The translations under genes and the position numbers were made by a program. From assembly GCA_903926205.1 (NCBI GenBank), contig CAIYID010000070.1:1-64000 (forward strand): a stretch of 64,000 nucleotides of DNA, written 5' to 3'. Position 1 is the stretch's first letter; each line of letters opens with the position of its first letter. The DNA comes from an uncultured Bdellovibrionales bacterium. GTDB taxonomy: Bacteria; Bdellovibrionota; Bdellovibrionia; Bdellovibrionales; Bdellovibrionaceae. This document shows positions 1-64,000 of this stretch, piece after piece. The notes beneath the pieces were generated by a model. It searched no databases, was not told the DNA's origin, and saw only the letters and a program-made list of their open reading frames with translations.

Positions 1-70
1 TAGGGAAAAATTGCAAACTACGCTTCCTGTAGGAAAAAAACTTGATCAGGATAAAATGCTCAATTAATAA

Positions 71-870
71 TCACGTCGCTGCCGCTCCGCTGGTGCACTC
101 GAATGAAAGCCGGTGGTGGATCACGATGAAATCAGCCACTTGCAATTGTTTTTTTGAAGTTGCTCCCAGAATGACGGAACTCACATGGGGGTTTTTAAGA
201 CACCAAGCAATGGCCACTTGCGAGGTCTTTGCCTCTAGTTTTTCTGCGATTTCAATTAATTTTTTTACTTGATTGTTTTTCTCTTGTGTTAAGGCTTCGT
301 CTTTAATCCAAGACATTCCCTTCATTTCTAACCGGCTTCCCGGAGGAATAGATTTTAAATATTTTCCAGTAAGTATTCCAGAGGCAAGTGGACTCCAGGT
401 TGTAAGACCAAGGCCTATATCAGAGTACAGTCGAGAGTATTCTGCTTCTACTTTTTTACGTTCAAATAAATTGTATTGAGGCTGCTCCACGACAGGCTTG
501 TGCCAACCATTTTGTTTAGCGATTTCGTAGGCACCAAGGATATCTTCAGCGCTCCATTCAGAGGTGCCCCAATAAAGAGCCTGGTTCTTCGTTGATTTGG
601 ACCATCAGCTAAACCCATAAAAAATTTTGTCGAAACGATGTATTTCAATCTCGGCCAGGCTAATTTTTTTAACGCTTGACCCATTATCTCTTCTGATTTT
701 CCATCTGCATAAACTTCAGCGTTATCGAAAAAATTCACACCATTTTCAAAAGCTAAATTCATCATTTCAGTGGCTGAAGACTCATTCACCTGAGAGTGAA
801 AAGTGATCCAGGAGCCGAAGGAAAGACGACTTATTTGCAAACCTGATTGTCCTAATCGATTGTAGAGCAT
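71..870 (-). pseudogene. Aldo/keto reductase, broken by internal deletion and frameshift
   Basis: Two overlapping minus-strand frames carry the two halves of one aldo/keto reductase of the KCNAB-like group (NADPH-dependent carbonyl reductases with a TIM barrel). The N-terminal half (448-870) has the opening strand and the conserved FDNAEVYADGKSEE segment with the catalytic Asp and Tyr. The C-terminal half (71-490) has EQPQYNLFERKKVE and the SPLASGILTGKY segment. Near 590-605 the reading frame jumps from the GPNQ turn directly to ALYWGTSEWSAED, which sits in another frame. Compared with the family, about 50 residues between these points are missing, including the conserved HRPD region. The last helix after SKKQLQ is also replaced by unrelated sequence ending at 71. 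The protein should not fold as an active barrel. Assembly error could explain a frameshift but hardly a clean internal deletion together with a lost C-terminus. Confidence 0.8.
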
Positions 871-884
871 TTTTCTCCAATAAA

Positions 885-2189
885 TTAATTTAATAGAGCG
901 TAAAGTTCTTTGCGTAAATCCGGAAAGTGAGTGACTGCTTTATTTATGATATCCTCAGCGGCCATTTCTTTTCCGAGTGATTTTGCGATACGCACTAATT
1001 CTCGATAAAAATCGGGTTCACCTTTCTCAAGTAGAAGCATGACTTTTTTTCCTCGATCTAATACCTGAACGGGGGCCAACGTCTGACATTCGAGCAAAAA
1101 ACCAAGCATCTTGTATCGATCGGTGGACTGCGACTGGCGCGGATATTTTTTAAACAACTCAGTGGCGGGTCCAGGTTGACGAGCTTTCAAAAGATCACGA
1201 ACAACGCCATCTAAATACTCTGGGTCTAATTGAGCAGAAATGGCTCCCATCTCGAAATACATAAGAGCCTTTTCAGGCTGATTTTCTTTCAACATGGTTT
1301 TTCCTGCAGTTTTGAAAGAAGCCGTAGCGACTTTAATTAAATCCGTCGTCCGATTTTTAATTTGACTGAATAACTTAAAATATTCAGGCATATCTTCAAT
1401 GTGTTGACAATAGATGGAGCAGATCATGATTTGTCCTAAACGTTTTGATGATATCGGATAATGAATTCTTAGTGGTTTTATTAATTCATAGGCAACTTTA
1501 AAGTTTTGTTGTTGAAAAAGAGCATCAAAGTAGGCGGTTAAACAACGATAATGAAGTGGAGTTAGTGCTAAGCCTTGTTTAAATTCATCAATGGCTTGTT
1601 CTTTTTTTTCAAATTTTTGTTGAATGAGCCCACAATAATAAAAAGCTAAACTAGGTTTTGGATGGAGCTTTTTTGCTTCGTTAAATTTATTGGAGGCATT
1701 TTCAAGTTCACCATTAAGCAACAGGGCTTTTCCTGACTGAATATGGCTCATGTAGTTGGATGGTTTTGTTTTATTTAAAATAGTATCTTGCAATTTTTTT
1801 TGAAAGTCGCCCAAAGAAAATGGTTTAAGGATATAAGCATCAATTTGTTCTTCGGCGGCCTCGGCGACCGAAGTAATATCAGCATTTCTAGTAGCAAGAA
1901 TTGCTATACGATTTTGCTCGCCGACCAACTGGTCTACCTTATCAATGAGATCGAGACCGAATTTATCGCCGATTTGATGCTCAGTAATAATAAGAGTTGG
2001 TTTATGGCATTCAATAATCTCTAAGGCATCTTCCATTCGAAGTGCAGTATAAATTTTGTCTTTTTTCGCTCCTAAAGAAATAAGAGAAGAAGAAATATTT
2101 GCTATAAAAGCGGAGGAAGGCTCGACCAAAAGACATTTGGTGTTAGCTAAGTAACCTGCAATTGAATTGACGAAAGGGACTTCGCTCAT
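885..2189 (-). CDS. Degenerate receiver domain fused to TPR-like repeats
   Basis: The first 130 residues follow the CheY-like receiver fold. The conserved Thr (about T100) and Lys (K122 in the AYILKPF turn) are present. The usual phospho-acceptor Asp is Glu (E70 in LIITEHQIGD), and the paired acidic residues after strand 1 are reduced to E23-P24. The remainder to residue 434 is helical, with repeats that look like tetratricopeptide units (for example around residues 150-260), a protein-interaction scaffold. A Glu at the acceptor site often means phosphorylation is not used or that an active-like state is locked in; that is inference. The ATG overlaps the stop of the PilZ-like gene as ATGA, so the two are translationally coupled. 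No output DNA-binding or enzyme domain is visible. Confidence 0.8.
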   Translation of the reverse strand: MSEVPFVNSIAGYLANTKCLLVEPSSAFIANISSSLISLGAKKDKIYTALRMEDALEIIECHKPTLIITEHQIGDKFGLDLIDKVDQLVGEQNRIAILATRNADITSVAEAAEEQIDAYILKPFSLGDFQKKLQDTILNKTKPSNYMSHIQSGKALLLNGELENASNKFNEAKKLHPKPSLAFYYCGLIQQKFEKKEQAIDEFKQGLALTPLHYRCLTAYFDALFQQQNFKVAYELIKPLRIHYPISSKRLGQIMICSIYCQHIEDMPEYFKLFSQIKNRTTDLIKVATASFKTAGKTMLKENQPEKALMYFEMGAISAQLDPEYLDGVVRDLLKARQPGPATELFKKYPRQSQSTDRYKMLGFLLECQTLAPVQVLDRGKKVMLLLEKGEPDFYRELVRIAKSLGKEMAAEDIINKAVTHFPDLRKELYALLN

Positions 2190-2563
2190 TCATCACCTTT
2201 AATTTTTCGAAAAACATCATCAACTTGATTTTGTGCTTCCTGGCGTAATTTTAGAAAATCATTCCAAAGGACACGGTCGAAATCATGTAATTCAATTTCA
2301 ATGGTGTAAGTTTTATCAAGAGTGGGTTCGACTTTTATTATTTTTCCACTGATGATAAAAGGATTTTTTTTTCCATTAAGTAATAACGTCGCATCAATAT
2401 TAACCAAGAGATTTTTACCAGCTGGTTTTGGTAATACAATGGTGATAACCTCGGCACCATATTCCGTAATTTCCATGATCTCATTTTGCTTTGATTTATG
2501 TAAATCAATACCATTCGTCAAATTTGTAATACGCGTAATTTGTAAATCAGTAGTTTTATTCAT
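2186..2563 (-). CDS. Small PilZ-like beta-rich protein
   Basis: A 125-residue protein without signal peptide or membrane segment. Its alternating strands resemble a small PilZ-type barrel, but the canonical c-di-GMP motifs (RxxxR and D/NxSxxG) are not clearly present, so ligand binding cannot be claimed. The C-terminal 30 residues (from WNDFLKLRQEAQ) look like an amphipathic helix. It is first in a two-gene unit with the receiver-TPR protein, overlapping by ATGA, so both products are probably made together and may interact. No Shine-Dalgarno sequence precedes the ATG. An alternative is an unrelated small beta-barrel adaptor. Confidence 0.6.
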   Translation of the reverse strand: MNKTTDLQITRITNLTNGIDLHKSKQNEIMEITEYGAEVITIVLPKPAGKNLLVNIDATLLLNGKKNPFIISGKIIKVEPTLDKTYTIEIELHDFDRVLWNDFLKLRQEAQNQVDDVFRKIKGDE

Positions 2564-2672
2564 TGCTATAGTACAAACAGAATCATTTAAAAAGTCAAAA
2601 CAGGAATATAACGCATATCAGACTAAGCGATAGAATGTTTTTAAAAGTAGCTTTTTGGTCAGCTTGAAAAGG

Positions 2673-4607
2673 TTAATTATGGTCAATTATTTTTGGTACT
2701 CGATAGATTAAAAGCTGATCGCTGGAACAATTTCTAGCAATCTCGGCGAGCCTTTTGAACTCTGCTTTTTGTAAATCTGCCACCTTAATCCAGCGTTTTT
2801 TGATGATGAGTTTGCTCTCTATTCGAACAGGTCGAGATTTTGAAAAAATCTTCATTGAAAAATCTAGCCAAGGACTTTTTATATCGCAATTTCGAATTTT
2901 ATTTCCAATGATTTCAAAATTTGAAATCGAACCTCGACTTGTCGTGATAGAAGGAAGTCCCAAATTGTAATCGGATTTTCTATTAATGATATCAATACGA
3001 TTAAAATCTGAAATCACAACCGGCGTACGTAAGGTAAATCCTGGACCAGTAGATGTTGAGGCTTGACGATAATGATGATCGACTTTCCAACTGAGATTAA
3101 TTGGCGTAACAACTCTGGATTTAAGATCAAAAGGTGAAACTTCGAAATAATTAATATCACCTTTGTTTATATTGCCAGTGATTATTTCTTCTTCTATTTG
3201 TTGTTTTGAATAGTTGAGACTAATTCCAGTGTATTGGGCCGCATAATAGCCTGTGCGAGAAAGAAAAATTTCATCAAGGCGATGGTCGGGATTGTTAAAC
3301 TTATAATTATAAGTGGAATCTTCCTGCGTCTCGTTGGGTTCCGTGAAAGAGATGAATTGAAGCTCTGGAGCTGGAGATTTAAGGATGAGGGATGTCCGAT
3401 CCGAAATGTCTTCCATCACACCTTGAGAGTAACTTTGAAAATTTGTAGGATCTAACCATAATCTTTTTTCCTGAATTCTTTCTTGGGGTTTTGCAGGGAG
3501 TAAGACGGTGACGATGGCATGGTTAAAGGCATTGTAGGGAATATCTGGAAGTATCTCTGGCGAGGTCCCGCGTTGCACGAGGCTAATGTTTGCGGTGTAA
3601 CCCAGTCGTCGGAGAATCTTCGTTGTTAGTAGTGACATGTCCTTACAATCACCAAAATGAGTGGACGCAATCAAGGATAAAGGTCGAGGAATAAAACCCC
3701 CGTCAACTGAGCGCCAATCTCCCATGTAACGAATTTTATCTGCGATCGAGGAAAGAACCGTGTTCATTTGTTGATAGGGGTCTTTAATATTTTGTGCGGC
3801 ATCCACAATATTCTGGAGGCTCGCGGGGAGTGGTTCCTCAAGCATTTTTTCATATTTAGCAGATAACTCTTTGAACATACTTTGAAAACTCTCTTTAGAG
3901 GAAATCACTATCCAGGTGTCAGAATTAGTTGGTAAAAAACTGTGAATTTCATCGGTGACTTCGTTGAATACAGGTTTTATTAATTTGAAAGAGTAAACAA
4001 AATCATTCGAGGATTCTTTTTTTGAATATTCGATAGCTTTGGTCGGATCATTCATTTGAATGTAGAGCTGAATTTTTGAATGTACGATCAATGAGAGCTG
4101 ATTTTGCGGGTAGCGGTCGCCAAAAATAAATCGATTCGAAAATTGATTTTTAAATACGGGCTCGATAACTGTCGTCTTGATTTTATAATTTAGTATGCTG
4201 CCAATTTGAACATGAGGAAAGGAAGTTACAATTTCCCTGAGCTCACTAAAGCCACTTTCGGTGGCTTGTATGGGAGTGTCAACGATGTCTTTTTCGTCCA
4301 CCTGAAAATTTTGAGTGGGGTTGATGGTTTGGGGAGATTTGATAAGAAGTTGATAATTTTTCGGGATGTAGGAATAGCGAAGCGTTCCATATTGAATGCG
4401 ACCTTTTTCATTTAAAATTTTTAATTTAAATTCACTTTCTTCAATGTACCGACCGTCTTTTTCGATGTTAACTTGGGTCTCTTGAGTTTCTAATGCCGCG
4501 TCCGCTTCTTCCGAGGTCATCCAGCGAGCCTGGGCGAGCAAAGAAGAAAAAATACAAAAGCTACAAATGCTCAGCTGAGCTAAGTGAAAAGAAAAAAAAT
4601 GTTTCAT
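2673..4607 (-). CDS. Exported DUF3857/transglutaminase-like protein
   Basis: The start at 4607 is chosen because its ATG overlaps the stop of the preceding gene (ATGA) and it opens a clear signal peptide (MKHFFSF, then a hydrophobic stretch, cleavage after LLAQA). The mature protein has an N-terminal DUF3857-type beta domain (roughly residues 30-230), then a transglutaminase-like core. The catalytic triad is visible: Cys about 321 in THFGDCKD, His about 363 in NAFNHAIV, Asp about 386 in WLDPTNF. The C-terminal quarter is beta-rich. Such proteins are exported; whether they cross-link, hydrolyse or only bind peptides is not known for this group. Length (644 residues) fits the family. The gene is co-transcribed with the acyltransferase-like gene upstream. 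Confidence 0.8.
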   Translation of the reverse strand: MKHFFSFHLAQLSICSFCIFSSLLAQARWMTSEEADAALETQETQVNIEKDGRYIEESEFKLKILNEKGRIQYGTLRYSYIPKNYQLLIKSPQTINPTQNFQVDEKDIVDTPIQATESGFSELREIVTSFPHVQIGSILNYKIKTTVIEPVFKNQFSNRFIFGDRYPQNQLSLIVHSKIQLYIQMNDPTKAIEYSKKESSNDFVYSFKLIKPVFNEVTDEIHSFLPTNSDTWIVISSKESFQSMFKELSAKYEKMLEEPLPASLQNIVDAAQNIKDPYQQMNTVLSSIADKIRYMGDWRSVDGGFIPRPLSLIASTHFGDCKDMSLLTTKILRRLGYTANISLVQRGTSPEILPDIPYNAFNHAIVTVLLPAKPQERIQEKRLWLDPTNFQSYSQGVMEDISDRTSLILKSPAPELQFISFTEPNETQEDSTYNYKFNNPDHRLDEIFLSRTGYYAAQYTGISLNYSKQQIEEEIITGNINKGDINYFEVSPFDLKSRVVTPINLSWKVDHHYRQASTSTGPGFTLRTPVVISDFNRIDIINRKSDYNLGLPSITTSRGSISNFEIIGNKIRNCDIKSPWLDFSMKIFSKSRPVRIESKLIIKKRWIKVADLQKAEFKRLAEIARNCSSDQLLIYRVPKIIDHN

Positions 4608-5440
4608 ATGAAATATTTTTCTGGCTCTGCAAAGCACTCTTTGAATTTTTTTACCATCGATGAGGCATGAACACCATCCATAAAGCGATGATCGAAGGTC
4701 ACGCCGATGGAAAGGATCGGGCGAATACAAAGTTCGCCATTTTCCACCCAAGGTTTCTCTCTAATAGCACCAAGAGTGAGGAGCAGAGGCACTCGACTGT
4801 AGGGTACGAGGGGAGCCCACGCCTGCTCAATTCCAAAATTTCCAACATTTGTAATCATGGCACTGCCAAAGGGGTCTTTGGGGATTCCGAGAAAACTTAA
4901 GTTTAGATTTAATGTGTAATTGAGGAAACTGGTTAAATCTAATAGCCAACGACTCATCCACCAAGGGGTCCAATGGAATAAGGAAACGGCTTGATTGAAT
5001 TCATTATCTTCGTTGGCTCGAAGACGAGCTGATTTTTTTTGCAAATCGTCGGCGATTTCTAAAAGACTCAGTTTATCAACATTCCGAACAACGGTACCCG
5101 CAAGGCTGGCGCCTTTCACGGAATCTTTTTCTTTTCCAGGAACATTCACTTGAAAAAAAAGATCAATATTTTTCCTCTGATAAATTCCGCCTAACCGAAT
5201 CATACCGTTAATTTCGGGCCGTTTTTTTAAAACGATAGAAAGGGCTTTTGCTACTAAATGTGAGACAGTGACTTTTGTTGAGTGCTGTTCATTTAAATTT
5301 TCTAAAAATAAAATGGCTTTTTTAACGTCAATATCAAGCGAGCCGTAAACACTCGGATCACCCACAGTTTTCCAGCTGCCAAAAGCAATTTTTCTAAAAA
5401 CAGGGGCTTTGGTGATTCGATCAAATTCTATTTTTCCCAT
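4604..5440 (-). CDS. Stand-alone E2-type (2-oxo acid dehydrogenase) acyltransferase domain
   Basis: This 278-residue protein matches the catalytic domain of dihydrolipoamide acyltransferases, a chloramphenicol acetyltransferase fold that works as a trimer. The active-site motif HxxxDG is present (H251-RFM-D255-G256), as is the SAMITNVGNFG core strand. The lipoyl and E1/E3-binding domains normally found before this domain in E2 proteins are absent, so it probably does not belong to a classical dehydrogenase complex and may move acyl groups onto another acceptor. No Shine-Dalgarno is seen before the ATG; a TAAAAT hexamer lies 8 bases upstream. It is coupled by ATGA to the exported transglutaminase-like gene. 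Confidence 0.8.
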   Translation of the reverse strand: MGKIEFDRITKAPVFRKIAFGSWKTVGDPSVYGSLDIDVKKAILFLENLNEQHSTKVTVSHLVAKALSIVLKKRPEINGMIRLGGIYQRKNIDLFFQVNVPGKEKDSVKGASLAGTVVRNVDKLSLLEIADDLQKKSARLRANEDNEFNQAVSLFHWTPWWMSRWLLDLTSFLNYTLNLNLSFLGIPKDPFGSAMITNVGNFGIEQAWAPLVPYSRVPLLLTLGAIREKPWVENGELCIRPILSIGVTFDHRFMDGVHASSMVKKFKECFAEPEKYFI

Positions 5441-5448
5441 ATTGATGT

Positions 5449-5454
5449 ATTTTA
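5449..5454 (-). promoter_or_regulatory. -10-like hexamer 8 bases before an ATG
   Basis: On the minus strand the hexamer reads TAAAAT, five of six matches to TATAAT, and ends 8 bases before the ATG at 5440. There is no good -35 box at 16-18 bases and no Shine-Dalgarno. If used, transcription would begin at or next to the start codon. Confidence 0.35.
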
Positions 5455-5500
5455 GTTTGAAGGCTTTTTTTTAGTGAGGCAAGTCGTAGATTAAAGTCTT

Positions 5501-5519
5501 TTGTCTCATATTGAGACAA
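5501..5519. promoter_or_regulatory. Perfect dyad, possible activator site
   Basis: An 8-bp inverted repeat, TTGTCTCA and TGAGACAA, separated by TAT. Its centre (5510) lies about 55 bases before the start point predicted from the adjacent sigma-54-type promoter. That is a plausible position for an enhancer-binding activator, although many bind further away. The regulator is unknown. Confidence 0.5.
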
Positions 5520-5539
5520 GTTCATTTTTTGTTTCAAAA

Positions 5540-5555
5540 TGGCATACCGCTTGCA
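5540..5555 (+). promoter_or_regulatory. Sigma-54-type promoter
   Basis: The sequence TGGCATACCGCTTGCA matches the -24/-12 consensus TGGCACG-N4-TTGCA, with an exact GG-N10-GC spacing. The GC at 5553-5554 predicts transcription from about 5565-5566. It faces the lipoprotein gene at 5595. A perfect dyad lies just upstream. Confidence 0.65.
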
Positions 5556-5565
5556 ATGTTTCATT

Positions 5566-5598
5566 ATGAATGACAATAACGAATGGAGTATTTTATGA
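5566..5598 (+). CDS. Possible 10-codon leader ORF before the lipoprotein
   Basis: An ATG at 5566 opens ten codons and ends in TGA that overlaps the lipoprotein start as ATGA. The ATG sits exactly where the sigma-54-type promoter predicts the first transcribed base, so it would be read from a leaderless end. It has no Shine-Dalgarno of its own. It may couple translation to the downstream gene or be coincidence. Confidence 0.25.
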   Translation: MNDNNEWSIL

Positions 5599-6182
5599 AT
5601 TACGGAAAAAGATTAATAACAATTCTAGGGCTACTTGGCTTTGTTTTTTCTGGTCTTGTCGGCTGTGCCAAGGGCTCGAGCAGTGCTTCTAATATATCTG
5701 GGAACGTTTCCATCAGTGGTTCTACGATTACGTCCTCAGATACGGTGAATGGTCAGATATTGAATGTGAGTGTGTCTGGTCTGAATATGCCTTACAATGC
5801 TTTCAATTCAGGATACAGCGGCGGTCAAGGGACATTAAACGCTTCGGTTACAGTGAATGGGAGTGTTGCGAATTTACCAATTTCAGTTGTGAGTGCCGCT
5901 AGTTATCAAGGGGCTTATTCAAATTATGTAGGCCCGTACATTGTTTATTCAACTGCTCGATGTGTTGACACGACTTGTGCGAACGTGGCTTTGGTTATTT
6001 GGGTGAGCACTTCTCAGTACAGTAATTCTCAGCTGAAACAGATTGGTATGATTGAGAATTTATCAACAGGCACCATTCGCGCAGCCATGGAACAAGTCGG
6101 TTACACTTCAAACACTGGAATGTCCCCTGTATTACCTAGCGCCGATCAATTAATAGCAAGTATGCAAGCAGTGATGCAATAA
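5595..6182 (+). CDS. Small secreted lipoprotein, function unknown
   Basis: The start at 5595 is preferred over an in-frame ATG at 5583 because GGAG lies 6 bases upstream and the N-terminus is then a clean lipoprotein signal: MNYGKR, a hydrophobic core, and the lipobox LVGC with Cys24. The mature part, about 170 residues, starts with a Ser/Gly/Asn-rich stretch and continues as beta-rich sequence with few charged residues. It contains two Cys (RCVDTTC) that could pair. I recognise no family. A sigma-54-type promoter and dyad stand directly upstream, suggesting conditional expression. Confidence 0.75.
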   Translation: MNYGKRLITILGLLGFVFSGLVGCAKGSSSASNISGNVSISGSTITSSDTVNGQILNVSVSGLNMPYNAFNSGYSGGQGTLNASVTVNGSVANLPISVVSAASYQGAYSNYVGPYIVYSTARCVDTTCANVALVIWVSTSQYSNSQLKQIGMIENLSTGTIRAAMEQVGYTSNTGMSPVLPSADQLIASMQAVMQ

Positions 6183-6188
6183 GCGGTA

Positions 6189-7301
6189 TCACTGAATGGT
6201 TAGAGGGTCTGAGTGATTTTTTAAAGCTTCAAGCAAAAGTTTTTGATTCATCGGCGGGTAGGCCATGGTTTGGCAGTGAATCGAACCATGCATATCATCA
6301 GACAAAGAGTTAGTTTGAATTTTAATCACTTGATATCCTAATTTTTCGTAGACAGATTTTGCTTGATCGTCAGTTTTGACTCCAAAGCTAGGCATAAAGA
6401 CGGTAGCGCCCACGATCAAAGAATTGGCATAAGTTCGGTAACTATTGGAAATAGACGGCAACATGATGACTTCATAACCCCAAGACTCAAGGTCTTTTTT
6501 ATAAGCAGCCGCATTGGTGAGAATTCTTTTTCCTGGCAAGGGTTTTAAGACTTCATCCACATCTCCGATACCAGAAACATGAGGCATGATATGATGAGTT
6601 TTGCAGCCATAGGCCGCGATAATATCCGCTGAAGTTGTCCCGAATAAACGATAACTATCAATAGAAAAACAATTCCCATTTTCATCGGCAATGAGGTTTC
6701 CTCCGACAAGAGTGAATTCTTCTTTTTGGTTGTGAGCGCCGACAGACGCGGCGACAGCATCCCCAGAGCTAAAATCTCGATAGTATTTCGCATTCACCAA
6801 GGAAACTTTTTTACTATTTGTTGTGTAGACAGGGACGGGAAATGAATCACGGGCCCAAAGGCCATTTTCTGTTGAGTTATCAGTGGCAATAATCAAGCGA
6901 TCAGCGCTGATCCATGGTTGGTATTCTTTTTTTATCAAATCTACATCATCAGTGTTTGCGAGAATCACAAGTTTCGTTTTAGCAGGAAGATTTTGAGCAA
7001 TGATGCGACGTAAATTTGTGACTTCGCTGTTGGGCTCTTGTGCGCTCATGAGTACATAGCCAAAGGTAGCCGTGTCTTCAACGGGGCGAACTGTGGCTCT
7101 ACCACGCTGGTCTGGAATATTCGCAAGCCTTTTATGATATTCAAAATTACTTTGAAATGCTCTTTGAATTTCTTCCTCGGTGGCCCGGTGGTCGAAGTAG
7201 CTACCAGCGAAGGTTTCAGTGCAGAAGAAAAAACTTCCAAGACCTGCAAAAACAAGAAGTGAATTAAAATATTTTTTTAAAAGAAAGTGAGTTTTTTTCA
7301 T
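6189..7301 (-). CDS. Exported peptidylarginine/agmatine deiminase-like protein
   Basis: This 370-residue protein belongs to the PAD_porph (Porphyromonas-type peptidylarginine deiminase and agmatine deiminase) group, guanidino-modifying enzymes with a pentein fold. Visible landmarks are the ENGLWARDSFP segment (substrate Asp), GGNLIADENGN, HIMPHVSGIGDVDE (catalytic His), and the C-terminal nucleophile Cys343 in SIHCQTMAYPP. A signal peptide (MKKTHFLLKKYF, hydrophobic stretch, cut near TFAGS) places it outside the cytoplasm, which favours action on proteins or peptides rather than agmatine catabolism. No Shine-Dalgarno is seen; the -10-like TAAGAT ends 7 bases before the ATG. It stands alone, in convergent order with the lipoprotein gene. 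Confidence 0.8.
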   Translation of the reverse strand: MKKTHFLLKKYFNSLLVFAGLGSFFFCTETFAGSYFDHRATEEEIQRAFQSNFEYHKRLANIPDQRGRATVRPVEDTATFGYVLMSAQEPNSEVTNLRRIIAQNLPAKTKLVILANTDDVDLIKKEYQPWISADRLIIATDNSTENGLWARDSFPVPVYTTNSKKVSLVNAKYYRDFSSGDAVAASVGAHNQKEEFTLVGGNLIADENGNCFSIDSYRLFGTTSADIIAAYGCKTHHIMPHVSGIGDVDEVLKPLPGKRILTNAAAYKKDLESWGYEVIMLPSISNSYRTYANSLIVGATVFMPSFGVKTDDQAKSVYEKLGYQVIKIQTNSLSDDMHGSIHCQTMAYPPMNQKLLLEALKNHSDPLTIQ

Positions 7302-7308
7302 TGCTTAA

Positions 7309-7314
7309 ATCTTA
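7309..7314 (-). promoter_or_regulatory. -10-like hexamer close to the deiminase ATG
   Basis: On the minus strand TAAGAT, with TTGCCT 18 bases further upstream as a weak -35. The hexamer ends 7 bases before the ATG at 7301, so the message could be leaderless. No Shine-Dalgarno competes. Confidence 0.35.
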
Positions 7315-7382
7315 GGCTACAAAAAAATGATCAGGCAAGAAATTTGTTCAAGGGTCGTGAAATGATTTTAAAGAACAACTTT

Positions 7383-8006
7383 TTATTCAACAATGAGGAA
7401 TTTTTCACGAACGTGTTTTGCGGGCAGGGCATTGAAGTGCCACCACTCATGAGGGAGTTGTTCAAAGCCAGCTTTTTCCATTATTTTTCGCAACAGTAAG
7501 CGGTTTTTAAACTGTTCTTCAGATATTTTCCCTAAAGATAAATTTTTTTCTTCCAATTGCGGCTGAGCCAGCTCCGTGAAATCATCGAATTCTGTTCCCA
7601 TGTCGACTTCTCTGTCGATACGAGTTCCCAATCGATGATTTAAAGTGAGATCGATAGCCATTCCAAAATTATGAACGGAACCAAGTTTTGGATTGGCGAC
7701 ATATTCTTGCATTGGAGTATTTGTGACATAGTCATACATGATTTTTTGGACCGAACGAGGGCGAAGTGCATCAAAAACTCTAAAACTTAAATGAGGAGAT
7801 TCGATTTCGAGAAACTTGAGGGCATTTAAAAATTTTTCATAGGCCACTTGATGGAGAAATGCGTTTTGAAATCCTCGATAAAGATCTTTTTGCATAAAAT
7901 TATTGATTCCACAGTAGCGTAAATCAATGAAAACCGAAGCTGATTTTTTTATTTCTATCAGATCTTTGTGAAATCGAGATTCAGCTGTACGGAATGGATG
8001 GCTCAT
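7383..8006 (-). CDS. D-alanyl-D-alanine dipeptidase (VanX/DdpX type)
   Basis: A 207-residue M15D zinc dipeptidase that splits D-Ala-D-Ala. The zinc site is clear: the SxHxxGxAxD motif as SVHNFGMAID gives His and Asp, and PHEWWHF gives the catalytic Glu and third His. The length matches VanX. No signal peptide is visible, so it should act in the cytoplasm, in D-Ala-D-Ala recycling as for DdpX. No VanA/VanH ligase or regulator genes are nearby, so a vancomycin-resistance role is unlikely. It starts 3 bases after the coiled-coil gene and has no own Shine-Dalgarno, suggesting coupling. Confidence 0.85.
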   Translation of the reverse strand: MSHPFRTAESRFHKDLIEIKKSASVFIDLRYCGINNFMQKDLYRGFQNAFLHQVAYEKFLNALKFLEIESPHLSFRVFDALRPRSVQKIMYDYVTNTPMQEYVANPKLGSVHNFGMAIDLTLNHRLGTRIDREVDMGTEFDDFTELAQPQLEEKNLSLGKISEEQFKNRLLLRKIMEKAGFEQLPHEWWHFNALPAKHVREKFLIVE

Positions 8007-8009
8007 GAA

Positions 8010-8300
8010 TTAAGATTTTTTTGCCTGATCTTCAAGTTTCTTTTGATACATTGTCTTGATAGCTTCTATATCTTGCTGATGTTTTCGATCATACTGAGTG
8101 ATTTTTTCTTTCATTTGCGTTCGACTCTCATCGATCACTGAGGAAGCTTGATCCCGAATGTGTTCGAGTTCCTCAGAATGAGTTTTTTTTAGTGTTTCAA
8201 TTTCAGTCTTATGTTTGCCGTCGATTTCATTCTCTCTGCGGGAGTAATATTCTCTAAGCTTTGTCGGATCATTAGGATTAGAAGAAGAAATAGAGCTCAT
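8010..8300 (-). CDS. Small coiled-coil protein
   Basis: A 96-residue, highly charged protein with no signal or membrane segment. From about residue 16 to the end the Glu/Lys-rich sequence with regular hydrophobic positions predicts one long coiled coil. The family is not recognised. It lies 3 bases upstream of the VanX-type dipeptidase gene. There is no Shine-Dalgarno; CACAAT ends 6 bases before the ATG on the same strand, a possible -10 box for a leaderless message. Confidence 0.6.
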   Translation of the reverse strand: MSSISSSNPNDPTKLREYYSRRENEIDGKHKTEIETLKKTHSEELEHIRDQASSVIDESRTQMKEKITQYDRKHQQDIEAIKTMYQKKLEDQAKKS

Positions 8301-8381
8301 ACTTCTATTGTGATAGATTTTATAAATTCTGTATCAGAATAAGACGAAAATAGAATAAAAATAAGACGAAGGGCTGGTTTT

Positions 8382-9419
8382 TTATTTATCATTTTGTTGA
8401 ATTTGATAAATTTGATGAGCCAATCCAATTCCGGCGGCTTCTAGGTGTCGAAGTCCTGCAATCAAAACTTTGTCACCGATGGTGAACTGTGAACCATAGG
8501 AATCAATGTAATAAATCACTTTCATTCCGAGCCAAGAATCTGTGGATTCAGAAATAAAAACTAAAGGTTGAGGATCTTGACGAATAACACTCACTTCTTT
8601 AAGTGAAGCGTATAAACATTTTTTTGCCTTTTCAGTATCGACATTGAGAGGTAGTCTGAAAATTTGACTGCGAATAAAAGGCTGATCGCCTCCTTGAAAG
8701 TTAGAAATTTGTGAATTGGCCATGGTGCGATTAGGAAGAGTGATGATTTCGTCACTCCAGCCGACAAGGCTTGTGGCACGCCAGGTGATTTCTTTGACTT
8801 GTCCGATGATCTTTTGTGGGCCATTAATAATTTCCAGCCAGTCTCCGATTTCGAAAGAACGATCCAATTGAAGCGAAATGCCGGCAAATAAATTCCCTAA
8901 GGTGTCTTGCAGTGCCAATCCAAGAATGATGGAAAAAGCGGCGGAAGTTGCAAGCAATGGGCCGAGTTGAATTCCAAAAAGAAAGCTGGCGGCCCAAAGT
9001 AAGAGTGTTAAAGATAAAATCAAAGAAAAAATATTCACAAGTAAAACCGGAACGCCGGCTTTCATTGATCCAAGAAATAAGTATTGAAGTGTTATCAATC
9101 GAGAAGTTTTAACGAAAACAACCATGCCCCAAAAAAGAGTGGTAAGCCCTATGTAGGGAAGAGTGCGCGGAAGTCCGAATTCAAGATTTTCAGTTTGGTA
9201 AATAAACTTAAAACTGACAAAAAGAATTGAAAATAAAATGGAATGCCGAAGAAGATTTTGAAAATGATTGCGAAGATTTTTGTGTCTTTCGGTACTTGCG
9301 TCACGTAAGAACAATTTATAAAATGCCCAGGCAAAAAAGACCAATGAAATTAAAATAACAAAGGGCTCGTAATCAATGAGGCCGTAGAGAGCTTGGGCTT
9401 TTAAAATCTTTTCATTCAT
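8382..9419 (-). CDS. Mechanosensitive channel, MscS family
   Basis: A 345-residue small-conductance mechanosensitive channel of the inner membrane that releases solutes on osmotic downshock. About four hydrophobic helices fill residues 10-150. The pore-lining helix and the following hallmark are present as LGLALQDTLGNLFAGI, then RSFEIGDWLEI leading into the beta domain. The C-terminal cytoplasmic domain ends after residue 340. The ATG has GAGG about five bases upstream. Its short N-terminal region resembles plain MscS rather than the large MscK type. Confidence 0.88.
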   Translation of the reverse strand: MNEKILKAQALYGLIDYEPFVILISLVFFAWAFYKLFLRDASTERHKNLRNHFQNLLRHSILFSILFVSFKFIYQTENLEFGLPRTLPYIGLTTLFWGMVVFVKTSRLITLQYLFLGSMKAGVPVLLVNIFSLILSLTLLLWAASFLFGIQLGPLLATSAAFSIILGLALQDTLGNLFAGISLQLDRSFEIGDWLEIINGPQKIIGQVKEITWRATSLVGWSDEIITLPNRTMANSQISNFQGGDQPFIRSQIFRLPLNVDTEKAKKCLYASLKEVSVIRQDPQPLVFISESTDSWLGMKVIYYIDSYGSQFTIGDKVLIAGLRHLEAAGIGLAHQIYQIQQNDK

Positions 9420-9501
9420 AGACCCTCACGGAGTTTGTCATCTGGATATAAAATATTCTTATATTAAATTATCCTTTTTAATCGGGTTTATCAACCATCT
9501 G

Positions 9502-9660
9502 TTAGATAAAAGCTCGACCAACCCACTTGTGAGTTTTGTGTGGGCACAGGATGGGCCTTTTTGAATTTTGTTTGAAGGGGAGAAAGTTTGAGAGCGAAAT
9601 CAAGGTCTGTATTTCAATGACGGCCATTCCTCCGTGACGTAATAGGCGACGGAGGTTCAT
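9502..9660 (-). pseudogene. Possible short coding remnant
   Basis: An open segment of 52 codons from an ATG without Shine-Dalgarno. It starts with a basic NLRRLLRHGG stretch and ends PHKTHKWVGRAFI before a stop. The pattern is faintly like the C-terminal end of membrane glycosyltransferases, but this is too weak to assign. It may be noise. Confidence 0.25.
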
Positions 9661-9750
9661 AATTAAAGAGATTTTATCTCGAATATTTCGGACAGTGGCT
9701 TGAAAAAAATAAAATCAAAATAATTAATCATTTCTACAAAAGGAATTTTT

Positions 9751-9942
9751 TTATTTAAGTCGAGCTAGATAATTATCGGTCGATGAGCTTGTGCTCGGTG
9801 GCCGATTAAGCCGAACGGATCCAGTGTCTTTCATGGCTCGGCCCAATCCAAAAAAACTCCGAACTTTTTTTAAGTCCTCTTTGTCTCCAGGCATGCAGAT
9901 TCCGTGAACTTCTGAATTGGGAAAGTCACGCTGGATTTCGTA
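9751..9942 (-). pseudogene. 3' remnant of an unidentified gene
   Basis: A 63-codon open stretch with protein-like composition (PNSEVHGICMPGDKEDLKKV, then a basic FGLGRAMKD segment and a Ser-rich tail) ends at a TAA at 9751. A TAG lies immediately upstream of the first codon and there is no suitable start, so only the C-terminal part remains. The parent family is not recognised. Confidence 0.45.
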
Positions 9943-10178
9943 CTATTAAATGTAAATGAGATTTTTTTATTATTTAACTGCACAAGGCAAGTTTCCTTTA
10001 AAACCACTTTGGATTGAAGTAGAAGGTCTGTTATTCAAGAAAACAGTGTTTAAATAATAGACTATGGTCTGTAAGTTTCTAGAAAATCAGGTATTTTTGA
10101 TGATTCGTCCAGGTCGCACTCAAGATTTGTCTCAAAATGACCGAAAGAAGTGCATAAGTTGTTAACAAGGAGTTCGGC

Positions 10179-11915
10179 ATGTTCCGACGATTTGTCATTT
10201 ATGTGAATATCATTAGCTTTACTTTTATTCAAAGTGCCTTCGGTATTACGACGGAGCGCATGTCAGCTTACAATGATTTTCTGAAGGAATCAGGTGTAAC
10301 AAAAGGTGAAGTTCCTTTAAAAGAGTTACATAAAAAATTTGGGAATCAACTTCCGAAAGCCGTTCGTATCCAGATGGATGCACTTCTTAAAGAAAATCCC
10401 GATATTATGGTTCCTCAGATGGACGTCAAAAAAGTCAAGATGAATGGACAAGACGAGCTGCAAATTAATGTGAACACGCCAGAAGGTTCTTTGGTTGTTA
10501 CAACATCAAACTCTAAAAATACTGTCTATTCAGTCATAGGGCAAGTGAATGGTCAAAAAGTTAAAGCGGAGCTCGGTTACGACGCCTTTTTGAGTGAAGA
10601 TCAAATGATTTATCAAGAGCGAAAAGAACAAAAAATCAGCAGTGAACCCGTGATTTACACTCCAGAAATTTTTGCAAAATTAAATATTCAGCAGAAGAAA
10701 GATTATATCAAGCAAATGAGAGGCTTACTTGAAGCCACCGAAGCTGTACAAAACGCTCATCATAATAATAAAAAGCCAGTCAGTAAATACGAGTTTTTCA
10801 TAGAAAAAACATTACTGAATGAATCTCAAGCGGCGAAAAACGAAGACGATCCCTGCATTGTTGCAGGCTGGACGACAGGAACTTGGACAACATATGGAGG
10901 AGGAAAATGTATTCCTCCTGCGGAAGCAAAGCCAAGCAGTGAAAATGATTGTCACCCAGGAGAGTGGGCTTGTAATACAGCTCTTTATGGCCAAGGGGCT
11001 TGTGTTCCTTCTTCTCAATCGAAAGTTGCAACACAGAATTGTAATATCAAAGATAATGATTTTCAAAGAATTATTAGGGCTTATGATAAAGATGTAGATA
11101 AAAAAATGAATAAAGAGGCTTTGGCTAAGATATTTAGCGATATAAAGACAAATGCAAGACAAGCGGTTGAAGATTGTCCTACTAGCAAGAAAGCCAGTGT
11201 GCATCCAGATCAAATTTCAACTTGTAAAGAACTTAGAGAACGGATTTCATCATTAAACAAACTAAGTTGTGATTATGAAAAAACAAAGTGGATGAAAGAC
11301 AGTGTTCGTTTCAAAGAGGCTTGCAGTCAGGTGACAGAGCCAGAGCCTAAGCCTCTTGAAGTAAAAGCAGCGGCGGCAATAGAAGAAAAGAAGCCGGAGC
11401 CTGCCAAAGTAGCAACAGCAGAAGATCCGAAATGTAGAGAGATCAAAGGTTTGGGCGCGGAAGTTGAACATTGTCTTTATCAACAAACAGTAAAATGTCC
11501 TGATCCAAAAGGGGAGGGAACTGTTGTAAAAAATTACTGTGAGTACTGCAAACCAGGATTTGATCCAGTCAAAGATGGATCACAATTTGTAGTTAAATGT
11601 GAAAAAGCGAACAGTTCAAGTGGTGATGATCGCTCGAGTAGCAGAGACTCTTCCGGAGGAAAACGTGCCAAAGCAAGTGGTGGATGGTTTTCTGAGAATA
11701 AAAGCTGGCTGATTCCTTTGGGGATTTTTGCAGCAGTGGGTGGGCTTATGTACATGAATTACCGTTCTAATCAAAATTATCTGGATCAAATGAATGCTTA
11801 TAATCAGGCGATACTGAATCCAACCACAGTGCCGACGGTCATTACGGCGCCAACCACAGGAATCGTGGCACCGCCCGCAGCTAGTCGCACATTTGAAGTT
11901 CCAGGTGTAAGGTAG
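10179..11915 (+). CDS. Cys-rich exported protein with C-terminal membrane anchor
   Basis: A 578-residue protein with a signal peptide (MFRRFVIYVN, hydrophobic run to about residue 22). It has a mixed alpha/beta N-terminal region, then a Cys-rich middle from about residue 226 with repeated elements CIVAGWTTGTW...C and CHPGEWACNT...C, and a Pro/Glu/Lys-rich spacer near 380-415. A second Cys cluster (CxxQTVKCPDP, YCEYCKPG) and a Ser/Asp/Gly-rich linker follow. One transmembrane helix lies at about 508-527 (WLIPLGIFAAVGGLMYM), then a Thr/Pro/Ala-rich tail. The Cys pairs suggest disulfides outside the cytoplasm. AAGGAG stands about seven bases before the ATG. The RDD gene follows after 10 bases. 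Family not recognised. Confidence 0.75.
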   Translation: MFRRFVIYVNIISFTFIQSAFGITTERMSAYNDFLKESGVTKGEVPLKELHKKFGNQLPKAVRIQMDALLKENPDIMVPQMDVKKVKMNGQDELQINVNTPEGSLVVTTSNSKNTVYSVIGQVNGQKVKAELGYDAFLSEDQMIYQERKEQKISSEPVIYTPEIFAKLNIQQKKDYIKQMRGLLEATEAVQNAHHNNKKPVSKYEFFIEKTLLNESQAAKNEDDPCIVAGWTTGTWTTYGGGKCIPPAEAKPSSENDCHPGEWACNTALYGQGACVPSSQSKVATQNCNIKDNDFQRIIRAYDKDVDKKMNKEALAKIFSDIKTNARQAVEDCPTSKKASVHPDQISTCKELRERISSLNKLSCDYEKTKWMKDSVRFKEACSQVTEPEPKPLEVKAAAAIEEKKPEPAKVATAEDPKCREIKGLGAEVEHCLYQQTVKCPDPKGEGTVVKNYCEYCKPGFDPVKDGSQFVVKCEKANSSSGDDRSSSRDSSGGKRAKASGGWFSENKSWLIPLGIFAAVGGLMYMNYRSNQNYLDQMNAYNQAILNPTTVPTVITAPTTGIVAPPAASRTFEVPGVR

Positions 11916-11925
11916 AATTTTAACA

Positions 11926-12531
11926 ATGATGATAGAATCACCGCGACCCGATTTTTTACCGCAGCGACCAGAAATTGAGCCCTTGCAACCTGAAATTTCG
12001 CCCTCGACGCTTAAGCAGAGTGTGAAAATTCCATCTGGGCAGTTAAGTCGTCTTGATTTTGCTCATCACTCAATGGCTTTTCATCGAGGTCCTAATCGTC
12101 GAGGCCAAGGGTACCGACTCATTTTATTTAGTTGGGCAGCGGCCTCGATAGATATTCTCTTAGGTCTAGCTTTTAACTCTGTCTCAATCTTGTTGGCGTC
12201 TTTTGTTATGCGAGTCGAATTTTGGCGCTGGATCGAATTTTTCCATGGTTCAATTATAAGAATGAGTTTTTTTTCTTTTATCTTTTCAGTCTTTGTTTAT
12301 CAAATGATGGTACGAATATTTTTAGGTTTTACTATCGGAGAGTGGGCCTGTGGTTTACGACTGGGTTCGCTCAAAGAACGCCTATCAAAAAACTATGTCT
12401 ATCAAGTGTTATTAAGATCGGTAGTTAATTTTTGCACTGGATTTGTAGTGCTTCCGCTTTTGTCTTTGATCTTTGGTCAGGATTTGGCGGGAAGAGTTTC
12501 AGGATTATATCTCATGAGCTCTCAGGATTAA
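11926..12531 (+). CDS. RDD-family membrane protein
   Basis: A 201-residue protein with a Pro-rich cytoplasmic-looking N-terminus (about 65 residues) and then about three to four hydrophobic helices. The segment IGEWACGLRLGS matches the RDD-family loop TIGKxxxGLR, and FSWAAASIDILLG matches the first helix carrying the conserved Asp. RDD proteins are small inner-membrane proteins, some linked to ion transport, otherwise of unknown role. It follows the Cys-rich anchored protein by 10 bases and probably shares its message. Its stop overlaps the convergent methyltransferase stop (TTAA shared). Confidence 0.75.
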   Translation: MMIESPRPDFLPQRPEIEPLQPEISPSTLKQSVKIPSGQLSRLDFAHHSMAFHRGPNRRGQGYRLILFSWAAASIDILLGLAFNSVSILLASFVMRVEFWRWIEFFHGSIIRMSFFSFIFSVFVYQMMVRIFLGFTIGEWACGLRLGSLKERLSKNYVYQVLLRSVVNFCTGFVVLPLLSLIFGQDLAGRVSGLYLMSSQD

Positions 12532-13670
12532 GAAGTCTCCCAATGAGAAATAATTTCATAATGAGTGCTTTGAGGAAATTGATCGATAATTTCAATTTCT
12601 TTTAAACGGTATTTTAAATTATTTAAAATCACTGAATCTTGAAAAAAACTCTCTGGATAACAAGACATATAAATAAAATGTCGTGGTAAATTTTCAAGCT
12701 CGACCTGAGCTATTTTTTGCAGAAATTCATTTAAACCCGAACGTGGTGGATTGGCTAAAATCATTTCAATTTTTGATGAATTCCAAAACTCCGATTGCGA
12801 CAATTGAGTTCCTACGATCTTTGGCTGAAGAATCTTTATTTGAGAGTTCAAGCTTTGCTCTTTAGCTGCTTTTTCTAAGCTCTCAAGTGCGAGTTTATCC
12901 GTTTCCAAAATTAAAACAGGTGAAGACTCGGTCTTTGAGGGAGAAGCTTTCATCGCAGGAAAAGTTAAATTTCCATTGCCTGCACCATATTCAAAAAATG
13001 CGGAATAAGAAATCGAGTCGGACATTCTGGCTACAGTAGATGTGATGACTTGATTGGCGGCATGTCCAGTTTGAGAAAAGCTGCCCACCGTGGAATAAAG
13101 TGGAATACTTTGATTGAGATATTGACTTTGTGTCCAATTTTTTAGCACGGGATCGCCAAGACTGAGTCGATCAGGATGAATCTTCAATGATTTACGGCGT
13201 TGACCTATTTCAACAAAGGCAAATTCACTCAAAGTAAGTAAACTCTTTTTTTCTTCTAGCAATGTTTTGATGTCCAAATTTGAAAAATCGAGCCAAGCTC
13301 CTCTTTCCCCAGTGGGGCTCACTCTCAGACGAAATGACGCTTTTTTTAGGGGCCATTTGATTTTTCTAAAATCAGTATAAAACTCTTGCAGAGTGGGAGT
13401 GAGTAGAAAGCAGTCAGGAAGATCGAGAATCCCTTGCGTCTTTTTTGAGTAAAGTCCCAAGCGACCGTCCTCAATTCCAAAATCCAGACGATCACGTAAA
13501 TAAGCAGGGCCTACCGATTTTACCTGAATGGGTGGCTGATCTTGAAGGCCAATTTGTTTTAATCCGTTAGTCAAATGCGCAATTTTTTTATCAAGCTGTA
13601 ATTCATAGGCAGTCTTCCACTCGCTACATCCGGCGCAGGAATCTGAATGGGGGCAACTTAATGATTCCAT
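12528..13670 (-). CDS. RNA uracil-5-methyltransferase of the TrmA/RlmD type
   Basis: A 380-residue class I SAM-dependent RNA m5U methyltransferase. The N-terminus carries a probable iron-sulfur ligand set C6-x5-C12-x2-C15, typical of RlmD/RlmC-like enzymes. The SAM-binding motif appears as EYGAGNGNLTF, the substrate motif as LANPPRSGL, and the catalytic Cys region as YMSCYPESF. The target (23S rRNA U747/U1939 type or tRNA U54) cannot be settled from sequence. The start overlaps the end of the exported 2H phosphoesterase gene by 13 bases, so the two are co-transcribed. Confidence 0.85.
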   Translation of the reverse strand: MESLSCPHSDSCAGCSEWKTAYELQLDKKIAHLTNGLKQIGLQDQPPIQVKSVGPAYLRDRLDFGIEDGRLGLYSKKTQGILDLPDCFLLTPTLQEFYTDFRKIKWPLKKASFRLRVSPTGERGAWLDFSNLDIKTLLEEKKSLLTLSEFAFVEIGQRRKSLKIHPDRLSLGDPVLKNWTQSQYLNQSIPLYSTVGSFSQTGHAANQVITSTVARMSDSISYSAFFEYGAGNGNLTFPAMKASPSKTESSPVLILETDKLALESLEKAAKEQSLNSQIKILQPKIVGTQLSQSEFWNSSKIEMILANPPRSGLNEFLQKIAQVELENLPRHFIYMSCYPESFFQDSVILNNLKYRLKEIEIIDQFPQSTHYEIISHWETS

Positions 13671-14338
13671 GAAGTGATTTTTTCGCTTTCGCCTTGAGGG
13701 TTGATCGCTGTCAAATCAAAACGACAGTGACGAGTGTCTTTAATAATTCCGTCAGACTCAAATAAGTCCCTTTCGGTAAAGCCAATCGTAATATGAGGAT
13801 GAAAATTATTAAAATCAAAAGCCTTGGGATTCCCCCCATTTTTTATAAATTGGAGGTGAAGTTCTTTTCGGAGTTCGAGCAAGCCTGGAGCTTCGACCAC
13901 AATATAGTAAGTGATCATTTTAGAGTTGAGCGGATTCACCGCTTGAGCGACACAAAGGGGTTTCCACTGAATTTTTTGAAGCTCCATTTTCTGCGCGTGA
14001 AGGTCTAAATCCTGTCTGCTTATTTTAGCTTTGAGTTGGGAAAACTCTGGTGGGGTTATAATAGTGATATGGGATTCGCCGCGGGATTTAAGTGTGCTTT
14101 GGCCAATGGACTCTAGTTGTTGGCGAAGCTGTTCGACAGGCTGAGGGTCCAAGTTCATTCCAAGCCAATCCGAGTGACTAACAAAATTTTGTGGTTTCCA
14201 CTGTTTCTGCTGTGTTGTGGCAAGGGAGGCTTTCGCATTTTCGGGGTGAGAGGACTCCAAAATTGAAGAAAAATGACGGCAAGAACTGAGTAAAAACAGG
14301 AGAGTGAGAAAGAAGAGAACTTTTGTTGAATTTAGCAT
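13658..14338 (-). CDS. Exported lipoprotein with a 2H phosphoesterase domain
   Basis: Starting at 14338 gives a 226-residue lipoprotein: short basic start, hydrophobic stretch and the lipobox LLSSC with Cys20; AAAGG lies upstream. In-frame ATGs further upstream (14374, 14410) would bury this signal and overlap the divergent gene. The mature part shows the two HxT motifs of the 2H superfamily (2'-5' RNA ligase and cyclic phosphodiesterase fold): H90-I-T92 and H182-I-T184, the latter in HPHITIGF. 2H enzymes normally act on RNA ends or cyclic phosphates in the cytoplasm, so an exported copy is unusual. It overlaps the RNA methyltransferase gene by 13 bases. Confidence 0.72.
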   Translation of the reverse strand: MLNSTKVLFFLTLLFLLSSCRHFSSILESSHPENAKASLATTQQKQWKPQNFVSHSDWLGMNLDPQPVEQLRQQLESIGQSTLKSRGESHITIITPPEFSQLKAKISRQDLDLHAQKMELQKIQWKPLCVAQAVNPLNSKMITYYIVVEAPGLLELRKELHLQFIKNGGNPKAFDFNNFHPHITIGFTERDLFESDGIIKDTRHCRFDLTAINPQGESEKITSWNH

Positions 14339-14348
14339 TTTTCTACCT

Positions 14349-14377
14349 TTGACCTGAACCTTCGGTTTTGTCATAAT
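14349..14377 (+). promoter_or_regulatory. Sigma-70-type promoter of the M28 peptidase, leaderless type
   Basis: TTGACC, 17 bases, CATAAT: five of six matches in each box with ideal spacing. The -10 box ends 7 bases before the ATG at 14385, so the predicted start point falls on or next to the start codon. The bases before the ATG hold no Shine-Dalgarno. Confidence 0.6.
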
Positions 14378-14384
14378 TCCGCCC

Positions 14385-17327
14385 ATGAAAAAACAACAAA
14401 GTTCTGCCAATGTATTATCATTTCGAGTCCTTATTTCAACCTTCTTTATTGGAACTTGCTTAACTTTTTTGGGTTTAAGTCTTTTTTCTAATAAAGCGAA
14501 AACACAGACGACTGTTGCTGCATCAGCTATTGTTGAGATTTCGGATCCCCATGTGATAACAGGGACTCATCAATTGACTTTTGTAGGCTCCCGTTCAGGG
14601 GAAGGTTATTTTTCCAAATACGGAAAAAAAATGATCTTTCAAAGTGAAAGAGAGTCCGGAAACCCCTTTTATCAAATTTATCTGATGGACTTAGTCACCG
14701 GAAAAACTGAACGCGTCTCACCGGGAAAGGGTAAGACCACTTGCTCTTGGATTCATCCCCAAGGGGATCGTGTGATGTTCTCTTCCACACATTTAGATAA
14801 AGATTTTGAAACCAAAGTGAAAGAAGAATACGAAACTCGCAAATCGCCGCAAAAAAACAAGTATTCTTGGAGCTATGATCCACAATTTGACATTTATGAG
14901 TACAGTCTGAAAACAAAAAAACTGAAACAACTCACTCATGAGTTTGGTTATGATGCAGAGGGAAGTTACTCTCCAGATGGGAAACAGATTCTTTTTGCTT
15001 CGAATCGAGCTGGATACACGGATAAATTGTCGCCTGAAGATGAAAAACTATTTAAGCAAGATCCTTCTTACTTGATGGATCTTTATATGATGAATTCTGA
15101 TGGCTCCAATATTCGACGCCTAACGAATATGAAGGGTTATAATGGAGGACCTTTTTTTAGCGCTGATGGGAAAAAAATCACTTGGCGACATTTTGCTCCG
15201 AATGGTCAGACAGCAGAGATATGGACAGCTGATGTGGATGGAAGTCACCAACAAGCCATCACTCATTTAGGATCAATGTCTTGGGCCCCCTATTTTCATC
15301 CGTCCGGCGATTATATTGTTTTTACAACCAATCTGCAGGGCTTTTCAAATTTTGAACTTTATATTGTGGATACAGCAGGAAAGCACGAGCCAGTACGAGT
15401 TAGTTATATCCCTGATTTCGATGGACTGCCGGTGTTCACTCCGGATGGGCAAAAGCTGTCATGGACTCATCGAAATGAAAAAGGTGAGTCTCAAGTATAT
15501 CTTGCGGACTGGAATGATATAAAAGCACGGGAGCTTTTACAGTTGCCGCTGCAATTACCTAAAATGTCAGAACTCAGTGCAGAGCCAAGTTCTGATAATG
15601 CAAAAAAGATCATCAACTTTCTTGCCAGCGAACAATTGGGTGGCCGATCCACCGGATCTCCTGGTGAAAAAGAGATGTCTGAGCAAGTTGCAAAACTTTT
15701 TAAAGAATTTGGTTTACAAGCGACCAAGGAAAATTCGGAGCTGGTGCAAACTTTTGAATTTAGTTCGGGAGTGAATTTAGGAGCCAATGAAAGTTTGAAA
15801 TTTAAAATCCGTGATCAGGAAATCATTGGCAAAGTTGGGGATAACTTCACGCCGATTTCTTTCTCTAAAGTGGGAAGCTTTGCTGAGGCTCCTTTAGCTT
15901 TCGCAGGATATGGAATTGTTGCACCTGCAGAGGAATCAAAACCAGCTTACGATTCTTTTAAAGATTTGGATGTTAAAGGTAAATGGGTTTTGATTTTCCG
16001 GGATATTCCTGAAGGAATTTCCAATGAAAAACGGATTCATTTGAATATGTATTCGCGTTTGCAACACAAGGCCTTAGTCGCCAGTCAGCGAGGAGCTATC
16101 GGATTACTGATCGCGAACGGTCCGAACTCTCAATCAAAACAAAAAATTATGCGACTTCGCTATGATGGAACTTTTTCGACAACAGGAATTCCGGTTTTGA
16201 GTGTGTCTGACGAACTTGCTGAAAAAATGGTCTCTCTTTCTGGAAGAACTTTGAAAAAATGGCAAGATGTCTTAGATACCGGAGACGTGCAAAATACAGA
16301 TATTAAAGACGTCAAAGCACAGGCGACGGTGGATTTAAAGCCGATTAAATCTTCAGGGCATAATATGATTGGAAAAATAGCAGTGTCAGGCGCTAAAACA
16401 AGCATCTTGATTGCGGCCCACGGAGATCATTTGGGTCGTGGGGAGGCTGGTAGTTCCTTGGCCCGTCAGGATGAGCAAGGAAAAATTCACTACGGAGCTG
16501 ATGATAATGCTTCAGGTGTTGCCGGGGTGATTGAACTTGCGCGCTATTTTTCTGAGATGAATAAAAAAGGCAAACTTAAACTCAAGCAAAATCTTATTTT
16601 TGCCGTCTGGTCGGGAGAGGAGATTGGTCTTATTGGTTCAAGTTACTTTGTGAATAAAACTCAAGAAAAGATCTCAGCTAATATCAATATGGATATGATC
16701 GGGCGATTACGAGAAAATTTATTAGTTCAAGGCGTGGGCTCCGCCAAAGAGTGGAAAAAACTTTTTGAGCAGGAAGCTCGTCAAACAAAACTCGCAATTC
16801 AAACCCAGGAGGATCCTTATCTTCCCACGGATTCCATGGCTTTTTATATGAAAGAAATTCCCGCAATTAATTTTTTCACGGGCGCTCATGGGGAATATCA
16901 CTCTCCGCGGGATGTGGCTTCGCTCATCAATTACGAAGGACTTACTGAGATTGTTCAATTGGTAAAATCGACGACGCTCACTTTGGCCGAAGCTCCCAAA
17001 TCGCTTGTGACTTATGAAAAAGTTGAAGGAGGAAAAAGTCGTCTCGAAGGACGAAGCTTCCGAATTTATTTAGGAACGATTCCAGATTACACTCAAGAAA
17101 ACGTCAAAGGAGTAAGGATCACCGGAACAACGAAAGAATCGCCGGCGGAAAAAGCCGGGCTCAAATCAGGCGATGTCATTGTTGAATTGGGTGGCACTAA
17201 AATAGAAAATCTTTATGACTATGTCTATTGTCTTCAGTCGATGAAAGCCAATCAAGCCATGGACATTAAAGTCACTCGACAGGGAAAAATAGAGAGTTTG
17301 AAAATCACACCAAGTTTTAAAGAATAA
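14385..17327 (+). CDS. Exported M28 metallopeptidase with TolB-like propeller, PA and PDZ domains
   Basis: A 980-residue multidomain protein. A membrane or signal segment (about residues 12-33) leads into a TolB/WD40-like propeller (about 50-380) with repeated units such as SPDGKQILFASNR. A PA-like insert follows (about 490-640), then the M28 aminopeptidase core. Zinc ligands are recognisable: His about 679 (AAHGDHLG), Asp about 706 (GADDNASG), the Glu pair about 745 (SGEEIG), Asp in NMDMIGR and His in GEYHSPRD. The C-terminus is a PDZ domain (about 890-975, ESPAEKAGLKSGDVI). It probably removes N-terminal residues from peptides outside the cytoplasm. It is followed with a one-base overlap by a GT22-like gene. 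Confidence 0.88.
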   Translation: MKKQQSSANVLSFRVLISTFFIGTCLTFLGLSLFSNKAKTQTTVAASAIVEISDPHVITGTHQLTFVGSRSGEGYFSKYGKKMIFQSERESGNPFYQIYLMDLVTGKTERVSPGKGKTTCSWIHPQGDRVMFSSTHLDKDFETKVKEEYETRKSPQKNKYSWSYDPQFDIYEYSLKTKKLKQLTHEFGYDAEGSYSPDGKQILFASNRAGYTDKLSPEDEKLFKQDPSYLMDLYMMNSDGSNIRRLTNMKGYNGGPFFSADGKKITWRHFAPNGQTAEIWTADVDGSHQQAITHLGSMSWAPYFHPSGDYIVFTTNLQGFSNFELYIVDTAGKHEPVRVSYIPDFDGLPVFTPDGQKLSWTHRNEKGESQVYLADWNDIKARELLQLPLQLPKMSELSAEPSSDNAKKIINFLASEQLGGRSTGSPGEKEMSEQVAKLFKEFGLQATKENSELVQTFEFSSGVNLGANESLKFKIRDQEIIGKVGDNFTPISFSKVGSFAEAPLAFAGYGIVAPAEESKPAYDSFKDLDVKGKWVLIFRDIPEGISNEKRIHLNMYSRLQHKALVASQRGAIGLLIANGPNSQSKQKIMRLRYDGTFSTTGIPVLSVSDELAEKMVSLSGRTLKKWQDVLDTGDVQNTDIKDVKAQATVDLKPIKSSGHNMIGKIAVSGAKTSILIAAHGDHLGRGEAGSSLARQDEQGKIHYGADDNASGVAGVIELARYFSEMNKKGKLKLKQNLIFAVWSGEEIGLIGSSYFVNKTQEKISANINMDMIGRLRENLLVQGVGSAKEWKKLFEQEARQTKLAIQTQEDPYLPTDSMAFYMKEIPAINFFTGAHGEYHSPRDVASLINYEGLTEIVQLVKSTTLTLAEAPKSLVTYEKVEGGKSRLEGRSFRIYLGTIPDYTQENVKGVRITGTTKESPAEKAGLKSGDVIVELGGTKIENLYDYVYCLQSMKANQAMDIKVTRQGKIESLKITPSFKE

Positions 17328-18814
17328 TGGAGAAGCAAGCTCATCAACAATTATTGAAGCGGCATTTACTCACGGCAGTTCTACTCGCGCTTGGTTTGCG
17401 TTTTTTATCGCTTTATTATGTTTGGGGGCCACAGGCTTTAGATGATTATTTAGATAATCTGATCCCATCCTGGAGACATTTTCAGGGTAGTTATCCTGAT
17501 ATTCACAATTATCGAAGCCCTTTATATATGTGGCTTTTGTCTTATTGGTTAAAGCTGGGGTCTATTTTTGGTGTCGAGCATGCGATCTCTCAAATTCGCT
17601 GGGTATATTTCCTCCAAGCTTTAGCCTCACTGTTAGGGATATTTGGTGTATATCGACTTTCAGAAAAAAAACCAAAGGCTTTCGTTGGCATTATTGCGAT
17701 GTATTTGGTTGCGGCCCATGGACTTATGCCTTTTGCGAGCACGAGATCTTTTATGGAATCTTTTGTTATGGGGCCGGTGACTTTAGGTTTTGCCTTATTA
17801 GCTGATCTCGATAGCGGCAAGAGACAAGATCTGAAAGCTTACTTAGGTTTTGTATTGTTAGGAATTTGCGCTTTACTCAGATTTCAAGCAGGTTTGTTTT
17901 ATATTGCCTGGATGGGTCTTTTTCTTTTTGAAAAAAAATGGAGATATTTTTGGCTTGGAATGGCTTTTGGCTTTGTGCTTCTTGGAGTTGAAGCCGAGTT
18001 AGATTTGCTTTATGGGCGAAAGGCCTTTCAAACTCTCCATGATTATTTTGTATTTAATAGTGATCAAGAAAGTGCAGGAGTGATGCCTTGGTATAACACT
18101 TGGATCACCTGGCTTGGGTTTATGTATTTTCCTTTTAGTTTTCTTTTGGGAAAATCCTGGTGGCTCTCCATAAAAAGAAATTGGCGAATATTTTTGCCGA
18201 TTCTTTTTTATGTGATTATTCATTCCCTTAACCCTCACAAAGAGGAACGCTACTTATATCCCATTCTACCATTGTCCTTTTTAATCTGGGCTGAAGCCTG
18301 GACGGAAGTTTTGACAGAGACCTTTATTTCTTTAAAATCCAAGTGGACGACTTATTTGTATTATTCGTTTTTTGGAGTATTTAATACTCTTGTTTTAGCC
18401 GTGGGATGTTTGGTGAATACCCAGGTGGGATTGATCGGTCCTTTTGGAGATATCGAATCCAAATTCGATCGAGTTCTTTACTTGGACTATGATGATATTG
18501 TCATGAGAAACGGCATGATGGGATATTTTGTTAGACCCCCTTCTCAACATATTTTAGTTAAAACGAACCCGGATTTTACTGATGCACAAGCGAGATTTGA
18601 AGAACACAAGGAATTGAGTCATTTGGTTTTGCTCTCTCGTCAGCAGGAAAACGAGAAGCCTTTTAAAGAGGTTTTTGGAAAATTAGCACAAAGTTATCAA
18701 TGCGGTGAACTGCTGAGAGCCAACTCATTATCAGATCAAGTTTTGTATTGGTTAAATCCGAATATTAATGAGCGTCGGCGACCAACGGAATACTTTATTT
18801 GCCATCGTCCGTGA
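17327..18814 (+). CDS. GT22/Alg9-like multi-pass glycosyltransferase
   Basis: A 495-residue integral membrane protein with about ten hydrophobic helices. The first loop carries LDDYLDNLIPSW with acidic residues, as in GT-C lipid-phosphosugar transferases. The HKEERYLYPILP segment matches the HKE-containing motif of the GT22 (Alg9/PIG-B mannosyltransferase) family. It would use a polyprenyl-phosphate sugar donor on the outer face of the inner membrane; the acceptor is unknown. Its ATG overlaps the stop of the peptidase gene (TAATG), giving tight coupling. GT39 or GT83 relatives are an alternative. Confidence 0.72.
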   Translation: MEKQAHQQLLKRHLLTAVLLALGLRFLSLYYVWGPQALDDYLDNLIPSWRHFQGSYPDIHNYRSPLYMWLLSYWLKLGSIFGVEHAISQIRWVYFLQALASLLGIFGVYRLSEKKPKAFVGIIAMYLVAAHGLMPFASTRSFMESFVMGPVTLGFALLADLDSGKRQDLKAYLGFVLLGICALLRFQAGLFYIAWMGLFLFEKKWRYFWLGMAFGFVLLGVEAELDLLYGRKAFQTLHDYFVFNSDQESAGVMPWYNTWITWLGFMYFPFSFLLGKSWWLSIKRNWRIFLPILFYVIIHSLNPHKEERYLYPILPLSFLIWAEAWTEVLTETFISLKSKWTTYLYYSFFGVFNTLVLAVGCLVNTQVGLIGPFGDIESKFDRVLYLDYDDIVMRNGMMGYFVRPPSQHILVKTNPDFTDAQARFEEHKELSHLVLLSRQQENEKPFKEVFGKLAQSYQCGELLRANSLSDQVLYWLNPNINERRRPTEYFICHRP

Positions 18815-18821
18815 TAAATCT

Positions 18822-19535
18822 CTAAATCATGTTATCGAAATAAATGTATTTTCTTTGTGAAAGCTCATTGTGAAGCTCGGTTTGCATTTGAGCACGAATC
18901 CCAGAAGTATATTCTTCAACCTGATGATCTTCCTCAAGAGCAAGTAATTTGGGAATTTGCACAGGTGGTAAGAACTTGATTTTCCACTTTGCAGGGAACG
19001 GAAAATAGTTAAGAGGAAGAGGGATTGTTTGACGAAAAACTTTTAATTGGCCCAAATTGATATTCGATTCTTCTGCACCGAGAATAAGTACGGGTACAAT
19101 CGGAGCGCCGGTCTCAACGGCCATTTTTACAAAGCCTTTTCGGAAATTTCGCAACCGATAACGATCCTTGGTGGGCTTAAAGTTTCCTTGTTCACCTTCA
19201 GGAAAAAGCATTAAGATCTTTTTCTTATCTAAGGCAGAGACTCCATCTGCATAGGAAGCTTCGACAAAGCCCAATTCTTTCGCTGGACGACGCAGTAAAC
19301 CACCTTCAAACCATAATTTATGAAGAAGAATTCTTGGTACGCGACCATGATTTTTGCAAATCCAGTGACTGAGTAAAAGAGCATCCAGCCCAATAAAGCC
19401 TGAATGGTTAGGAATCAAGATTACAGGTCCTGTTTTTGGGAGATGCTCTGCTCCTTCAACTTCAACTCGAAAATACTTTGCCAATACTTCTAATAAGTAG
19501 TGTGGAATAGTTCGGTAAAGAAGTTTTTTAGCCAA
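18822..19535 (-). CDS. PlsC-like lysophospholipid acyltransferase
   Basis: A 237-residue acyltransferase of the PlsC (1-acylglycerol-3-phosphate) superfamily. The catalytic block is NHSGFIGLD, with His and Asp separated by two residues more than the classic HX4D. LFPEGEQGNF is the second conserved block, and VPVLILGAEES the fourth. A related subgroup with the NHSG form is known from many environmental bacteria. The start is a TTG at 19535 with GGAGG six bases upstream; no ATG fits. It faces the GT22-like gene, stops 8 bases apart. The substrate is inferred to be a lysolipid. Confidence 0.78.
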   Translation of the reverse strand: MAKKLLYRTIPHYLLEVLAKYFRVEVEGAEHLPKTGPVILIPNHSGFIGLDALLLSHWICKNHGRVPRILLHKLWFEGGLLRRPAKELGFVEASYADGVSALDKKKILMLFPEGEQGNFKPTKDRYRLRNFRKGFVKMAVETGAPIVPVLILGAEESNINLGQLKVFRQTIPLPLNYFPFPAKWKIKFLPPVQIPKLLALEEDHQVEEYTSGIRAQMQTELHNELSQRKYIYFDNMI

Positions 19536-19609
19536 TAAGCACCTCCATGTGCCAATTCACTCAAAGATCACGCGATATTTAATCGAGAATATTTCTTGAT
19601 GCCTCGCTC

Positions 19610-20392
19610 TTAAAGAACGGACTCGCTTAAATATTCGGCCACGCTTTCATGGGATGGCTTGATGGCTTTTTTGCCAGCTTCCCAATTTGCAGGGCAAACT
19701 TCTCCGTTTTTCTCAAAGTATTGAAGAGCATCCACCATTCGAAGAGCCTCCTCAACGTTTCGTCCGAGAGGTAGGTCGTTCACAAGTTGGTGGCGCACAA
19801 TTCCACTCTGATCCAGAAGGAAAAGCGCACGATAAGCAACACCTTCATCTGATAGCACACCATAGTCTTGTGCGATTTTTCCACCCAAATCAGAAATAAG
19901 TCCGTAGGTAATCCCTTTAATGCCACCGTCTTTTCGCGGAGTTTTTAACCAAGCAAGGTGAGAGAATTGGCTGTCTACACTACAGGCTAGGACTTCCACT
20001 CCTTTTTTAGTAAATTCATTGAGTTTTTCTTGGAAGGCGTGCAGTTCTGTTGGACAGACAAAAGTGAAATCCAATGGGTAAAAGAAAAGTACCACATGCT
20101 TTCCTTCGTATTGCGAAAGTTCGATTTCCTTAAAGTCTTTTTCGAAGACAGCAGTGGCTTTAAAGTTGGGTGCTTTTCTACCAATGAGCACTCGAGAAGA
20201 ATGGTTTTCTGGTTTTGTGGGAGTTACTAATTGAGCAAAAGTTTTAAGATTACCTTGGAAATTATGTTTTTCTCTATCAATAAAACTTTTTACTTTTTCA
20301 CTGAAGTCTTTAGTCGTTGGAGCAAAACGATTTTTGTTTTTTTTTCCGCTCGTTGTTGTTTCATTTTCATTATTTTGTTTTTGGTTAGGCAT
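19610..20392 (-). CDS. 2-Cys peroxiredoxin with basic N-terminal extension
   Basis: A 260-residue thiol peroxidase of the AhpC/TSA family that reduces hydrogen peroxide and organic hydroperoxides. The peroxidatic Cys113 lies in DFTFVCPTE and the resolving Cys233 in GEVCPANW, so it is a typical 2-Cys enzyme. The start at 20392 has AGGAGA eight bases upstream. The first 60 or so residues, rich in Asn, Lys, Gln and Glu, precede the normal domain and make the protein longer than the usual 190-200 residues. They do not look like a signal peptide. No reductase gene (ahpF) is adjacent. Confidence 0.9.
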   Translation of the reverse strand: MPNQKQNNENETTTSGKKNKNRFAPTTKDFSEKVKSFIDREKHNFQGNLKTFAQLVTPTKPENHSSRVLIGRKAPNFKATAVFEKDFKEIELSQYEGKHVVLFFYPLDFTFVCPTELHAFQEKLNEFTKKGVEVLACSVDSQFSHLAWLKTPRKDGGIKGITYGLISDLGGKIAQDYGVLSDEGVAYRALFLLDQSGIVRHQLVNDLPLGRNVEEALRMVDALQYFEKNGEVCPANWEAGKKAIKPSHESVAEYLSESVL

Positions 20393-20426
20393 AAAATATT
20401 CTCCTGTTTGTTTCTGTAAAATGAAG

Positions 20427-20455
20427 ACTATAGAATAAACCAATGTGATTCTCAA
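20427..20455 (-). promoter_or_regulatory. Sigma-70-type promoter of the peroxiredoxin gene
   Basis: On the minus strand TTGAGA, 17 bases, TATAGT: five of six matches in both boxes. It predicts a leader of about 28 bases containing the Shine-Dalgarno sequence of the peroxiredoxin gene. Confidence 0.6.
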
Positions 20456-20683
20456 TTAGGACTAGACCCATGAGGAAATATTATTTTTTATTAGATAATT
20501 GTTGTGTGTTGGACTTTGTATTCTACTGATATGACTTAATTAGCCTTCTGCAGCTAAAGAGAATCTTAAGTCTAATATCGCAAGTAAAAATAATTTATCA
20601 AAAAATGTTGACTAGAAAAATAGATTAACAGAGTACAAAAAATGATCTCGTTCGATGTTCTTTCAAGGAACGTTTAAGCTTAC

Positions 20684-20760
20684 GCGACTCAGTATTGGAT
20701 TTAATGTGAAAATTTCAAGGTACACTGATTGCAGTGCTAGACAGTGTTGGATTGAGTCGC
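20684..20760 (+). promoter_or_regulatory. Structured leader before a small membrane protein
   Basis: GCGACTCA (20684-20691) pairs perfectly with TGAGTCGC (20753-20760), closing a loop of 61 bases. Two further pairs extend it inward. Inside, CACTG (20723-20727) and CAGTG (20732-20736) form a small hairpin. The element ends 23 bases before the ATG at 20784. The direct repeat CAGTRTTGGATT occurs next to both arms. It may be a cis-acting RNA element; no known riboswitch class is recognised. Confidence 0.35.
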
Positions 20761-20783
20761 TGAATGTTATGCGAGGAGAGTCT

Positions 20784-20978
20784 ATGCTAGAATTTTATGA
20801 AACACTGAACTTTATATTTCTCTTTGGTTTGTTTTTTAGTGTAGTCGTTGTAATCATTGTGCCTGGTGTTGCCGTATTTTTCTCGGCCTTGGGTTATGCG
20901 CTAGTTACTACTGCACAGCTTTTAACCAAGGCCTATCGACGACTCACTTTTAGTTCTAGGATAAGATTTTTAGGATAA
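20784..20978 (+). CDS. Small membrane protein
   Basis: A 64-residue protein that is almost entirely hydrophobic from residue 8 to 40 (one long or two short helices) with a basic C-terminus (KAYRRLTFSSRIR), so the tail probably faces the cytoplasm. The start at 20784 has GGAGAG just upstream; an in-frame ATG at 20655 has no ribosome-binding site and would add a segment that overlaps the structured leader. The last codons overlap the convergent gene by 9 bases. Function unknown. Confidence 0.55.
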   Translation: MLEFYETLNFIFLFGLFFSVVVVIIVPGVAVFFSALGYALVTTAQLLTKAYRRLTFSSRIRFLG

Positions 20979-21359
20979 CTTTATTGGTTCGTTAAATAGA
21001 TCGTAAGTCCTATAAAATTTTCGGGCGGCTGCGAGGATTTGGTTTTCAGTTGGATGATCACTGTTTTCTATTCCGATAATACTTTTTGCTAAATCGCCGT
21101 TATGATGTTTCTCGAGGTGAGATTTAAAATGATTTTTCGCAAGACCAGGTCCTAAAATTAATAATTTTTCTGCATTTTTTAATTTAATAGCAAGGTCTCG
21201 AAAAAAATGTTCGGAAGCCGTGTCGGAATGATTGTCTCTTTTATTGTGTGTATGGTGATCCATTCCTTTTTTTTCCAAGTGAGATTTTTCAATCCCTGAT
21301 GGTTTCAGTGAAAAGATTTGTGCTTTCTCAGAGTCTAACCAAATAACGTAATCTGCCAT
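20970..21359 (-). CDS. Conserved-looking protein, eRF1/host-attachment-like
   Basis: A 129-residue soluble protein. It begins with MADYVIWLDSEKAQIF, has a His-rich middle (DHHTHNKRDNHSD), then LLILGPGLAKNHFKSHL and a DHPTENQILAAARKF helix. This order (short strand pair, His stretch, GPG-A-K-F motif, DHP motif) resembles small proteins related to eRF1/Pelota domain 2, which are sometimes annotated as translational machinery or host attachment proteins. The link is from memory of the pattern and is modest. It is monocistronic. Confidence 0.55.
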   Translation of the reverse strand: MADYVIWLDSEKAQIFSLKPSGIEKSHLEKKGMDHHTHNKRDNHSDTASEHFFRDLAIKLKNAEKLLILGPGLAKNHFKSHLEKHHNGDLAKSIIGIENSDHPTENQILAAARKFYRTYDLFNEPIKLS

Positions 21360-21533
21360 AAGATCTCCCTTCAGTATGAATTAGGTGTTTCATTATTCTC
21401 CAGTCAGAAAGGAAAGCAATGGTTTTCAGATGTACGATGGGGCATTTTTACCCAAAATAAGGAATAATTTGATTTTGATTTATTGTCGCAATGCTCAAAT
21501 GACCTAGAGACCTTGGTCAAGCTTTCTTTCAAA

Positions 21534-21549
21534 TGGCACAAAGTATGCA
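21534..21549 (+). promoter_or_regulatory. Sigma-54-type promoter before a DksA-like gene
   Basis: TGGCACAAAGTATGCA follows the -24/-12 consensus with GG-N10-GC spacing; only the first T of TTGCA and the seventh base differ. The predicted start point is about 21559-21560, roughly 50 bases before the DksA-like start. TGACC and GGTCA arms (21500-21519) lie upstream as a possible but weak activator dyad. Confidence 0.55.
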
Positions 21550-21586
21550 ATTTAAAATCATTCAAATATTTAGTTTTGGTACAAAA

Positions 21587-21613
21587 ATGTTCAACAAATG
21601 GGTGGTTATATGA
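21587..21613 (+). CDS. Possible 8-codon leader ORF
   Basis: An ATG at 21587 opens eight codons whose TGA overlaps the DksA-like start at 21610 as ATGA. It lies inside the leader predicted from the sigma-54-type promoter. No Shine-Dalgarno precedes it. It is listed because the same arrangement recurs before two other genes in this window. Confidence 0.2.
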   Translation: MFNKWVVI

Positions 21614-22032
21614 ATATGGAAATTGAAAATCACATTTTTTCAGCAAAAGACAAAAACACATGGCGGAAACTTCTAGAAGCGCGCAGGGAAATTCTTTTTT
21701 CAAGTGAAGAAGTGTTGAAAAAAAATGTACTGACTGAATTATCTGCCGCAGCAACAGGTGAGATATCGAATATTCGATTACATTCGGCAGATCTTGCAAC
21801 AGAGAGCCAAGAGTTAGATATTTTAGGAACTTTGTCTGAAAAAAATCTTAAAGGTCTTCATGATGTTGAAGATGCAATGGATCGTTTGGAGCAAGGTTCT
21901 TTTGGGCAATGTGTTAGCTGTGGCGGGCCCATCATGGAAGAGCGTATGAAGGCAATTCCTGAAGCTAAGTATTGTGTCGATTGCGCTAAAGAATTTGAAA
22001 AAACCAGAAAAGAAAAACTTCGAGGGGCTTAA
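21610..22032 (+). CDS. DksA/TraR-type zinc-finger protein
   Basis: A 140-residue relative of DksA, which binds in the RNA polymerase secondary channel. The four-Cys zinc finger is complete: CVSCGG, then YCVDC, near the C-terminus. The preceding 80 residues form the helical coiled-coil region, ending MDRLEQGSFGQC. The coiled-coil tip residues (D-A-x-x-R-A in E. coli DksA) are not clearly present, so regulation with ppGpp is uncertain. The start at 21610 has GGTGG five bases upstream; ATGs at 21598 and 21616 are alternatives. It lies behind a sigma-54-type promoter. Confidence 0.8.
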   Translation: MNMEIENHIFSAKDKNTWRKLLEARREILFSSEEVLKKNVLTELSAAATGEISNIRLHSADLATESQELDILGTLSEKNLKGLHDVEDAMDRLEQGSFGQCVSCGGPIMEERMKAIPEAKYCVDCAKEFEKTRKEKLRGA

Positions 22033-22094
22033 AAATACTTTTCATTTTCCGCATTTCGGATCGGAGTTCATAACTCAATCGAAGAAAGGAGTGA

Positions 22095-22157
22095 ATGAGT
22101 CTTGCGCTCCCTTTGCAGTTCTCCTTGTTAACAATCCAAAAAAAGGAGGATTTATGA
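22095..22157 (+). CDS. Possible 20-codon leader ORF
   Basis: An ATG at 22095 follows AAAGGAG (spacing only 3 bases) and opens 20 codons with a hydrophobic front and charged tail. The TGA overlaps the next start at 22154 as ATGA. It could be a coupled leader peptide for the small secreted protein. Short length makes chance likely. Confidence 0.3.
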   Translation: MSLALPLQFSLLTIQKKEDL

Positions 22158-22396
22158 ATTTCATGAAAATATTGTCAACAGCTGTGATCGTTGGATCTTT
22201 GGTGGGATCTGCGGCTTTTGCTGCTCCACGTGCAAGTGGCATTGAAGGACGGGGGCAAACAAAAATGGCTCCAGCTCATAAAGCAAAAAAGAAAACCACA
22301 CGAAGAATGGCTCATTCGGAAAAAAAAGTGGTTAAACCCAATTTAAATAAACCAAGATTAAATAAGCCAGGACAAAAACTGGTTTCAAGAGAATAA
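22154..22396 (+). CDS. Small basic exported protein
   Basis: An 80-residue protein with GGAGG five bases before the ATG and a clear signal peptide (MNFMKIL, hydrophobic core, AAFA cleavage). The mature part, about 56 residues, is strongly basic (KAKKKTTRR, two copies of a LNKP element) with no Cys and no predicted regular fold. It might bind nucleic acid, cell wall or lipopolysaccharide, but nothing in the sequence decides this. It follows the DksA-like gene by about 120 bases and ends before a strong hairpin. Confidence 0.65.
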   Translation: MNFMKILSTAVIVGSLVGSAAFAAPRASGIEGRGQTKMAPAHKAKKKTTRRMAHSEKKVVKPNLNKPRLNKPGQKLVSRE

Positions 22397-22435
22397 TTTT
22401 TCTCAGGAGTAGGTCACTTTCCTGAGATCAACAAA

Positions 22436-22463
22436 AAGCCGGGGTGATTTTTCACCCCGGCTT
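22436..22463. terminator. Bidirectional hairpin terminator
   Basis: A 12-bp perfect stem (AAGCCGGGGTGA with TCACCCCGGCTT) around a 4-base T loop, between convergent genes. Read on the minus strand it is followed by a run ending TTTTTGTT, so it fits a Rho-independent terminator best in that direction. A second, weaker 8-bp stem lies at 22401-22427. Confidence 0.8.
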
Positions 22464-22488
22464 CGTATTAATATTTATTTCAAAATAA

Positions 22489-23391
22489 TTACTCAGTTGT
22501 TGAGGTGCTAGGATCGATGTTTAAGCCAAGTTTTTCAACGAGGCCGGAAGTAATTCCGCCGATACTGTTAAAGAAAGATTGAGCATCAACCACGTAAGAA
22601 ACTGTCGCGTGTGCATCAAGTTTTGCTGTGAGTCCATTTTCCCATGCTGCAGTGATTACGATGTTATTGATGGCGCCTGATTTTCCCCAGTTTTTTAAAG
22701 TTTGAACTTTGAAGTTGTTGCCGACACCAAGGGCAAATGAAGCTGAGGCGCCTGTCAAAAGACCTTTGAATTCTGAAGCAGAGTTCAATTCACCAAAAAT
22801 GATTCCGGCTCCGATTCGTCCATTGGCTCCTCCGCCGACACCAACACCAGCATTAGCTGTGGGAAATACAACGAGGGCTGTATCCATTGATATGGAATCA
22901 GACACAATTTTATGAGTATCAATTTCCATGACTTGAACTCGTTGTGGAACGAAAATAAAGCCCATCATCACTGCGCCGCCAGCGCTGATCCCAAGATTTG
23001 CAGTCACCTCGACTCCACCAAATGCAATAAATGCCGAAGGTAAAACATTATAAAAATGAAAACCATATTGAACTTGATTGCCATAATATTTTTGCGTGAA
23101 AGCTAAAACTTGATCAATTGATTTTTCAAACGCGTCAGCATTTTTAATCAACTTATCGTCCATTTTTTGGACTGGTGTTAAACGAGGATTTTGAGCATCT
23201 AAGGAATCTAATTGGGCAACGATTCGAGCGGTTGCTTTTTTAATGGCTTCTTGTTGTTGTTGATCAAGGGTTAAGACAACAGGAGTTTTTATGTAGATAT
23301 ATTTATGATCTCGAGTGTAGATCGAGGTGGCCATTGATGTTGATGCGGTGAGAGCAAGAACAAGAAACACAAATGAACGATAAGTTTTCAT
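22489..23391 (-). CDS. Exported protein with Gly/Ala-rich beta region, unknown
   Basis: A 300-residue protein with a signal peptide (MKTYRSFVFLVL, cleavage near SMA). The mature N-terminus contains an alpha-helical stretch rich in Gln (about 45-115). Then comes a long region of alternating Gly/Ala and hydrophobic residues (NLGISAGGAVMMG, AGVGVGGGANGRIGAG) that resembles amphipathic strands of a membrane-associated barrel or a YSC84-like lipid-binding fold. There is no C-terminal aromatic residue typical of outer-membrane barrels (it ends STSTTE). GGAGA precedes the ATG. The gene ends at a strong hairpin. Confidence 0.68.
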   Translation of the reverse strand: MKTYRSFVFLVLALTASTSMATSIYTRDHKYIYIKTPVVLTLDQQQQEAIKKATARIVAQLDSLDAQNPRLTPVQKMDDKLIKNADAFEKSIDQVLAFTQKYYGNQVQYGFHFYNVLPSAFIAFGGVEVTANLGISAGGAVMMGFIFVPQRVQVMEIDTHKIVSDSISMDTALVVFPTANAGVGVGGGANGRIGAGIIFGELNSASEFKGLLTGASASFALGVGNNFKVQTLKNWGKSGAINNIVITAAWENGLTAKLDAHATVSYVVDAQSFFNSIGGITSGLVEKLGLNIDPSTSTTE

Positions 23392-23513
23392 TAAAATTCT
23401 CCTTTTGGATTCGACGAGTAAATACCTCTCTATAAGAATTCAGTGGAAAAAAACTGATTTTTTTAGGAATTTTTCTTTGTTTGTCGCTGGAATCCTATTG
23501 AAAATTCATGATT

Positions 23514-23528
23514 GTCTAAATTTTAGAC
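23514..23528. promoter_or_regulatory. Perfect 15-base dyad in a divergent gap
   Basis: GTCTAAA and TTTAGAC flank a single central T. It lies between two divergent genes, 20 bases before the -35 box of the rightward promoter, so it is placed to act as an operator for one or both. The regulator is unknown. Confidence 0.45.
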
Positions 23529-23548
23529 GGCAATAATTTCATTTACTT

Positions 23549-23576
23549 TTGACAGACAAGGACTAACTGTCACAAT
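23549..23576 (+). promoter_or_regulatory. Sigma-70-type promoter, leaderless type
   Basis: TTGACA (perfect -35), 16 bases, CACAAT. The -10 box ends 6 bases before the ATG at 23583, so the predicted start point meets the start codon. Only a weak AGAG could serve as ribosome-binding site. Confidence 0.5.
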
Positions 23577-23582
23577 AGAGAA

Positions 23583-24245
23583 ATGAAAAGTAGTGAGAGA
23601 CAAGAACATGGCAAAACAAAAACTCAGGTATTTTTACTAGGTTTTCTTTTCTTTTTATTTTGTTCTGAATTCGCTCATAGTGACTCTATTTTTTGGAAAG
23701 GACCTTTTTTTTGGGATGAAAAGCCAGAGATTTCTAAACGCATGAGAACAGAGCGGTATATTCCTGTTTCGGTGATCTCTAAAGATGATAAAGGGTCTGC
23801 TATTTGGTGGATGAAGGGTGCAGGCAGAGTTGAAGCTCCAGCTGAATATGTTTTTAACTATGCGCGGGATATGAAAAAACTGGCGCAGCAGAAAGAACAT
23901 TTTGAAGATATTCAGTGGAAAGCGGAGTCTTCTGAATTAGTTTTTAAGCTCAAAGCCTTGGGTAAATCGATTAAATTTAGGCTTAAAATTTGGGAAACAA
24001 AGACAACTGGGGAGTTTATTCTTCACTTTCATTTTTCGGAAGGACCTCTTTCTGGGAGCGAAGGAGTAGTGATTGTTAAGGAAGTAGCGCGTCAAGAGGC
24101 TCAGGTGAGCCTCGTCATGTACCATGAGGGTGATTTATTTAGCTTTGGTAATTTTATTATGTCGATTGCTGTTGAGGGAGTTTTGCATCATATGGCAGAA
24201 TCCCTGAGATCTTCCGTCGAACAAGCTTGGAAGACTGAAAAATAA
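23583..24245 (+). CDS. Exported START/SRPBCC-like protein
   Basis: A 220-residue protein with a polar start and a hydrophobic segment (about residues 16-31, VFLLGFLFFLFCSEF) ending in a possible signal cleavage near AHS. The rest fits a START/SRPBCC-like helix-grip fold: GAGRVEAPAEYVFNYARDMKKL followed by antiparallel strands and a long C-terminal helix. Such folds hold lipids or other hydrophobic ligands. Placement outside the inner membrane would be unusual but is known for START-like proteins in predators and myxobacteria; this is inference. It begins a unit running towards the PilZ-like gene. Confidence 0.65.
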   Translation: MKSSERQEHGKTKTQVFLLGFLFFLFCSEFAHSDSIFWKGPFFWDEKPEISKRMRTERYIPVSVISKDDKGSAIWWMKGAGRVEAPAEYVFNYARDMKKLAQQKEHFEDIQWKAESSELVFKLKALGKSIKFRLKIWETKTTGEFILHFHFSEGPLSGSEGVVIVKEVARQEAQVSLVMYHEGDLFSFGNFIMSIAVEGVLHHMAESLRSSVEQAWKTEK

Positions 24246-24254
24246 GGTAGGTCG

Positions 24255-25043
24255 ATGTTAACACAGAATTTAACGATGACTAGTGGATTTGAAGCCGTTA
24301 GTTCAAGGCAAAAAAGAAAGTTTCCTCGTTTATTTTTAGCTAATGAGGAACAACAATTGACCTCAATGGCAGGCGTTTTGTTGGTCTTACCTGATCGCAC
24401 TTATTTGCCCGTGCTAGGTATAAGCTCAGCGGGTTTAATGATTTCTCCCGCAGGAATCTTAAGTAAAATCCGTTTAGGTCAATTTTTGGATTGTAAAGTG
24501 AAGTTTCTTTCCCAAATGGGTATGGGTGAAATTCCTCATGCGCGTTTTCGAGTGATTCGACTGACGTCAACCGTCGCAAGTTTAGCTCTTGATTCCTTGA
24601 ACTTTGAAGAACGTTTGCGAATAGAACAGACTCAAAAAGATTTCCTGATTTTTTCGAATATAAAGGCTCATGATACACGCGTTTTGCCTGCCAATTTTCG
24701 CGAAGCCCAATGGTGGCAGGGGCCTTTTGATACTAATTTTTTGATTTGGAAAAATAAGGAAACTCAGCTTGAGTTTTTTCAGAAAGCTATTTTTGAATAT
24801 GATGGGATTATCTTAACGGTTAATAGTTTTGATTCTAGAAAATCTGATGACTGGAGTTGGTCGTTGAAGAAATCCGTCACTACTGTTGATGAGGCTCGTG
24901 GATACGCCGCTCCTTGGTTGGAGTTGGAATCCCAAAAAATCAGCATGGGCGCGAGTTGGAGTTCTCGGTTGGTGAGGCTTCTTGAGACTTCTTCTAAGAA
25001 GAATGAACTTGTATCATTGAGAGAAATTTTGGTGAAAATTTAA
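24255..25043 (+). CDS. Protein with degenerate PilZ-like domain
   Basis: A 262-residue cytoplasmic protein. Residues 18-25 (RQKRKFPR) match the basic RxxxR entry of PilZ domains, and the later LGISSAGLMIS fits the D/NxSxxG motif except that Gly replaces the acidic or amide residue, so c-di-GMP binding is doubtful. The PilZ-like part covers about residues 20-115. The C-terminal 140 residues have several Trp and no family I recognise. The gene is coupled to the following thioesterase by TAATG and lies 9 bases after the START-like gene. Confidence 0.6.
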   Translation: MLTQNLTMTSGFEAVSSRQKRKFPRLFLANEEQQLTSMAGVLLVLPDRTYLPVLGISSAGLMISPAGILSKIRLGQFLDCKVKFLSQMGMGEIPHARFRVIRLTSTVASLALDSLNFEERLRIEQTQKDFLIFSNIKAHDTRVLPANFREAQWWQGPFDTNFLIWKNKETQLEFFQKAIFEYDGIILTVNSFDSRKSDDWSWSLKKSVTTVDEARGYAAPWLELESQKISMGASWSSRLVRLLETSSKKNELVSLREILVKI

Positions 25044-25474
25044 TGTATAAATATCAGCATCTTGTACAGTTTTATGAATGCGACATGATGAGTATCGTTC
25101 ATCACGGAAATTATTTGAGATTTTACGAAGAAGCGCGAGTTGGTTGGGCTCACACACAGGGTATTTTAGATTATCAAAAGCCCGAATCAGCTTCTCATAT
25201 GGCTGTTTTGGAGACCTGGGTTCGTCACCTTAAGCCAGCAAAATTTGGCGATCAGCTTGAAATTCTTGTGCAGGCCAAGCTGGAGGGGATACGACTGATT
25301 TTTGAGTATAAGATGTTATGTCTAAATCGAGGAAATGAACTTATTTCTATAGCAAGAACTGTTCACGCACCATTGAACAAAGAATTACAAGTCATTCGAC
25401 CAAGTGTTCAGATGCGTGAACTCATTCAATCGGAGAAAAATATATGGATAGAAACCTGGCTCTCGAATTTGTAA
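25043..25474 (+). CDS. ybgC: Acyl-CoA thioesterase, YbgC type
   Basis: A 143-residue hot-dog-fold thioesterase of the 4HBT family. The active-site block is YECDMMSIVHHGNYLRFYEEAR, where the family has the catalytic Asp, here followed by His-His-Gly-Asn-Tyr. YbgC in other Gram-negatives lies beside tol-pal and hydrolyses short-chain acyl-CoA; here it is instead next to a PilZ-like gene and glpX. It overlaps the PilZ-like gene by one base and glpX by 31 bases, so all three are in one operon. Confidence 0.82.
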   Translation: MYKYQHLVQFYECDMMSIVHHGNYLRFYEEARVGWAHTQGILDYQKPESASHMAVLETWVRHLKPAKFGDQLEILVQAKLEGIRLIFEYKMLCLNRGNELISIARTVHAPLNKELQVIRPSVQMRELIQSEKNIWIETWLSNL

Positions 25475-26412
25475 GGATCACGGAAGCGGCCGCTTTAGCG
25501 AGCGCAAAATGGATGGGACGAGGGGATAATATTTCTGCTGATCAGGCGGCTGTTGATGCGATGAGGAAGGCTTTTGACTCGGTTCGAATCAATGGCACGG
25601 TAGTGATTGGAGAAGGAGAACGTGATGAAGCTCCGATGCTCTATATCGGAGAAAAAGTAGGCCGGAACAGAGGCGATGCTCCCAGTGTTGATATTGCTTT
25701 AGATCCTTTAGAAGGGACAAATATTTGCTCGTGCGGTGGCGTGGGCGCAACCTCAGTGATCGCGGTCGCTGAGAGTGGTCATTTTTTGCATGCTCCTGAT
25801 ACTTACATGGACAAAATTGCCTGTGGACCAGCTGGTAGAGGTGTCATCGATATTGATCTCTCTCCAACAGAAAATATTTATCGTGTGGCAGAAAAATTAG
25901 GTAAGCCTGTCGAAGACATGACCGTGATGATTTTAGAACGCCCAAGACATGAAGCTTTGATTGCAGAGGTTCGTAAATTGGGAGCTCGAATCAGTCTGAT
26001 TGGTGATGGGGATGTTTCTGCGGCGATTGCTTCAGCGTGGGTCGACAGTGGTATTGATTTATTGATTGGAATTGGTGGGGCGCCCGAAGGAGTCATCTCG
26101 GCCGCAGCTTTGCAATGTTTGGGTGGAGATTTTCAAGGCCGTTTGAAGTTTAGGAACGAGGAAGAAAAAGCCAGAGCCAAAAAAATGGGAATTAATGATT
26201 TTCATAAAAAATACACCATTGATGAGTTGGCAAAAGGCTCGGTGATGTTTTGTGCGACAGGAATCACGGACGGCCCTTTTCTTCGAGGAGTGAAGATTCT
26301 TCCTGGACGCCAAGCTAAAACACAGTCAGTGGTGATGCGCTCGACGACGGGAACTATTCGCACGATTGAGACTCATCATCATTTATCAAAAAAACCAAAT
26401 TTAACGGCCTGA
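25444..26412 (+). CDS. glpX: Fructose-1,6-bisphosphatase class II (GlpX)
   Basis: A 322-residue enzyme that dephosphorylates fructose-1,6-bisphosphate in gluconeogenesis. Class II landmarks are IGEGERDEAPMLYIGE near residues 58-73, the metal-binding ALDPLEGTN block and the IGIGGAPEGV block. The length is typical. The ATG lies inside the end of ybgC (31-base overlap) and GGAGA precedes it. It may support sugar phosphate supply when amino acids are the main carbon source; that is inference. Confidence 0.92.
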   Translation: MDRNLALEFVRITEAAALASAKWMGRGDNISADQAAVDAMRKAFDSVRINGTVVIGEGERDEAPMLYIGEKVGRNRGDAPSVDIALDPLEGTNICSCGGVGATSVIAVAESGHFLHAPDTYMDKIACGPAGRGVIDIDLSPTENIYRVAEKLGKPVEDMTVMILERPRHEALIAEVRKLGARISLIGDGDVSAAIASAWVDSGIDLLIGIGGAPEGVISAAALQCLGGDFQGRLKFRNEEEKARAKKMGINDFHKKYTIDELAKGSVMFCATGITDGPFLRGVKILPGRQAKTQSVVMRSTTGTIRTIETHHHLSKKPNLTA

Positions 26413-26418
26413 GAATTT

Positions 26419-26706
26419 ATGTCCAAACTGAGTTGCTTCAAATGTCAAAAAGAAGTTCCGGTCCTAGGAACCCTAGGTAGAAGGGATGAATGTCCCTTTT
26501 GTCGTGCTGATTTGCACGTTTGTAAAAATTGTATTCATTATGATTCAAAGGCTTATAATGAATGTCATGAAACACAAGCTGACCGAGTGGTTGAAAAAGA
26601 ACGTTCTAACTTTTGTGATTTTTTTGCACCCGGAGCATCAAGTCTTGCTGGTGAGAAAAAAGATAATTTGATGGCAGCAGCAGAGGCTCTCTTTAAAAAG
26701 ACCTAG
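26419..26706 (+). CDS. Small Cys-rich zinc-ribbon-like protein
   Basis: A 95-residue protein with eight Cys. C6-x2-C9 and C25-x2-C28 form one probable zinc site, and C35-x2-C38 with C49 and C66 may form a second. The order CxxC, RRDECPFC, CKNCIHYD, YNEC, NFCDFF looks like a conserved delta-proteobacterial type of unknown function. It begins 6 bases after glpX, within the same unit. Confidence 0.72.
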   Translation: MSKLSCFKCQKEVPVLGTLGRRDECPFCRADLHVCKNCIHYDSKAYNECHETQADRVVEKERSNFCDFFAPGASSLAGEKKDNLMAAAEALFKKT

Positions 26707-26813
26707 ACTCATTGGTTGATGAATTTTTTTTTACTTTCGGTCGCTTATTACGCGCTGCTTATAGCTTGATTTGAAGACCTTTGATTTAATCCTAGTAGAG
26801 CAAGGATGTGTCT

Positions 26814-27242
26814 ATGGCTTCGGCGGAAACTTCAGATGTTTTTTCATGTACGACGGAACAATTTCATAAAATCGTCACTGATTACGAAAAGTATCCTGAC
26901 TTTCTTACAGAAGTAAAAAACTGTAAGATACTTAAAGTTGAAGGCCAGCGAAAGCTGGTGGAATACACCGTTTCCGTGATGAAAGATTTTAAATACACCC
27001 TTTGGATGACAGAATCACCGACTCTGGTTTCTTGGGAATTTGCATCAGGAGATATTTTTAAAACCATGAAAGGATATTGGAAAATGCAAGCGGAAGGTGA
27101 AAAATGCCGATCCAGTTATGGTATTGAAGCTACTTTTGGTTTATTAGTGCCGAGTCCCATCACAAAAGCACTATTGAACGTGAATCTTCCTAATATGATC
27201 GCAGCTTATCATAAAAGAGTGGGTGAACTTTATGGCCGATGA
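26814..27242 (+). CDS. Coenzyme Q-binding/RatA-like START-domain protein
   Basis: A 142-residue protein of the polyketide cyclase/START group typified by COQ10 and RatA. The N-terminal stretch with DYEKYPDFLTEV matches the YPxFLPW-like block, followed by beta strands and a final long helix. The start at 26814 (ATG) is preferred over a GTG at 26808 because AAGGA lies 7 bases before it. The end overlaps the next gene's start by 11 bases. Such proteins bind quinone or lipids, or in RatA affect ribosomes; which applies here is open. Confidence 0.75.
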   Translation: MASAETSDVFSCTTEQFHKIVTDYEKYPDFLTEVKNCKILKVEGQRKLVEYTVSVMKDFKYTLWMTESPTLVSWEFASGDIFKTMKGYWKMQAEGEKCRSSYGIEATFGLLVPSPITKALLNVNLPNMIAAYHKRVGELYGR

Positions 27243-27579
27243 GGACGACAAAAAGGATACTAAATCTGATAATGAAAAAGAAAGCTTAAAGCTCTCCGAT
27301 GCCGTGAAGAAAATTTTTACAGCAGGAGTGAGTGCTGCATTTATGACCGAAGAAAGTGTACGAAGTTACCTTTCTGAAGTGAAACTCCCGAAGGAAATTA
27401 TCGGAGTGCTTTTGCAAGGGGCTGCAAAAACAAAAGATGAGATTGCTCTGCGAGTGACTAACGAGATGTTGGGAATAGTTAGAAAAATTGATTTTGTCCA
27501 AGAAATATCAAGATTTGCAGAGACACATAAATTTAAAATCTCAGCAGAAGTTGAAGTTGTAAAAAAGGATAAAAACTAA
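27232..27579 (+). CDS. Small acidic/helical protein, phasin-like
   Basis: A 115-residue soluble protein. A charged start (DEDDKKDTKSDNEKES) is followed by predicted helices (LSDAVKKIFTAGVSAAFMTEE, then a second one around 75-100) and a basic end. The pattern resembles phasin-related or small uncharacterised helical proteins that follow START-like genes in other deltaproteobacteria; no function can be stated. Its start lies inside the preceding gene. Confidence 0.65.
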   Translation: MADEDDKKDTKSDNEKESLKLSDAVKKIFTAGVSAAFMTEESVRSYLSEVKLPKEIIGVLLQGAAKTKDEIALRVTNEMLGIVRKIDFVQEISRFAETHKFKISAEVEVVKKDKN

Positions 27580-27651
27580 GTTTTATTTTCGATCATAATT
27601 CTCGACCTAGGTCTTCTTAAGTTTGACTCATTTTGAGCCGATGAAAGAGTC

Positions 27652-27879
27652 ATGGTGATCTTATTATTATCTTTTCTTAGTGTGAGTTTATTTTGTCTCT
27701 GTGCTCATCAGTTTATTAAGCACTTGGTGACTCCGATGCCGGCAATGAATTTTACTCATTACAGTCGGTTAGCTCTAAAAGTGAAACGTAATTATGAGAT
27801 TTTCGCTTGGGCCGTGATGACCTTTGCCTTTTTGGTAGCTCTTGTGATTTCATTCTATCAAGTTTTTGTTGAACTTTGA
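27652..27879 (+). CDS. Small two-helix membrane protein
   Basis: A 75-residue protein with two hydrophobic segments (about residues 2-20 and 51-70) separated by a basic loop (KHLVTPMP to KVKRNYE). The ribosome-binding site is weak. It sits between the helical protein and the aldehyde dehydrogenase with the same orientation. It is accepted because composition and topology look protein-like, but it could be spurious. Confidence 0.5.
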   Translation: MVILLLSFLSVSLFCLCAHQFIKHLVTPMPAMNFTHYSRLALKVKRNYEIFAWAVMTFAFLVALVISFYQVFVEL

Positions 27880-27895
27880 TGAATGAGGTTTTTCT

Positions 27896-29293
27896 TTGCA
27901 ATTCTCAACTGTAAATCCTGCGAATGACCAAGTTTTAAAAAAATATTTATTTCACTCGGACAGTGAACGTCATGAAATGCTGGCTCGGCTACAGGCAAGT
28001 TATCAAGAATGGACGAATTCTCAAATTTGTGAGCGACAAAAGTTTTTACTGATCTTGAGTGAATTATTATTAAAGTATAAAGAGGCTTTGGCTCAGCAAA
28101 TCAGTTTAGAAATGGGTAAGGCCTTGGTAGAATCTTACGCAGAAGTTGAAAAATCCGCTTCGGCAGTGAAATACTATGCAAATCATGCCGAGGAATTATT
28201 GTTTCCTGATTTTGTTAGTAAACAGGGTGACATTACGAATGCCTCTCAAGGTCAAGTCAAAGCAGAAACTCAAACGCAAATTCAATTAGCTTCAAGTGGA
28301 ATCATTTTGGCGATCATGCCGTGGAATTTCCCACTCTGGCAGCTCATTCGTTGCGCGATTCCTTCCTTTTTACTGGGCAATGTGGTGCTTTTAAAGCATT
28401 CCGAAATCACCGCCGGAGTGGCCGAGCTCATTGTGAGTTTGATGAATGAGGCTTACGATAAATTAGGTGGTAAAGGAAAACTGATAGAAAATCTTCGATG
28501 GACGCATTCGCAAACAGAAACACTCATTTCAGATCGACGAATCAAAGCTGTGAGTTTTACCGGAAGTCTTCGTGGTGGCTCACAAGTGGCGGCGCTGGCC
28601 GGAAAATATTTAAAGAAAAGTGTTATGGAATTAGGAGGCAGTGACCCTTATCTCGTCTTATCAGATGCTGATTTGGATCAAGCGACGGAGCTCTGTGCTA
28701 ATTCTCGCTTACTCAATGCAGGGCAGAGCTGTGTGGCTGCGAAAAGATTTTTTGTTCACGAAAGTCTTTATTCTGATTTCTTGCACTTGATGAAAATAAA
28801 ATTTGAGAAAATGAGGATAGGAGATCCTCTAAGTTTAGAGACTCAAATGGGTCCCTTGGCTCACCTAAGATTTAAAGAGCAACTGTTGCTGCAAGTGAAG
28901 GAACTTAAAGGAAAATGTTTTTATCAACGAAGTGAGTTCTCTTCTTCGGGGGCGTTCTTCTCGCCACGAGTTTTTGAAATGGAGACTCAAAGCGAATTGT
29001 GGATTGAGGAACTTTTCGGTCCGGTGGCTTGTGTCTGGAAATTTAGGGAGGAATCCGAAGCTTTGGCTCAAGCGAATAACACTATTTTTGGATTAGGTGC
29101 TGCCGTTTTTTCGCAGGACCTAAATCGAGCAAAAAAAATTGCAAGTCAGCTTGAATGTGGAATGGTCGCAATCAATGACATGGTTAAAAGTGATGTGCGG
29201 TTGCCTTTTGGGGGAATCAAAGACTCAGGCTATGGACGGGAGTTGTCCAAGCAGGGTTTGCAGGAGTTTGCTAATATCAAAACGATTGGGTAG
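27896..29293 (+). CDS. NAD(P)-dependent aldehyde dehydrogenase, succinate-semialdehyde type
   Basis: A 465-residue aldehyde dehydrogenase. MPWNFPLWQLIR is the cofactor-binding block, VMELGGSDPYLV carries the general-base Glu, and NAGQSCVAAKRF the nucleophile Cys. The general pattern is closest to succinate-semialdehyde dehydrogenases (GabD/Sad), but substrate cannot be proven. The start is a TTG at 27896 with GAGG 7 bases upstream; no upstream ATG is in frame. It opens close to the small membrane protein gene. Confidence 0.85.
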   Translation: MQFSTVNPANDQVLKKYLFHSDSERHEMLARLQASYQEWTNSQICERQKFLLILSELLLKYKEALAQQISLEMGKALVESYAEVEKSASAVKYYANHAEELLFPDFVSKQGDITNASQGQVKAETQTQIQLASSGIILAIMPWNFPLWQLIRCAIPSFLLGNVVLLKHSEITAGVAELIVSLMNEAYDKLGGKGKLIENLRWTHSQTETLISDRRIKAVSFTGSLRGGSQVAALAGKYLKKSVMELGGSDPYLVLSDADLDQATELCANSRLLNAGQSCVAAKRFFVHESLYSDFLHLMKIKFEKMRIGDPLSLETQMGPLAHLRFKEQLLLQVKELKGKCFYQRSEFSSSGAFFSPRVFEMETQSELWIEELFGPVACVWKFREESEALAQANNTIFGLGAAVFSQDLNRAKKIASQLECGMVAINDMVKSDVRLPFGGIKDSGYGRELSKQGLQEFANIKTIG

Positions 29294-29296
29294 AAT
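29268..29296 (+). promoter_or_regulatory. Possible promoter, leaderless type
   Basis: TTGCTA, 17 bases, TAGAAT inside and just after the end of the aldehyde dehydrogenase gene. The -10 box ends 8 bases before the ATG at 29305, where no Shine-Dalgarno is found. It could give the following exported protein its own transcript. Confidence 0.35.
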
Positions 29297-29304
29297 AAAA
29301 ACAT

Positions 29305-29817
29305 ATGAAATTAAAAATGATTTTCATTCTGATTTTACTCTTCATCAGAGGGTCGCTTTTTGCGGAGTCTCATCGGGATAAAACCTTTTTGAAAACCTCC
29401 GTGAAAGATTCAGACTCACAATCTGATTTCACTATCAAGTATTTTGAATCTGGCGCTAAGTTTCCCTACGCTTTGATTCGTTCACAAAAAAGCTGTCTTT
29501 TGGAATATCCTTCAAAAAATAACAAATTAAAGGAATCAAAAAAACTTTCTCTGGCTATTTGTGATCAGTATTTTCATAAAAATCGCGGAATATTTAATGA
29601 ACAACCTCCGATCATTGCTGATGTTGGAGGCTCGGGAGTAGGAAATCTCACTTTGAATTTTCAGGGAACCTCTTGGGCCATTTCAGCTCGTCCCATTGAT
29701 TTTGAGCTTTGTGATATCAAAGCAGAATGCCAGACCCCCAAGTCTTCAACACAAGGAGAAGCCGCGAAGGCACTTCTTCAGGTGGCGCATGAGGTTGGGG
29801 TTCATAATGAAGAGTAG
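29305..29817 (+). CDS. Small exported protein, unknown
   Basis: A 170-residue protein with a signal peptide (MKLKMIFILILLF, cleavage near LFA-E). Mature sequence has four Cys (SCLLE, AICDQ, LCDIKAEC) that may form disulfides, a Gly/Ser element (VGGSGVGNL) and a beta-rich middle. No family is recognised. The HExxH exported protein gene follows after 15 bases, so both are probably made together. Confidence 0.65.
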   Translation: MKLKMIFILILLFIRGSLFAESHRDKTFLKTSVKDSDSQSDFTIKYFESGAKFPYALIRSQKSCLLEYPSKNNKLKESKKLSLAICDQYFHKNRGIFNEQPPIIADVGGSGVGNLTLNFQGTSWAISARPIDFELCDIKAECQTPKSSTQGEAAKALLQVAHEVGVHNEE

Positions 29818-29832
29818 GAACGCTGTCATTCC

Positions 29833-31404
29833 ATGAAAATGAGAAGTTTCCTCATTCTACTTTTCCTTGGTACGCCGTTATTGGCGGAGCCGAATAGGCC
29901 CGAAGTCGTCTTGGACGTGACGAATCGGTTAATTCAGTACTGGCAAAACATTCGTTCTGAGGCAAGTGATCAATCTCCTGAAAAAATCATTCGGGATTTT
30001 ATGCATGATCCTGCAGGTCGAGTTATTTATACAAAAAATGTTACTTTGGACGAATATGAAGCTGCTGTTAAGGATGTTAATGAATTTGAAGATGGAAGTC
30101 TAAAATTTCCTCTATTTACAATTCAGCAGTACAAAGAAGAAATCGGAAAAGATTCTGCTCTAATTAAAGATTTTGAAAAAGCAGTGGAAAATCTTCCCTC
30201 CAGCCAACATTCCTGTCAGACGAAAGCTAAGAGGCAAGACTGCCGAAGAATTGAAAATTATCCAGATCAGCTTGGAATAAAAGACCCAAGCAAGAGATCC
30301 TTTGCACTTTGTAGTAGGTTAGGATGGGAGTTATTTAGTCCAGATTATAAAAAACTTAATTTATGTGGATCAAGAGAAAAGCAAGATTTGAAGTTACGTA
30401 AAAATCAAGATTCAAATTCTTTTGCTGGTTTGACGCCAGCAAGTCAGTATCAGCAAGGTAACGTCAATTTGAATCAACCAAACGATTCGCCCAAATTTAA
30501 AGATGCGGTAAATATAAAATCTAAGATTTTAAAAATTGGCAACGAAGTTAAAGAACAAACAGCTCGTCGCTGTTGCGGTCAGGATAACGTCTGTCAGCAG
30601 GCAATAAAAAGTGTTCCGATTTTATGGTGTTCTTCCCAGGCTGAGAAAAACCAAAAGGACTCTTGCTTGGACGATTTAGCGTTTTTTTTGCCTAGCGAGG
30701 AAGATATAAAGCAAACCAGGCAGGTTCTTGGTAATGAGTATGATCGTGAATTTAAAGTTCATCCAACGGAGCCTCGATTAAAAAAAATAAGAGGACTAAT
30801 ACCTAATTTTTTTATCACTCAGGGGCAGGGGAAAGGGTCTTCTTTTCCTAGAGTTGGGATCGTGAAATTGTCTCCTTATTTTAATCCAAGCAATTCTGAA
30901 GATGAGTTATTGAGACTTCGAAAATCACTCACCCACGAATTGGCTCATTCCTGTGATTTTATTCAACAACAATTGCAAGCCAAGGCTTATGATAAAGAGA
31001 GTGAAGGAGCTTACCGAGCAACGATAACTCTCGTTGAATATACATTGAATCCCTTGGCAGGAAAATGTGATTTATCTACAGAACGTAAGAGCTATTATAA
31101 AAATCTTTTTGAGCAAGCAGGGGATTCTGCGCAAGTAATAAAATGCGTAATGGATGTTGTTGAAGAATCTGGTAATCAAAATTCTCCTTTTAGCTGTGAC
31201 AATGGATGTAAAAAACGTCAAATTTCTGAAGCTTTTGCAGAAGCCGTGGAAATAAAAAACTCGCAGATTGATCTTAATGCTGATAGCCACTGCAGAGGTA
31301 ATAGAAATTCTTCGCACCCAGCGACGATTGATCTTCTTGAGTGTTATGCCAATCATTCCGAAGATTTTCGTGCTAAACTTCGGAAGGATGCACGATGTGA
31401 CTAA
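29833..31404 (+). CDS. Exported HExxH metalloprotease-like protein
   Basis: A 523-residue exported protein (MKMRSFLILLFLG signal, cut near LLA). It has about 15 Cys, spread through the mature region, suggesting several disulfides. A zinc-protease motif HExxH lies at about residues 368-372 (THELAHSCD), and a candidate third ligand Glu about 100 residues downstream in SEAFAEAVE, as in gluzincin-type enzymes. The rest does not match a family I know. With the 170-residue protein 15 bases upstream it forms a pair; the small one may be an inhibitor, chaperone or co-secreted factor (inference). Confidence 0.68.
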   Translation: MKMRSFLILLFLGTPLLAEPNRPEVVLDVTNRLIQYWQNIRSEASDQSPEKIIRDFMHDPAGRVIYTKNVTLDEYEAAVKDVNEFEDGSLKFPLFTIQQYKEEIGKDSALIKDFEKAVENLPSSQHSCQTKAKRQDCRRIENYPDQLGIKDPSKRSFALCSRLGWELFSPDYKKLNLCGSREKQDLKLRKNQDSNSFAGLTPASQYQQGNVNLNQPNDSPKFKDAVNIKSKILKIGNEVKEQTARRCCGQDNVCQQAIKSVPILWCSSQAEKNQKDSCLDDLAFFLPSEEDIKQTRQVLGNEYDREFKVHPTEPRLKKIRGLIPNFFITQGQGKGSSFPRVGIVKLSPYFNPSNSEDELLRLRKSLTHELAHSCDFIQQQLQAKAYDKESEGAYRATITLVEYTLNPLAGKCDLSTERKSYYKNLFEQAGDSAQVIKCVMDVVEESGNQNSPFSCDNGCKKRQISEAFAEAVEIKNSQIDLNADSHCRGNRNSSHPATIDLLECYANHSEDFRAKLRKDARCD

Positions 31405-31431
31405 GAAGAATTCTCTCTTGCTTGACTAGCT

Positions 31432-32076
31432 TTAAAGCTCTTCTGCGAATGGTAAATGGAAAATTTTTTGTTCGATCACATTCGCGGCTTCATCAAGATC
31501 GACAGGATCACACTCAAGACTTGACTCTTTATTAATGTAAGATCTCGTTTTGGCAAACTCTTCTGCGGAATGCTCTTTTTCATTGGATTTTTCAATACTG
31601 GCAAAGCGAAGAAAACCTTTAAGCACCTGCACAGGGTTTTCATGGGGCTCCAGTTCGTCAATGACGAGTTGGCTCTGTTTTAAGAATTGTCCATCAGATA
31701 AATACAAAGCATTTGCACCTTTTTTTGAATTTTTCTCCATCGTATCTAAGCTGCTTTTAAAGTGACTCAAATCAAACTCGGTGTCGGTTTGTGTGTCGAG
31801 ACGATTTTTTAATTGAGTGATAAACTCGAGTTCTTTTTTTCTTTCGGTGATCGAGAGAGTTTTTGTGTTTTCTATTTCCTGTTGCCAGAGATTGATTTCC
31901 TTATAGACCTGGGTGGCGGGGACTTTAATTTTTGTCTCTGAATGTGCTTTAAAAGAAAAAAACATTCCAAAAGTAAAGAGGCTAATGAGGAAAAGGCATT
32001 CCATAATTTGAAATGAATTTTTACAGCGAAATAGATAGTGAACTTGACAGTAAAAAAGGTTTTGATTCTGAAGCAT
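31432..32076 (-). CDS. Exported helical protein, unknown
   Basis: A 214-residue protein with a hydrophobic segment at about residues 25-41 (ECLFLISLFTFGMFFSF) and cleavage-like SFKAHS. A start at 32004 would give a shorter signal without basic residues, so the longer form is kept, but neither start has a Shine-Dalgarno. The mature part is strongly charged and helical, and ends with a Cys (ECDPVD). It faces the metalloprotease gene. Not recognised. Confidence 0.55.
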   Translation of the reverse strand: MLQNQNLFYCQVHYLFRCKNSFQIMECLFLISLFTFGMFFSFKAHSETKIKVPATQVYKEINLWQQEIENTKTLSITERKKELEFITQLKNRLDTQTDTEFDLSHFKSSLDTMEKNSKKGANALYLSDGQFLKQSQLVIDELEPHENPVQVLKGFLRFASIEKSNEKEHSAEEFAKTRSYINKESSLECDPVDLDEAANVIEQKIFHLPFAEEL

Positions 32077-32123
32077 TTTGCGAGCTTATCGAAAAATCTT
32101 GAGTTTAACACCTGTGCGAGTTC

Positions 32124-32151
32124 TTGACAGGAAAAAAATTCCTAGTAGGTT
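32124..32151 (+). promoter_or_regulatory. Possible tilS promoter, leaderless type
   Basis: A perfect TTGACA, 16 bases, TAGGTT (three of six -10 matches). The hexamer ends 6 bases before the tilS ATG at 32158, where no Shine-Dalgarno is present. Confidence 0.4.
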
Positions 32152-32157
32152 TGTGGT

Positions 32158-33138
32158 ATGAATCCAGGCAATAAGCCCATTTGGAATGGTTTTGATCATC
32201 GATTCAAGGCTGAGCTAGAAAGCTCAGGCCTTGCCACGAAGCTGCAGGGACGGAGAATTTGTGTGGCTCTTTCTGGTGGAGCCGATTCCGTGGGACTTTT
32301 GTGGGCATTATGGCGGCAAAAAGATTCTTTGCATTTTACACTTCAAGCGGCTCACTTTCATCACGGAACAGGGAAAAATCTTGAATTTCGCGAGCAAAGT
32401 TATCTTTTTTGTAAAGAATTAGGCGAGAATTTAAAGCTTCCATTTTTTTCTTCTCAGTTCTCAGGAGAAGAATTACATTCAGAAGCTGATTTTCGTCATC
32501 ATCGCTGGAAGTTTTTGCGTGATTTACAAGCACAGAAGCTGACTGATTTTGTGGCAACAGCACATCATGCTGATGACCAATTAGAGACTCGTCTATTGAA
32601 GCTCATTCGAGGTTGTGGTCCAACCGGCTTAGAAGCGATGCGGCCAGATGAAGGTGATGTGATTCGGCCTTTTTTGAAAGAATCAAAAAGTGAGATCCTC
32701 CAATACTTAGGGGTTCTTGATAAAAAGTTCCTCGATGATCCAAGTAATTTAGATCCTCATTATTATCGAAATTGGATTCGCCAGGAATGGTTGCCTCAAT
32801 TGGAGATACATCAACCAGGGGCGACGAAGGCTTTGGCTCGGTCTTTAGAGATTATTTCTGCGGCTTTTTTACATCAGCAAGAAGTTTCAACTCAGAGGAT
32901 TTGGTTTCAAGGCCAGAAGGAAATGGGCTTGGATCGAGTGGTTTTTTCGACACTCAGTAAGACTCAACAGCTGCAATTGTTGGTGGAATATCTTAATTTT
33001 CTTGGAAAACATGAGATTCGACATACTCAGTTGGTAGAACTATTAAAAATTCTGGACACTCCGCAGATCGTACACAAGTTCTCTTTGTTACATTTATATT
33101 GGCAAATTAACGCAGAGCAAATTTTGGCTCACAGCTGA
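32158..33138 (+). CDS. tilS: tRNA(Ile)-lysidine synthetase
   Basis: Converts C34 of the tRNA(Ile) CAU anticodon to lysidine, so that AUA is read as isoleucine. The ATP-binding PP-loop SGGADS is at residues 39-44, and the HHxxDxxET block appears as [14 protein letters not shown]. At 326 residues it keeps the catalytic and linker parts but not the extra C-terminal domain of E. coli TilS (432 residues). It precedes ftsH, an arrangement seen in many bacteria. Confidence 0.9.
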
Positions 33139-33160
33139 GTCCACAAAAAGACCAGTTTGG

Positions 33161-33190
33161 TTGTGAAAATAACATCTTAGGTGTTAGAAT
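33161..33190 (+). promoter_or_regulatory. Possible ftsH promoter
   Basis: TTGTGA, 18 bases, TAGAAT, in the 95-base gap between tilS and ftsH; a following TATAAA offers an alternative -10. It leaves a normal leader with GGAGG before the ftsH ATG. Confidence 0.35.
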
Positions 33191-33233
33191 TATAAACGAC
33201 GTTAGTGGGCAGAAAAGACATTTGGAGGTCTGG

Positions 33234-35195
33234 ATGAAGTCAGCTCAAAAAACCTTGGCATTGTGGTTCGCCCTTGCGATTTTGGCCGTTTTCCTTTTTC
33301 AAGCGTACTCGACCAGGCATGAAAAAGCGGTTCAGAATTTTAATTTCGCGCGTTTCACCGAAGCGGTTAAAAGTAAAGAAGTTAGTAATGTGGTATTTCA
33401 TACTGAGTCCGGTGAAATCACTGGTGAGATTAAACCAGAGTTTGAAAAGAAATATGAAGGCAAGCATTTCTCAATTACGGGGAATACCGGCGACGAAGGT
33501 TACAAACTTTTGGTGGCCAATGGAATGACTCCCAATTACGAGCGAGGCGAATCTGGCGGTTTCTTCACCGGATTCTTGGTAAATTATCTTCCTTTGATTT
33601 TGATTGTGGGAATGTTTCTTTTTATCATGCGACAAATTCAAGTGGGTGGCGGTAAGGCCATGAGTTTTGGAAAAAGCAAAGCTCGATTACTGAATGAATC
33701 TAAAAATAGAATCACATTTAAAGATGTTGCTGGAGTTGAAGAAGCGAAAGATGAACTCCAAGAAATTGTGCAATTTTTAAAGGACCCAAAAAAATTCACA
33801 AAATTGGGCGGACGAATTCCTAAAGGTGTTTTATTGATGGGGGCACCTGGAACCGGTAAGACTTTACTTGCACGGGCGGTTGCTGGTGAGGCCGGAGTGC
33901 CTTTCTTTACTATTTCTGGCTCTGATTTTGTGGAAATGTTTGTTGGTGTTGGCGCTAGTCGAGTTCGTGATTTATTTGAACAAGGTAAAAAAAGCGCCCC
34001 TTGTCTTATTTTTATCGATGAAATCGACGCGGTGGGAAGACATCGTGGCGCAGGTTTAGGTGGTGGTCATGATGAGAGAGAACAAACGCTTAATCAGCTC
34101 CTTGTTGAAATGGATGGCTTCGAGTCCAATGATGGAGTGATTATTATTGCGGCAACTAATCGTCCTGATGTTTTGGATCCAGCTCTTCTGCGACCAGGTC
34201 GTTTTGATCGCCGTGTGGTTGTTAATCGTCCTGATGTGATCGGAAGAAAAACAATTCTTGAAGTACACACTCGCAAAACTCCATTAGGTCCAGATGTGGA
34301 TTTGGCCAAGATCGCACGAGGTACTCCTGGATTTTCAGGAGCAGATCTGGAAAATTTGGTGAATGAAGCGGCACTCGTCGCCGCACGTAGAGATAAAAAA
34401 TTCCTACAGATGGATGATTTTGAATCGGCAAAAGATAAAGTTTTGATGGGTAGTGAACGAAAATCCATGGTTATTTCCGATGAAGATAAGCGTGTGACGG
34501 CTTATCATGAAGCCGGCCACACTTTGGTGGGGAAATTATTACCAAGTCTTGATCCTATTCACAAAGTGACAATTATACCTCGTGGCTTGGCTCTCGGTTT
34601 AACTCAATTTCTTCCTGAAAAGGATGCTGTTAGCTTAACCAAAACACGTGCAATCAATACAATTGCACTTTGCTTTGGTGGTCGTGCTGCTGAGGAAATG
34701 TTTATTGGAGATATAACAACAGGTGCGGGAAGTGATATTGAGAGAGCCACAGACATCGCTCGTCGGATGGTTTGTGAGTGGGGTATGAGTGAAAAGTTAG
34801 GCCCCATGTCTTATGAAAAAGTCGAGGGTCCTGTTTTCTTAGGCATGCAGTATTCAAATAAGACAAGAGAATACTCTGATGCGAAGGCTGAAGAAATTGA
34901 TCGTGAAGTTTACGGTTTGATTGACCGGGGCTATAAAACAGCAAAAGAAATTTTAACTGAGAATCGCGAGGCGCTGGAACGTGTAGCGCAAGCTCTTCTT
35001 GAATTTGAAACCATTGATGCCTCTGAGGTTGATTTATTAGTAAAAGGTGCTGCTGCGAGTGAAATTCGCAAGATTCGCTCCAATAAAGGTGATGGTGGTG
35101 GCTTAACAACAGCAGTGGTTGATGGCGGGACGGCTGAAAAAGGCCCAGTGGGCGGAACAGATCCTGTTGGACAAACTGGACCAGTGACAACATAA
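33234..35195 (+). CDS. ftsH: ATP-dependent zinc metalloprotease FtsH
   Basis: A 653-residue membrane-anchored AAA+ protease that degrades membrane and short-lived proteins. Start at 33234: ATG with GGAGG five bases upstream (a TTG at 33222 is less likely). Two transmembrane segments (about 8-22 and 114-131) flank the periplasmic part. Walker A is GAPGTGKT at about 204-211, the pore motif is in [11 protein letters not shown], and HEAGH (about 425-429) binds zinc. The last 25 residues are Gly/Pro/Thr-rich and look unstructured. It lies between tilS and the c-di-AMP genes. Confidence 0.96.
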
Positions 35196-35214
35196 GTTAA
35201 ACGAGGACGACAGC

Positions 35215-36021
35215 TTGGCATTGCAGCAGATGATTGAAAACGTGGTTTTTATTGTGTCTCACTTGAGGCCGCAGGACGTTTTCGACATGCTTCTGGTGTG
35301 GCTTGTCGTCTATCGTATTCTCGTTTTAATCAAAAAAACAGGCACGATTCAGATGCTCTCCGGTTTGGGAGTGTTGGCGATATTTTATATTGTCAGTATG
35401 TGGTTTGAGCTTTTTACCTTTAATTGGATTTTAGAAAAATTCTTTTCTAACTTGTTTGTTATTGTGGTCATTCTGTTTCAAGCGGAGATTAGAAGAGCTT
35501 TAGCGCAAATTGGGGCTAATCCTTTTCTCTCTGATGTGGGAACAGTGCAAGAAACACAAGTGATTGAAGAATTGGTGAAATCAGTTTTTGCCTTATCTCA
35601 AAGAGGAAATGGCGCATTGATTGTCATAGAGCGGGATATTATGGTCGATTATCATATTGAGTTTGGCACGGATGTTGACGCCAAAGTAAGTAGTGAAATT
35701 TTGATTTCAATTTTTCATCCTACAAGCCCAATTCATGATGGTGCGACTTTGATTCGAGGTGGAAAAATTCACTCGGCTGGAAATTTTTTACCCTTAAGCA
35801 AAAATCCTGTGCTCGATAAAAATCTGGGAACTCGACATCGCGCTGCGATTGGATTAACTGAAGAAACCGATGCTGTTGTTATTATCGTCAGTGAAGAGAA
35901 TAAATCAGTTGGGCTTGTTCAGGGCGGACACTTGAGTGCACAACTTGAAGCGAATGAGTTACGACAGCTTCTTTATGAAGTTTACGGTTTAAAGTACAAA
36001 CCTACAGAAGCTATGGTGTGA
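35215..36021 (+). CDS. cdaA: Diadenylate cyclase CdaA
   Basis: Makes cyclic di-AMP from two ATP. Three N-terminal transmembrane helices (about 20-90) precede the DAC domain, which shows DGA at 175-177 and RHR at 207-209, both required for catalysis. The start is TTG at 35215 with GAGGA about 7 bases upstream; the predicted first residues MALQQ are plausible. Length 268 matches the family. The cdaA-cdaR-glmM order is classical in Firmicutes and means CdaR and GlmM probably tune this enzyme. Confidence 0.94.
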   Translation: MALQQMIENVVFIVSHLRPQDVFDMLLVWLVVYRILVLIKKTGTIQMLSGLGVLAIFYIVSMWFELFTFNWILEKFFSNLFVIVVILFQAEIRRALAQIGANPFLSDVGTVQETQVIEELVKSVFALSQRGNGALIVIERDIMVDYHIEFGTDVDAKVSSEILISIFHPTSPIHDGATLIRGGKIHSAGNFLPLSKNPVLDKNLGTRHRAAIGLTEETDAVVIIVSEENKSVGLVQGGHLSAQLEANELRQLLYEVYGLKYKPTEAMV

Positions 36022-36028
36022 GGCTAAA

Positions 36029-36430
36029 ATGAAGTCGATGAAATCTCTTGGACAGAGAATACTCACAGAAAATCTTAGCTATAAGGCTGTCTCTCTATTT
36101 ATAGCGCTCATTCTTTGGATTACAATTTTAGGACGCAGAGATTTTACGGTGACTCGAAGTTTAGAAATTGATTTCATGGTGAGTAATTCTCAAGTTTTAT
36201 TAAGTCAAAACACCGATCATGTAAAAATAAAAGTGATTGGACCGCGAATGGCACTGCGACGTTTTATGGACACAGAAACAGGACAAGTAATTAGTTTGGA
36301 TCTTTCTGCCTACCAGGAAGGTTCCTATGATGTGGAAATTCCCTCTGGTAAAATCGATGTTCCTTTTGGAGTTAAGGTTCTTTCAATGAATCCTAATCAT
36401 GTGCAAGTGAAAATCGGAAAAAAACAATAG
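36029..36430 (+). CDS. cdaR: YbbR-domain protein CdaR
   Basis: A 133-residue YbbR-type regulator of CdaA. One N-terminal transmembrane helix (about 20-35, YKAVSLFIALILWITIL) anchors one YbbR-like beta domain facing outward. Firmicute CdaR proteins carry three or four YbbR domains and about 300-480 residues, so this is a short form, as expected for proteobacterial homologues. It starts 7 bases after cdaA. Confidence 0.82.
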   Translation: MKSMKSLGQRILTENLSYKAVSLFIALILWITILGRRDFTVTRSLEIDFMVSNSQVLLSQNTDHVKIKVIGPRMALRRFMDTETGQVISLDLSAYQEGSYDVEIPSGKIDVPFGVKVLSMNPNHVQVKIGKKQ

Positions 36431-36465
36431 AGATAACTCTTAAAAAATAGAGCAAGTAGGAATAA

Positions 36466-37863
36466 ATGGACGAGAAGCAAGAACGACAAGAGAAACACGA
36501 AAGATTATTTGGAACTGATGGTATTCGCGGAACAGCGAATCAGTATCCGATGACTCCTGATATGGTTGTCAAAGTTGGCCAAGCTCTTGGTTATTTGTTA
36601 CAAAACTTGGAGCTTCCTTGGGTAAGTCATGCGCGACAAGTGGTTATTGGGAAAGACACTCGACTTTCTGGATATATGATTGAACAAGCATTGAGTTCGG
36701 GCTTGAACTCAATGGGCGTCAATGTGCAATTGGTAGGTCCTTTACCAACGCCAGGAATTGGGTATCTCACGCGTAATATGCGAGCAGCGGCGGGTGTGGT
36801 TATTTCAGCTTCGCATAACCCATTTCAAGATAATGGAATTAAAATTTTTGGCCATGATGGCTTTAAAATTAAAGATGAACTTGAACGTGAAATTGAGCGA
36901 TTAGTTTTATATGAAAATTTATCAAAACTTTTACCGGCGTCAAGGCTCGTCGGAAGAACTAAACGGATCGAAGATGCGCAAGGACGCTACATCGTTTATG
37001 TGAAAAACACTTTTCCAGATGAATACACTTTGGATGGTTTGAGGATTGTTTTAGATACGGCCAATGGAGCTGCTTATAAGGTTGCGCCAGCGGTCTTTTC
37101 TGAGTTGGGAGCAGAAGTTATTCAAATTGGAAACCAACCCAATGGAATAAACATCAATGACAAGAGTGGAGCCTTGTTTCCTTCGAGAGTTTCAGAGGCA
37201 GTGAGGCAATATCGTGCTGATGTTGGTATCAGTTTGGATGGAGATGCTGACCGTGTAATCATGGTCGATGATAATGGTGATTTGATGAATGGCGATCATA
37301 TTCTTGGAATCTGTGCGATGCATATGAAGAATCGAGGATTGCTTAAGAAGAATACGCTCGTGGTGACACAGATGAGTAATTTTGGCTTAGAGAAGAAAAT
37401 GACGGAAGCAGGAATTGATATAATCAAAACATCCGTGGGCGATAAATTTGTTGTTGAAGAAATGCGAAAAAATAATTTTAATCTTGGTGGCGAACAATCA
37501 GGTCATATTATTTTTCTTGATCATTCAACGACAGGTGATGGTTGTATTGCGGCTTTGAATGTGCTTGCTGTTATGAAACAAACGGGCGTTAAGTTGAGTG
37601 ACCTTAATCGAGTGATCGAAGACGTGCCCCAAGTTTTGATCAATTGCCGAGTGAAGAATCGTAAAGACTTGGAAACCTTACCTGGATATAACCAACTCAT
37701 AAAAAAGATTGAAAATAAATTAGATAAAACAGGAAGGGTCTTTGTGCGATTTTCAGGAACTGAGCCTTTAATTAGAGTTCTTGTTGAAGGTCCAGATAAA
37801 GTAGAAATTAGCACCTATGCTCAAGAAATTGCGGAATTTCTTGAATCTCATTTGTCAGGATAA
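36466..37863 (+). CDS. glmM: Phosphoglucosamine mutase GlmM
   Basis: Interconverts glucosamine-6-phosphate and glucosamine-1-phosphate for UDP-GlcNAc, feeding peptidoglycan and LPS. The catalytic phosphoserine is S116 in ISASHNPF, the metal loop is DGDADRV, and the C-terminal phosphate loop is RFSGTEPLIRV. In other bacteria GlmM binds and inhibits CdaA. AGGA lies six bases before the ATG. The first 12 residues (DEKQERQEKHER) are an unusual polar extension. Confidence 0.95.
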   Translation: MDEKQERQEKHERLFGTDGIRGTANQYPMTPDMVVKVGQALGYLLQNLELPWVSHARQVVIGKDTRLSGYMIEQALSSGLNSMGVNVQLVGPLPTPGIGYLTRNMRAAAGVVISASHNPFQDNGIKIFGHDGFKIKDELEREIERLVLYENLSKLLPASRLVGRTKRIEDAQGRYIVYVKNTFPDEYTLDGLRIVLDTANGAAYKVAPAVFSELGAEVIQIGNQPNGININDKSGALFPSRVSEAVRQYRADVGISLDGDADRVIMVDDNGDLMNGDHILGICAMHMKNRGLLKKNTLVVTQMSNFGLEKKMTEAGIDIIKTSVGDKFVVEEMRKNNFNLGGEQSGHIIFLDHSTTGDGCIAALNVLAVMKQTGVKLSDLNRVIEDVPQVLINCRVKNRKDLETLPGYNQLIKKIENKLDKTGRVFVRFSGTEPLIRVLVEGPDKVEISTYAQEIAEFLESHLSG

Positions 37864-37865
37864 AA

Positions 37866-38591
37866 ATGAAAAATAAAATACGTTTAGGCGTTAATATTGA
37901 TCATGCAGCAACACTTCGACAGGTTCGTGGTGGGATGACTTCTTATCCAAATATGCAACAGATTGCAGAATTGGCGATTCAAGGTGGTGCTGAACAAATC
38001 ACGATTCATTTGCGTGAAGATCGTCGTCACATTCAAGAAAAAGATCTAAGACTTTTGTCTGATGTCTGTACAGTGCCTTTAAATTTAGAAATGGCAGCAC
38101 AGTGGAAGATGATTCAGTTTGCTCGTAAGTACAAGCCAGACTGGTGCTGTTTTGTTCCTGAAAAACGAGAAGAATTGACCACCGAAGGTGGACTGAATGT
38201 AAAAATAAATCAAAAAAAAATTTCTCAAATGACAGAGAAACTTCAATTTATCGGAATTGAATGTTCCATGTTTATTGATCCTAATCTTGAACAAGTGAAT
38301 GCCAGTTTTGAGGTGGGAGCTGATGCTGTGGAATTTCACACTGGGCACTGGGTTCTTCTTAAAGGTGTAAAAAAACAAGCTGAATGGAAACGTCTTTGTA
38401 AGGCTGCAGAGCTAGCGCATTCTCTTGGAATGGGAGTTCATGCTGGACATGGACTTGATTTTGAAGCCACAAAATTGATTACAAAATTGCCTTATCTTGA
38501 AGAAGTTAATATTGGTCACTCTTTGATTTGTTATTCCTTAGAGCTTGGTTTAAAGGCAGCGACAAAAAAAATGAAAACCATTCTTCGATGA
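37866..38591 (+). CDS. pdxJ: Pyridoxine 5'-phosphate synthase PdxJ
   Basis: Condenses 1-deoxyxylulose-5-phosphate with 3-amino-2-oxopropyl phosphate to form pyridoxine phosphate. NIDHAATLRQVRGG at the N-terminus and HLREDRRHI in the phosphate loop are family signatures; GVHAGHGLDFE and EVNIGHSLI near the end form the C-terminal phosphate site. 241 residues is the normal length. It begins 2 bases after glmM. Confidence 0.95.
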   Translation: MKNKIRLGVNIDHAATLRQVRGGMTSYPNMQQIAELAIQGGAEQITIHLREDRRHIQEKDLRLLSDVCTVPLNLEMAAQWKMIQFARKYKPDWCCFVPEKREELTTEGGLNVKINQKKISQMTEKLQFIGIECSMFIDPNLEQVNASFEVGADAVEFHTGHWVLLKGVKKQAEWKRLCKAAELAHSLGMGVHAGHGLDFEATKLITKLPYLEEVNIGHSLICYSLELGLKAATKKMKTILR

Positions 38592-38624
38592 ATGTTTTCA
38601 AAATCAAATGATTCGAGGAATTAA

Positions 38625-39068
38625 ATGATTTGGAATTTGCAATCGAGCATTGATATCTCTGATCTTTCTCGATTAAAAAGCAGCTGTGAGGATTTTTCAA
38701 AACAACTCAAACTAGATGAAATCATTTTATTGAATGGCCCCTTGGCAGCTGGAAAAACTGAGTTTGTACGACAGTTAGTTGAGATTTTATGCCAGTCGGT
38801 AGTTGTAAAGTCACCAAGCTATGCTCTTCATCATGAGTATTTTTTTAATTCAAAAAAAATTGATCATTGGGATCTTTATCGTTTACAGAACGAAGAAGAA
38901 TTGGAATCCGTAGGTTTCTGGGATCAGTTGCAAAATAAAAATTTGATTATTATTGAATGGGCGGAACGGCTAAAAACGGAGTGGTTACCAAATCAGCGCA
39001 AGTATTTCAAAGTTGATATTGAATTAAGCCAGAGCCAGAGGATTTTAAGTATTTATCAAGCAGCGTGA
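38625..39068 (+). CDS. tsaE: tRNA threonylcarbamoyladenosine biosynthesis protein TsaE
   Basis: ATPase that supports the TsaB-TsaD complex in making t6A37 on tRNA. The Walker A is GPLAAGKTEF, and the later HWDLYRL and IIEWAERL are characteristic. 147 residues. GAGGA stands six bases before the ATG. The stop region overlaps the convergent gene by 13 bases. tsaB and tsaD are not in this window. Confidence 0.92.
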   Translation: MIWNLQSSIDISDLSRLKSSCEDFSKQLKLDEIILLNGPLAAGKTEFVRQLVEILCQSVVVKSPSYALHHEYFFNSKKIDHWDLYRLQNEEELESVGFWDQLQNKNLIIIEWAERLKTEWLPNQRKYFKVDIELSQSQRILSIYQAA

Positions 39069-40069
39069 AAAAGATTTGGATTTGCCGAGAATCTTGCTGT
39101 GACTTCAGCAGTGGCTTTTTCTAAGATATTCAAGGGCTCTAGAGATTCAGGTTTAGCATTGCCATTGCATAAAATAATACCAACAAGTTGATCCTCATTG
39201 AGGATAGGGGTTACGGCTAAATCAGTGGGTACTTTTCCTTGCAACCAATTTTTAGCAAATTGATCAACTATGGGACTTTGTTTTACTGATCCATAGAAGC
39301 TTTTGTGAGTGCGAAAAATGACACGAAGAGGACTTGGTTGTCTAATATCAAGGCTTTGTACTTTACTTGGAGTTGTAAAACCGTCAGTCCACTTCCAAGG
39401 TTTTGCAACTTGTCCGGTCACAAGGAAAATCATGCATTCGCGAAAGTGAGCATTGAGTTTTGCAAAAATATCTTCAACCTCAATATCTTGTCCTGATGAT
39501 TTTTTTTCCAATCCAGAAGTCTTTTTTACATTGGAGAGGACTGACGCCGGTAAGGGTGGTGGTAAGGGTGACCTTATCGCCGAAGATCGAAGCGGTACAG
39601 GACAAGGTGTTTCGTCAGAAAGCTCACTCTCTGGCGCCATTGTCACAAGTTCTGGTTTGATATTCAGATCCAAAGACTCAATGAGTTCTTCTGGCAGTTC
39701 TTGTGGCTTTGTTGGTGCTTGTTGAATAGACGCATCCAACGAGAGTCCTTCGGGAGCTTCGGAAGAAGGAATTGAAAGAAGTTCTTCGTTCAGTCCATCG
39801 GGAACATCTAAGTTAGTTTCAGGAGTAGTTTCTTGCCACTGAGCCCAAAGAGTATGCAAACTGATAGAATCTGCGAGGACGAAAACGTGTTGAATATTAG
39901 CGAGTTCCATTTTTATGCCACTGCACACACCAATGAATAAAATACCCTGCCATTCGTAAAGAGGAAGAATTGTTGGTCCCCAATGACTGGTGTTCTTCCA
40001 CTTTTGAAAGAACTCCAAGTTCGGTGCATGATCGTGAAAGAACTGAGGATTTAGGACCGGCATTTTCAT
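39056..40069 (-). CDS. Two-domain protein with Pro-rich linker, unknown
   Basis: A 337-residue soluble protein. The N-terminal part (about 1-85) is a small alpha/beta domain. Residues about 90-190 are acidic and Pro/Ser-rich, with a PPPLP stretch, and look disordered. The C-terminal 150 residues (from VEDIFAKLNAHF) look like a GAF- or roadblock-like sensor domain (TDLAVTPILNEDQLVGIIL). It overlaps tsaE tail to tail by 13 bases. No Shine-Dalgarno before the ATG. Not recognised as a known family. Confidence 0.62.
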   Translation of the reverse strand: MKMPVLNPQFFHDHAPNLEFFQKWKNTSHWGPTILPLYEWQGILFIGVCSGIKMELANIQHVFVLADSISLHTLWAQWQETTPETNLDVPDGLNEELLSIPSSEAPEGLSLDASIQQAPTKPQELPEELIESLDLNIKPELVTMAPESELSDETPCPVPLRSSAIRSPLPPPLPASVLSNVKKTSGLEKKSSGQDIEVEDIFAKLNAHFRECMIFLVTGQVAKPWKWTDGFTTPSKVQSLDIRQPSPLRVIFRTHKSFYGSVKQSPIVDQFAKNWLQGKVPTDLAVTPILNEDQLVGIILCNGNAKPESLEPLNILEKATAEVTARFSANPNLFHAA

Positions 40070-40151
40070 TATTATTACTATCGGAATCTTGGGGTATTTA
40101 TTGAGTCATTCTTATTTTGAGACAAGCTTGTTATTGCTTGTTCATTATGCT

Positions 40152-41441
40152 ATGAGCCAATCTTGGAAAATGGTGATGCAAATGCCTGAAAAAACAAAGG
40201 ACTTTGAAAATCCGACAAAGGTCTATTTAGACCATAATGCAACCACTCCGGTAGCAGAGGAAATCCTTTCTGGTTTGCCGATCATTGCTCGAATTTGGGG
40301 GAATCCAAGCTCTATTCATTGGGCAGGTCGAGGTCCTAAAAGTATTTTGCGTGAAGCGCGTTCTTCAGTCGCGGAAATTCTTGGTGGCGTGAGTTCTCAG
40401 GAAATTATTTTCACAAGCGGTGGTAGCGAATCCAATAGCTGTGTTATCAGAGGAATTTTTGATTTACAAGTTCAAGCAAAGTCAGGCGAAAAACTTTTTG
40501 CTCGGAATGAATACATCACGTCCAATGTTGAGCATCCAAGTATTCTTAAAAGTTTTCAGTGGATTGAGAAGCGCGGTGCGATTGTTCATTATTTGCCCGT
40601 GAATATAAAAGGGGAGATCGATCTTGCTCAATATCAATCTTTACTGAGTGAAAAAACAGCTTTGGTTTCCATTATGATGGCCAACAATGAAACGGGAACT
40701 ATTTTTCCAACACAAAAATTAGCAAAACTCGCTCATGAGGTTGGAGCCTATTTTCACTGCGATGGTGTGCAAGCGTTAGGAAAAATCTCTTTGAATTTAA
40801 CTAAAATCGAAGTTGATTTCGCTTCTTTTTCTGCTCATAAAATCGGTGCCATGAAAGGCGTCGGCGTGCTTTATGCCAAGCGAGGTTCTCCCGTAGAGCC
40901 TTTAGTTATTGGTGGTGGGCAGGAAAGACAGCGTCGTGGGGGCACGGAAAACACTTTAGGAATTTGGGCCTTGGGCGTGATGGCAAAAAGATTGAGTGCC
41001 CCTGGTTTTAGTGTGGCAGAATATTTTCCTAAAGTTCAAGAATTAAGAAATTATTTTGAAACTCGCGTGTTAGCAGAAGTTTCGGAAGTGAAAGTGACGG
41101 GAAGTGAAACTCCACGCTTGCCGAACACTTCCAGTTTAGTTCTTACTAAAGTGGATGGTGAAGTTTTATTAATGAGTTTAGATTTAATGGGGTTTGCGGT
41201 GAGTACGGGTGCGGCTTGTTCTAGTGGTAGCCCAGAGCCAAGCCCGGTTTTGATCAGCATGGGGCTCACTCGAGCTCAAGCTCAAAATTCACTTCGAGTG
41301 AGCTTGGGGCGAGAAACAAATAAAGAACAAATTGATCGTTTTATTGAAGCACTTAAATTAACAATTGTACGCCTGCGCAATCTTGACTCTGAATTGAATC
41401 CTTCACCTGAAGTTACTGCGACAGGAGCTAGTCATGTCTAA
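40152..41441 (+). CDS. Cysteine desulfurase (NifS/IscS family)
   Basis: PLP enzyme that takes sulfur from cysteine and passes it on. The N-terminal YLDHNATTPV, the PLP Lys in SFSAHKIGAMKG, and the active Cys in STGAACSSGSPEPS are all seen; the Cys loop resembles the NifS/IscS class I form. The start is uncertain: ATGs at 40089, 40152, 40170, 40176 and 40182 are in frame, and none has a good ribosome-binding site. It overlaps mnmA by 8 bases, so it very likely provides sulfur for the tRNA thiolase MnmA. Confidence 0.85.
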   Translation: MSQSWKMVMQMPEKTKDFENPTKVYLDHNATTPVAEEILSGLPIIARIWGNPSSIHWAGRGPKSILREARSSVAEILGGVSSQEIIFTSGGSESNSCVIRGIFDLQVQAKSGEKLFARNEYITSNVEHPSILKSFQWIEKRGAIVHYLPVNIKGEIDLAQYQSLLSEKTALVSIMMANNETGTIFPTQKLAKLAHEVGAYFHCDGVQALGKISLNLTKIEVDFASFSAHKIGAMKGVGVLYAKRGSPVEPLVIGGGQERQRRGGTENTLGIWALGVMAKRLSAPGFSVAEYFPKVQELRNYFETRVLAEVSEVKVTGSETPRLPNTSSLVLTKVDGEVLLMSLDLMGFAVSTGAACSSGSPEPSPVLISMGLTRAQAQNSLRVSLGRETNKEQIDRFIEALKLTIVRLRNLDSELNPSPEVTATGASHV

Positions 41442-42525
41442 AGGGCGAGTCTTGGTCGCAATGAGCGGAGGCGTTGATAGCGCGGTCGCTGCAGCGCTAT
41501 TAGTGGACCAGGGCTATGAGGTGATCGGCGCGACGATGCAGGTGTGGGATTATTCGTCCTGCAATACTGAAGAAGGGAACGGAACTTGTTGCTCGAGTCT
41601 TGATGTGGATGATGCGCGAGCGGTGGCTGATAAATTGGGAATGCCATTTTATGTGCTCAATTGTGAAAGTAAATTTCGTGAGACTGTTATCGAGCCTTTT
41701 ATTGATTCATATTTGAATGGATTCACGCCGGTCCCTTGTGTGAATTGCAATACTTTTTTAAAATTTGATCACTTGATAAAAAAAATGAAAGAACTAAATT
41801 GTGATTATTTAGCGACGGGTCATTATGCACAAATTGAACGCTTGACCGAAAACTCAGTCGAACGAATTAAAATTGTCACCAGTGCAGATGATTATAAAGA
41901 CCAGACTTATTTTCTTTTTACTTTAAATCCTGGAGTGCTCAAAAATCTTTTATTCCCTATTGGTCATCTTAAAAAGCCTGAGGTAAGAAAAATTGCGGAA
42001 GAAAAGGGTCTTTTAGTTGCAAGGAAAAAAGATTCCACCGGAATTTGTTTTGTAGGCAAAGGGGATTATGCGGAGTTTGTTTCGAAAAATGCCACTCCAG
42101 AACAACTTAAGAATAAAAAGGGGCTTATTAAAAGATATCCTTCTGGGCAAGTGATGGGTGAGCATACAGGAATTCACCAATTCACTTACGGACAAGGAAA
42201 AGGTTTAGGTCTCGATTATCATGAAAAACTTTTTGTGTTAAAAATAGATCCTAAAGATAATACGGTTTGGATTGGTGAAGATAAGTATCTTTTTGCGGAT
42301 TCGCTCACAGTCAAAGATTACTCTTTGTTAGATGACCTTTGTGATGGTGAGTTGTTAGATGTAAAAATCCGTTACTCAGTTAAAGGTTATTCGGCAAAGG
42401 TCTTTAAATCTGAGCAAGGTCTTAAAGTGCAATTTGAACAGCCTCAAAGAGCCATTACTCCTGGTCAAGCTTGCGTTTTTTATCGAGGACGACAATTGGT
42501 GGGCGGAGGTTGGATCAGACCATGA
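41434..42525 (+). CDS. mnmA: tRNA 2-thiouridylase MnmA
   Basis: Adds sulfur to U34 of tRNAs for Lys, Glu and Gln. The PP-loop SGGVDSAVAA is at the start; the two catalytic Cys are in PVPCVNCNTFLKF and DSTGICFVG. 363 residues is typical. It directly follows the cysteine desulfurase (8-base overlap) and overlaps mtaB by ATGA, making a sulfur-transfer and tRNA-modification cluster. Confidence 0.95.
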   Translation: MSKGRVLVAMSGGVDSAVAAALLVDQGYEVIGATMQVWDYSSCNTEEGNGTCCSSLDVDDARAVADKLGMPFYVLNCESKFRETVIEPFIDSYLNGFTPVPCVNCNTFLKFDHLIKKMKELNCDYLATGHYAQIERLTENSVERIKIVTSADDYKDQTYFLFTLNPGVLKNLLFPIGHLKKPEVRKIAEEKGLLVARKKDSTGICFVGKGDYAEFVSKNATPEQLKNKKGLIKRYPSGQVMGEHTGIHQFTYGQGKGLGLDYHEKLFVLKIDPKDNTVWIGEDKYLFADSLTVKDYSLLDDLCDGELLDVKIRYSVKGYSAKVFKSEQGLKVQFEQPQRAITPGQACVFYRGRQLVGGGWIRP

Positions 42526-43913
42526 AATACAATTTGCACACTTTTGGTTGTAAGGTGAATACCTATGACACTGGACTTATACAAAAAAATCTTTCACAAA
42601 ATGGATACACTCTTGGTAAAAACGCGAATGAAAATGGTGGAATTCATGTTTTAAATACCTGCGCGGTGACAGCAGAAGCTACGAAAGAAGCGGTCCGAGT
42701 GATTCGAAGGATTAAAGCAAAAGACCCTTTGGCGATGATCGTGGTAACGGGCTGTGCGGCCCAAGTCGATACTCAGATTTTTTCTGAGTTACCGAGTGTC
42801 GATCTGGTGGTGGCCAACTCGCACAAAGGACTTTTGCCGTTTATTCTCGAGCAGTATTTTAAAGGCGATCGAAAAGAAAAAGTGTTTAAATCGAATATTT
42901 TTCGTAAAGAAGATTTAGAAGCTGGTGGCGGAATTGAAGAAAAACATTCGCGAGCATTTTTAAAGATTCAGGATGGTTGTAATTCTTTTTGCACTTACTG
43001 CATTATTCCGTATGCTCGCGGAAAAAGTAGGAGCATTGGCGTAGGTGATTTGGTTCGACGAGTGAGTGAACTTTATGACTTAGGTTACCGCGAAGTGGTT
43101 TTGACAGGGGTTCATGTTGGTGATTATGAAGTTATTGAAAATGGTCAGACTTATCATTTGGAAGACTTGCTTAAAGCTTTATTAGTTAAAACGCAGATTC
43201 AACGATTTCGACTGACTTCGTTAGAACCCGGAGAGCTCTCTGAGGAACTTATTGAGATTTACCAGGATCCAAGAATATGTCCCCATTTTCATATGAGTAT
43301 TCAAAGTGCTGAGGATTCAGTTTTAAAAGGCATGAAACGAAATTACGTCCAAAGCGAAGTGATCTCTTCTTTGAAAAAAATTGATGTAAAAATCAAAAAT
43401 GCTTTTGTTGGTATGGACGTAATCGTTGGTTTTCCTGGTGAGACCAAAGAACTTTTTCAAGAGACTTATCGGGTTTTAGCGGAAACGCCTTGGACAAAAC
43501 TTCATGTTTTTCCTTTCAGTGAGCGCCAAGGAACTCGGGCGGCTGTAATGATAGACTCTGTTCCAATGACAGAGCGGAAATACCGAGCAGCTCAACTCAG
43601 GGATATTAGTCATCATCGCATGCAAGCGGAAGCTCTCAAACAAATCGGTACAGCAAAAAAACTGATTGTATTAAAAGAAACAAAAAAAAATGAACAAGGA
43701 CTTTGGTTTGGACTTTCAAGAGATTTTTGGAATGTTGCGATTAAGTCCAATATTAGGGCGGATGAGGCAAAAACTACAGAAGTAGAATTTCAGAAATTGA
43801 TTGATTTTCCTTCTCAAGAATTAACCGTAGAAATTCAAGGGATTGACTTAGGAACGGCGGCCTCGGGAGATACTATCTTGGTTGGAAAACCAGTTTCGGG
43901 TGTGATGGCATGA
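42522..43913 (+). CDS. mtaB: tRNA t6A37 methylthiotransferase MtaB
   Basis: Radical-SAM enzyme that makes ms2t6A37 from t6A37, the product of the Tsa pathway. The start at 42522 overlaps the mnmA stop (ATGA) and gives MKYNLHTFGCKVN, the UPF0004 domain whose Cys bind the auxiliary cluster. The radical-SAM motif CNSFCTYC is present. It is MtaB rather than MiaB from the HTFGCKVNTYD start and gene context. It overlaps rnc by ATGA. Confidence 0.9.
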   Translation: MKYNLHTFGCKVNTYDTGLIQKNLSQNGYTLGKNANENGGIHVLNTCAVTAEATKEAVRVIRRIKAKDPLAMIVVTGCAAQVDTQIFSELPSVDLVVANSHKGLLPFILEQYFKGDRKEKVFKSNIFRKEDLEAGGGIEEKHSRAFLKIQDGCNSFCTYCIIPYARGKSRSIGVGDLVRRVSELYDLGYREVVLTGVHVGDYEVIENGQTYHLEDLLKALLVKTQIQRFRLTSLEPGELSEELIEIYQDPRICPHFHMSIQSAEDSVLKGMKRNYVQSEVISSLKKIDVKIKNAFVGMDVIVGFPGETKELFQETYRVLAETPWTKLHVFPFSERQGTRAAVMIDSVPMTERKYRAAQLRDISHHRMQAEALKQIGTAKKLIVLKETKKNEQGLWFGLSRDFWNVAIKSNIRADEAKTTEVEFQKLIDFPSQELTVEIQGIDLGTAASGDTILVGKPVSGVMA

Positions 43914-44686
43914 TCTTTGAAAAATCCCTAGGTTATAATTTTAAAGATAAAAATTTACTGAGAGTGGCGCTCACTCACAAAAGTTTTTTTCATGAAAACA
44001 ATCAAAAGCTATCAGAGAGACAGAATCAAAATAAAGCAGGAATGGATTCACAGCAAACTGAAAACAAAAATAGAACTCATCTTGAAAATGTCAATGAAAC
44101 TCATCGGCACAATGAAAAGCTTGAATTCCTTGGTGATGCGGTCGTGGATCTTTCGGTGAGTGAATTGTTAATGCAAAAGTTCCCAGGAGACACCGAAGGA
44201 AATCTCTCTAAAAAGCGAGCAAGTCTTGTTAATGAGACAGTTCTTGCCGAAGTGGCAGAACGTTTGGGTGTTTCGTCTTTTTTGCTTTTAGGAAAAGGTG
44301 AGATTTTAAGCGGTGGAAATAAAAAACCTCGATTGCTGGCTTCGGCTCTTGAAGCTTTGCTGGGGGCGATTTTTATTGAAGCTGGCTATGATCAGGCTCA
44401 CCAGTGCCTGCAAGTTTTGTTGAAGGAAAAGCTAGAAACTATGACTCAAGAAATTGATTTCGGCTCTGATTTTAAAACTCGACTTCAAGAAATTGTGCAA
44501 GGAGAGTCAAAAGCGGCCCCCACTTATCGTCTTGTATCTGAAAAAGGGCCACCCCATGATAGAATTTTTGAAATTGAAGTGAATATACAAGAATACCCTC
44601 CTGTTAAAGGTGAGGGGCGAAGTAAAAAAGCTGCAGAGCAAGAGGCAGCACGCTTGGCGTTAAAAATTTGGAAGGAAGAAACATGA
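43910..44686 (+). CDS. rnc: Ribonuclease III with an N-terminal insertion
   Basis: Cleaves double-stranded RNA in rRNA maturation and decay. The signature NEKLEFLGDAVVD (68-80) and LEALLGAIFIEAG hold the metal-binding acidic residues; a dsRNA-binding domain ends the protein (KAAPTYRL, GRSKKAAEQEAA). About 35 polar residues rich in Asn, Gln, Glu and His (about 28-66) are inserted between the first helix (LTHKS) and the signature, where E. coli has about five. It is coupled by ATGA to both neighbours; rnc-era is a common pair. Confidence 0.93.
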   Translation: MIFEKSLGYNFKDKNLLRVALTHKSFFHENNQKLSERQNQNKAGMDSQQTENKNRTHLENVNETHRHNEKLEFLGDAVVDLSVSELLMQKFPGDTEGNLSKKRASLVNETVLAEVAERLGVSSFLLLGKGEILSGGNKKPRLLASALEALLGAIFIEAGYDQAHQCLQVLLKEKLETMTQEIDFGSDFKTRLQEIVQGESKAAPTYRLVSEKGPPHDRIFEIEVNIQEYPPVKGEGRSKKAAEQEAARLALKIWKEET

Positions 44687-45597
44687 GTTATCGTGCAGGT
44701 TTTGTCGGCTTGGTCGGTCAGCCTAATGCAGGAAAGAGCACTTTGCTGAATATTTTGGTCGAAGAAAAAGTGTCTATCGTTACTGATAAACCTCAAACCA
44801 CCAGGCGTCGAGTTTTGGGAGTGGTGTCTCTTAAAGAGGGGCAGGTTGTTTATGTGGACGCGCCTGGAATTGTGAGAGCGAAATCAGGTTTGAATGAGTT
44901 TTTGGAAAAGGAAGCTCAAGATGTGATCGGTCAATCCGATGTGCTCTTGGGTGTCTTGAGTCTAGGTGAAAAAAGCAAAGACAATGTTCTGGAAATCCTT
45001 GGACTGTTGAAACAATCAAAAAAACCTTTCATTGTCGTTATTACAAAGGCGGATATGATCGCGAATCAACATCGCTCTCAAGTGATTCGTGATTTGGTAA
45101 AAGAAATATCACCCACTGTTAAAGTGATTGAAATGTCAAATCAATGGGGTAAGGATATTAAAGAAGTAGCAACTCAGATCACCTCGGAATTATTAAAACT
45201 TCTTCCGGTGAGTCCAGCTCCGCTCTATGATCAAGAGCTTTACACTCCACATTCCGTGAAGGAATTAGCTGTTGAGATTATTCGAGAAAAATGTTTCGAA
45301 AGTCTCATGCAAGAAGTGCCCTACAACTTGGCAGTGCGAATCGTGAAATACGATGAATCCAATCCTCGGTTGCCAAAAATCTACGCTGACATTGTGACGA
45401 CGAAAGACAGTCATAAGGGGATTATCGTGGGAAAAGGGGCAAAGACAATCAAGGAAATCGGAATGAAGGCTCGTGCTGAGATTGAAAAAATGGTGGGGCA
45501 TAAAGTATTTTTAAAATTGGAAGTGGTCGTCAGAGAAAATTGGTCCGAGAATAAGAAAATGATGAAGGATTTAGGCTATGTCGTCAGCGAAGAATGA
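44683..45597 (+). CDS. era: GTPase Era
   Basis: GTPase that binds the 3' end of 16S rRNA in 30S assembly. The start at 44683 overlaps the rnc stop (ATGA) and opens at MSYRAGFVGL; the G1 loop is GQPNAGKST, G3 is DAPG, G4 is TKAD. The KH domain is at the C-terminus with the GKGAKTIKEIG loop. 304 residues. It overlaps der by 20 bases. Confidence 0.95.
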   Translation: MSYRAGFVGLVGQPNAGKSTLLNILVEEKVSIVTDKPQTTRRRVLGVVSLKEGQVVYVDAPGIVRAKSGLNEFLEKEAQDVIGQSDVLLGVLSLGEKSKDNVLEILGLLKQSKKPFIVVITKADMIANQHRSQVIRDLVKEISPTVKVIEMSNQWGKDIKEVATQITSELLKLLPVSPAPLYDQELYTPHSVKELAVEIIREKCFESLMQEVPYNLAVRIVKYDESNPRLPKIYADIVTTKDSHKGIIVGKGAKTIKEIGMKARAEIEKMVGHKVFLKLEVVVRENWSENKKMMKDLGYVVSEE

Positions 45598-46966
45598 AAC
45601 AGCGAAGAGTGAGTTTAATGGTTCAGGAGAAGCGGTGATTACAACCGTAGCAAAGGTGGCCATTATTGGTCGCCCGAATGTGGGAAAATCCACTTTGTTT
45701 AATATATTAACGGACTCACGAAAATCGGTGGTGAAAAATCAACCGGGTGTGACTCGAGATATTATTATTGAGCCGTGTGAAATTTGGGGCAAGGGTTTTG
45801 ATTTGATCGATACGGGTGGTATCACGGAAGCTCATGATACTTTTTCCAAACTCATTCGCGAACAGGTTGTCGACTTTTTGCAAACTGTGGATTTCATGGT
45901 GATGGTGGTCGACGGTCGCGTTGGTCTTGTTCCAGAGGACGCTGAGATCGTGCGTATTGCCAAGCAAACAGGTAAAGATTTTGTGATCGTCGTGAATAAA
46001 GTGGACTCTTTACAAGATGAAGAAATGTCCAAAAATGAGTTTTATGAATTTGGTGTGGATTTAATTCCTGCCAGCTTTGAACAAAGACGTGGTCTTGCCG
46101 AAGTGATGGAATGGATTAATGAGCATTTGCCGACAGAAGTGATGACGGTCAAATCCGGTACAACCATTGCGCTGGTGGGAAAACCAAATGTGGGCAAGAG
46201 TTCCATGGTTAATTGTCTTTTGGGTGAGAATCGAATGTTGGTCTCTGATATAGCAGGTACGACCATCGATGCGGTGGATACACCTTTTCTCTTTAACGGA
46301 ATTAAGTATATTTTAGTCGATACAGCAGGCCTTAGACGTTCTTCACGACGTGAAGAACACTTGGAAATTATTTCGGCGTTTAAATCACACGAATCTATTC
46401 GTAAAGCTGATATTGTGCTCTTAATGATTGATGGAACCGAAGGTCCTACTGATCAGGATGCGCGCATTTTGCAAAGCATTTTGGAAGATCACAAGGGCGT
46501 GATTGTTGTTGCCAATAAGTCAGACTTAGGTCGTTTAGAAATCCCAGAATATCGAAAAGTTTTTCAAACTAAATGCGATGAAGTTTTTCATTTCTATGAT
46601 GATATTCCAATTGTTTACACAAGTGCGACTAAAAATTATGGAGTTCGCGATCTCTTAGAGAAAATTGAGTGGATGAGTAAAAAATTGAGTTCAAGATTCA
46701 CAACCTCTGAATTGAATGATTTCTTTTTTGAAGCGATTCGGCAAGCACCTTCTCCAGTGCATGGAAATACAAATGTGAAATTTTATTATTTGACTCAGAC
46801 CTTGCAACAACCTCCTTCTTTTATTGCTTTTGCAAATCATCCGCAAGGAGTTGATAACTCTTATCGAAGATTTGTGACAAAAAAAATCAAAGAACATTTT
46901 GATTTAAAGGGCATTCCGATTCGGATCTTTGTGATGAAATCTAAATCAAAAGGAAAACGTGGCTGA
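45578..46966 (+). CDS. der: GTPase Der (EngA)
   Basis: Double-GTPase factor for 50S subunit assembly. Two G domains are seen, with G1 loops GRPNVGKST near residue 30 and GKPNVGKSS near 205, then the KH-like C-terminal domain. The N-terminal 24 residues are a polar extension not usually present. A Shine-Dalgarno AAGGA precedes the ATG, which lies within the end of era. The stop overlaps the transporter start (TGATG). Confidence 0.95.
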   Translation: MSSAKNETAKSEFNGSGEAVITTVAKVAIIGRPNVGKSTLFNILTDSRKSVVKNQPGVTRDIIIEPCEIWGKGFDLIDTGGITEAHDTFSKLIREQVVDFLQTVDFMVMVVDGRVGLVPEDAEIVRIAKQTGKDFVIVVNKVDSLQDEEMSKNEFYEFGVDLIPASFEQRRGLAEVMEWINEHLPTEVMTVKSGTTIALVGKPNVGKSSMVNCLLGENRMLVSDIAGTTIDAVDTPFLFNGIKYILVDTAGLRRSSRREEHLEIISAFKSHESIRKADIVLLMIDGTEGPTDQDARILQSILEDHKGVIVVANKSDLGRLEIPEYRKVFQTKCDEVFHFYDDIPIVYTSATKNYGVRDLLEKIEWMSKKLSSRFTTSELNDFFFEAIRQAPSPVHGNTNVKFYYLTQTLQQPPSFIAFANHPQGVDNSYRRFVTKKIKEHFDLKGIPIRIFVMKSKSKGKRG

Positions 46967-48342
46967 TGGGTAAGCGAGGCTCTTGGGCCAGCCGTCTTGG
47001 GTTTTATTTAGTCGCTATTGGTTCGGCTTGCGGTTTGGGAAATCTTTGGCGTTTCCCCTATGTTGTTGGTGAAAATGGGGGCGGGGCTTTTGTTTTACTC
47101 TATGTTTTACTAGTACTATTACTTGGAATTCCGCTTTTGGTCGGGGAATTGATGCTGGGGAAGTCCACCGGAAAAAGTATTCTCACCGCGCTAGGGAGCC
47201 TCAGCTACAAAGGTAAACCAATTTTTCGCGTGCTCGGACGGATTTCTGTATTGCTTTGTCTTCTCGTGCTCTCTTATTACACTGTGATCAGTGGCTGGGT
47301 CTTGCACTTCGCCATTCAATTTTTTATTTCAGCTTTGGGTGTTCACCAAGCTTCTGAATTAAGCACTCTGAATATCTTACTCAGAAATGGAATTCTTCAA
47401 GCTGGTTTGGCCTCTGTGCATTTGCTATTTTGTATTGTGGTGGTGTTGAAGGGTGTGCAGGAAGGTTTGGAGCGTTTCATTGGCTGGACGGTTCCAGTTT
47501 TTGGCGTACTGGTTGTTTTACTCGTGGCTAAGTCACTTTCTTTAGCTTCAGCTCCTAATGCCGTCAGATTTTTACTCTATCCAGATTTTTCAAAATTAGC
47601 TTTATCATCTTTAGGACAAGCGGTGGGACAGGTTTTATTCACACTCAGTCTAGGTTTTGGCACGATGGTCACTTTTGGTAGCTATATGACTCATGAACAT
47701 ATTCCTACAGCAAGTTTTCGCGTGGCTACGATTGATACGATCATTTCTTTAGTGGCAGGTTTATTGATTTTTCCCATCGCCCTGCAGGCCTCTAATACAC
47801 CTCTTTCTGACTCGGGAATTCTTTTTGAAGTTTTACCCAAATTCCTTCTTGAAATGCCTGGTGGCGTGATTTTTGGTTTTGGTTTTTTTCTCTGTCTCTA
47901 CTTGGCATCTTTGGGAGCTAGTATTGGACTCCTTGAAGTGATTGTTTCTAATTTTGTTGATCGCAGTCGAGTGGATCGAGGTCGTGCGACTTGGCTCGCA
48001 GGATTTGTGACTTTGGTTTTAGCTTTCATTCCCGCTCTTTCTGGAATGTTGATGCAACGCTTGAAGCTTGGGCAGCGTGGCGTTTTAGAGAGCGTGGATA
48101 GTTTGATCATTAACTGGATTTTACCTCTGATTGCTTTAGGTTTATGTTTTGCGATCACTGCGGGCATGCAGCAAAAAGTGAAGGAAGATCTGTTTGTTAA
48201 TATGGAAAAAGTCGAGAGCGAAGTTTTGTTTTCTCATTGGCAATGGACTTTAAAGTGGTTTATTCCTTCAGTGATTTCTTTGGGATTATTTTTACAGGTC
48301 GTTCATGCGATAAAATTATTTTTAGAAATTAACTCCCACTAA
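46966..48342 (+). CDS. Sodium-dependent transporter, NSS family
   Basis: A 458-residue inner-membrane symporter of the neurotransmitter:sodium symporter family (LeuT-like), probably for amino acids. The first helix shows the hallmark GSACGLGNLWRFPY, whose unwound part binds Na+ and substrate. About 11-12 hydrophobic helices are spread along the sequence. The one-base overlap with der suggests shared transcription, though the function is unrelated. The end overlaps the convergent barrel gene by 21 bases. Confidence 0.87.
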   Translation: MGKRGSWASRLGFYLVAIGSACGLGNLWRFPYVVGENGGGAFVLLYVLLVLLLGIPLLVGELMLGKSTGKSILTALGSLSYKGKPIFRVLGRISVLLCLLVLSYYTVISGWVLHFAIQFFISALGVHQASELSTLNILLRNGILQAGLASVHLLFCIVVVLKGVQEGLERFIGWTVPVFGVLVVLLVAKSLSLASAPNAVRFLLYPDFSKLALSSLGQAVGQVLFTLSLGFGTMVTFGSYMTHEHIPTASFRVATIDTIISLVAGLLIFPIALQASNTPLSDSGILFEVLPKFLLEMPGGVIFGFGFFLCLYLASLGASIGLLEVIVSNFVDRSRVDRGRATWLAGFVTLVLAFIPALSGMLMQRLKLGQRGVLESVDSLIINWILPLIALGLCFAITAGMQQKVKEDLFVNMEKVESEVLFSHWQWTLKWFIPSVISLGLFLQVVHAIKLFLEINSH

Positions 48343-49134
48343 AGCCAAAACATCATACTGCATTCCCGCCTGAGTTGAGGTGGAAGGTTGAGTGAATTCA
48401 TATAAGTAAAAGGGACTGTTCGAATCAGGGAAATTCACGTAATGAAGAGTGCCTTGAATGCCAAAGTAAGCTTTTTTTCGCATCATTGGAATTTCAATAC
48501 CCCCTCCTGCGTCAAGACCCCAAGCGGATTGTACAGCATCGTTAACTTGTCCAGTTTGGGAACTTGTTAAGGTGTAGGTTCGAAAAACATTTGATAAACC
48601 AATAATCAAGTAAGGATTAAGATCCGCCAATCCTTTTGTGACATTTTGGGTATTGAAAAAATACTTTGTATTGATTGAAATTAAGGTGAAGGCCACATTG
48701 CCACTGGAAGATTGACCACTGGGGGTTGAGAAAGTAAAACCGTAATCGCCCGTGGTAAAGCCAAATTGAATGGCGAAACGTAAATCAAAAAAGTACGCTA
48801 GATAAAGTCCGTAAGTTCCCCCGCTGTTATAAGCTGTGGATAAATTATCTGTGAAACCTTTCATTCCCATCACAAAACCTACCGTGAGAAAACGGCCATT
48901 GCGAAAGAAGTTAATGTCAGCTTCTTCGTCTGTGGCTTCATCGAATTCGCTGTAGTCAGAGAAAGGATCAAAGGAGTCATCGTCAGTGGCGGCTTGCGCA
49001 AGCAGATAGGAATGATTTTCAGAAAAACCTTCTGCGCCTAACTTTGAACCTAAATAAGATTCCCTCGCCTGGCAATAAAATGAAAAGATTAACGTTGTGA
49101 GAAATAGCGTAATTTTACTGAAGGTCCATGACAT
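48322..49134 (-). CDS. Outer-membrane beta-barrel-like protein
   Basis: A 270-residue exported protein. The start at 49134 has AGAGGA seven bases upstream and gives a signal peptide (MSWTFSKITLFLTTLI, cut near CQA). The in-frame ATG at 49200 is less likely. After an Asp/Glu-rich linker (about 40-70), Gly- and aromatic-rich alternating strands (LYLAYFFDLRFAIQFGFTTGDYGF) look like an OmpA-like or OprI-type barrel with eight or so strands, ending in VGVNF, a Phe-terminated outer-membrane sorting signal. Confidence 0.72.
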   Translation of the reverse strand: MSWTFSKITLFLTTLIFSFYCQARESYLGSKLGAEGFSENHSYLLAQAATDDDSFDPFSDYSEFDEATDEEADINFFRNGRFLTVGFVMGMKGFTDNLSTAYNSGGTYGLYLAYFFDLRFAIQFGFTTGDYGFTFSTPSGQSSSGNVAFTLISINTKYFFNTQNVTKGLADLNPYLIIGLSNVFRTYTLTSSQTGQVNDAVQSAWGLDAGGGIEIPMMRKKAYFGIQGTLHYVNFPDSNSPFYLYEFTQPSTSTQAGMQYDVLALVGVNF

Positions 49135-49252
49135 GAAAAATCCTCTTAAAAGAAGCATAATGTCAGAAGCGGAATCTTTCATCATTTTTGATGATAACAT
49201 GGACTGAATTCCTCGACTTAGGTTAGATTAACTCAAACTTCGGGGGCACCAA

Positions 49253-50227
49253 ATGACCAAAAAATCCTCAGGCGTAGATTATGAAACGGCTGGAGTCGAT
49301 ATTAAGGCTGGTGACGCCCTCGTCGAGTGGCTGCAATCAGATCAGAAACGACAGCCTCATCAAGATCGAATTGTGAGCGGAATCGGGGGTTTTGCCTCTC
49401 TTTTCAGGGTGGGTTTTCCCGAGATGAAAAAACCTTGTTTGGTGACCTGCACAGATGGTGTAGGAACAAAAGTGAAATTGGCAAGTCAGTTTAAGACCTA
49501 TCGTTCAGTGGCTCAGGATTGTGTTGCTATGTGTGTGAACGATCTTATCTGTACGGGAGGACGTCCTTTACTTTTTCTTGATTATTATGCAACAGGAAAA
49601 TTGGATCTTACAGCGGCTCAGGAATTTCTAATAGGCTTAAAGGCGGCTTGTACTGAGTCAAACTGCGCCTTAGTTGGTGGTGAGACCGCCGAGATGCCAG
49701 GTGTATATCAGGAAAATGATTTTGATTGTGCCGGCTTTGCTGTAGGCATTGTTGATGAAGATAAGGCTTTGGGACCACAGAAGGTCCAAAAAGGAGATTG
49801 TCTCATTGGAGTTTCAAGTTCAGGTTTTCACTCTAATGGTTATAGTCTGTTGCGGAAAGTTTTTGCTAATGATTTGGAGCAATGGAAGGATATTTTATTA
49901 AAGCCCACGAATTTGTACGTCAATTTGATGACAGAAATTCAAGGGCAATGTGAGCTCCATGCTGCGGCTCACATTACTGGCGGAGGAATTGAAAATATTC
50001 CTCGTGTTCTTCCAGAACACCTTCAATGGAAAAGAAAATATTGGGAATTTCCTGATGTTTTTAAAGAAGTGCAGAGACGCACCGGAATAAGTGATCAGGA
50101 GTTGAGGGAAACCTTGAACTGCGGAATTGGTTTTGTCTTTGTCGCTCCAAGTGTTGAGAAAACTAAAATTAATTCTTTGATTCTCAAACATGGCTTTGAA
50201 GGATTTGATTTAGGAGTCATGGAATGA
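49253..50227 (+). CDS. purM: Phosphoribosylformylglycinamidine cyclo-ligase PurM
   Basis: Closes the imidazole ring to AIR, step 5 of purine synthesis. TCTDGVGTKVKLA is the conserved ATP-grasp-like PurM block; HITGGGIENIPRVLP is also visible. 324 residues, slightly shorter than usual. GGGGG lies six bases before the ATG. It opens the pur operon and overlaps purN by ATGA. Confidence 0.95.
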   Translation: MTKKSSGVDYETAGVDIKAGDALVEWLQSDQKRQPHQDRIVSGIGGFASLFRVGFPEMKKPCLVTCTDGVGTKVKLASQFKTYRSVAQDCVAMCVNDLICTGGRPLLFLDYYATGKLDLTAAQEFLIGLKAACTESNCALVGGETAEMPGVYQENDFDCAGFAVGIVDEDKALGPQKVQKGDCLIGVSSSGFHSNGYSLLRKVFANDLEQWKDILLKPTNLYVNLMTEIQGQCELHAAAHITGGGIENIPRVLPEHLQWKRKYWEFPDVFKEVQRRTGISDQELRETLNCGIGFVFVAPSVEKTKINSLILKHGFEGFDLGVME

Positions 50228-50772
50228 ATCGTGGACGTTGGGCTTTATTTCTATCAGGAAGAGGTTCAACGGCACAGGCGGTGTTAGATAATTGTGCGCA
50301 ATTAAATATTCAACTCATCGTTAGCTCAAAAAAACAAAATTGGGGTCGAGCGCGGGCACGACGGTTTGGGGTGCCCTCAATTCATTTTGATAAAAATATG
50401 AGTTGGGATGATTTGCATCAGAATTTGAAAAAAGAAAAAATTGATCGTCTTTTTTTATTGGGGTTTATGAAGCTCATTCCAGAGAACTTTATTGAAAAAT
50501 GGCAAAATAAGATTCTTAATGTTCATCCAAGTTTACTTCCAAAATATCCAGGTCTTGAAGCGATGGAAAAAAGCTACCATGATCAAGCCGATATGGGTGT
50601 GACGATTCACCGAGTAACAGCAGAAATGGACTCAGGGCCCGTGGTGGCCCAAAAATTAAAATTAAAAAAAACGGAGCTTCCTTTGTTGAGTTTTGAACAA
50701 ACGCAGATTCGAATGTCTTTTTGTGAGCAAGAGCTCGTTCGTCGAGCAAGTGAAATGGAGAAATTCCTATGA
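50224..50772 (+). CDS. purN: Phosphoribosylglycinamide formyltransferase PurN
   Basis: Transfers formyl from 10-formyl-THF to GAR. The N-terminus has FLSGRGSTAQAVL, where GSN is normally found after SGxG; the central LNVHPSLLPKYPG block holds the catalytic His, and the later HRVTAEMDSGP the active Asp. The usual third catalytic residue, Asn, sits in other PurN proteins in an IxNIHPS block and here is Asn in LNVHPS. 182 residues. ATGA overlaps on both sides. Confidence 0.92.
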   Translation: MNRGRWALFLSGRGSTAQAVLDNCAQLNIQLIVSSKKQNWGRARARRFGVPSIHFDKNMSWDDLHQNLKKEKIDRLFLLGFMKLIPENFIEKWQNKILNVHPSLLPKYPGLEAMEKSYHDQADMGVTIHRVTAEMDSGPVVAQKLKLKKTELPLLSFEQTQIRMSFCEQELVRRASEMEKFL

Positions 50773-52055
50773 GCTCCAGTGGCATCCTTATTGTTTCAGC
50801 TTACGGACGAGGCCATTGGATGGCTGCGCAATTTTCACGAATGGGAATTCCAACATCGTTGATTGATGTTTCAGAAAAAATAGGTTCTTGGGTTCCTGAG
50901 GAGATCGAAGGACCTTTTGGTTTTTTTCAAGATGAAAATTTGGATGAATCTCAGGTTGAAAGGCTCTTAGAAGATGATTCTTTTCAGGAAGTAAAAAATG
51001 GATTCACACTTTGGTTAAAGTCTGGTCCGCTTGAATTGAAGGGGCCAGTGACGGCTCACCGCTTGAAACAATTGGACGTGGGCGCCCGCGTTCAAAACTA
51101 TATTTTAAATCCGAGCTATGATCAGAAACGCAAGCTTGTCCTCGCCCCATATTCAGAGAGCTGGCTTGCTCAGTTGGCTCATGCCTACGGGAGTAATGGC
51201 TTTTATCTCAATGCAGACTTTCTCGAGTGGGGAAAAGTTTCCCCTTTGTTTGCTACATTTTCTGTTCGAATGCCAAGTCGACAAGGACATCGTCGATCTT
51301 TGGATTGGTGTCGACGATTGGGTGTAAAAGTGATTGAAAAATCCATCGTTAAAGACGTTTCTTTAAGGGATCGTCGGACGATTCGTGGTTTGGAATATCA
51401 GGAAGATCAATCTGAAAAATCTCAGCACTTGGATTGTGAACAGTTGATTTGGTGCTTGTCATCTGAAGAAACGAGCATGCTTAATGCGCGTTTGTTGGAA
51501 GTCTTTTTTCCACAAGGAGTTTTAGAGTCTGAGTGGTATTGGGCTCGTTTTCGTTTGAAAATTGCCGAAGGGCACGTCCGAGACGAGTTGCCGCTTCATT
51601 CTGTGCTGATTGATGATCTTGGAAAACCCTGGACTCATGATAATTTCATTATTTTGCAGAAAACCGGATCTTCTGATTTTTTTGATGCTTGGATGAAACT
51701 TCCAACAGTGCAGAGATTTAACAAGGATTACTTAAATATGAGAGGGACTGAATTAACGGCGGTTCTTATGAATCGTTTTGTGCAGCTTAAAGTGGATGTG
51801 GCCAGTTATCCATTGGGATACGATCTCACCTATAATTCAATTGGTCCTGTTCGACAGCCACTTTATGATCCGGTCGTTAAAACACGTTGGAAATCTTCAC
51901 ATTTTCAAAATGTTTCCTTGGATTCAATCGAGCAAGGAGAAGGCTTAGGTTTGCAATATCAAATTCTTCGGCAGAAAAAAATTGTACAAAATATTGATCA
52001 GTGGTGGAAAAAGCTCCTATTGAAGAGAAATAAAAATAACGAAGTGAGGGTTTAG
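50769..52055 (+). CDS. Unknown Rossmann-like oxidoreductase in the purine operon
   Basis: A 428-residue protein without signal or membrane segments. The start (ILIVSAYGRGHWMAAQF) resembles a dinucleotide-binding strand-loop-helix with a Gly-rich loop, and the end of the second strand has acidic residues (LIDVS), as in FAD- or NAD-binding proteins. The remainder gives no family I recognise. It sits between purN and purB, coupled to purN by ATGA and 3 bases before purB. It is expected to be co-expressed with purine synthesis, but no reaction in the pathway is missing that it clearly fills. Confidence 0.7.
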   Translation: MSSSGILIVSAYGRGHWMAAQFSRMGIPTSLIDVSEKIGSWVPEEIEGPFGFFQDENLDESQVERLLEDDSFQEVKNGFTLWLKSGPLELKGPVTAHRLKQLDVGARVQNYILNPSYDQKRKLVLAPYSESWLAQLAHAYGSNGFYLNADFLEWGKVSPLFATFSVRMPSRQGHRRSLDWCRRLGVKVIEKSIVKDVSLRDRRTIRGLEYQEDQSEKSQHLDCEQLIWCLSSEETSMLNARLLEVFFPQGVLESEWYWARFRLKIAEGHVRDELPLHSVLIDDLGKPWTHDNFIILQKTGSSDFFDAWMKLPTVQRFNKDYLNMRGTELTAVLMNRFVQLKVDVASYPLGYDLTYNSIGPVRQPLYDPVVKTRWKSSHFQNVSLDSIEQGEGLGLQYQILRQKKIVQNIDQWWKKLLLKRNKNNEVRV

Positions 52056-52058
52056 CTT

Positions 52059-53345
52059 GTGATTGAACGTTATACGCGCCCAAAGATGGGTGATATTTGG
52101 AGTGTTGAAAATCGTTTTTCTAAAATGTTAGAAGTGGAAGTGGCGGTGGCAAACGCTCAGGCGGATATGAAAATCATTCCTCGAATGGCCGCGAAAGCTA
52201 TTGCAAGCAAAGGTCATTTCTCAGTCAAGCGCATTAATGAAATTGAAAAAGAAACTAAGCATGATGTGATTGCTTTTGTGAGCAGTGTCGCTGAAAAAAT
52301 TGGAGAATGGGGACGCTTTGTTCACTTCGGTATGACAAGTTCTGATGTTTTGGATACAGCTTTTAGTTTACAGGTGAAGGAAGCAGGTACTGAATTAAAT
52401 TTGAGTTTGGATTTTTTAGAGAAAAGTTTAAAAAGCCTTGCAAAAAAACATGCAGATTCTTTGTGTGTCGGAAGAACGCATGGAATGTTTGCAGAGCCCA
52501 CAACTTTTGGTTTGAAAATGTCAGGTTTTGTCTCTGAATTGGCTCGCAATCGAGCGCGAATCAATCGAGCGCTCGAACAAATGCAAATTTGTAAACTCAG
52601 TGGAGCGGTTGGTACTTATTCAGGTCAGGCCCCAGAAGTTGAGCTTCGGGTGGCAAAAAAATTGAAACTAAAAATTGAGCTTGTTGCAACACAAGTGATT
52701 CCTCGAGATCGGCATGCAGAATTACTTAATGCGGTGGCTTTATTAGGCACTCATTTAGAACGACTTTCTTTAGAACTAAGACATTTACAACGAAGTGAAG
52801 TTGCTGAAGTGACCGAAGGGTTTTCTCGTGGGCAAAAAGGCTCTTCAGCGATGCCACATAAGAAAAATCCAATTTCAGCAGAAAATATCACTGGCGCAGC
52901 AAGGCTTTTGCGTGCATACGCTCAGGCGGCGATGGAGGATGTCGCTCTTTGGCATGAACGGGACATCAGTCATTCCTCCGTTGAACGAATAATATTTCCG
53001 GATGCTTTTATTTTGGTTGATTATGCAGTTCATCGAATGGCGGTATTGATTGATGGTCTCGAGGTGCATAAAAAACAGATGCTGGAAAATATTCGAGCAT
53101 CGCAAGGACAGGTTTTTAGCTCGCAAATACTGTTGGCCTTGGTCGAGAAAGGCCTTGATCGGGAAACAGCCTATTATCATGTTCAAAGACTTTGTCATTC
53201 TCTTGGTAAAGGAGATCAGTTGCAAGAAAGACTGAGCCAAGATCTAGAATTAAAAAAGTTTTTTAAACCAAAAGAAATTTCACAGATTTTTCAAGGTGAT
53301 CGAAATAAAAAACATGTAAAAACAATCATGAAGAGGGTTTTATGA
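52059..53345 (+). CDS. purB: Adenylosuccinate lyase
   Basis: Splits SAICAR and adenylosuccinate to release fumarate. The signature GSSAMPHKKNP lies near residue 265, with the catalytic Ser in the flexible loop; TSSDVLDTAFSLQ is another family block. The start is a GTG at 52059, 3 bases after the unknown oxidoreductase. 428 residues. It overlaps purC by ATGA. Confidence 0.95.
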   Translation: MIERYTRPKMGDIWSVENRFSKMLEVEVAVANAQADMKIIPRMAAKAIASKGHFSVKRINEIEKETKHDVIAFVSSVAEKIGEWGRFVHFGMTSSDVLDTAFSLQVKEAGTELNLSLDFLEKSLKSLAKKHADSLCVGRTHGMFAEPTTFGLKMSGFVSELARNRARINRALEQMQICKLSGAVGTYSGQAPEVELRVAKKLKLKIELVATQVIPRDRHAELLNAVALLGTHLERLSLELRHLQRSEVAEVTEGFSRGQKGSSAMPHKKNPISAENITGAARLLRAYAQAAMEDVALWHERDISHSSVERIIFPDAFILVDYAVHRMAVLIDGLEVHKKQMLENIRASQGQVFSSQILLALVEKGLDRETAYYHVQRLCHSLGKGDQLQERLSQDLELKKFFKPKEISQIFQGDRNKKHVKTIMKRVL

Positions 53346-54079
53346 TAAATTCAGACGGAATGAATGCTGAAGGAAAATTGCTCTATGAAGGAAAAGCGAA
53401 GAGAGTTTTTGCCAGTGGAAAACCTCATATATTACGTGTGGAATTTAAAAATAGTTTAACCGCCTTTAATGCATTAAAAAAAGGCTCCTTTGAAAATAAA
53501 GGTCACATCAATCGAGATATCGCGAGTCTTTTGTTTCAAGAATTAAATAAAGAAGGTATTGCCTCACATTGGATTTCCAATGCCGGGGACGTCGATATGA
53601 TCGTTCACGAGGTGAAAATTATTCCATTAGAAGTTGTTGTGAGAAACACCTTAGCTGGTTCAACAGCAAAAAAATTAGGTATTGCTGAAGGAAATGTTTT
53701 AGCGAAACCTTTAGTTGAATTTTATTACAAAGATGATGCTTTGGCAGATCCATTTGTCAGTGATGATCAAATTCTCATGATGGGTATCGCTACAGAAACT
53801 GAGATTCAGGAACTTAAACTTTTAGCGCAAAAAATCAATCAAACTTTGAAACGTATATTTGCAGTGGCAGAGATCGATTTGATCGATTTTAAAGTGGAGT
53901 TTGGAAAAGATCATCAAGGACGAATTCTCCTCGCAGATGAAATCACACCTGATTGTTGTCGCCTTTGGGATATGAAGACTCAGGAAAAACTTGATAAGGA
54001 TCGTTTTCGTCGAGATTTGGGAAACATCAAAGAAAGTTATGAGGAAGTTCTTCGTCGATTGAAAGGGAAATTATCATGA
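53342..54079 (+). CDS. purC: SAICAR synthetase PurC
   Basis: Ligates aspartate to CAIR. LLYEGKAKRVFASG is the nucleotide-binding start, VEVVVRNTLAGS-like (here PLEVVVRNTLAGS) the central block, and LADEITPDCCRLWD the metal and substrate loop. 245 residues. The start overlaps the purB stop as ATGA. The purE/purK step that makes CAIR is not in the window. Confidence 0.95.
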   Translation: MINSDGMNAEGKLLYEGKAKRVFASGKPHILRVEFKNSLTAFNALKKGSFENKGHINRDIASLLFQELNKEGIASHWISNAGDVDMIVHEVKIIPLEVVVRNTLAGSTAKKLGIAEGNVLAKPLVEFYYKDDALADPFVSDDQILMMGIATETEIQELKLLAQKINQTLKRIFAVAEIDLIDFKVEFGKDHQGRILLADEITPDCCRLWDMKTQEKLDKDRFRRDLGNIKESYEEVLRRLKGKLS

Positions 54080-54327
54080 AAAATTATTTTGGTGTGAAAA
54101 TCATGCCACGAGAAGTGATATTAGATACTCAAGGTCGAGCGATTGAGCAAACCTTGCGACTCAATAAAATCCCCGTTGATGCTTGCCGAGTCGGAAAATT
54201 CATTGAGCTCGAAATTGAGGGCAGTGAAACTGATGCGTTTGCGCGTGCAACAGAAATAGCTAAATCAGTATTGCATAATCCCTTGATTGAAACTTTTGAA
54301 GTATCAAAACTTTTAGTGAGTCGCTGA
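54076..54327 (+). CDS. purS: FGAM synthase subunit PurS
   Basis: An 83-residue subunit that, with PurQ and PurL, forms the three-part FGAM synthase. The VILDTQGRAIEQTL segment and the C-terminal NPLIETFEV block are diagnostic. Its presence means the PurL here is the small type. ATGA overlap with purC and 1 base before purQ. Confidence 0.93.
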   Translation: MKNYFGVKIMPREVILDTQGRAIEQTLRLNKIPVDACRVGKFIELEIEGSETDAFARATEIAKSVLHNPLIETFEVSKLLVSR

Positions 54328-54328
54328 G

Positions 54329-54979
54329 ATGAAAAAAACTGCTGGAAAAATTGGTGTGGTTCGATTTCCTGGATCGAACTGTGACCAAGATGTGTATCAG
54401 TTTGTCGCAGAAAAGAATTACACTCCAGAATATCTTTGGCATCTCGATCATTTTGATTTGAAAGATTATCTTGCACTGCTTTTACCAGGCGGATTTAGTT
54501 ATGGTGATTATTTGAGATCCGGTGCGCTTTCCGCACGTAGTCCTGTGATGAATTCTGTCAGAGAATTTGCGAATCGTGGCGGTCCAATATTAGGGATATG
54601 TAATGGTTTTCAAGTTCTAGCTGAGTCAGGTCTACTTCCTGGAGCTTTAGTTAAAAATGCAAGGCTTCGGTTTATTGATGATTGGGTGAACTTAAAAGTA
54701 GAAAACGCTAATCCCTTTTGGGCGAAAAACTGGACGGGTGATAAAATGTATTTACCCATTGCTCATGGAGATGGACGTTACTATGCACCAGCTGATGATT
54801 TGAAAAAAATTGAGGATGGTGATCAAATTTGGCTGAGGTACGTAGAAAATCCCAATGGCTCATTGTTAAATATTGCTGGAGTTATGAATCAGAAAAAAAA
54901 TGTAGCGGGTCTTATGCCCCACCCGGAGCGTGCGATCTTTGACTGGATGGGCAGTGTTGATGGCTGGAGTTTCTTATGA
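54329..54979 (+). CDS. purQ: FGAM synthase glutaminase subunit PurQ
   Basis: Class I glutamine amidotransferase that supplies ammonia to PurL. The nucleophile is the Cys in ILGICNGFQVL; the His and Glu of the triad are in MPHPERAI. VVRFPGSNCD at the start is typical. 216 residues. It follows purS immediately and overlaps purL by ATGA. Confidence 0.95.
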   Translation: MKKTAGKIGVVRFPGSNCDQDVYQFVAEKNYTPEYLWHLDHFDLKDYLALLLPGGFSYGDYLRSGALSARSPVMNSVREFANRGGPILGICNGFQVLAESGLLPGALVKNARLRFIDDWVNLKVENANPFWAKNWTGDKMYLPIAHGDGRYYAPADDLKKIEDGDQIWLRYVENPNGSLLNIAGVMNQKKNVAGLMPHPERAIFDWMGSVDGWSFL

Positions 54980-57261
54980 ATCAAGAAAATCAAAAAATCG
55001 AACTACAAAAGCGCCTTAAACATTATCGTATTTCTGTCGCAGAATATGAAATGATAAAATCTCTTTTAGGGCGAGAGCCAAAACCAATTGAATGGCCACT
55101 TTTTTCAGCTCTTTGGAGTGAACATTGCTCTTATAAAAGTTCACGAATGCATTTGAAGAAATTTGGTAAAACACTGAATGCCTCAGTGCTTAATGCTGCC
55201 GGAGAAAATGCAGGTGTTGTTGATCTTGGGTATGACGAGCGAATTGTTTTTAAAATGGAGTCACACAATCATCCTAGTTTTATCGAGCCCTATCAAGGTG
55301 CGGCCACAGGAGTGGGTGGAATTCTTCGCGATATTTTCACGATGGGTGCGAGACCTATCGCTCTAGCAGATTATTTGTGCTTTGGCGAGATCAGCGTCAC
55401 GCCTATCGGCTTGCAGGAAACGCCCATCGGCTTGCAAAAGTCGACGGCTGGCTCCGAAACGTCTACGACTGGGAATCGAATGGGATTTTTGGTTGATGGA
55501 GTGGTTCGTGGTATTGGTGGCTATGGAAATTCCGTGGGAGTTCCCACTGTCACAGGACAAACTAATTTTGATAAATCCTATGATAAAAATATTTTAGTGA
55601 ATGCTATGGCTGTGGGACTTTTGCGTCCGGGAGAAAAAGTGGCTTTGAGTGCCGCCAAAGGCCCAGGAAATCTAGTGGTTTATGTTGGAGCTAAAACAGG
55701 CAAAGATGGTGTTCATGGTGCGGCCATGGCGAGTGAGTCCTTTGATGAAAACTCCGAAGCAAAAAAACCCAATGTTCAAATCGGGGATCCTTATTTTGAA
55801 AAACTTTTGATTGAATCTTGTCTGGAAGTTTTAAAGAAAGACTTGGTTGTTTCCATTCAAGACATGGGTGCAGCTGGATTAACAAGCTCAAGTTTTGAAA
55901 TGGCCTCCAAGGGTAATGTGGGTATGAGTTTGAAGCTTGATCAAGTTCCAATCAGAGATTCTTCCATTCAACCAGAAGAAATTTTACTCTCAGAATCTCA
56001 AGAGCGAATGCTTTTGATTTGTGAACCCAAAAAAATTCAAGTTCTTCAAAGTGAATTCGAAAAGTGGGGCTTGGACGCCGTAGTTGTTGGTGAAGTTTTA
56101 CAAGAAAGAAAAATTGAGCTTTGGTGGAAGGGTGAACTTCTGACAAGTATTGATCCTTATCCCTTGGTGGAAAATGCTCCGATGTATGATCGAACTTTTA
56201 GGGCTTGGACAGCAAAAAACAAGGTGATTGATAAATCCCAGCTACAAAATGAAGATATATCAAAGAAAAAATACACGGAAAAGTTGTTTGGTCATGTCCA
56301 ATTCACCAGTCGTAAAAACATCTATCGCCAGTATGATCAACGGGTGGGACTTAATACCGTGCGAGGAGCAGATCATGATGTGGCAATTCTAAGACTTCCT
56401 GATTCTGGACGTGCTTTGGGGGTCGCTGTTGGTTGTCGGCCTCATTTAATGAAGATGGATGCCAGAATAGGTGCTCAGGATGCCGTTTATTATCCAGCTT
56501 TGCAATTAGCACTTCGAGGCATTAAAGTGGTGGCTTTGACGGATTGTTTAAATTTTGGAAATCCGGAACGCCCAGAAATTATGTCCGAATTTGTGGCGAG
56601 TGTTGATGCGATCACGGAATCCAGTTTGAAGCTAAAAGCTCCGGTGATCAGTGGCAATGTGAGCTTTTATAATGAGACTCTGGGTGAAAATATTATTTCC
56701 ACCCCTGCGATGGGATTAGTCGGTTTGGGTCCTGAAGACGCCTCGTTTATTAATGGCGGTCAGATTCCTCAAGATGTTTTTCAACATTCAGGAAATTCAG
56801 TTTATTTAGTTTCAAGTGCAAAAGTTTTTATTGGTGAAATTTCAAAATCGCAGTTTCAATATTTTGGAGAGCCAGATTTGAATGCCTGGACAGAGTTAGT
56901 CGATGCGTTCACAGCATTGACTCGAAAAGTAGAGATTTCAGCAAGTCAGATGGTGGGTCGAGGTGGTCTTGGTTGGACTTTGGCACAAATGAGTTTAGGT
57001 AATTATGGCTATAAAGGGGCTTTTGCTATTTCATCAAATGAGCTTTGGCAAGAGACTCTTTATCAAGCGGTTTTTGAAGTGAATGAAACTGAGAGCAAAA
57101 AGTTTGAGATTTTCTTTCAGAATAATAAAATTGAATTTAAAAAAATTGGTGAAGTTCAAGCTGATATTTTAGCCTTAAATGATGGAACTTCTTTCAATTT
57201 AAAAGAATGTAAAAAATCTTATGAATTAGGATTGAGAGGCTCGATTGAAAACTTGGCGTGA
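54976..57261 (+). CDS. purL: FGAM synthase subunit PurL, with a small insertion
   Basis: ATP-dependent FGAM synthase catalytic subunit, about 761 residues (the small type that works with PurS and PurQ). SALWSEHCSYKSS, FKMESHNHPSFIEPYQG and the GVGGILRDIFTMGARP block are conserved. After LCFGEI (about residue 139) about 27 residues not found in relatives are inserted, with an imperfect 7-residue duplication, TPIGLQE and TPIGLQK. Then the normal MGFLVDGVVRGIGGYGN block resumes. This loop is at the edge of the first domain. The end overlaps purF by 17 bases. Confidence 0.95.
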   Translation: MNQENQKIELQKRLKHYRISVAEYEMIKSLLGREPKPIEWPLFSALWSEHCSYKSSRMHLKKFGKTLNASVLNAAGENAGVVDLGYDERIVFKMESHNHPSFIEPYQGAATGVGGILRDIFTMGARPIALADYLCFGEISVTPIGLQETPIGLQKSTAGSETSTTGNRMGFLVDGVVRGIGGYGNSVGVPTVTGQTNFDKSYDKNILVNAMAVGLLRPGEKVALSAAKGPGNLVVYVGAKTGKDGVHGAAMASESFDENSEAKKPNVQIGDPYFEKLLIESCLEVLKKDLVVSIQDMGAAGLTSSSFEMASKGNVGMSLKLDQVPIRDSSIQPEEILLSESQERMLLICEPKKIQVLQSEFEKWGLDAVVVGEVLQERKIELWWKGELLTSIDPYPLVENAPMYDRTFRAWTAKNKVIDKSQLQNEDISKKKYTEKLFGHVQFTSRKNIYRQYDQRVGLNTVRGADHDVAILRLPDSGRALGVAVGCRPHLMKMDARIGAQDAVYYPALQLALRGIKVVALTDCLNFGNPERPEIMSEFVASVDAITESSLKLKAPVISGNVSFYNETLGENIISTPAMGLVGLGPEDASFINGGQIPQDVFQHSGNSVYLVSSAKVFIGEISKSQFQYFGEPDLNAWTELVDAFTALTRKVEISASQMVGRGGLGWTLAQMSLGNYGYKGAFAISSNELWQETLYQAVFEVNETESKKFEIFFQNNKIEFKKIGEVQADILALNDGTSFNLKECKKSYELGLRGSIENLA
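55399..55440 (+). repeat. Two tandem 21-base units inside purL
   Basis: ACGCCTATCGGCTTGCAGGAA is followed directly by an imperfect copy (17 of 21 bases match) encoding TPIGLQE and TPIGLQK. The units and the 35 bases after them are more GC-rich than the surrounding gene. They lie in the PurL insertion. Confidence 0.8.
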
Positions 57262-58660
57262 AGAATGTGCGGTTTTTGGAGCTTGGAATCATGAAGAAGC
57301 AGCTAGATTGGCTTATCTGGGACTCTATGCTATGCAACACCGTGGGCAAGAGTCAGCTGGGATTGTTTCCTTGCATGCAGGAGAACATCGTGTTCATAAA
57401 GGTCTAGGTTTGGTCGTCGATGTCTTTAAAGAGCCAGAGTTGTGCGAGTTAAAAGGTCGAGTTTCAATCGGTCATGTTCGCTACTCGACCACTGGTGAAA
57501 ATCGCATTGTGAATGCTCAACCCATGGTGGCAGGTTTGTTGAATGGACCAGTGGCCATTGCTCACAATGGAAATTTAGTGAATGCCAAAATAATAAGAAA
57601 AAAACTTCAGGCGCAAGGAGCTATTTTCCAAGGAACCAATGATACTGAATGTGTTTTGCATCTGATTTCGCATATTTCTTCCGATGACTTCGTCACTTCC
57701 GTGAAGTCGGTTTTACCTCAGCTAGAAGGCGCTTTTAGTTTTGTTTTTCTGTCTCATCGAGAAATGGTGTGCGTTCGAGATCGTTATGGATTTCGTCCTT
57801 TAGTTCTAGGAAAAAAGAAAAATGATCAAGGTGAAGATGCTTGGGTTGTGGCCAGTGAGACCTGTGCTTTTGATTTAATAGATGCTCAGTACGTGCGTGA
57901 AATTGAACCTGGTGAAATTTTTTGGGTGGATGAAAAAGGAGCGCATTCAGAAAAATGGACACATTCGATACATTCAGCAAAATGTGTCTTTGAACATGTG
58001 TATTTTTCGCGTCCTGATTCAGTGGTTTTTGGTCAAAGTGTTTATGAGTCGCGGAAAGCCTTTGGCCGATGGTTAGCAAAAGAAAGTGGAGTGGCTGCAG
58101 ATGTTGTTATTCCAGTTCCTGATAGTGGAGTGCCTGCGGCAATTGGTTATTCAGCTGAAAGTGGAATCCCTTTTGAGTTTGGAATAATTCGAAATCATTA
58201 TGTGGGGCGAACTTTTATTCAACCGCATCAATCCGTCAGAGATATTGGAGTTAAAATTAAGTTGAACCCTCAACGAGCTGTTTTATCAGGTAAAAAGGTG
58301 ATTGTAGTGGATGATTCTTTGGTCAGAGGAACCACCTCTCAAAAAATTGTTCGATTGATTCGTCAAGCGGGAGCTAAGGAGATTCATGTGAGAATCGCCA
58401 GTCCTCCCACAGTAGGACCCTGTTACTATGGAGTCGACACTCCGCAAAAATCCCAATTGATCGCAGCACATCAAAGTCTGGAAGAAATTAGAGCTTTTAT
58501 CGAGGCAGACAGCTTGGCCTACCTCTCTCTGGATGGTCTTTTTTCAGCCGTGGGCGAAGGTCGAGAAGAAGGTCGAGAAAATAACGCTCTAAAAAATAAA
58601 GAAAAATCTTACTGTGCAGCTTGTTTCAATGGGGAATATCCGACACCCTTATTTGAGTAG
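57245..58660 (+). CDS. purF: Amidophosphoribosyltransferase PurF
   Basis: First committed step of purine synthesis: PRPP to phosphoribosylamine. The start is TTG at 57245 with AGAGG five bases upstream, giving seven residues before Cys8 (EECAVFG), the nucleophile exposed after processing. VRYSTTGENRIVNAQP is the glutaminase channel and IVVDDSLVRGTTS the PRPP loop. Two Cys near the C-terminus (CAAC) resemble the Fe-S-type end. 471 residues. It is the last pur gene. Confidence 0.94.
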   Translation: MKTWREECAVFGAWNHEEAARLAYLGLYAMQHRGQESAGIVSLHAGEHRVHKGLGLVVDVFKEPELCELKGRVSIGHVRYSTTGENRIVNAQPMVAGLLNGPVAIAHNGNLVNAKIIRKKLQAQGAIFQGTNDTECVLHLISHISSDDFVTSVKSVLPQLEGAFSFVFLSHREMVCVRDRYGFRPLVLGKKKNDQGEDAWVVASETCAFDLIDAQYVREIEPGEIFWVDEKGAHSEKWTHSIHSAKCVFEHVYFSRPDSVVFGQSVYESRKAFGRWLAKESGVAADVVIPVPDSGVPAAIGYSAESGIPFEFGIIRNHYVGRTFIQPHQSVRDIGVKIKLNPQRAVLSGKKVIVVDDSLVRGTTSQKIVRLIRQAGAKEIHVRIASPPTVGPCYYGVDTPQKSQLIAAHQSLEEIRAFIEADSLAYLSLDGLFSAVGEGREEGRENNALKNKEKSYCAACFNGEYPTPLFE

Positions 58661-58667
58661 GTGAAAT

Positions 58668-59612
58668 ATGGTAAAATGGGAAAAGTTACAGCCGGGCGAC
58701 GTGATTGATATTATTGCTCCTGGTTATCCAACAAAACCGGAAATTATTGAGGCGGGAAAAATTATTTTGCAAGAGCGAGGCTATATTCCTCGAGTTCCTG
58801 CTGATATTTTGTCGCCACAATTTTTTCATTCAAATTCTGATGAAGCACGTTTTGCACAAGCGAAAAAAGCTTTGCTCGCAAAAGATTCGAAAGCTATTTG
58901 GTGTTTACGCGGAGGTTATGGCTCCAATCGACTATTGCCCGAATTAGCAAAAATAAAAAAACCAAATCGTGCGAAAATTTTCATTGGAATTAGCGATGTC
59001 ACTTCGCTTCATTTATTTTTGAACCAAAATTGGAAGTGGTGCACATTGCATGCAACACTTTTGGATCGATTAGCAGAAAATCGAATTGATGCGGTTTTAG
59101 CGCAAGAAATTTTTGATATTATTAACGGCAAAAAACATGAAATGCTTTTCACCGGCTTAAAACCTCTGAACGCGCGAGCAGAGAAAACTAAAAAACACCA
59201 GGCAAGAATAGTTGGTGGAAATTTAACGACTTTGCAATGTTCAATAGGAACTCCATGGGCTCTAAAAACAAGTGGAGAATTTTTATTTTTAGAAGATCTT
59301 GGGGAACGTGGTTATCGTATCGATCGAATGCTGGTGCATTTGAAACAGGCCGGTCGATTGAAAAACTGTGAAGGTATCTTACTTGGTCATTTCACCGGCG
59401 GAGACGAGCCTCTTAGTCCTGAAGGAACCACATCCAACCGTGTGCATGAAGCTTTGCAAAGATTTGCAGATGAAAATCCAAATTTACCTGTTTGGTCTGG
59501 GATTGAATCTGGTCACGGTGAACTTCTACGCACTTTGCCTTTTGGGACACCCGCCACCATCGTTCAAAAAAATGGAGAAATTTCATTGAACGTTGAAACA
59601 GGTAGTCGATGA
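58668..59612 (+). CDS. LD-carboxypeptidase (S66 family)
   Basis: A 314-residue serine peptidase that removes the terminal D-Ala from murein tetrapeptide in peptidoglycan recycling. The nucleophile Ser86 lies in RGGYGSNR, the Glu in LEDLGERGYRID, and the His in ESGHGE. No signal peptide, so cytoplasmic like LdcA. It begins 7 bases after purF and overlaps the next gene by ATGA. Confidence 0.9.
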   Translation: MVKWEKLQPGDVIDIIAPGYPTKPEIIEAGKIILQERGYIPRVPADILSPQFFHSNSDEARFAQAKKALLAKDSKAIWCLRGGYGSNRLLPELAKIKKPNRAKIFIGISDVTSLHLFLNQNWKWCTLHATLLDRLAENRIDAVLAQEIFDIINGKKHEMLFTGLKPLNARAEKTKKHQARIVGGNLTTLQCSIGTPWALKTSGEFLFLEDLGERGYRIDRMLVHLKQAGRLKNCEGILLGHFTGGDEPLSPEGTTSNRVHEALQRFADENPNLPVWSGIESGHGELLRTLPFGTPATIVQKNGEISLNVETGSR

Positions 59613-60664
59613 GACAATCTGTTTTTGAAGAAAGATTAACAAAACAAATTCGTGAAAGTTTGCCTGGAGCTGCCCCTGGTGTGATGGTGCAAATCTATCA
59701 AAATGGACGAAAAGTCTGTGATATTGCTGTGGGCGACACTTATGCCTATTATGATTTAGCCTCACTCACTAAAATTATTTTCACCACTCAAGCGATGATA
59801 AAATCATTTTCAGAAGGTAAGTGGAATTCAACGACCAAAGTCAGAGACATTTTAAAGTGGTTTCCTCATGAAGAAACTTTAGTCACTGATCTTCTTAATC
59901 ATTCGAGTGGACTCGTGTGGTGGCTGCCATTTTATAAAGATATTGATTTAAATTTGAGCCATGAAGATCGTTGGAAAAAATTGCAAGAAATGATTGAGAA
60001 AGCTCCTTTGGAAAAACAAGAAAATAGTGTTTATTCTGATGTGGGTTTTCTTGTTTTGACCTATTTTTTGGAAGAAATTTACCAAAAGCCCTTGATTGAA
60101 ATATGGAATGAGTTGAAAGAATTTTTTTATCCACGATTGTCTTTCGAGTTTCATCCGGACAATAAACCAAAGTTTTCTTCAAAACTTTATGCTCCGACGG
60201 AAAAATGCCCTTGGCGAGGCCGAGTGATTCAAGGTGAAGTGCATGATGAGAATAGTTGGGCCTTAGGAGGAGTTACGACTCACGCCGGACTTTTTGGAAG
60301 TGTGGATGATGTGGGTTGGTTTGGACTTTTTATTCGAGGTCAACTGCAAGGAATTTCTCGTACTTTGATCAAACAAAAAACGGCACAATATTTTGCTCAA
60401 AGATCTTTGCGTTTAGGTAAAGGAGATTGGGCTTTGGGTTATATGATGCCAACCCGAGGACAGTCGAGTTCTGGTGACTATTTCTCTCCTTACTCCATTG
60501 GACACACGGGATTTACTGGGACAAGTTTCTGGTATGATCCCGCACAGGATTTAGTGGTTGTTATTCTTTCAAATCGATTGGCCTTCGGACGAGAGATTGA
60601 AGACTTTAAAAAAATGCGTCCGCAAATTCATAACTGGATTGTTGAAGGACTGAGGCGGAGTTAA
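59609..60664 (+). CDS. Serine hydrolase of the beta-lactamase/PBP4B-like family
   Basis: A 351-residue protein with the SxxK motif SLTK at 52-55 (nucleophile Ser52), the second motif in NHSSGLVWW and an HTG variant of KTG (GHTGFTGTSFW). No signal peptide is visible, so it should be cytoplasmic, unlike most relatives. Place between the LD-carboxypeptidase and Mpl suggests a role in peptide cleavage during wall recycling (inference). It overlaps the previous gene as ATGA. Confidence 0.78.
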   Translation: MRQSVFEERLTKQIRESLPGAAPGVMVQIYQNGRKVCDIAVGDTYAYYDLASLTKIIFTTQAMIKSFSEGKWNSTTKVRDILKWFPHEETLVTDLLNHSSGLVWWLPFYKDIDLNLSHEDRWKKLQEMIEKAPLEKQENSVYSDVGFLVLTYFLEEIYQKPLIEIWNELKEFFYPRLSFEFHPDNKPKFSSKLYAPTEKCPWRGRVIQGEVHDENSWALGGVTTHAGLFGSVDDVGWFGLFIRGQLQGISRTLIKQKTAQYFAQRSLRLGKGDWALGYMMPTRGQSSSGDYFSPYSIGHTGFTGTSFWYDPAQDLVVVILSNRLAFGREIEDFKKMRPQIHNWIVEGLRRS

Positions 60665-60665
60665 C

Positions 60666-62108
60666 ATGAATATTTCTGATTTAAAACCTGGTTCTAGAGT
60701 GCACTTAATGGGAATTTGTGGAACAGCGATGGCTTCTTTGGCGGGGTTATTGAAAGAGCTTGGCTTTGAAGTCACAGGAAGCGAGCTTAATCCTTATCCG
60801 CCAATGTCCACTCAGATTGAACAAATGGGAATTCAAATTTTGAAGCCTTACTCTGCAAAAAATTTGCACCAAGAGAATTCCTCAGGAAATCCGATACGGC
60901 CAGATTTTGTCGTCGTGGGGAATGTTATTTCTGCCAATAACGAAGAGGCGCAAGAACTTGTGCGTTTGGATATTCCCTACACCAGTTTGCCACAAGCGAT
61001 GGGTGATATTATGATCGCCCATCGTCAGTCGATTGTTATTACAGGGACACACGGGAAGACCACGACCACTTCTTTAGCTGCCTGGGTCGCCACTGAGTTA
61101 GGATTAAATCCTGGATTTCTTATTGGTGGAATTGCAAAAAATTTCTCCAAATCTTTTCAAGTTCCAAAAGGAAATTATTTTATAATAGAAGGCGACGAAT
61201 ACGATACCGCTTATTTTGATAAAGTTCCGAAGTTTTTGCATTACAAACCAAAGCACGTGATTTTATCGAGCATTGAGTTTGATCATGCTGATATCTACAA
61301 AGATCTAGACGCCGTTAAAGCATCATTTTTTAAACTGATGGGGCTAATTCCTAAAGATGGGACTCTTATTTATTGTGCGGAAGATTCCAATGTCGAAGAA
61401 GTGGCTGAAACTTGTCACGCTAAAAATAAATTTTCTTATGGTATTTCTCGAGGACATTATCGCGCTCAAGTACTTTCAGTGACAGAAAAAAGCACAAAAT
61501 TTAGAGTGTCTGAAGAAAACATTCAGGTTGGTGAATTTGAAACTATTTTGAGTGGAGAATATAATATTCTTAATTGCACAGCGGTGATTGCGCTGGCGCA
61601 TTCTCAAAAATGGAATATGGAAAAAACCAAAGCCGCCTTGGCGAGTTTTAAAGGAGTCAAACGCCGACAAGAAATTCTTGGTGAACCCAAAGGCGTTTTA
61701 GTGATTGAGGACTTTGCTCATCATCCAACAGCGGTGCGAGAAACGTTGAAAGGCATTCGAGAGAAATACAAAGGTCGTAAAATATTTGCTATTTTTGAAC
61801 CCAGATCAGCCACCTCAAGGCGAAAAGTCTTTCAAAAAGACTATGTGGAAGCCTTTATGCAAGCGGATGAAGTGCTTATAATGAAGGCATTTGACCAATC
61901 AAAAATTGAGGAAACGGATCGTTTTTCCAGTGAAGAATTAGTTCATGATGTTTTCAAAGCAGGAAAGCCGGCTAAGTCGTTTAGCTCTGTGGATGAAATC
62001 GTAAAGAGTTTAGCGCCCCGCGTGGATAGTGGTGATTTGGTTTTAATTATGAGTAACGGTGGCTTTGACGGTATTTACGGAAAACTGATTCAAGCCATTG
62101 AAGCTTAA
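60666..62108 (+). CDS. mpl: Murein tripeptide ligase Mpl
   Basis: Joins the recycled tripeptide L-Ala-gamma-D-Glu-meso-DAP to UDP-MurNAc. MGICGTAMASLAGLLK at the start and the ATP loop GTHGKTTTT (127-135) fit Mur ligases; Mpl is chosen over MurC because of the CGTAM start, ELNPYPPMS and length 480. GGCGGAG precedes the ATG. It completes the three-gene recycling unit. Confidence 0.88.
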   Translation: MNISDLKPGSRVHLMGICGTAMASLAGLLKELGFEVTGSELNPYPPMSTQIEQMGIQILKPYSAKNLHQENSSGNPIRPDFVVVGNVISANNEEAQELVRLDIPYTSLPQAMGDIMIAHRQSIVITGTHGKTTTTSLAAWVATELGLNPGFLIGGIAKNFSKSFQVPKGNYFIIEGDEYDTAYFDKVPKFLHYKPKHVILSSIEFDHADIYKDLDAVKASFFKLMGLIPKDGTLIYCAEDSNVEEVAETCHAKNKFSYGISRGHYRAQVLSVTEKSTKFRVSEENIQVGEFETILSGEYNILNCTAVIALAHSQKWNMEKTKAALASFKGVKRRQEILGEPKGVLVIEDFAHHPTAVRETLKGIREKYKGRKIFAIFEPRSATSRRKVFQKDYVEAFMQADEVLIMKAFDQSKIEETDRFSSEELVHDVFKAGKPAKSFSSVDEIVKSLAPRVDSGDLVLIMSNGGFDGIYGKLIQAIEA

Positions 62109-62130
62109 GGAGATTTTGTTGACTTAAATT

Positions 62131-62154
62131 GCAGCAGAAAATAATTTCTGCTGC
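62131..62154 (+). promoter_or_regulatory. Perfect hairpin abutting the mutS start codon
   Basis: GCAGCAGAAA, loop ATAA, TTTCTGCTGC: a 10-bp perfect stem whose last base touches the ATG at 62155. No U-run follows, so it is not an intrinsic terminator. In DNA, TTGACT (62119-62124) and AATAAT (62140-62145) could be a promoter (spacing 15), giving a start at the ATG. An AAGGAG at 62107-62112 is too far to serve unless the hairpin folds. Confidence 0.5.
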
Positions 62155-64000
62155 ATGTCTGAAACTATTAAAAATTCGGCACCAAATTTGACCCCATTGA
62201 TGCGCCAATACTGGGATATCAAGTCTCTCCATGAAGATAAAATATTATTGTTCCGTATGGGTGATTTTTTTGAAATGTTTTTTAACGATGCTGTTACCGC
62301 GGCACCGATTTTAGGAATAGCACTCACTTCCCGAAATAAAAAATCTCAAGATGAAACTCCTATGTGTGGAATGCCTCATCATTCAGTTGCGGGGCCGATC
62401 AACAAACTTTTAAAGCACGGATTGAAAGTGGCCATTTGTGATCAAATGGAAGATCCAAAATTTGCAAAAGGAATTGTGAAGCGAGCTATCACTCGTGTCC
62501 TTTCTCCTGGTATGGTTTATGATTCAGACACTTTGGAATCCACGCAAGCGCATTACCTCGCGAGTTTCGGAGATAATAAATTAGCTTGTATTGATACGAC
62601 GACGGGTGAAGCTTTTATACTAACCCCTGTATCGAAAGCAGAGGCTTTACGTCTATTTTCATTATTGCCTATTGCAGAGGTCGTGGCCTCTCAGCTTTCG
62701 CCTGACTTGGAGTTTTTGCGGGAGCTCACTTTGCCACTGACTTTGGTGGATTCTGATTTTATCACAGAGCCAGAGCGAGTTTTATTGCAATACATTATGG
62801 CTTCAGGTTCTGCGGAAGTGGCCAAAACTTTAAAGCCTTTTGAAGTGAGATCTTTGCAAGGTCGAATGGATCTCAGCACCACAGTTCTTCGGCATTTGGA
62901 AATTTTTTCGAATTCACGAGGCGAAAATCAAGGCACTCTTTTTTCATGCATTAATCGAACCCAAACTTCGGCAGGAGCTAGGTTACTTCGTCAGCGTTTG
63001 AGTTTTCCCCTTATTCATCTTGCTGAAATTAATCTCCATTTGGATGAGGTCGAAAAATGGATTAAAGATTTGGCTTTAGTAAAGAGAGTCCGTGAAGTTT
63101 TAGGCCGCATGGGAGATGTTGAGCGACGTTTAGGCAAAGTTGCGCAACCTCAGTGCAATGGTCGAGACCTTCGGGCTCTTTCGGAGTCCACTTTGGCGGG
63201 AATTGAGGCCTTGCAGTTGTCCAAGCAAAGTTCTGATACAGATAAGAAGTTATTTCAGAATACTGAAGCTCAGCTTCGTGCTGAAATATTGAAAACTTCA
63301 TTACAAAAGTTAGCGGACAAAATTCTTTTTTCTTTAGTCGAAGAGCCGCCGCTTTCAATCAAACAAGGCTATCTGATCAATAAGGGAGTGAGTACTCAGT
63401 TAGATGAGCTCATTCTTTTGACGACAGATTCTCAGTCTCTTTTGCAGCAAATGGAAGCTCGTGAAAAAGAGAAAACGGGAATCTCGAGTCTTAAAATTCG
63501 TTATAATAATGTTTTTGGTTTTTACATAGAGGTTACTCACACTCATAAAGATAAAATTCCTTCGCATTATATGCGTAAACAAACTTTGGCCAATGCTGAA
63601 CGCTATTGTACGGATGAATTAGTGGCATTGGAAAAAAATGTTTTATCGGCACAGACTCGTCGGTTTGAATTGGAAGCAGAAATATTTGAAGACCTTCGGC
63701 GGCAAGTCTTAACTCTTGGTTCAGAGTTTTTACAACTAGCGCAATTATCTGCTGAGCTAGATGTCGCTACCGCTAACGCTTGGTTGGCAGTCGAAAAAAA
63801 TTATTCAAGACCACGTTTTGGCTCTTCTGTCTTAAATTTAAAAAATTCTCGTCATTCTGTTGTTGAACAAACAGTGAAGCAAGCCTTCACGCCAAACACC
63901 ATTCAAATAGAAAAAGGTGGTTGTCTGCTTCTGACCGGACCAAACATGGCAGGTAAATCCACACTTATGCGACAAGTGGCTTTGACTGTGATCATGGGTC
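62155..64000 (+). CDS. mutS: DNA mismatch repair protein MutS, incomplete at window end
   Basis: Binds mismatched DNA and starts methyl- or nick-directed repair. The N-terminal mismatch domain has FRMGDFFEMF, with the Phe-x-Glu that stacks on the mismatch; the lever and clamp domains follow; the ATPase domain starts with the Walker A LTGPNMAGKSTLMRQ just before the window edge. The first 615 codons are present and the ATPase domain is cut off. The ATG at 62155 has no Shine-Dalgarno and a hairpin directly before it. Confidence 0.95.
   Translation, partial: MSETIKNSAPNLTPLMRQYWDIKSLHEDKILLFRMGDFFEMFFNDAVTAAPILGIALTSRNKKSQDETPMCGMPHHSVAGPINKLLKHGLKVAICDQMEDPKFAKGIVKRAITRVLSPGMVYDSDTLESTQAHYLASFGDNKLACIDTTTGEAFILTPVSKAEALRLFSLLPIAEVVASQLSPDLEFLRELTLPLTLVDSDFITEPERVLLQYIMASGSAEVAKTLKPFEVRSLQGRMDLSTTVLRHLEIFSNSRGENQGTLFSCINRTQTSAGARLLRQRLSFPLIHLAEINLHLDEVEKWIKDLALVKRVREVLGRMGDVERRLGKVAQPQCNGRDLRALSESTLAGIEALQLSKQSSDTDKKLFQNTEAQLRAEILKTSLQKLADKILFSLVEEPPLSIKQGYLINKGVSTQLDELILLTTDSQSLLQQMEAREKEKTGISSLKIRYNNVFGFYIEVTHTHKDKIPSHYMRKQTLANAERYCTDELVALEKNVLSAQTRRFELEAEIFEDLRRQVLTLGSEFLQLAQLSAELDVATANAWLAVEKNYSRPRFGSSVLNLKNSRHSVVEQTVKQAFTPNTIQIEKGGCLLLTGPNMAGKSTLMRQVALTVIMG

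Follow-up and report, generated by a model that had tools for sequence, protein, structure and literature searches.

What is a protein with the look of a dinucleotide-binding oxidoreductase doing in the middle of a purine operon? The window analysed here, a stretch of 64,000 nucleotides of Bdellovibrionales DNA, carries between purN and purB an open reading frame (gene X) whose product had been described in a first-pass annotation as Rossmann-like, dinucleotide-binding and of no known family. PurB (adenylosuccinate lyase), a textbook enzyme, is required by nearly all cells to form AMP and is generally regarded as acting without partners. The reading of gene X that we favour, with a probability of roughly 0.45, is that it encodes a Bdellovibrionia-specific accessory protein of PurB built from a degenerate FAD fold.

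The locus and the purine gene set

The genes of the operon are arranged in the order purM-purN-X-purB-purC-purS-purQ-purL-purF (Table 1), with X present as a complete ORF between purN and purB, as first annotated, and the opposite strand full of stop codons across its entire length. The purN gene of the window is short as well as diverged. Scans for promoters and terminators inside the operon revealed nothing telling. Downstream of purF lie genes encoding an LD-carboxypeptidase, a beta-lactamase-like protein and an Mpl-like ligase, followed by mutS; the first three were assigned via matching genes in L033, a locus from another genome, and mutS was recognised by eye.

Table 1 Coordinates of the features of the locus within the window
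Feature	Position	Strand	Remarks
purM	49253..50227	+	
purN	50224..50772	+	diverged; 114 bits against an NCBIfam equivalog cut-off of 150
ATGA overlap, purN stop / X start	50769..50772	+	4 nt; from sequence and coordinates
gene X	50769..52055	+	428 aa, ATG...TAG; predicted degenerate FAD/amine-oxidase-fold protein
S-A-Y-G-R-G, residues 10-15, replacing GxGxxG after strand 1	50796..50813	+	strand 6-10, helix 16-24 (predicted)
X/purB junction, TAG-CTT-GTG	52053..52061	+	3-nt gap; purB GTG at 52059
purB, adenylosuccinate lyase	52059..53345	+	TIGR00928, 461 bits (cut-off 326)
purC	53342..54079	+	
purS	54076..54327	+	
purQ, purL, purF	54329..58660	+	

Besides the window set, the genome carries purA, purH, purD, purE, purK, guaB and purS, and purA to purF, purH, purK to purN, purQ and purS were all found. 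This complete gene set agrees with the initial remark that purine synthesis leaves no free step for an oxidoreductase. The idea that X fills a gap in the pathway was rejected, since every purine gene searched for is present.

Family, distribution and predicted fold

Searches of Pfam, NCBIfam and the sequences of the PDB produced no match to X, in line with its description as belonging to no known family, and when the PDB was searched with an X profile the best chain reached an E value of 0.06. Homologues were identified in 48 of 60 relatives by single-sequence search and in 123 of 144 Bdellovibrionia genomes, covering all 69 genera, by profile search. The profile matched nothing in ~190 genomes from the remainder of the phylum, a scan of 84,980 species with one X sequence returned nothing and none was seen in viral contigs. 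Repeating the scan of the 84,980 species with an X alignment yielded 42 loci, all of Bdellovibrionales type save for mislabelled or vaguely labelled bins. Among the genomes searched, X is found only in the Bdellovibrionia, a class of often predatory bacteria. One public bin (L175, CALQIT020000054.1) is titled Streptomyces griseus and holds a Bdellovibrionia X-purB contig; the title is evidently wrong.

On a first reading of the profile results, X appeared to have been lost from a genus of Bdellovibrio exovorus-like bacteria (g3; we take its complete genome to be that of B. exovorus). This was overturned when a shortened, diverged X was recognised at the same locus in five of the six genomes checked. 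The short form is an ORF of 315-336 amino acids, overlapping purB in most cases, and is related to X with a probability of 95% in a profile comparison that leaves its first part unaligned. In two other genomes (G048 and G022) X is lost and purB kept, indicating that PurB can work without X.

Within Bdellovibrio, X is under strong purifying selection: Ka/Ks is ~0.01-0.04 in four close pairs (Ks < 0.5), similar to the values for PurB. That X might be a chance ORF is ruled out by these ratios together with its conservation across the class.

An AlphaFold2 model of X built with 41 homologues has a mean pLDDT of 95.4 and a pTM of 0.92. Comparison of this model with known structures using Foldseek and VIA-align identifies residues 1-417 as the FAD fold of the carotenoid/phytoene desaturases, protoporphyrinogen oxidase (PPO) and the amine oxidases, the best match being to a gamma-carotenoid desaturase (4rep, Z = 18.7), with PF1083 (3nrn, Z = 18.6) and Myxococcus xanthus PPO (2ive, Z = 18.0) close behind. 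What X has in common with enzymes of the amine-oxidase/phytoene-desaturase type is the whole fold and an acidic residue after strand 2; identity, however, is ~10%, the GxGxxG motif is missing and there is no match to the family profiles. In its place, the family loop reads S-A-F/Y-G-R-G: serine replaces the first glycine in 98 of the 119 family members and an aromatic residue (F/Y/W) the second in 94, and strand 2 ends with aspartate or glutamate in 105. The canonical motif is present in two members only, both from another order of the class, where it takes the form of an intact GSGxRG. No X matches the DAO, Amino_oxidase or NAD_binding_8 profile above its cut-off; the best DAO score, from one of these distant members, is 23.0 bits (7e-5), short of the 27.9 required. 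This sub-threshold match favours an FAD oxidoreductase as the ancestor of X.

Outside the loop, conservation is highest at P49, G86, W132, E234, W258, R260, P275, N292, W308, N381 and E388 and, as far as the topology of the model allows, the conserved positions appear to surround the former cofactor and substrate cleft. The predicted fold is thus Rossmann-like, as first annotated, with a non-standard glycine motif. X has a dinucleotide fold, but with GxGxxG gone in 117 of the 119 members the terms dinucleotide-binding and oxidoreductase are doubtful, and redox catalysis by X is improbable.

That X nonetheless remains catalytically active through an atypical cofactor site, holding FAD differently or using another nucleotide, and acts on a by-product of the AMP branch or a side metabolite (such as fumarate, a damaged nucleotide or a purine carrying a succinyl group), seems to us rather unlikely. 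In favour of such an enzyme are the full predicted FAD fold, conservation around the cofactor and substrate positions of the parent fold (the strand 2 acidic residue included) and, in the two distant members, the intact GSGxRG loop, with the sub-threshold DAO match of one of them, and the conserved cofactor-position residues may mean that FAD or another cofactor is held in an unusual way; it is harder to reconcile with a bulky aromatic side chain at the second glycine, with a main family that has no sequence relation to anything in Pfam, NCBIfam or the PDB and with the truncation seen in g3.

Another member of the same fold class is the Rab GDP-dissociation inhibitor (GDI; 6c87 and 3cph, Foldseek 9e-11), in which an FAD-type fold serves as a protein-binding factor. 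GDI is a eukaryotic protein that binds Rab GTPases, however, and stands in the Foldseek list among many enzymes at comparable scores; X shows no sign of being nearer to it than to the enzymes.

Linkage to purB

X is found immediately upstream of purB in 110 of the 113 genomes where the assembly allows this to be checked. The commonest X/purB junction is a 4-nt overlap (A/GTGA), seen at 72 of ~115 loci, some genomes being counted twice. X is translated with its neighbours, as proposed at the outset, and its place ahead of purB is conserved, but it does not always lie behind purN: in family f4 it is mostly found directly after purM, with purN absent there. Exceptions to the X-purB adjacency are G129 and G130, where an insert separates the two genes, and G131, where purB is located elsewhere; in all three, X still adjoins purM. 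The insert in G130 (L111:4552-7377, reverse-complement coordinates) contains a 941-codon ORF, the start of which resembles a type IV pilin N-terminus, and in the sister genome G129 different small ORFs lie between X and purB. The operon as a whole is without purN in most of family f4.

In several lineages the flanking pur genes are missing or have moved and the X-purB pair is kept: Bdellovibrio (g7, g13), f2, part of g3, g49, g60 and g11/g16. The purM, purN and purC-F neighbours have disappeared in Bdellovibrio (g7, including G036, presumably strain HD100) and in g13 and, as a separate case, in f2 and g60, leaving X-purB with a carboxypeptidase gene directly after it. In g11/g16 (G011 and G016) the pair has been relocated behind pdxJ- and tsaE-like genes, names that were given by eye. 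Four genomes (G003, G102, G103 and G126) lack both purH and purE, the first three lacking purL also, and all four are evidently unable to make IMP de novo for this reason. Each has purB with X or its short form ahead of it, and the presence of purA was verified for G003, G102 and G103. That X-purB stays where other pur genes are lost or moved ties X to purB and AMP formation rather than to purN, formyl-THF metabolism or the de novo pathway. Homologues lying away from purine genes had been named at the outset as one half of the grounds for abandoning a link to purines; X does occur without other purine genes, but beside purB.

Where only X-purB is left, the pair is followed by LD-carboxypeptidase, beta-lactamase-like and Mpl-like (peptidoglycan recycling) genes (L033:10577-13978). 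The same three genes follow purF in the window (58668-62108), indicating that the pur genes were excised around X-purB in place. Bdellovibrio-like genomes have a second purine set elsewhere that is unlike that of the window (G036:C1:2897776-2907100, with similar sets in G025, G030, G013 and G045); it includes a purL ORF of ~1000 codons, purH and purD nearby, and purE, and appears to have replaced the ancestral operon.

In comparisons between genera the mean distance is 2.06 for X against 0.56 for PurB, a roughly fourfold difference in rate, with the X distances near saturation. With the signal from other pur genes removed, X distances correlate with those of PurB (r = 0.38, permutation p = 0.0005) and PurN (0.29, p = 0.006) and show no correlation with those of the remaining pur genes. 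As purN and purB both flank X, joint recombination of the flanking genes could be the cause.

The PurN correlation, second best of the set, and the presence of purN next to X in many genomes are what can be said for the original suggestion that X handles formyl-THF or NAD, or serves the purine pathway in some other way, as an enzyme working with PurN. We consider this very improbable: most f4 genomes have no purN beside X and the X-purB genomes none at all, the pathway has no missing step and the persistence of X without purN, or without de novo synthesis altogether, contradicts a role in formyl-THF metabolism.

Could adjacency to purB reflect expression alone? The job of X might be unrelated to PurB, with the gene kept since purB depends on translation of X and breaking the pair harms purB expression. 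The 4-nt overlaps would fit such coupling, as would the separation of X from purB in G129-G131, and there is a precedent in Escherichia coli, where a gene of other or unclear role, hflD, is likewise found directly upstream of purB and an hflD deletion mutant is restored by purB and not by hflD (PMC11963563). There, the effects of deletion are explained by purB alone, and the likeness to X drawn here is one of gene position. G048 and G022, on the other hand, retain purB after dropping X, which shows the arrangement to be breakable, in g11/g16 X is found together with purB at a different locus and the divergence of X tracks that of PurB; on balance coupling alone is a possible but unlikely explanation. 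Restoration of the hflD mutant by purB alone does mean that X knock-outs will need purB supplied in trans.

A putative accessory protein of adenylosuccinate lyase

We return, then, to X as an accessory protein of PurB. According to this model, the ancestor of X would be an FAD-dependent enzyme of the amine-oxidase/phytoene-desaturase class of oxidoreductases, whose fold was kept and whose glycine loop, the part that grips the pyrophosphate of FAD, was lost in nearly all members. Translational coupling would yield X in proportion to PurB, and X would bind PurB, or act beside it, tuning or stabilising the reaction in which fumarate is released on the way from IMP to AMP. Since conservation is concentrated where cofactor and substrate would once have sat, the old FAD cleft may continue to accommodate a small ligand, conceivably a purine nucleotide. 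A fused X-PurB model, in which the X stop codon was read through as serine, gave a pTM of 0.48 with only eight in-frame rows and yields no direct indication that the two proteins touch; a 56-row X-PurB alignment with unfused rows was dropped, as its X rows were aligned to PurB. Of the initial description of X as a regulatory or side-reaction enzyme, it is the regulatory part that we retain, redirected at PurB.

A bolder version of this model, which we put forward as speculation and think improbable as it stands, has X as a class-wide pseudo-oxidoreductase, a regulatory subunit of adenylosuccinate lyase that senses a purine nucleotide in the former FAD cleft and thereby sets the AMP branch. The often predatory bacteria of this class can live on the purines of their prey. 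To our knowledge no regulator of PurB with an FAD fold has been described, and a search of the open literature found no paper on adenylosuccinate lyase from Bdellovibrio.

A decayed flavin fold that is fixed ahead of purB in 69 genera, and is kept after the pathway around it has been lost, suggests a hidden control of AMP formation, and X illustrates clearly how a redox fold can be turned to another purpose. Bdellovibrio bacteriovorus, a model host for the family, allows these ideas to be tested directly.
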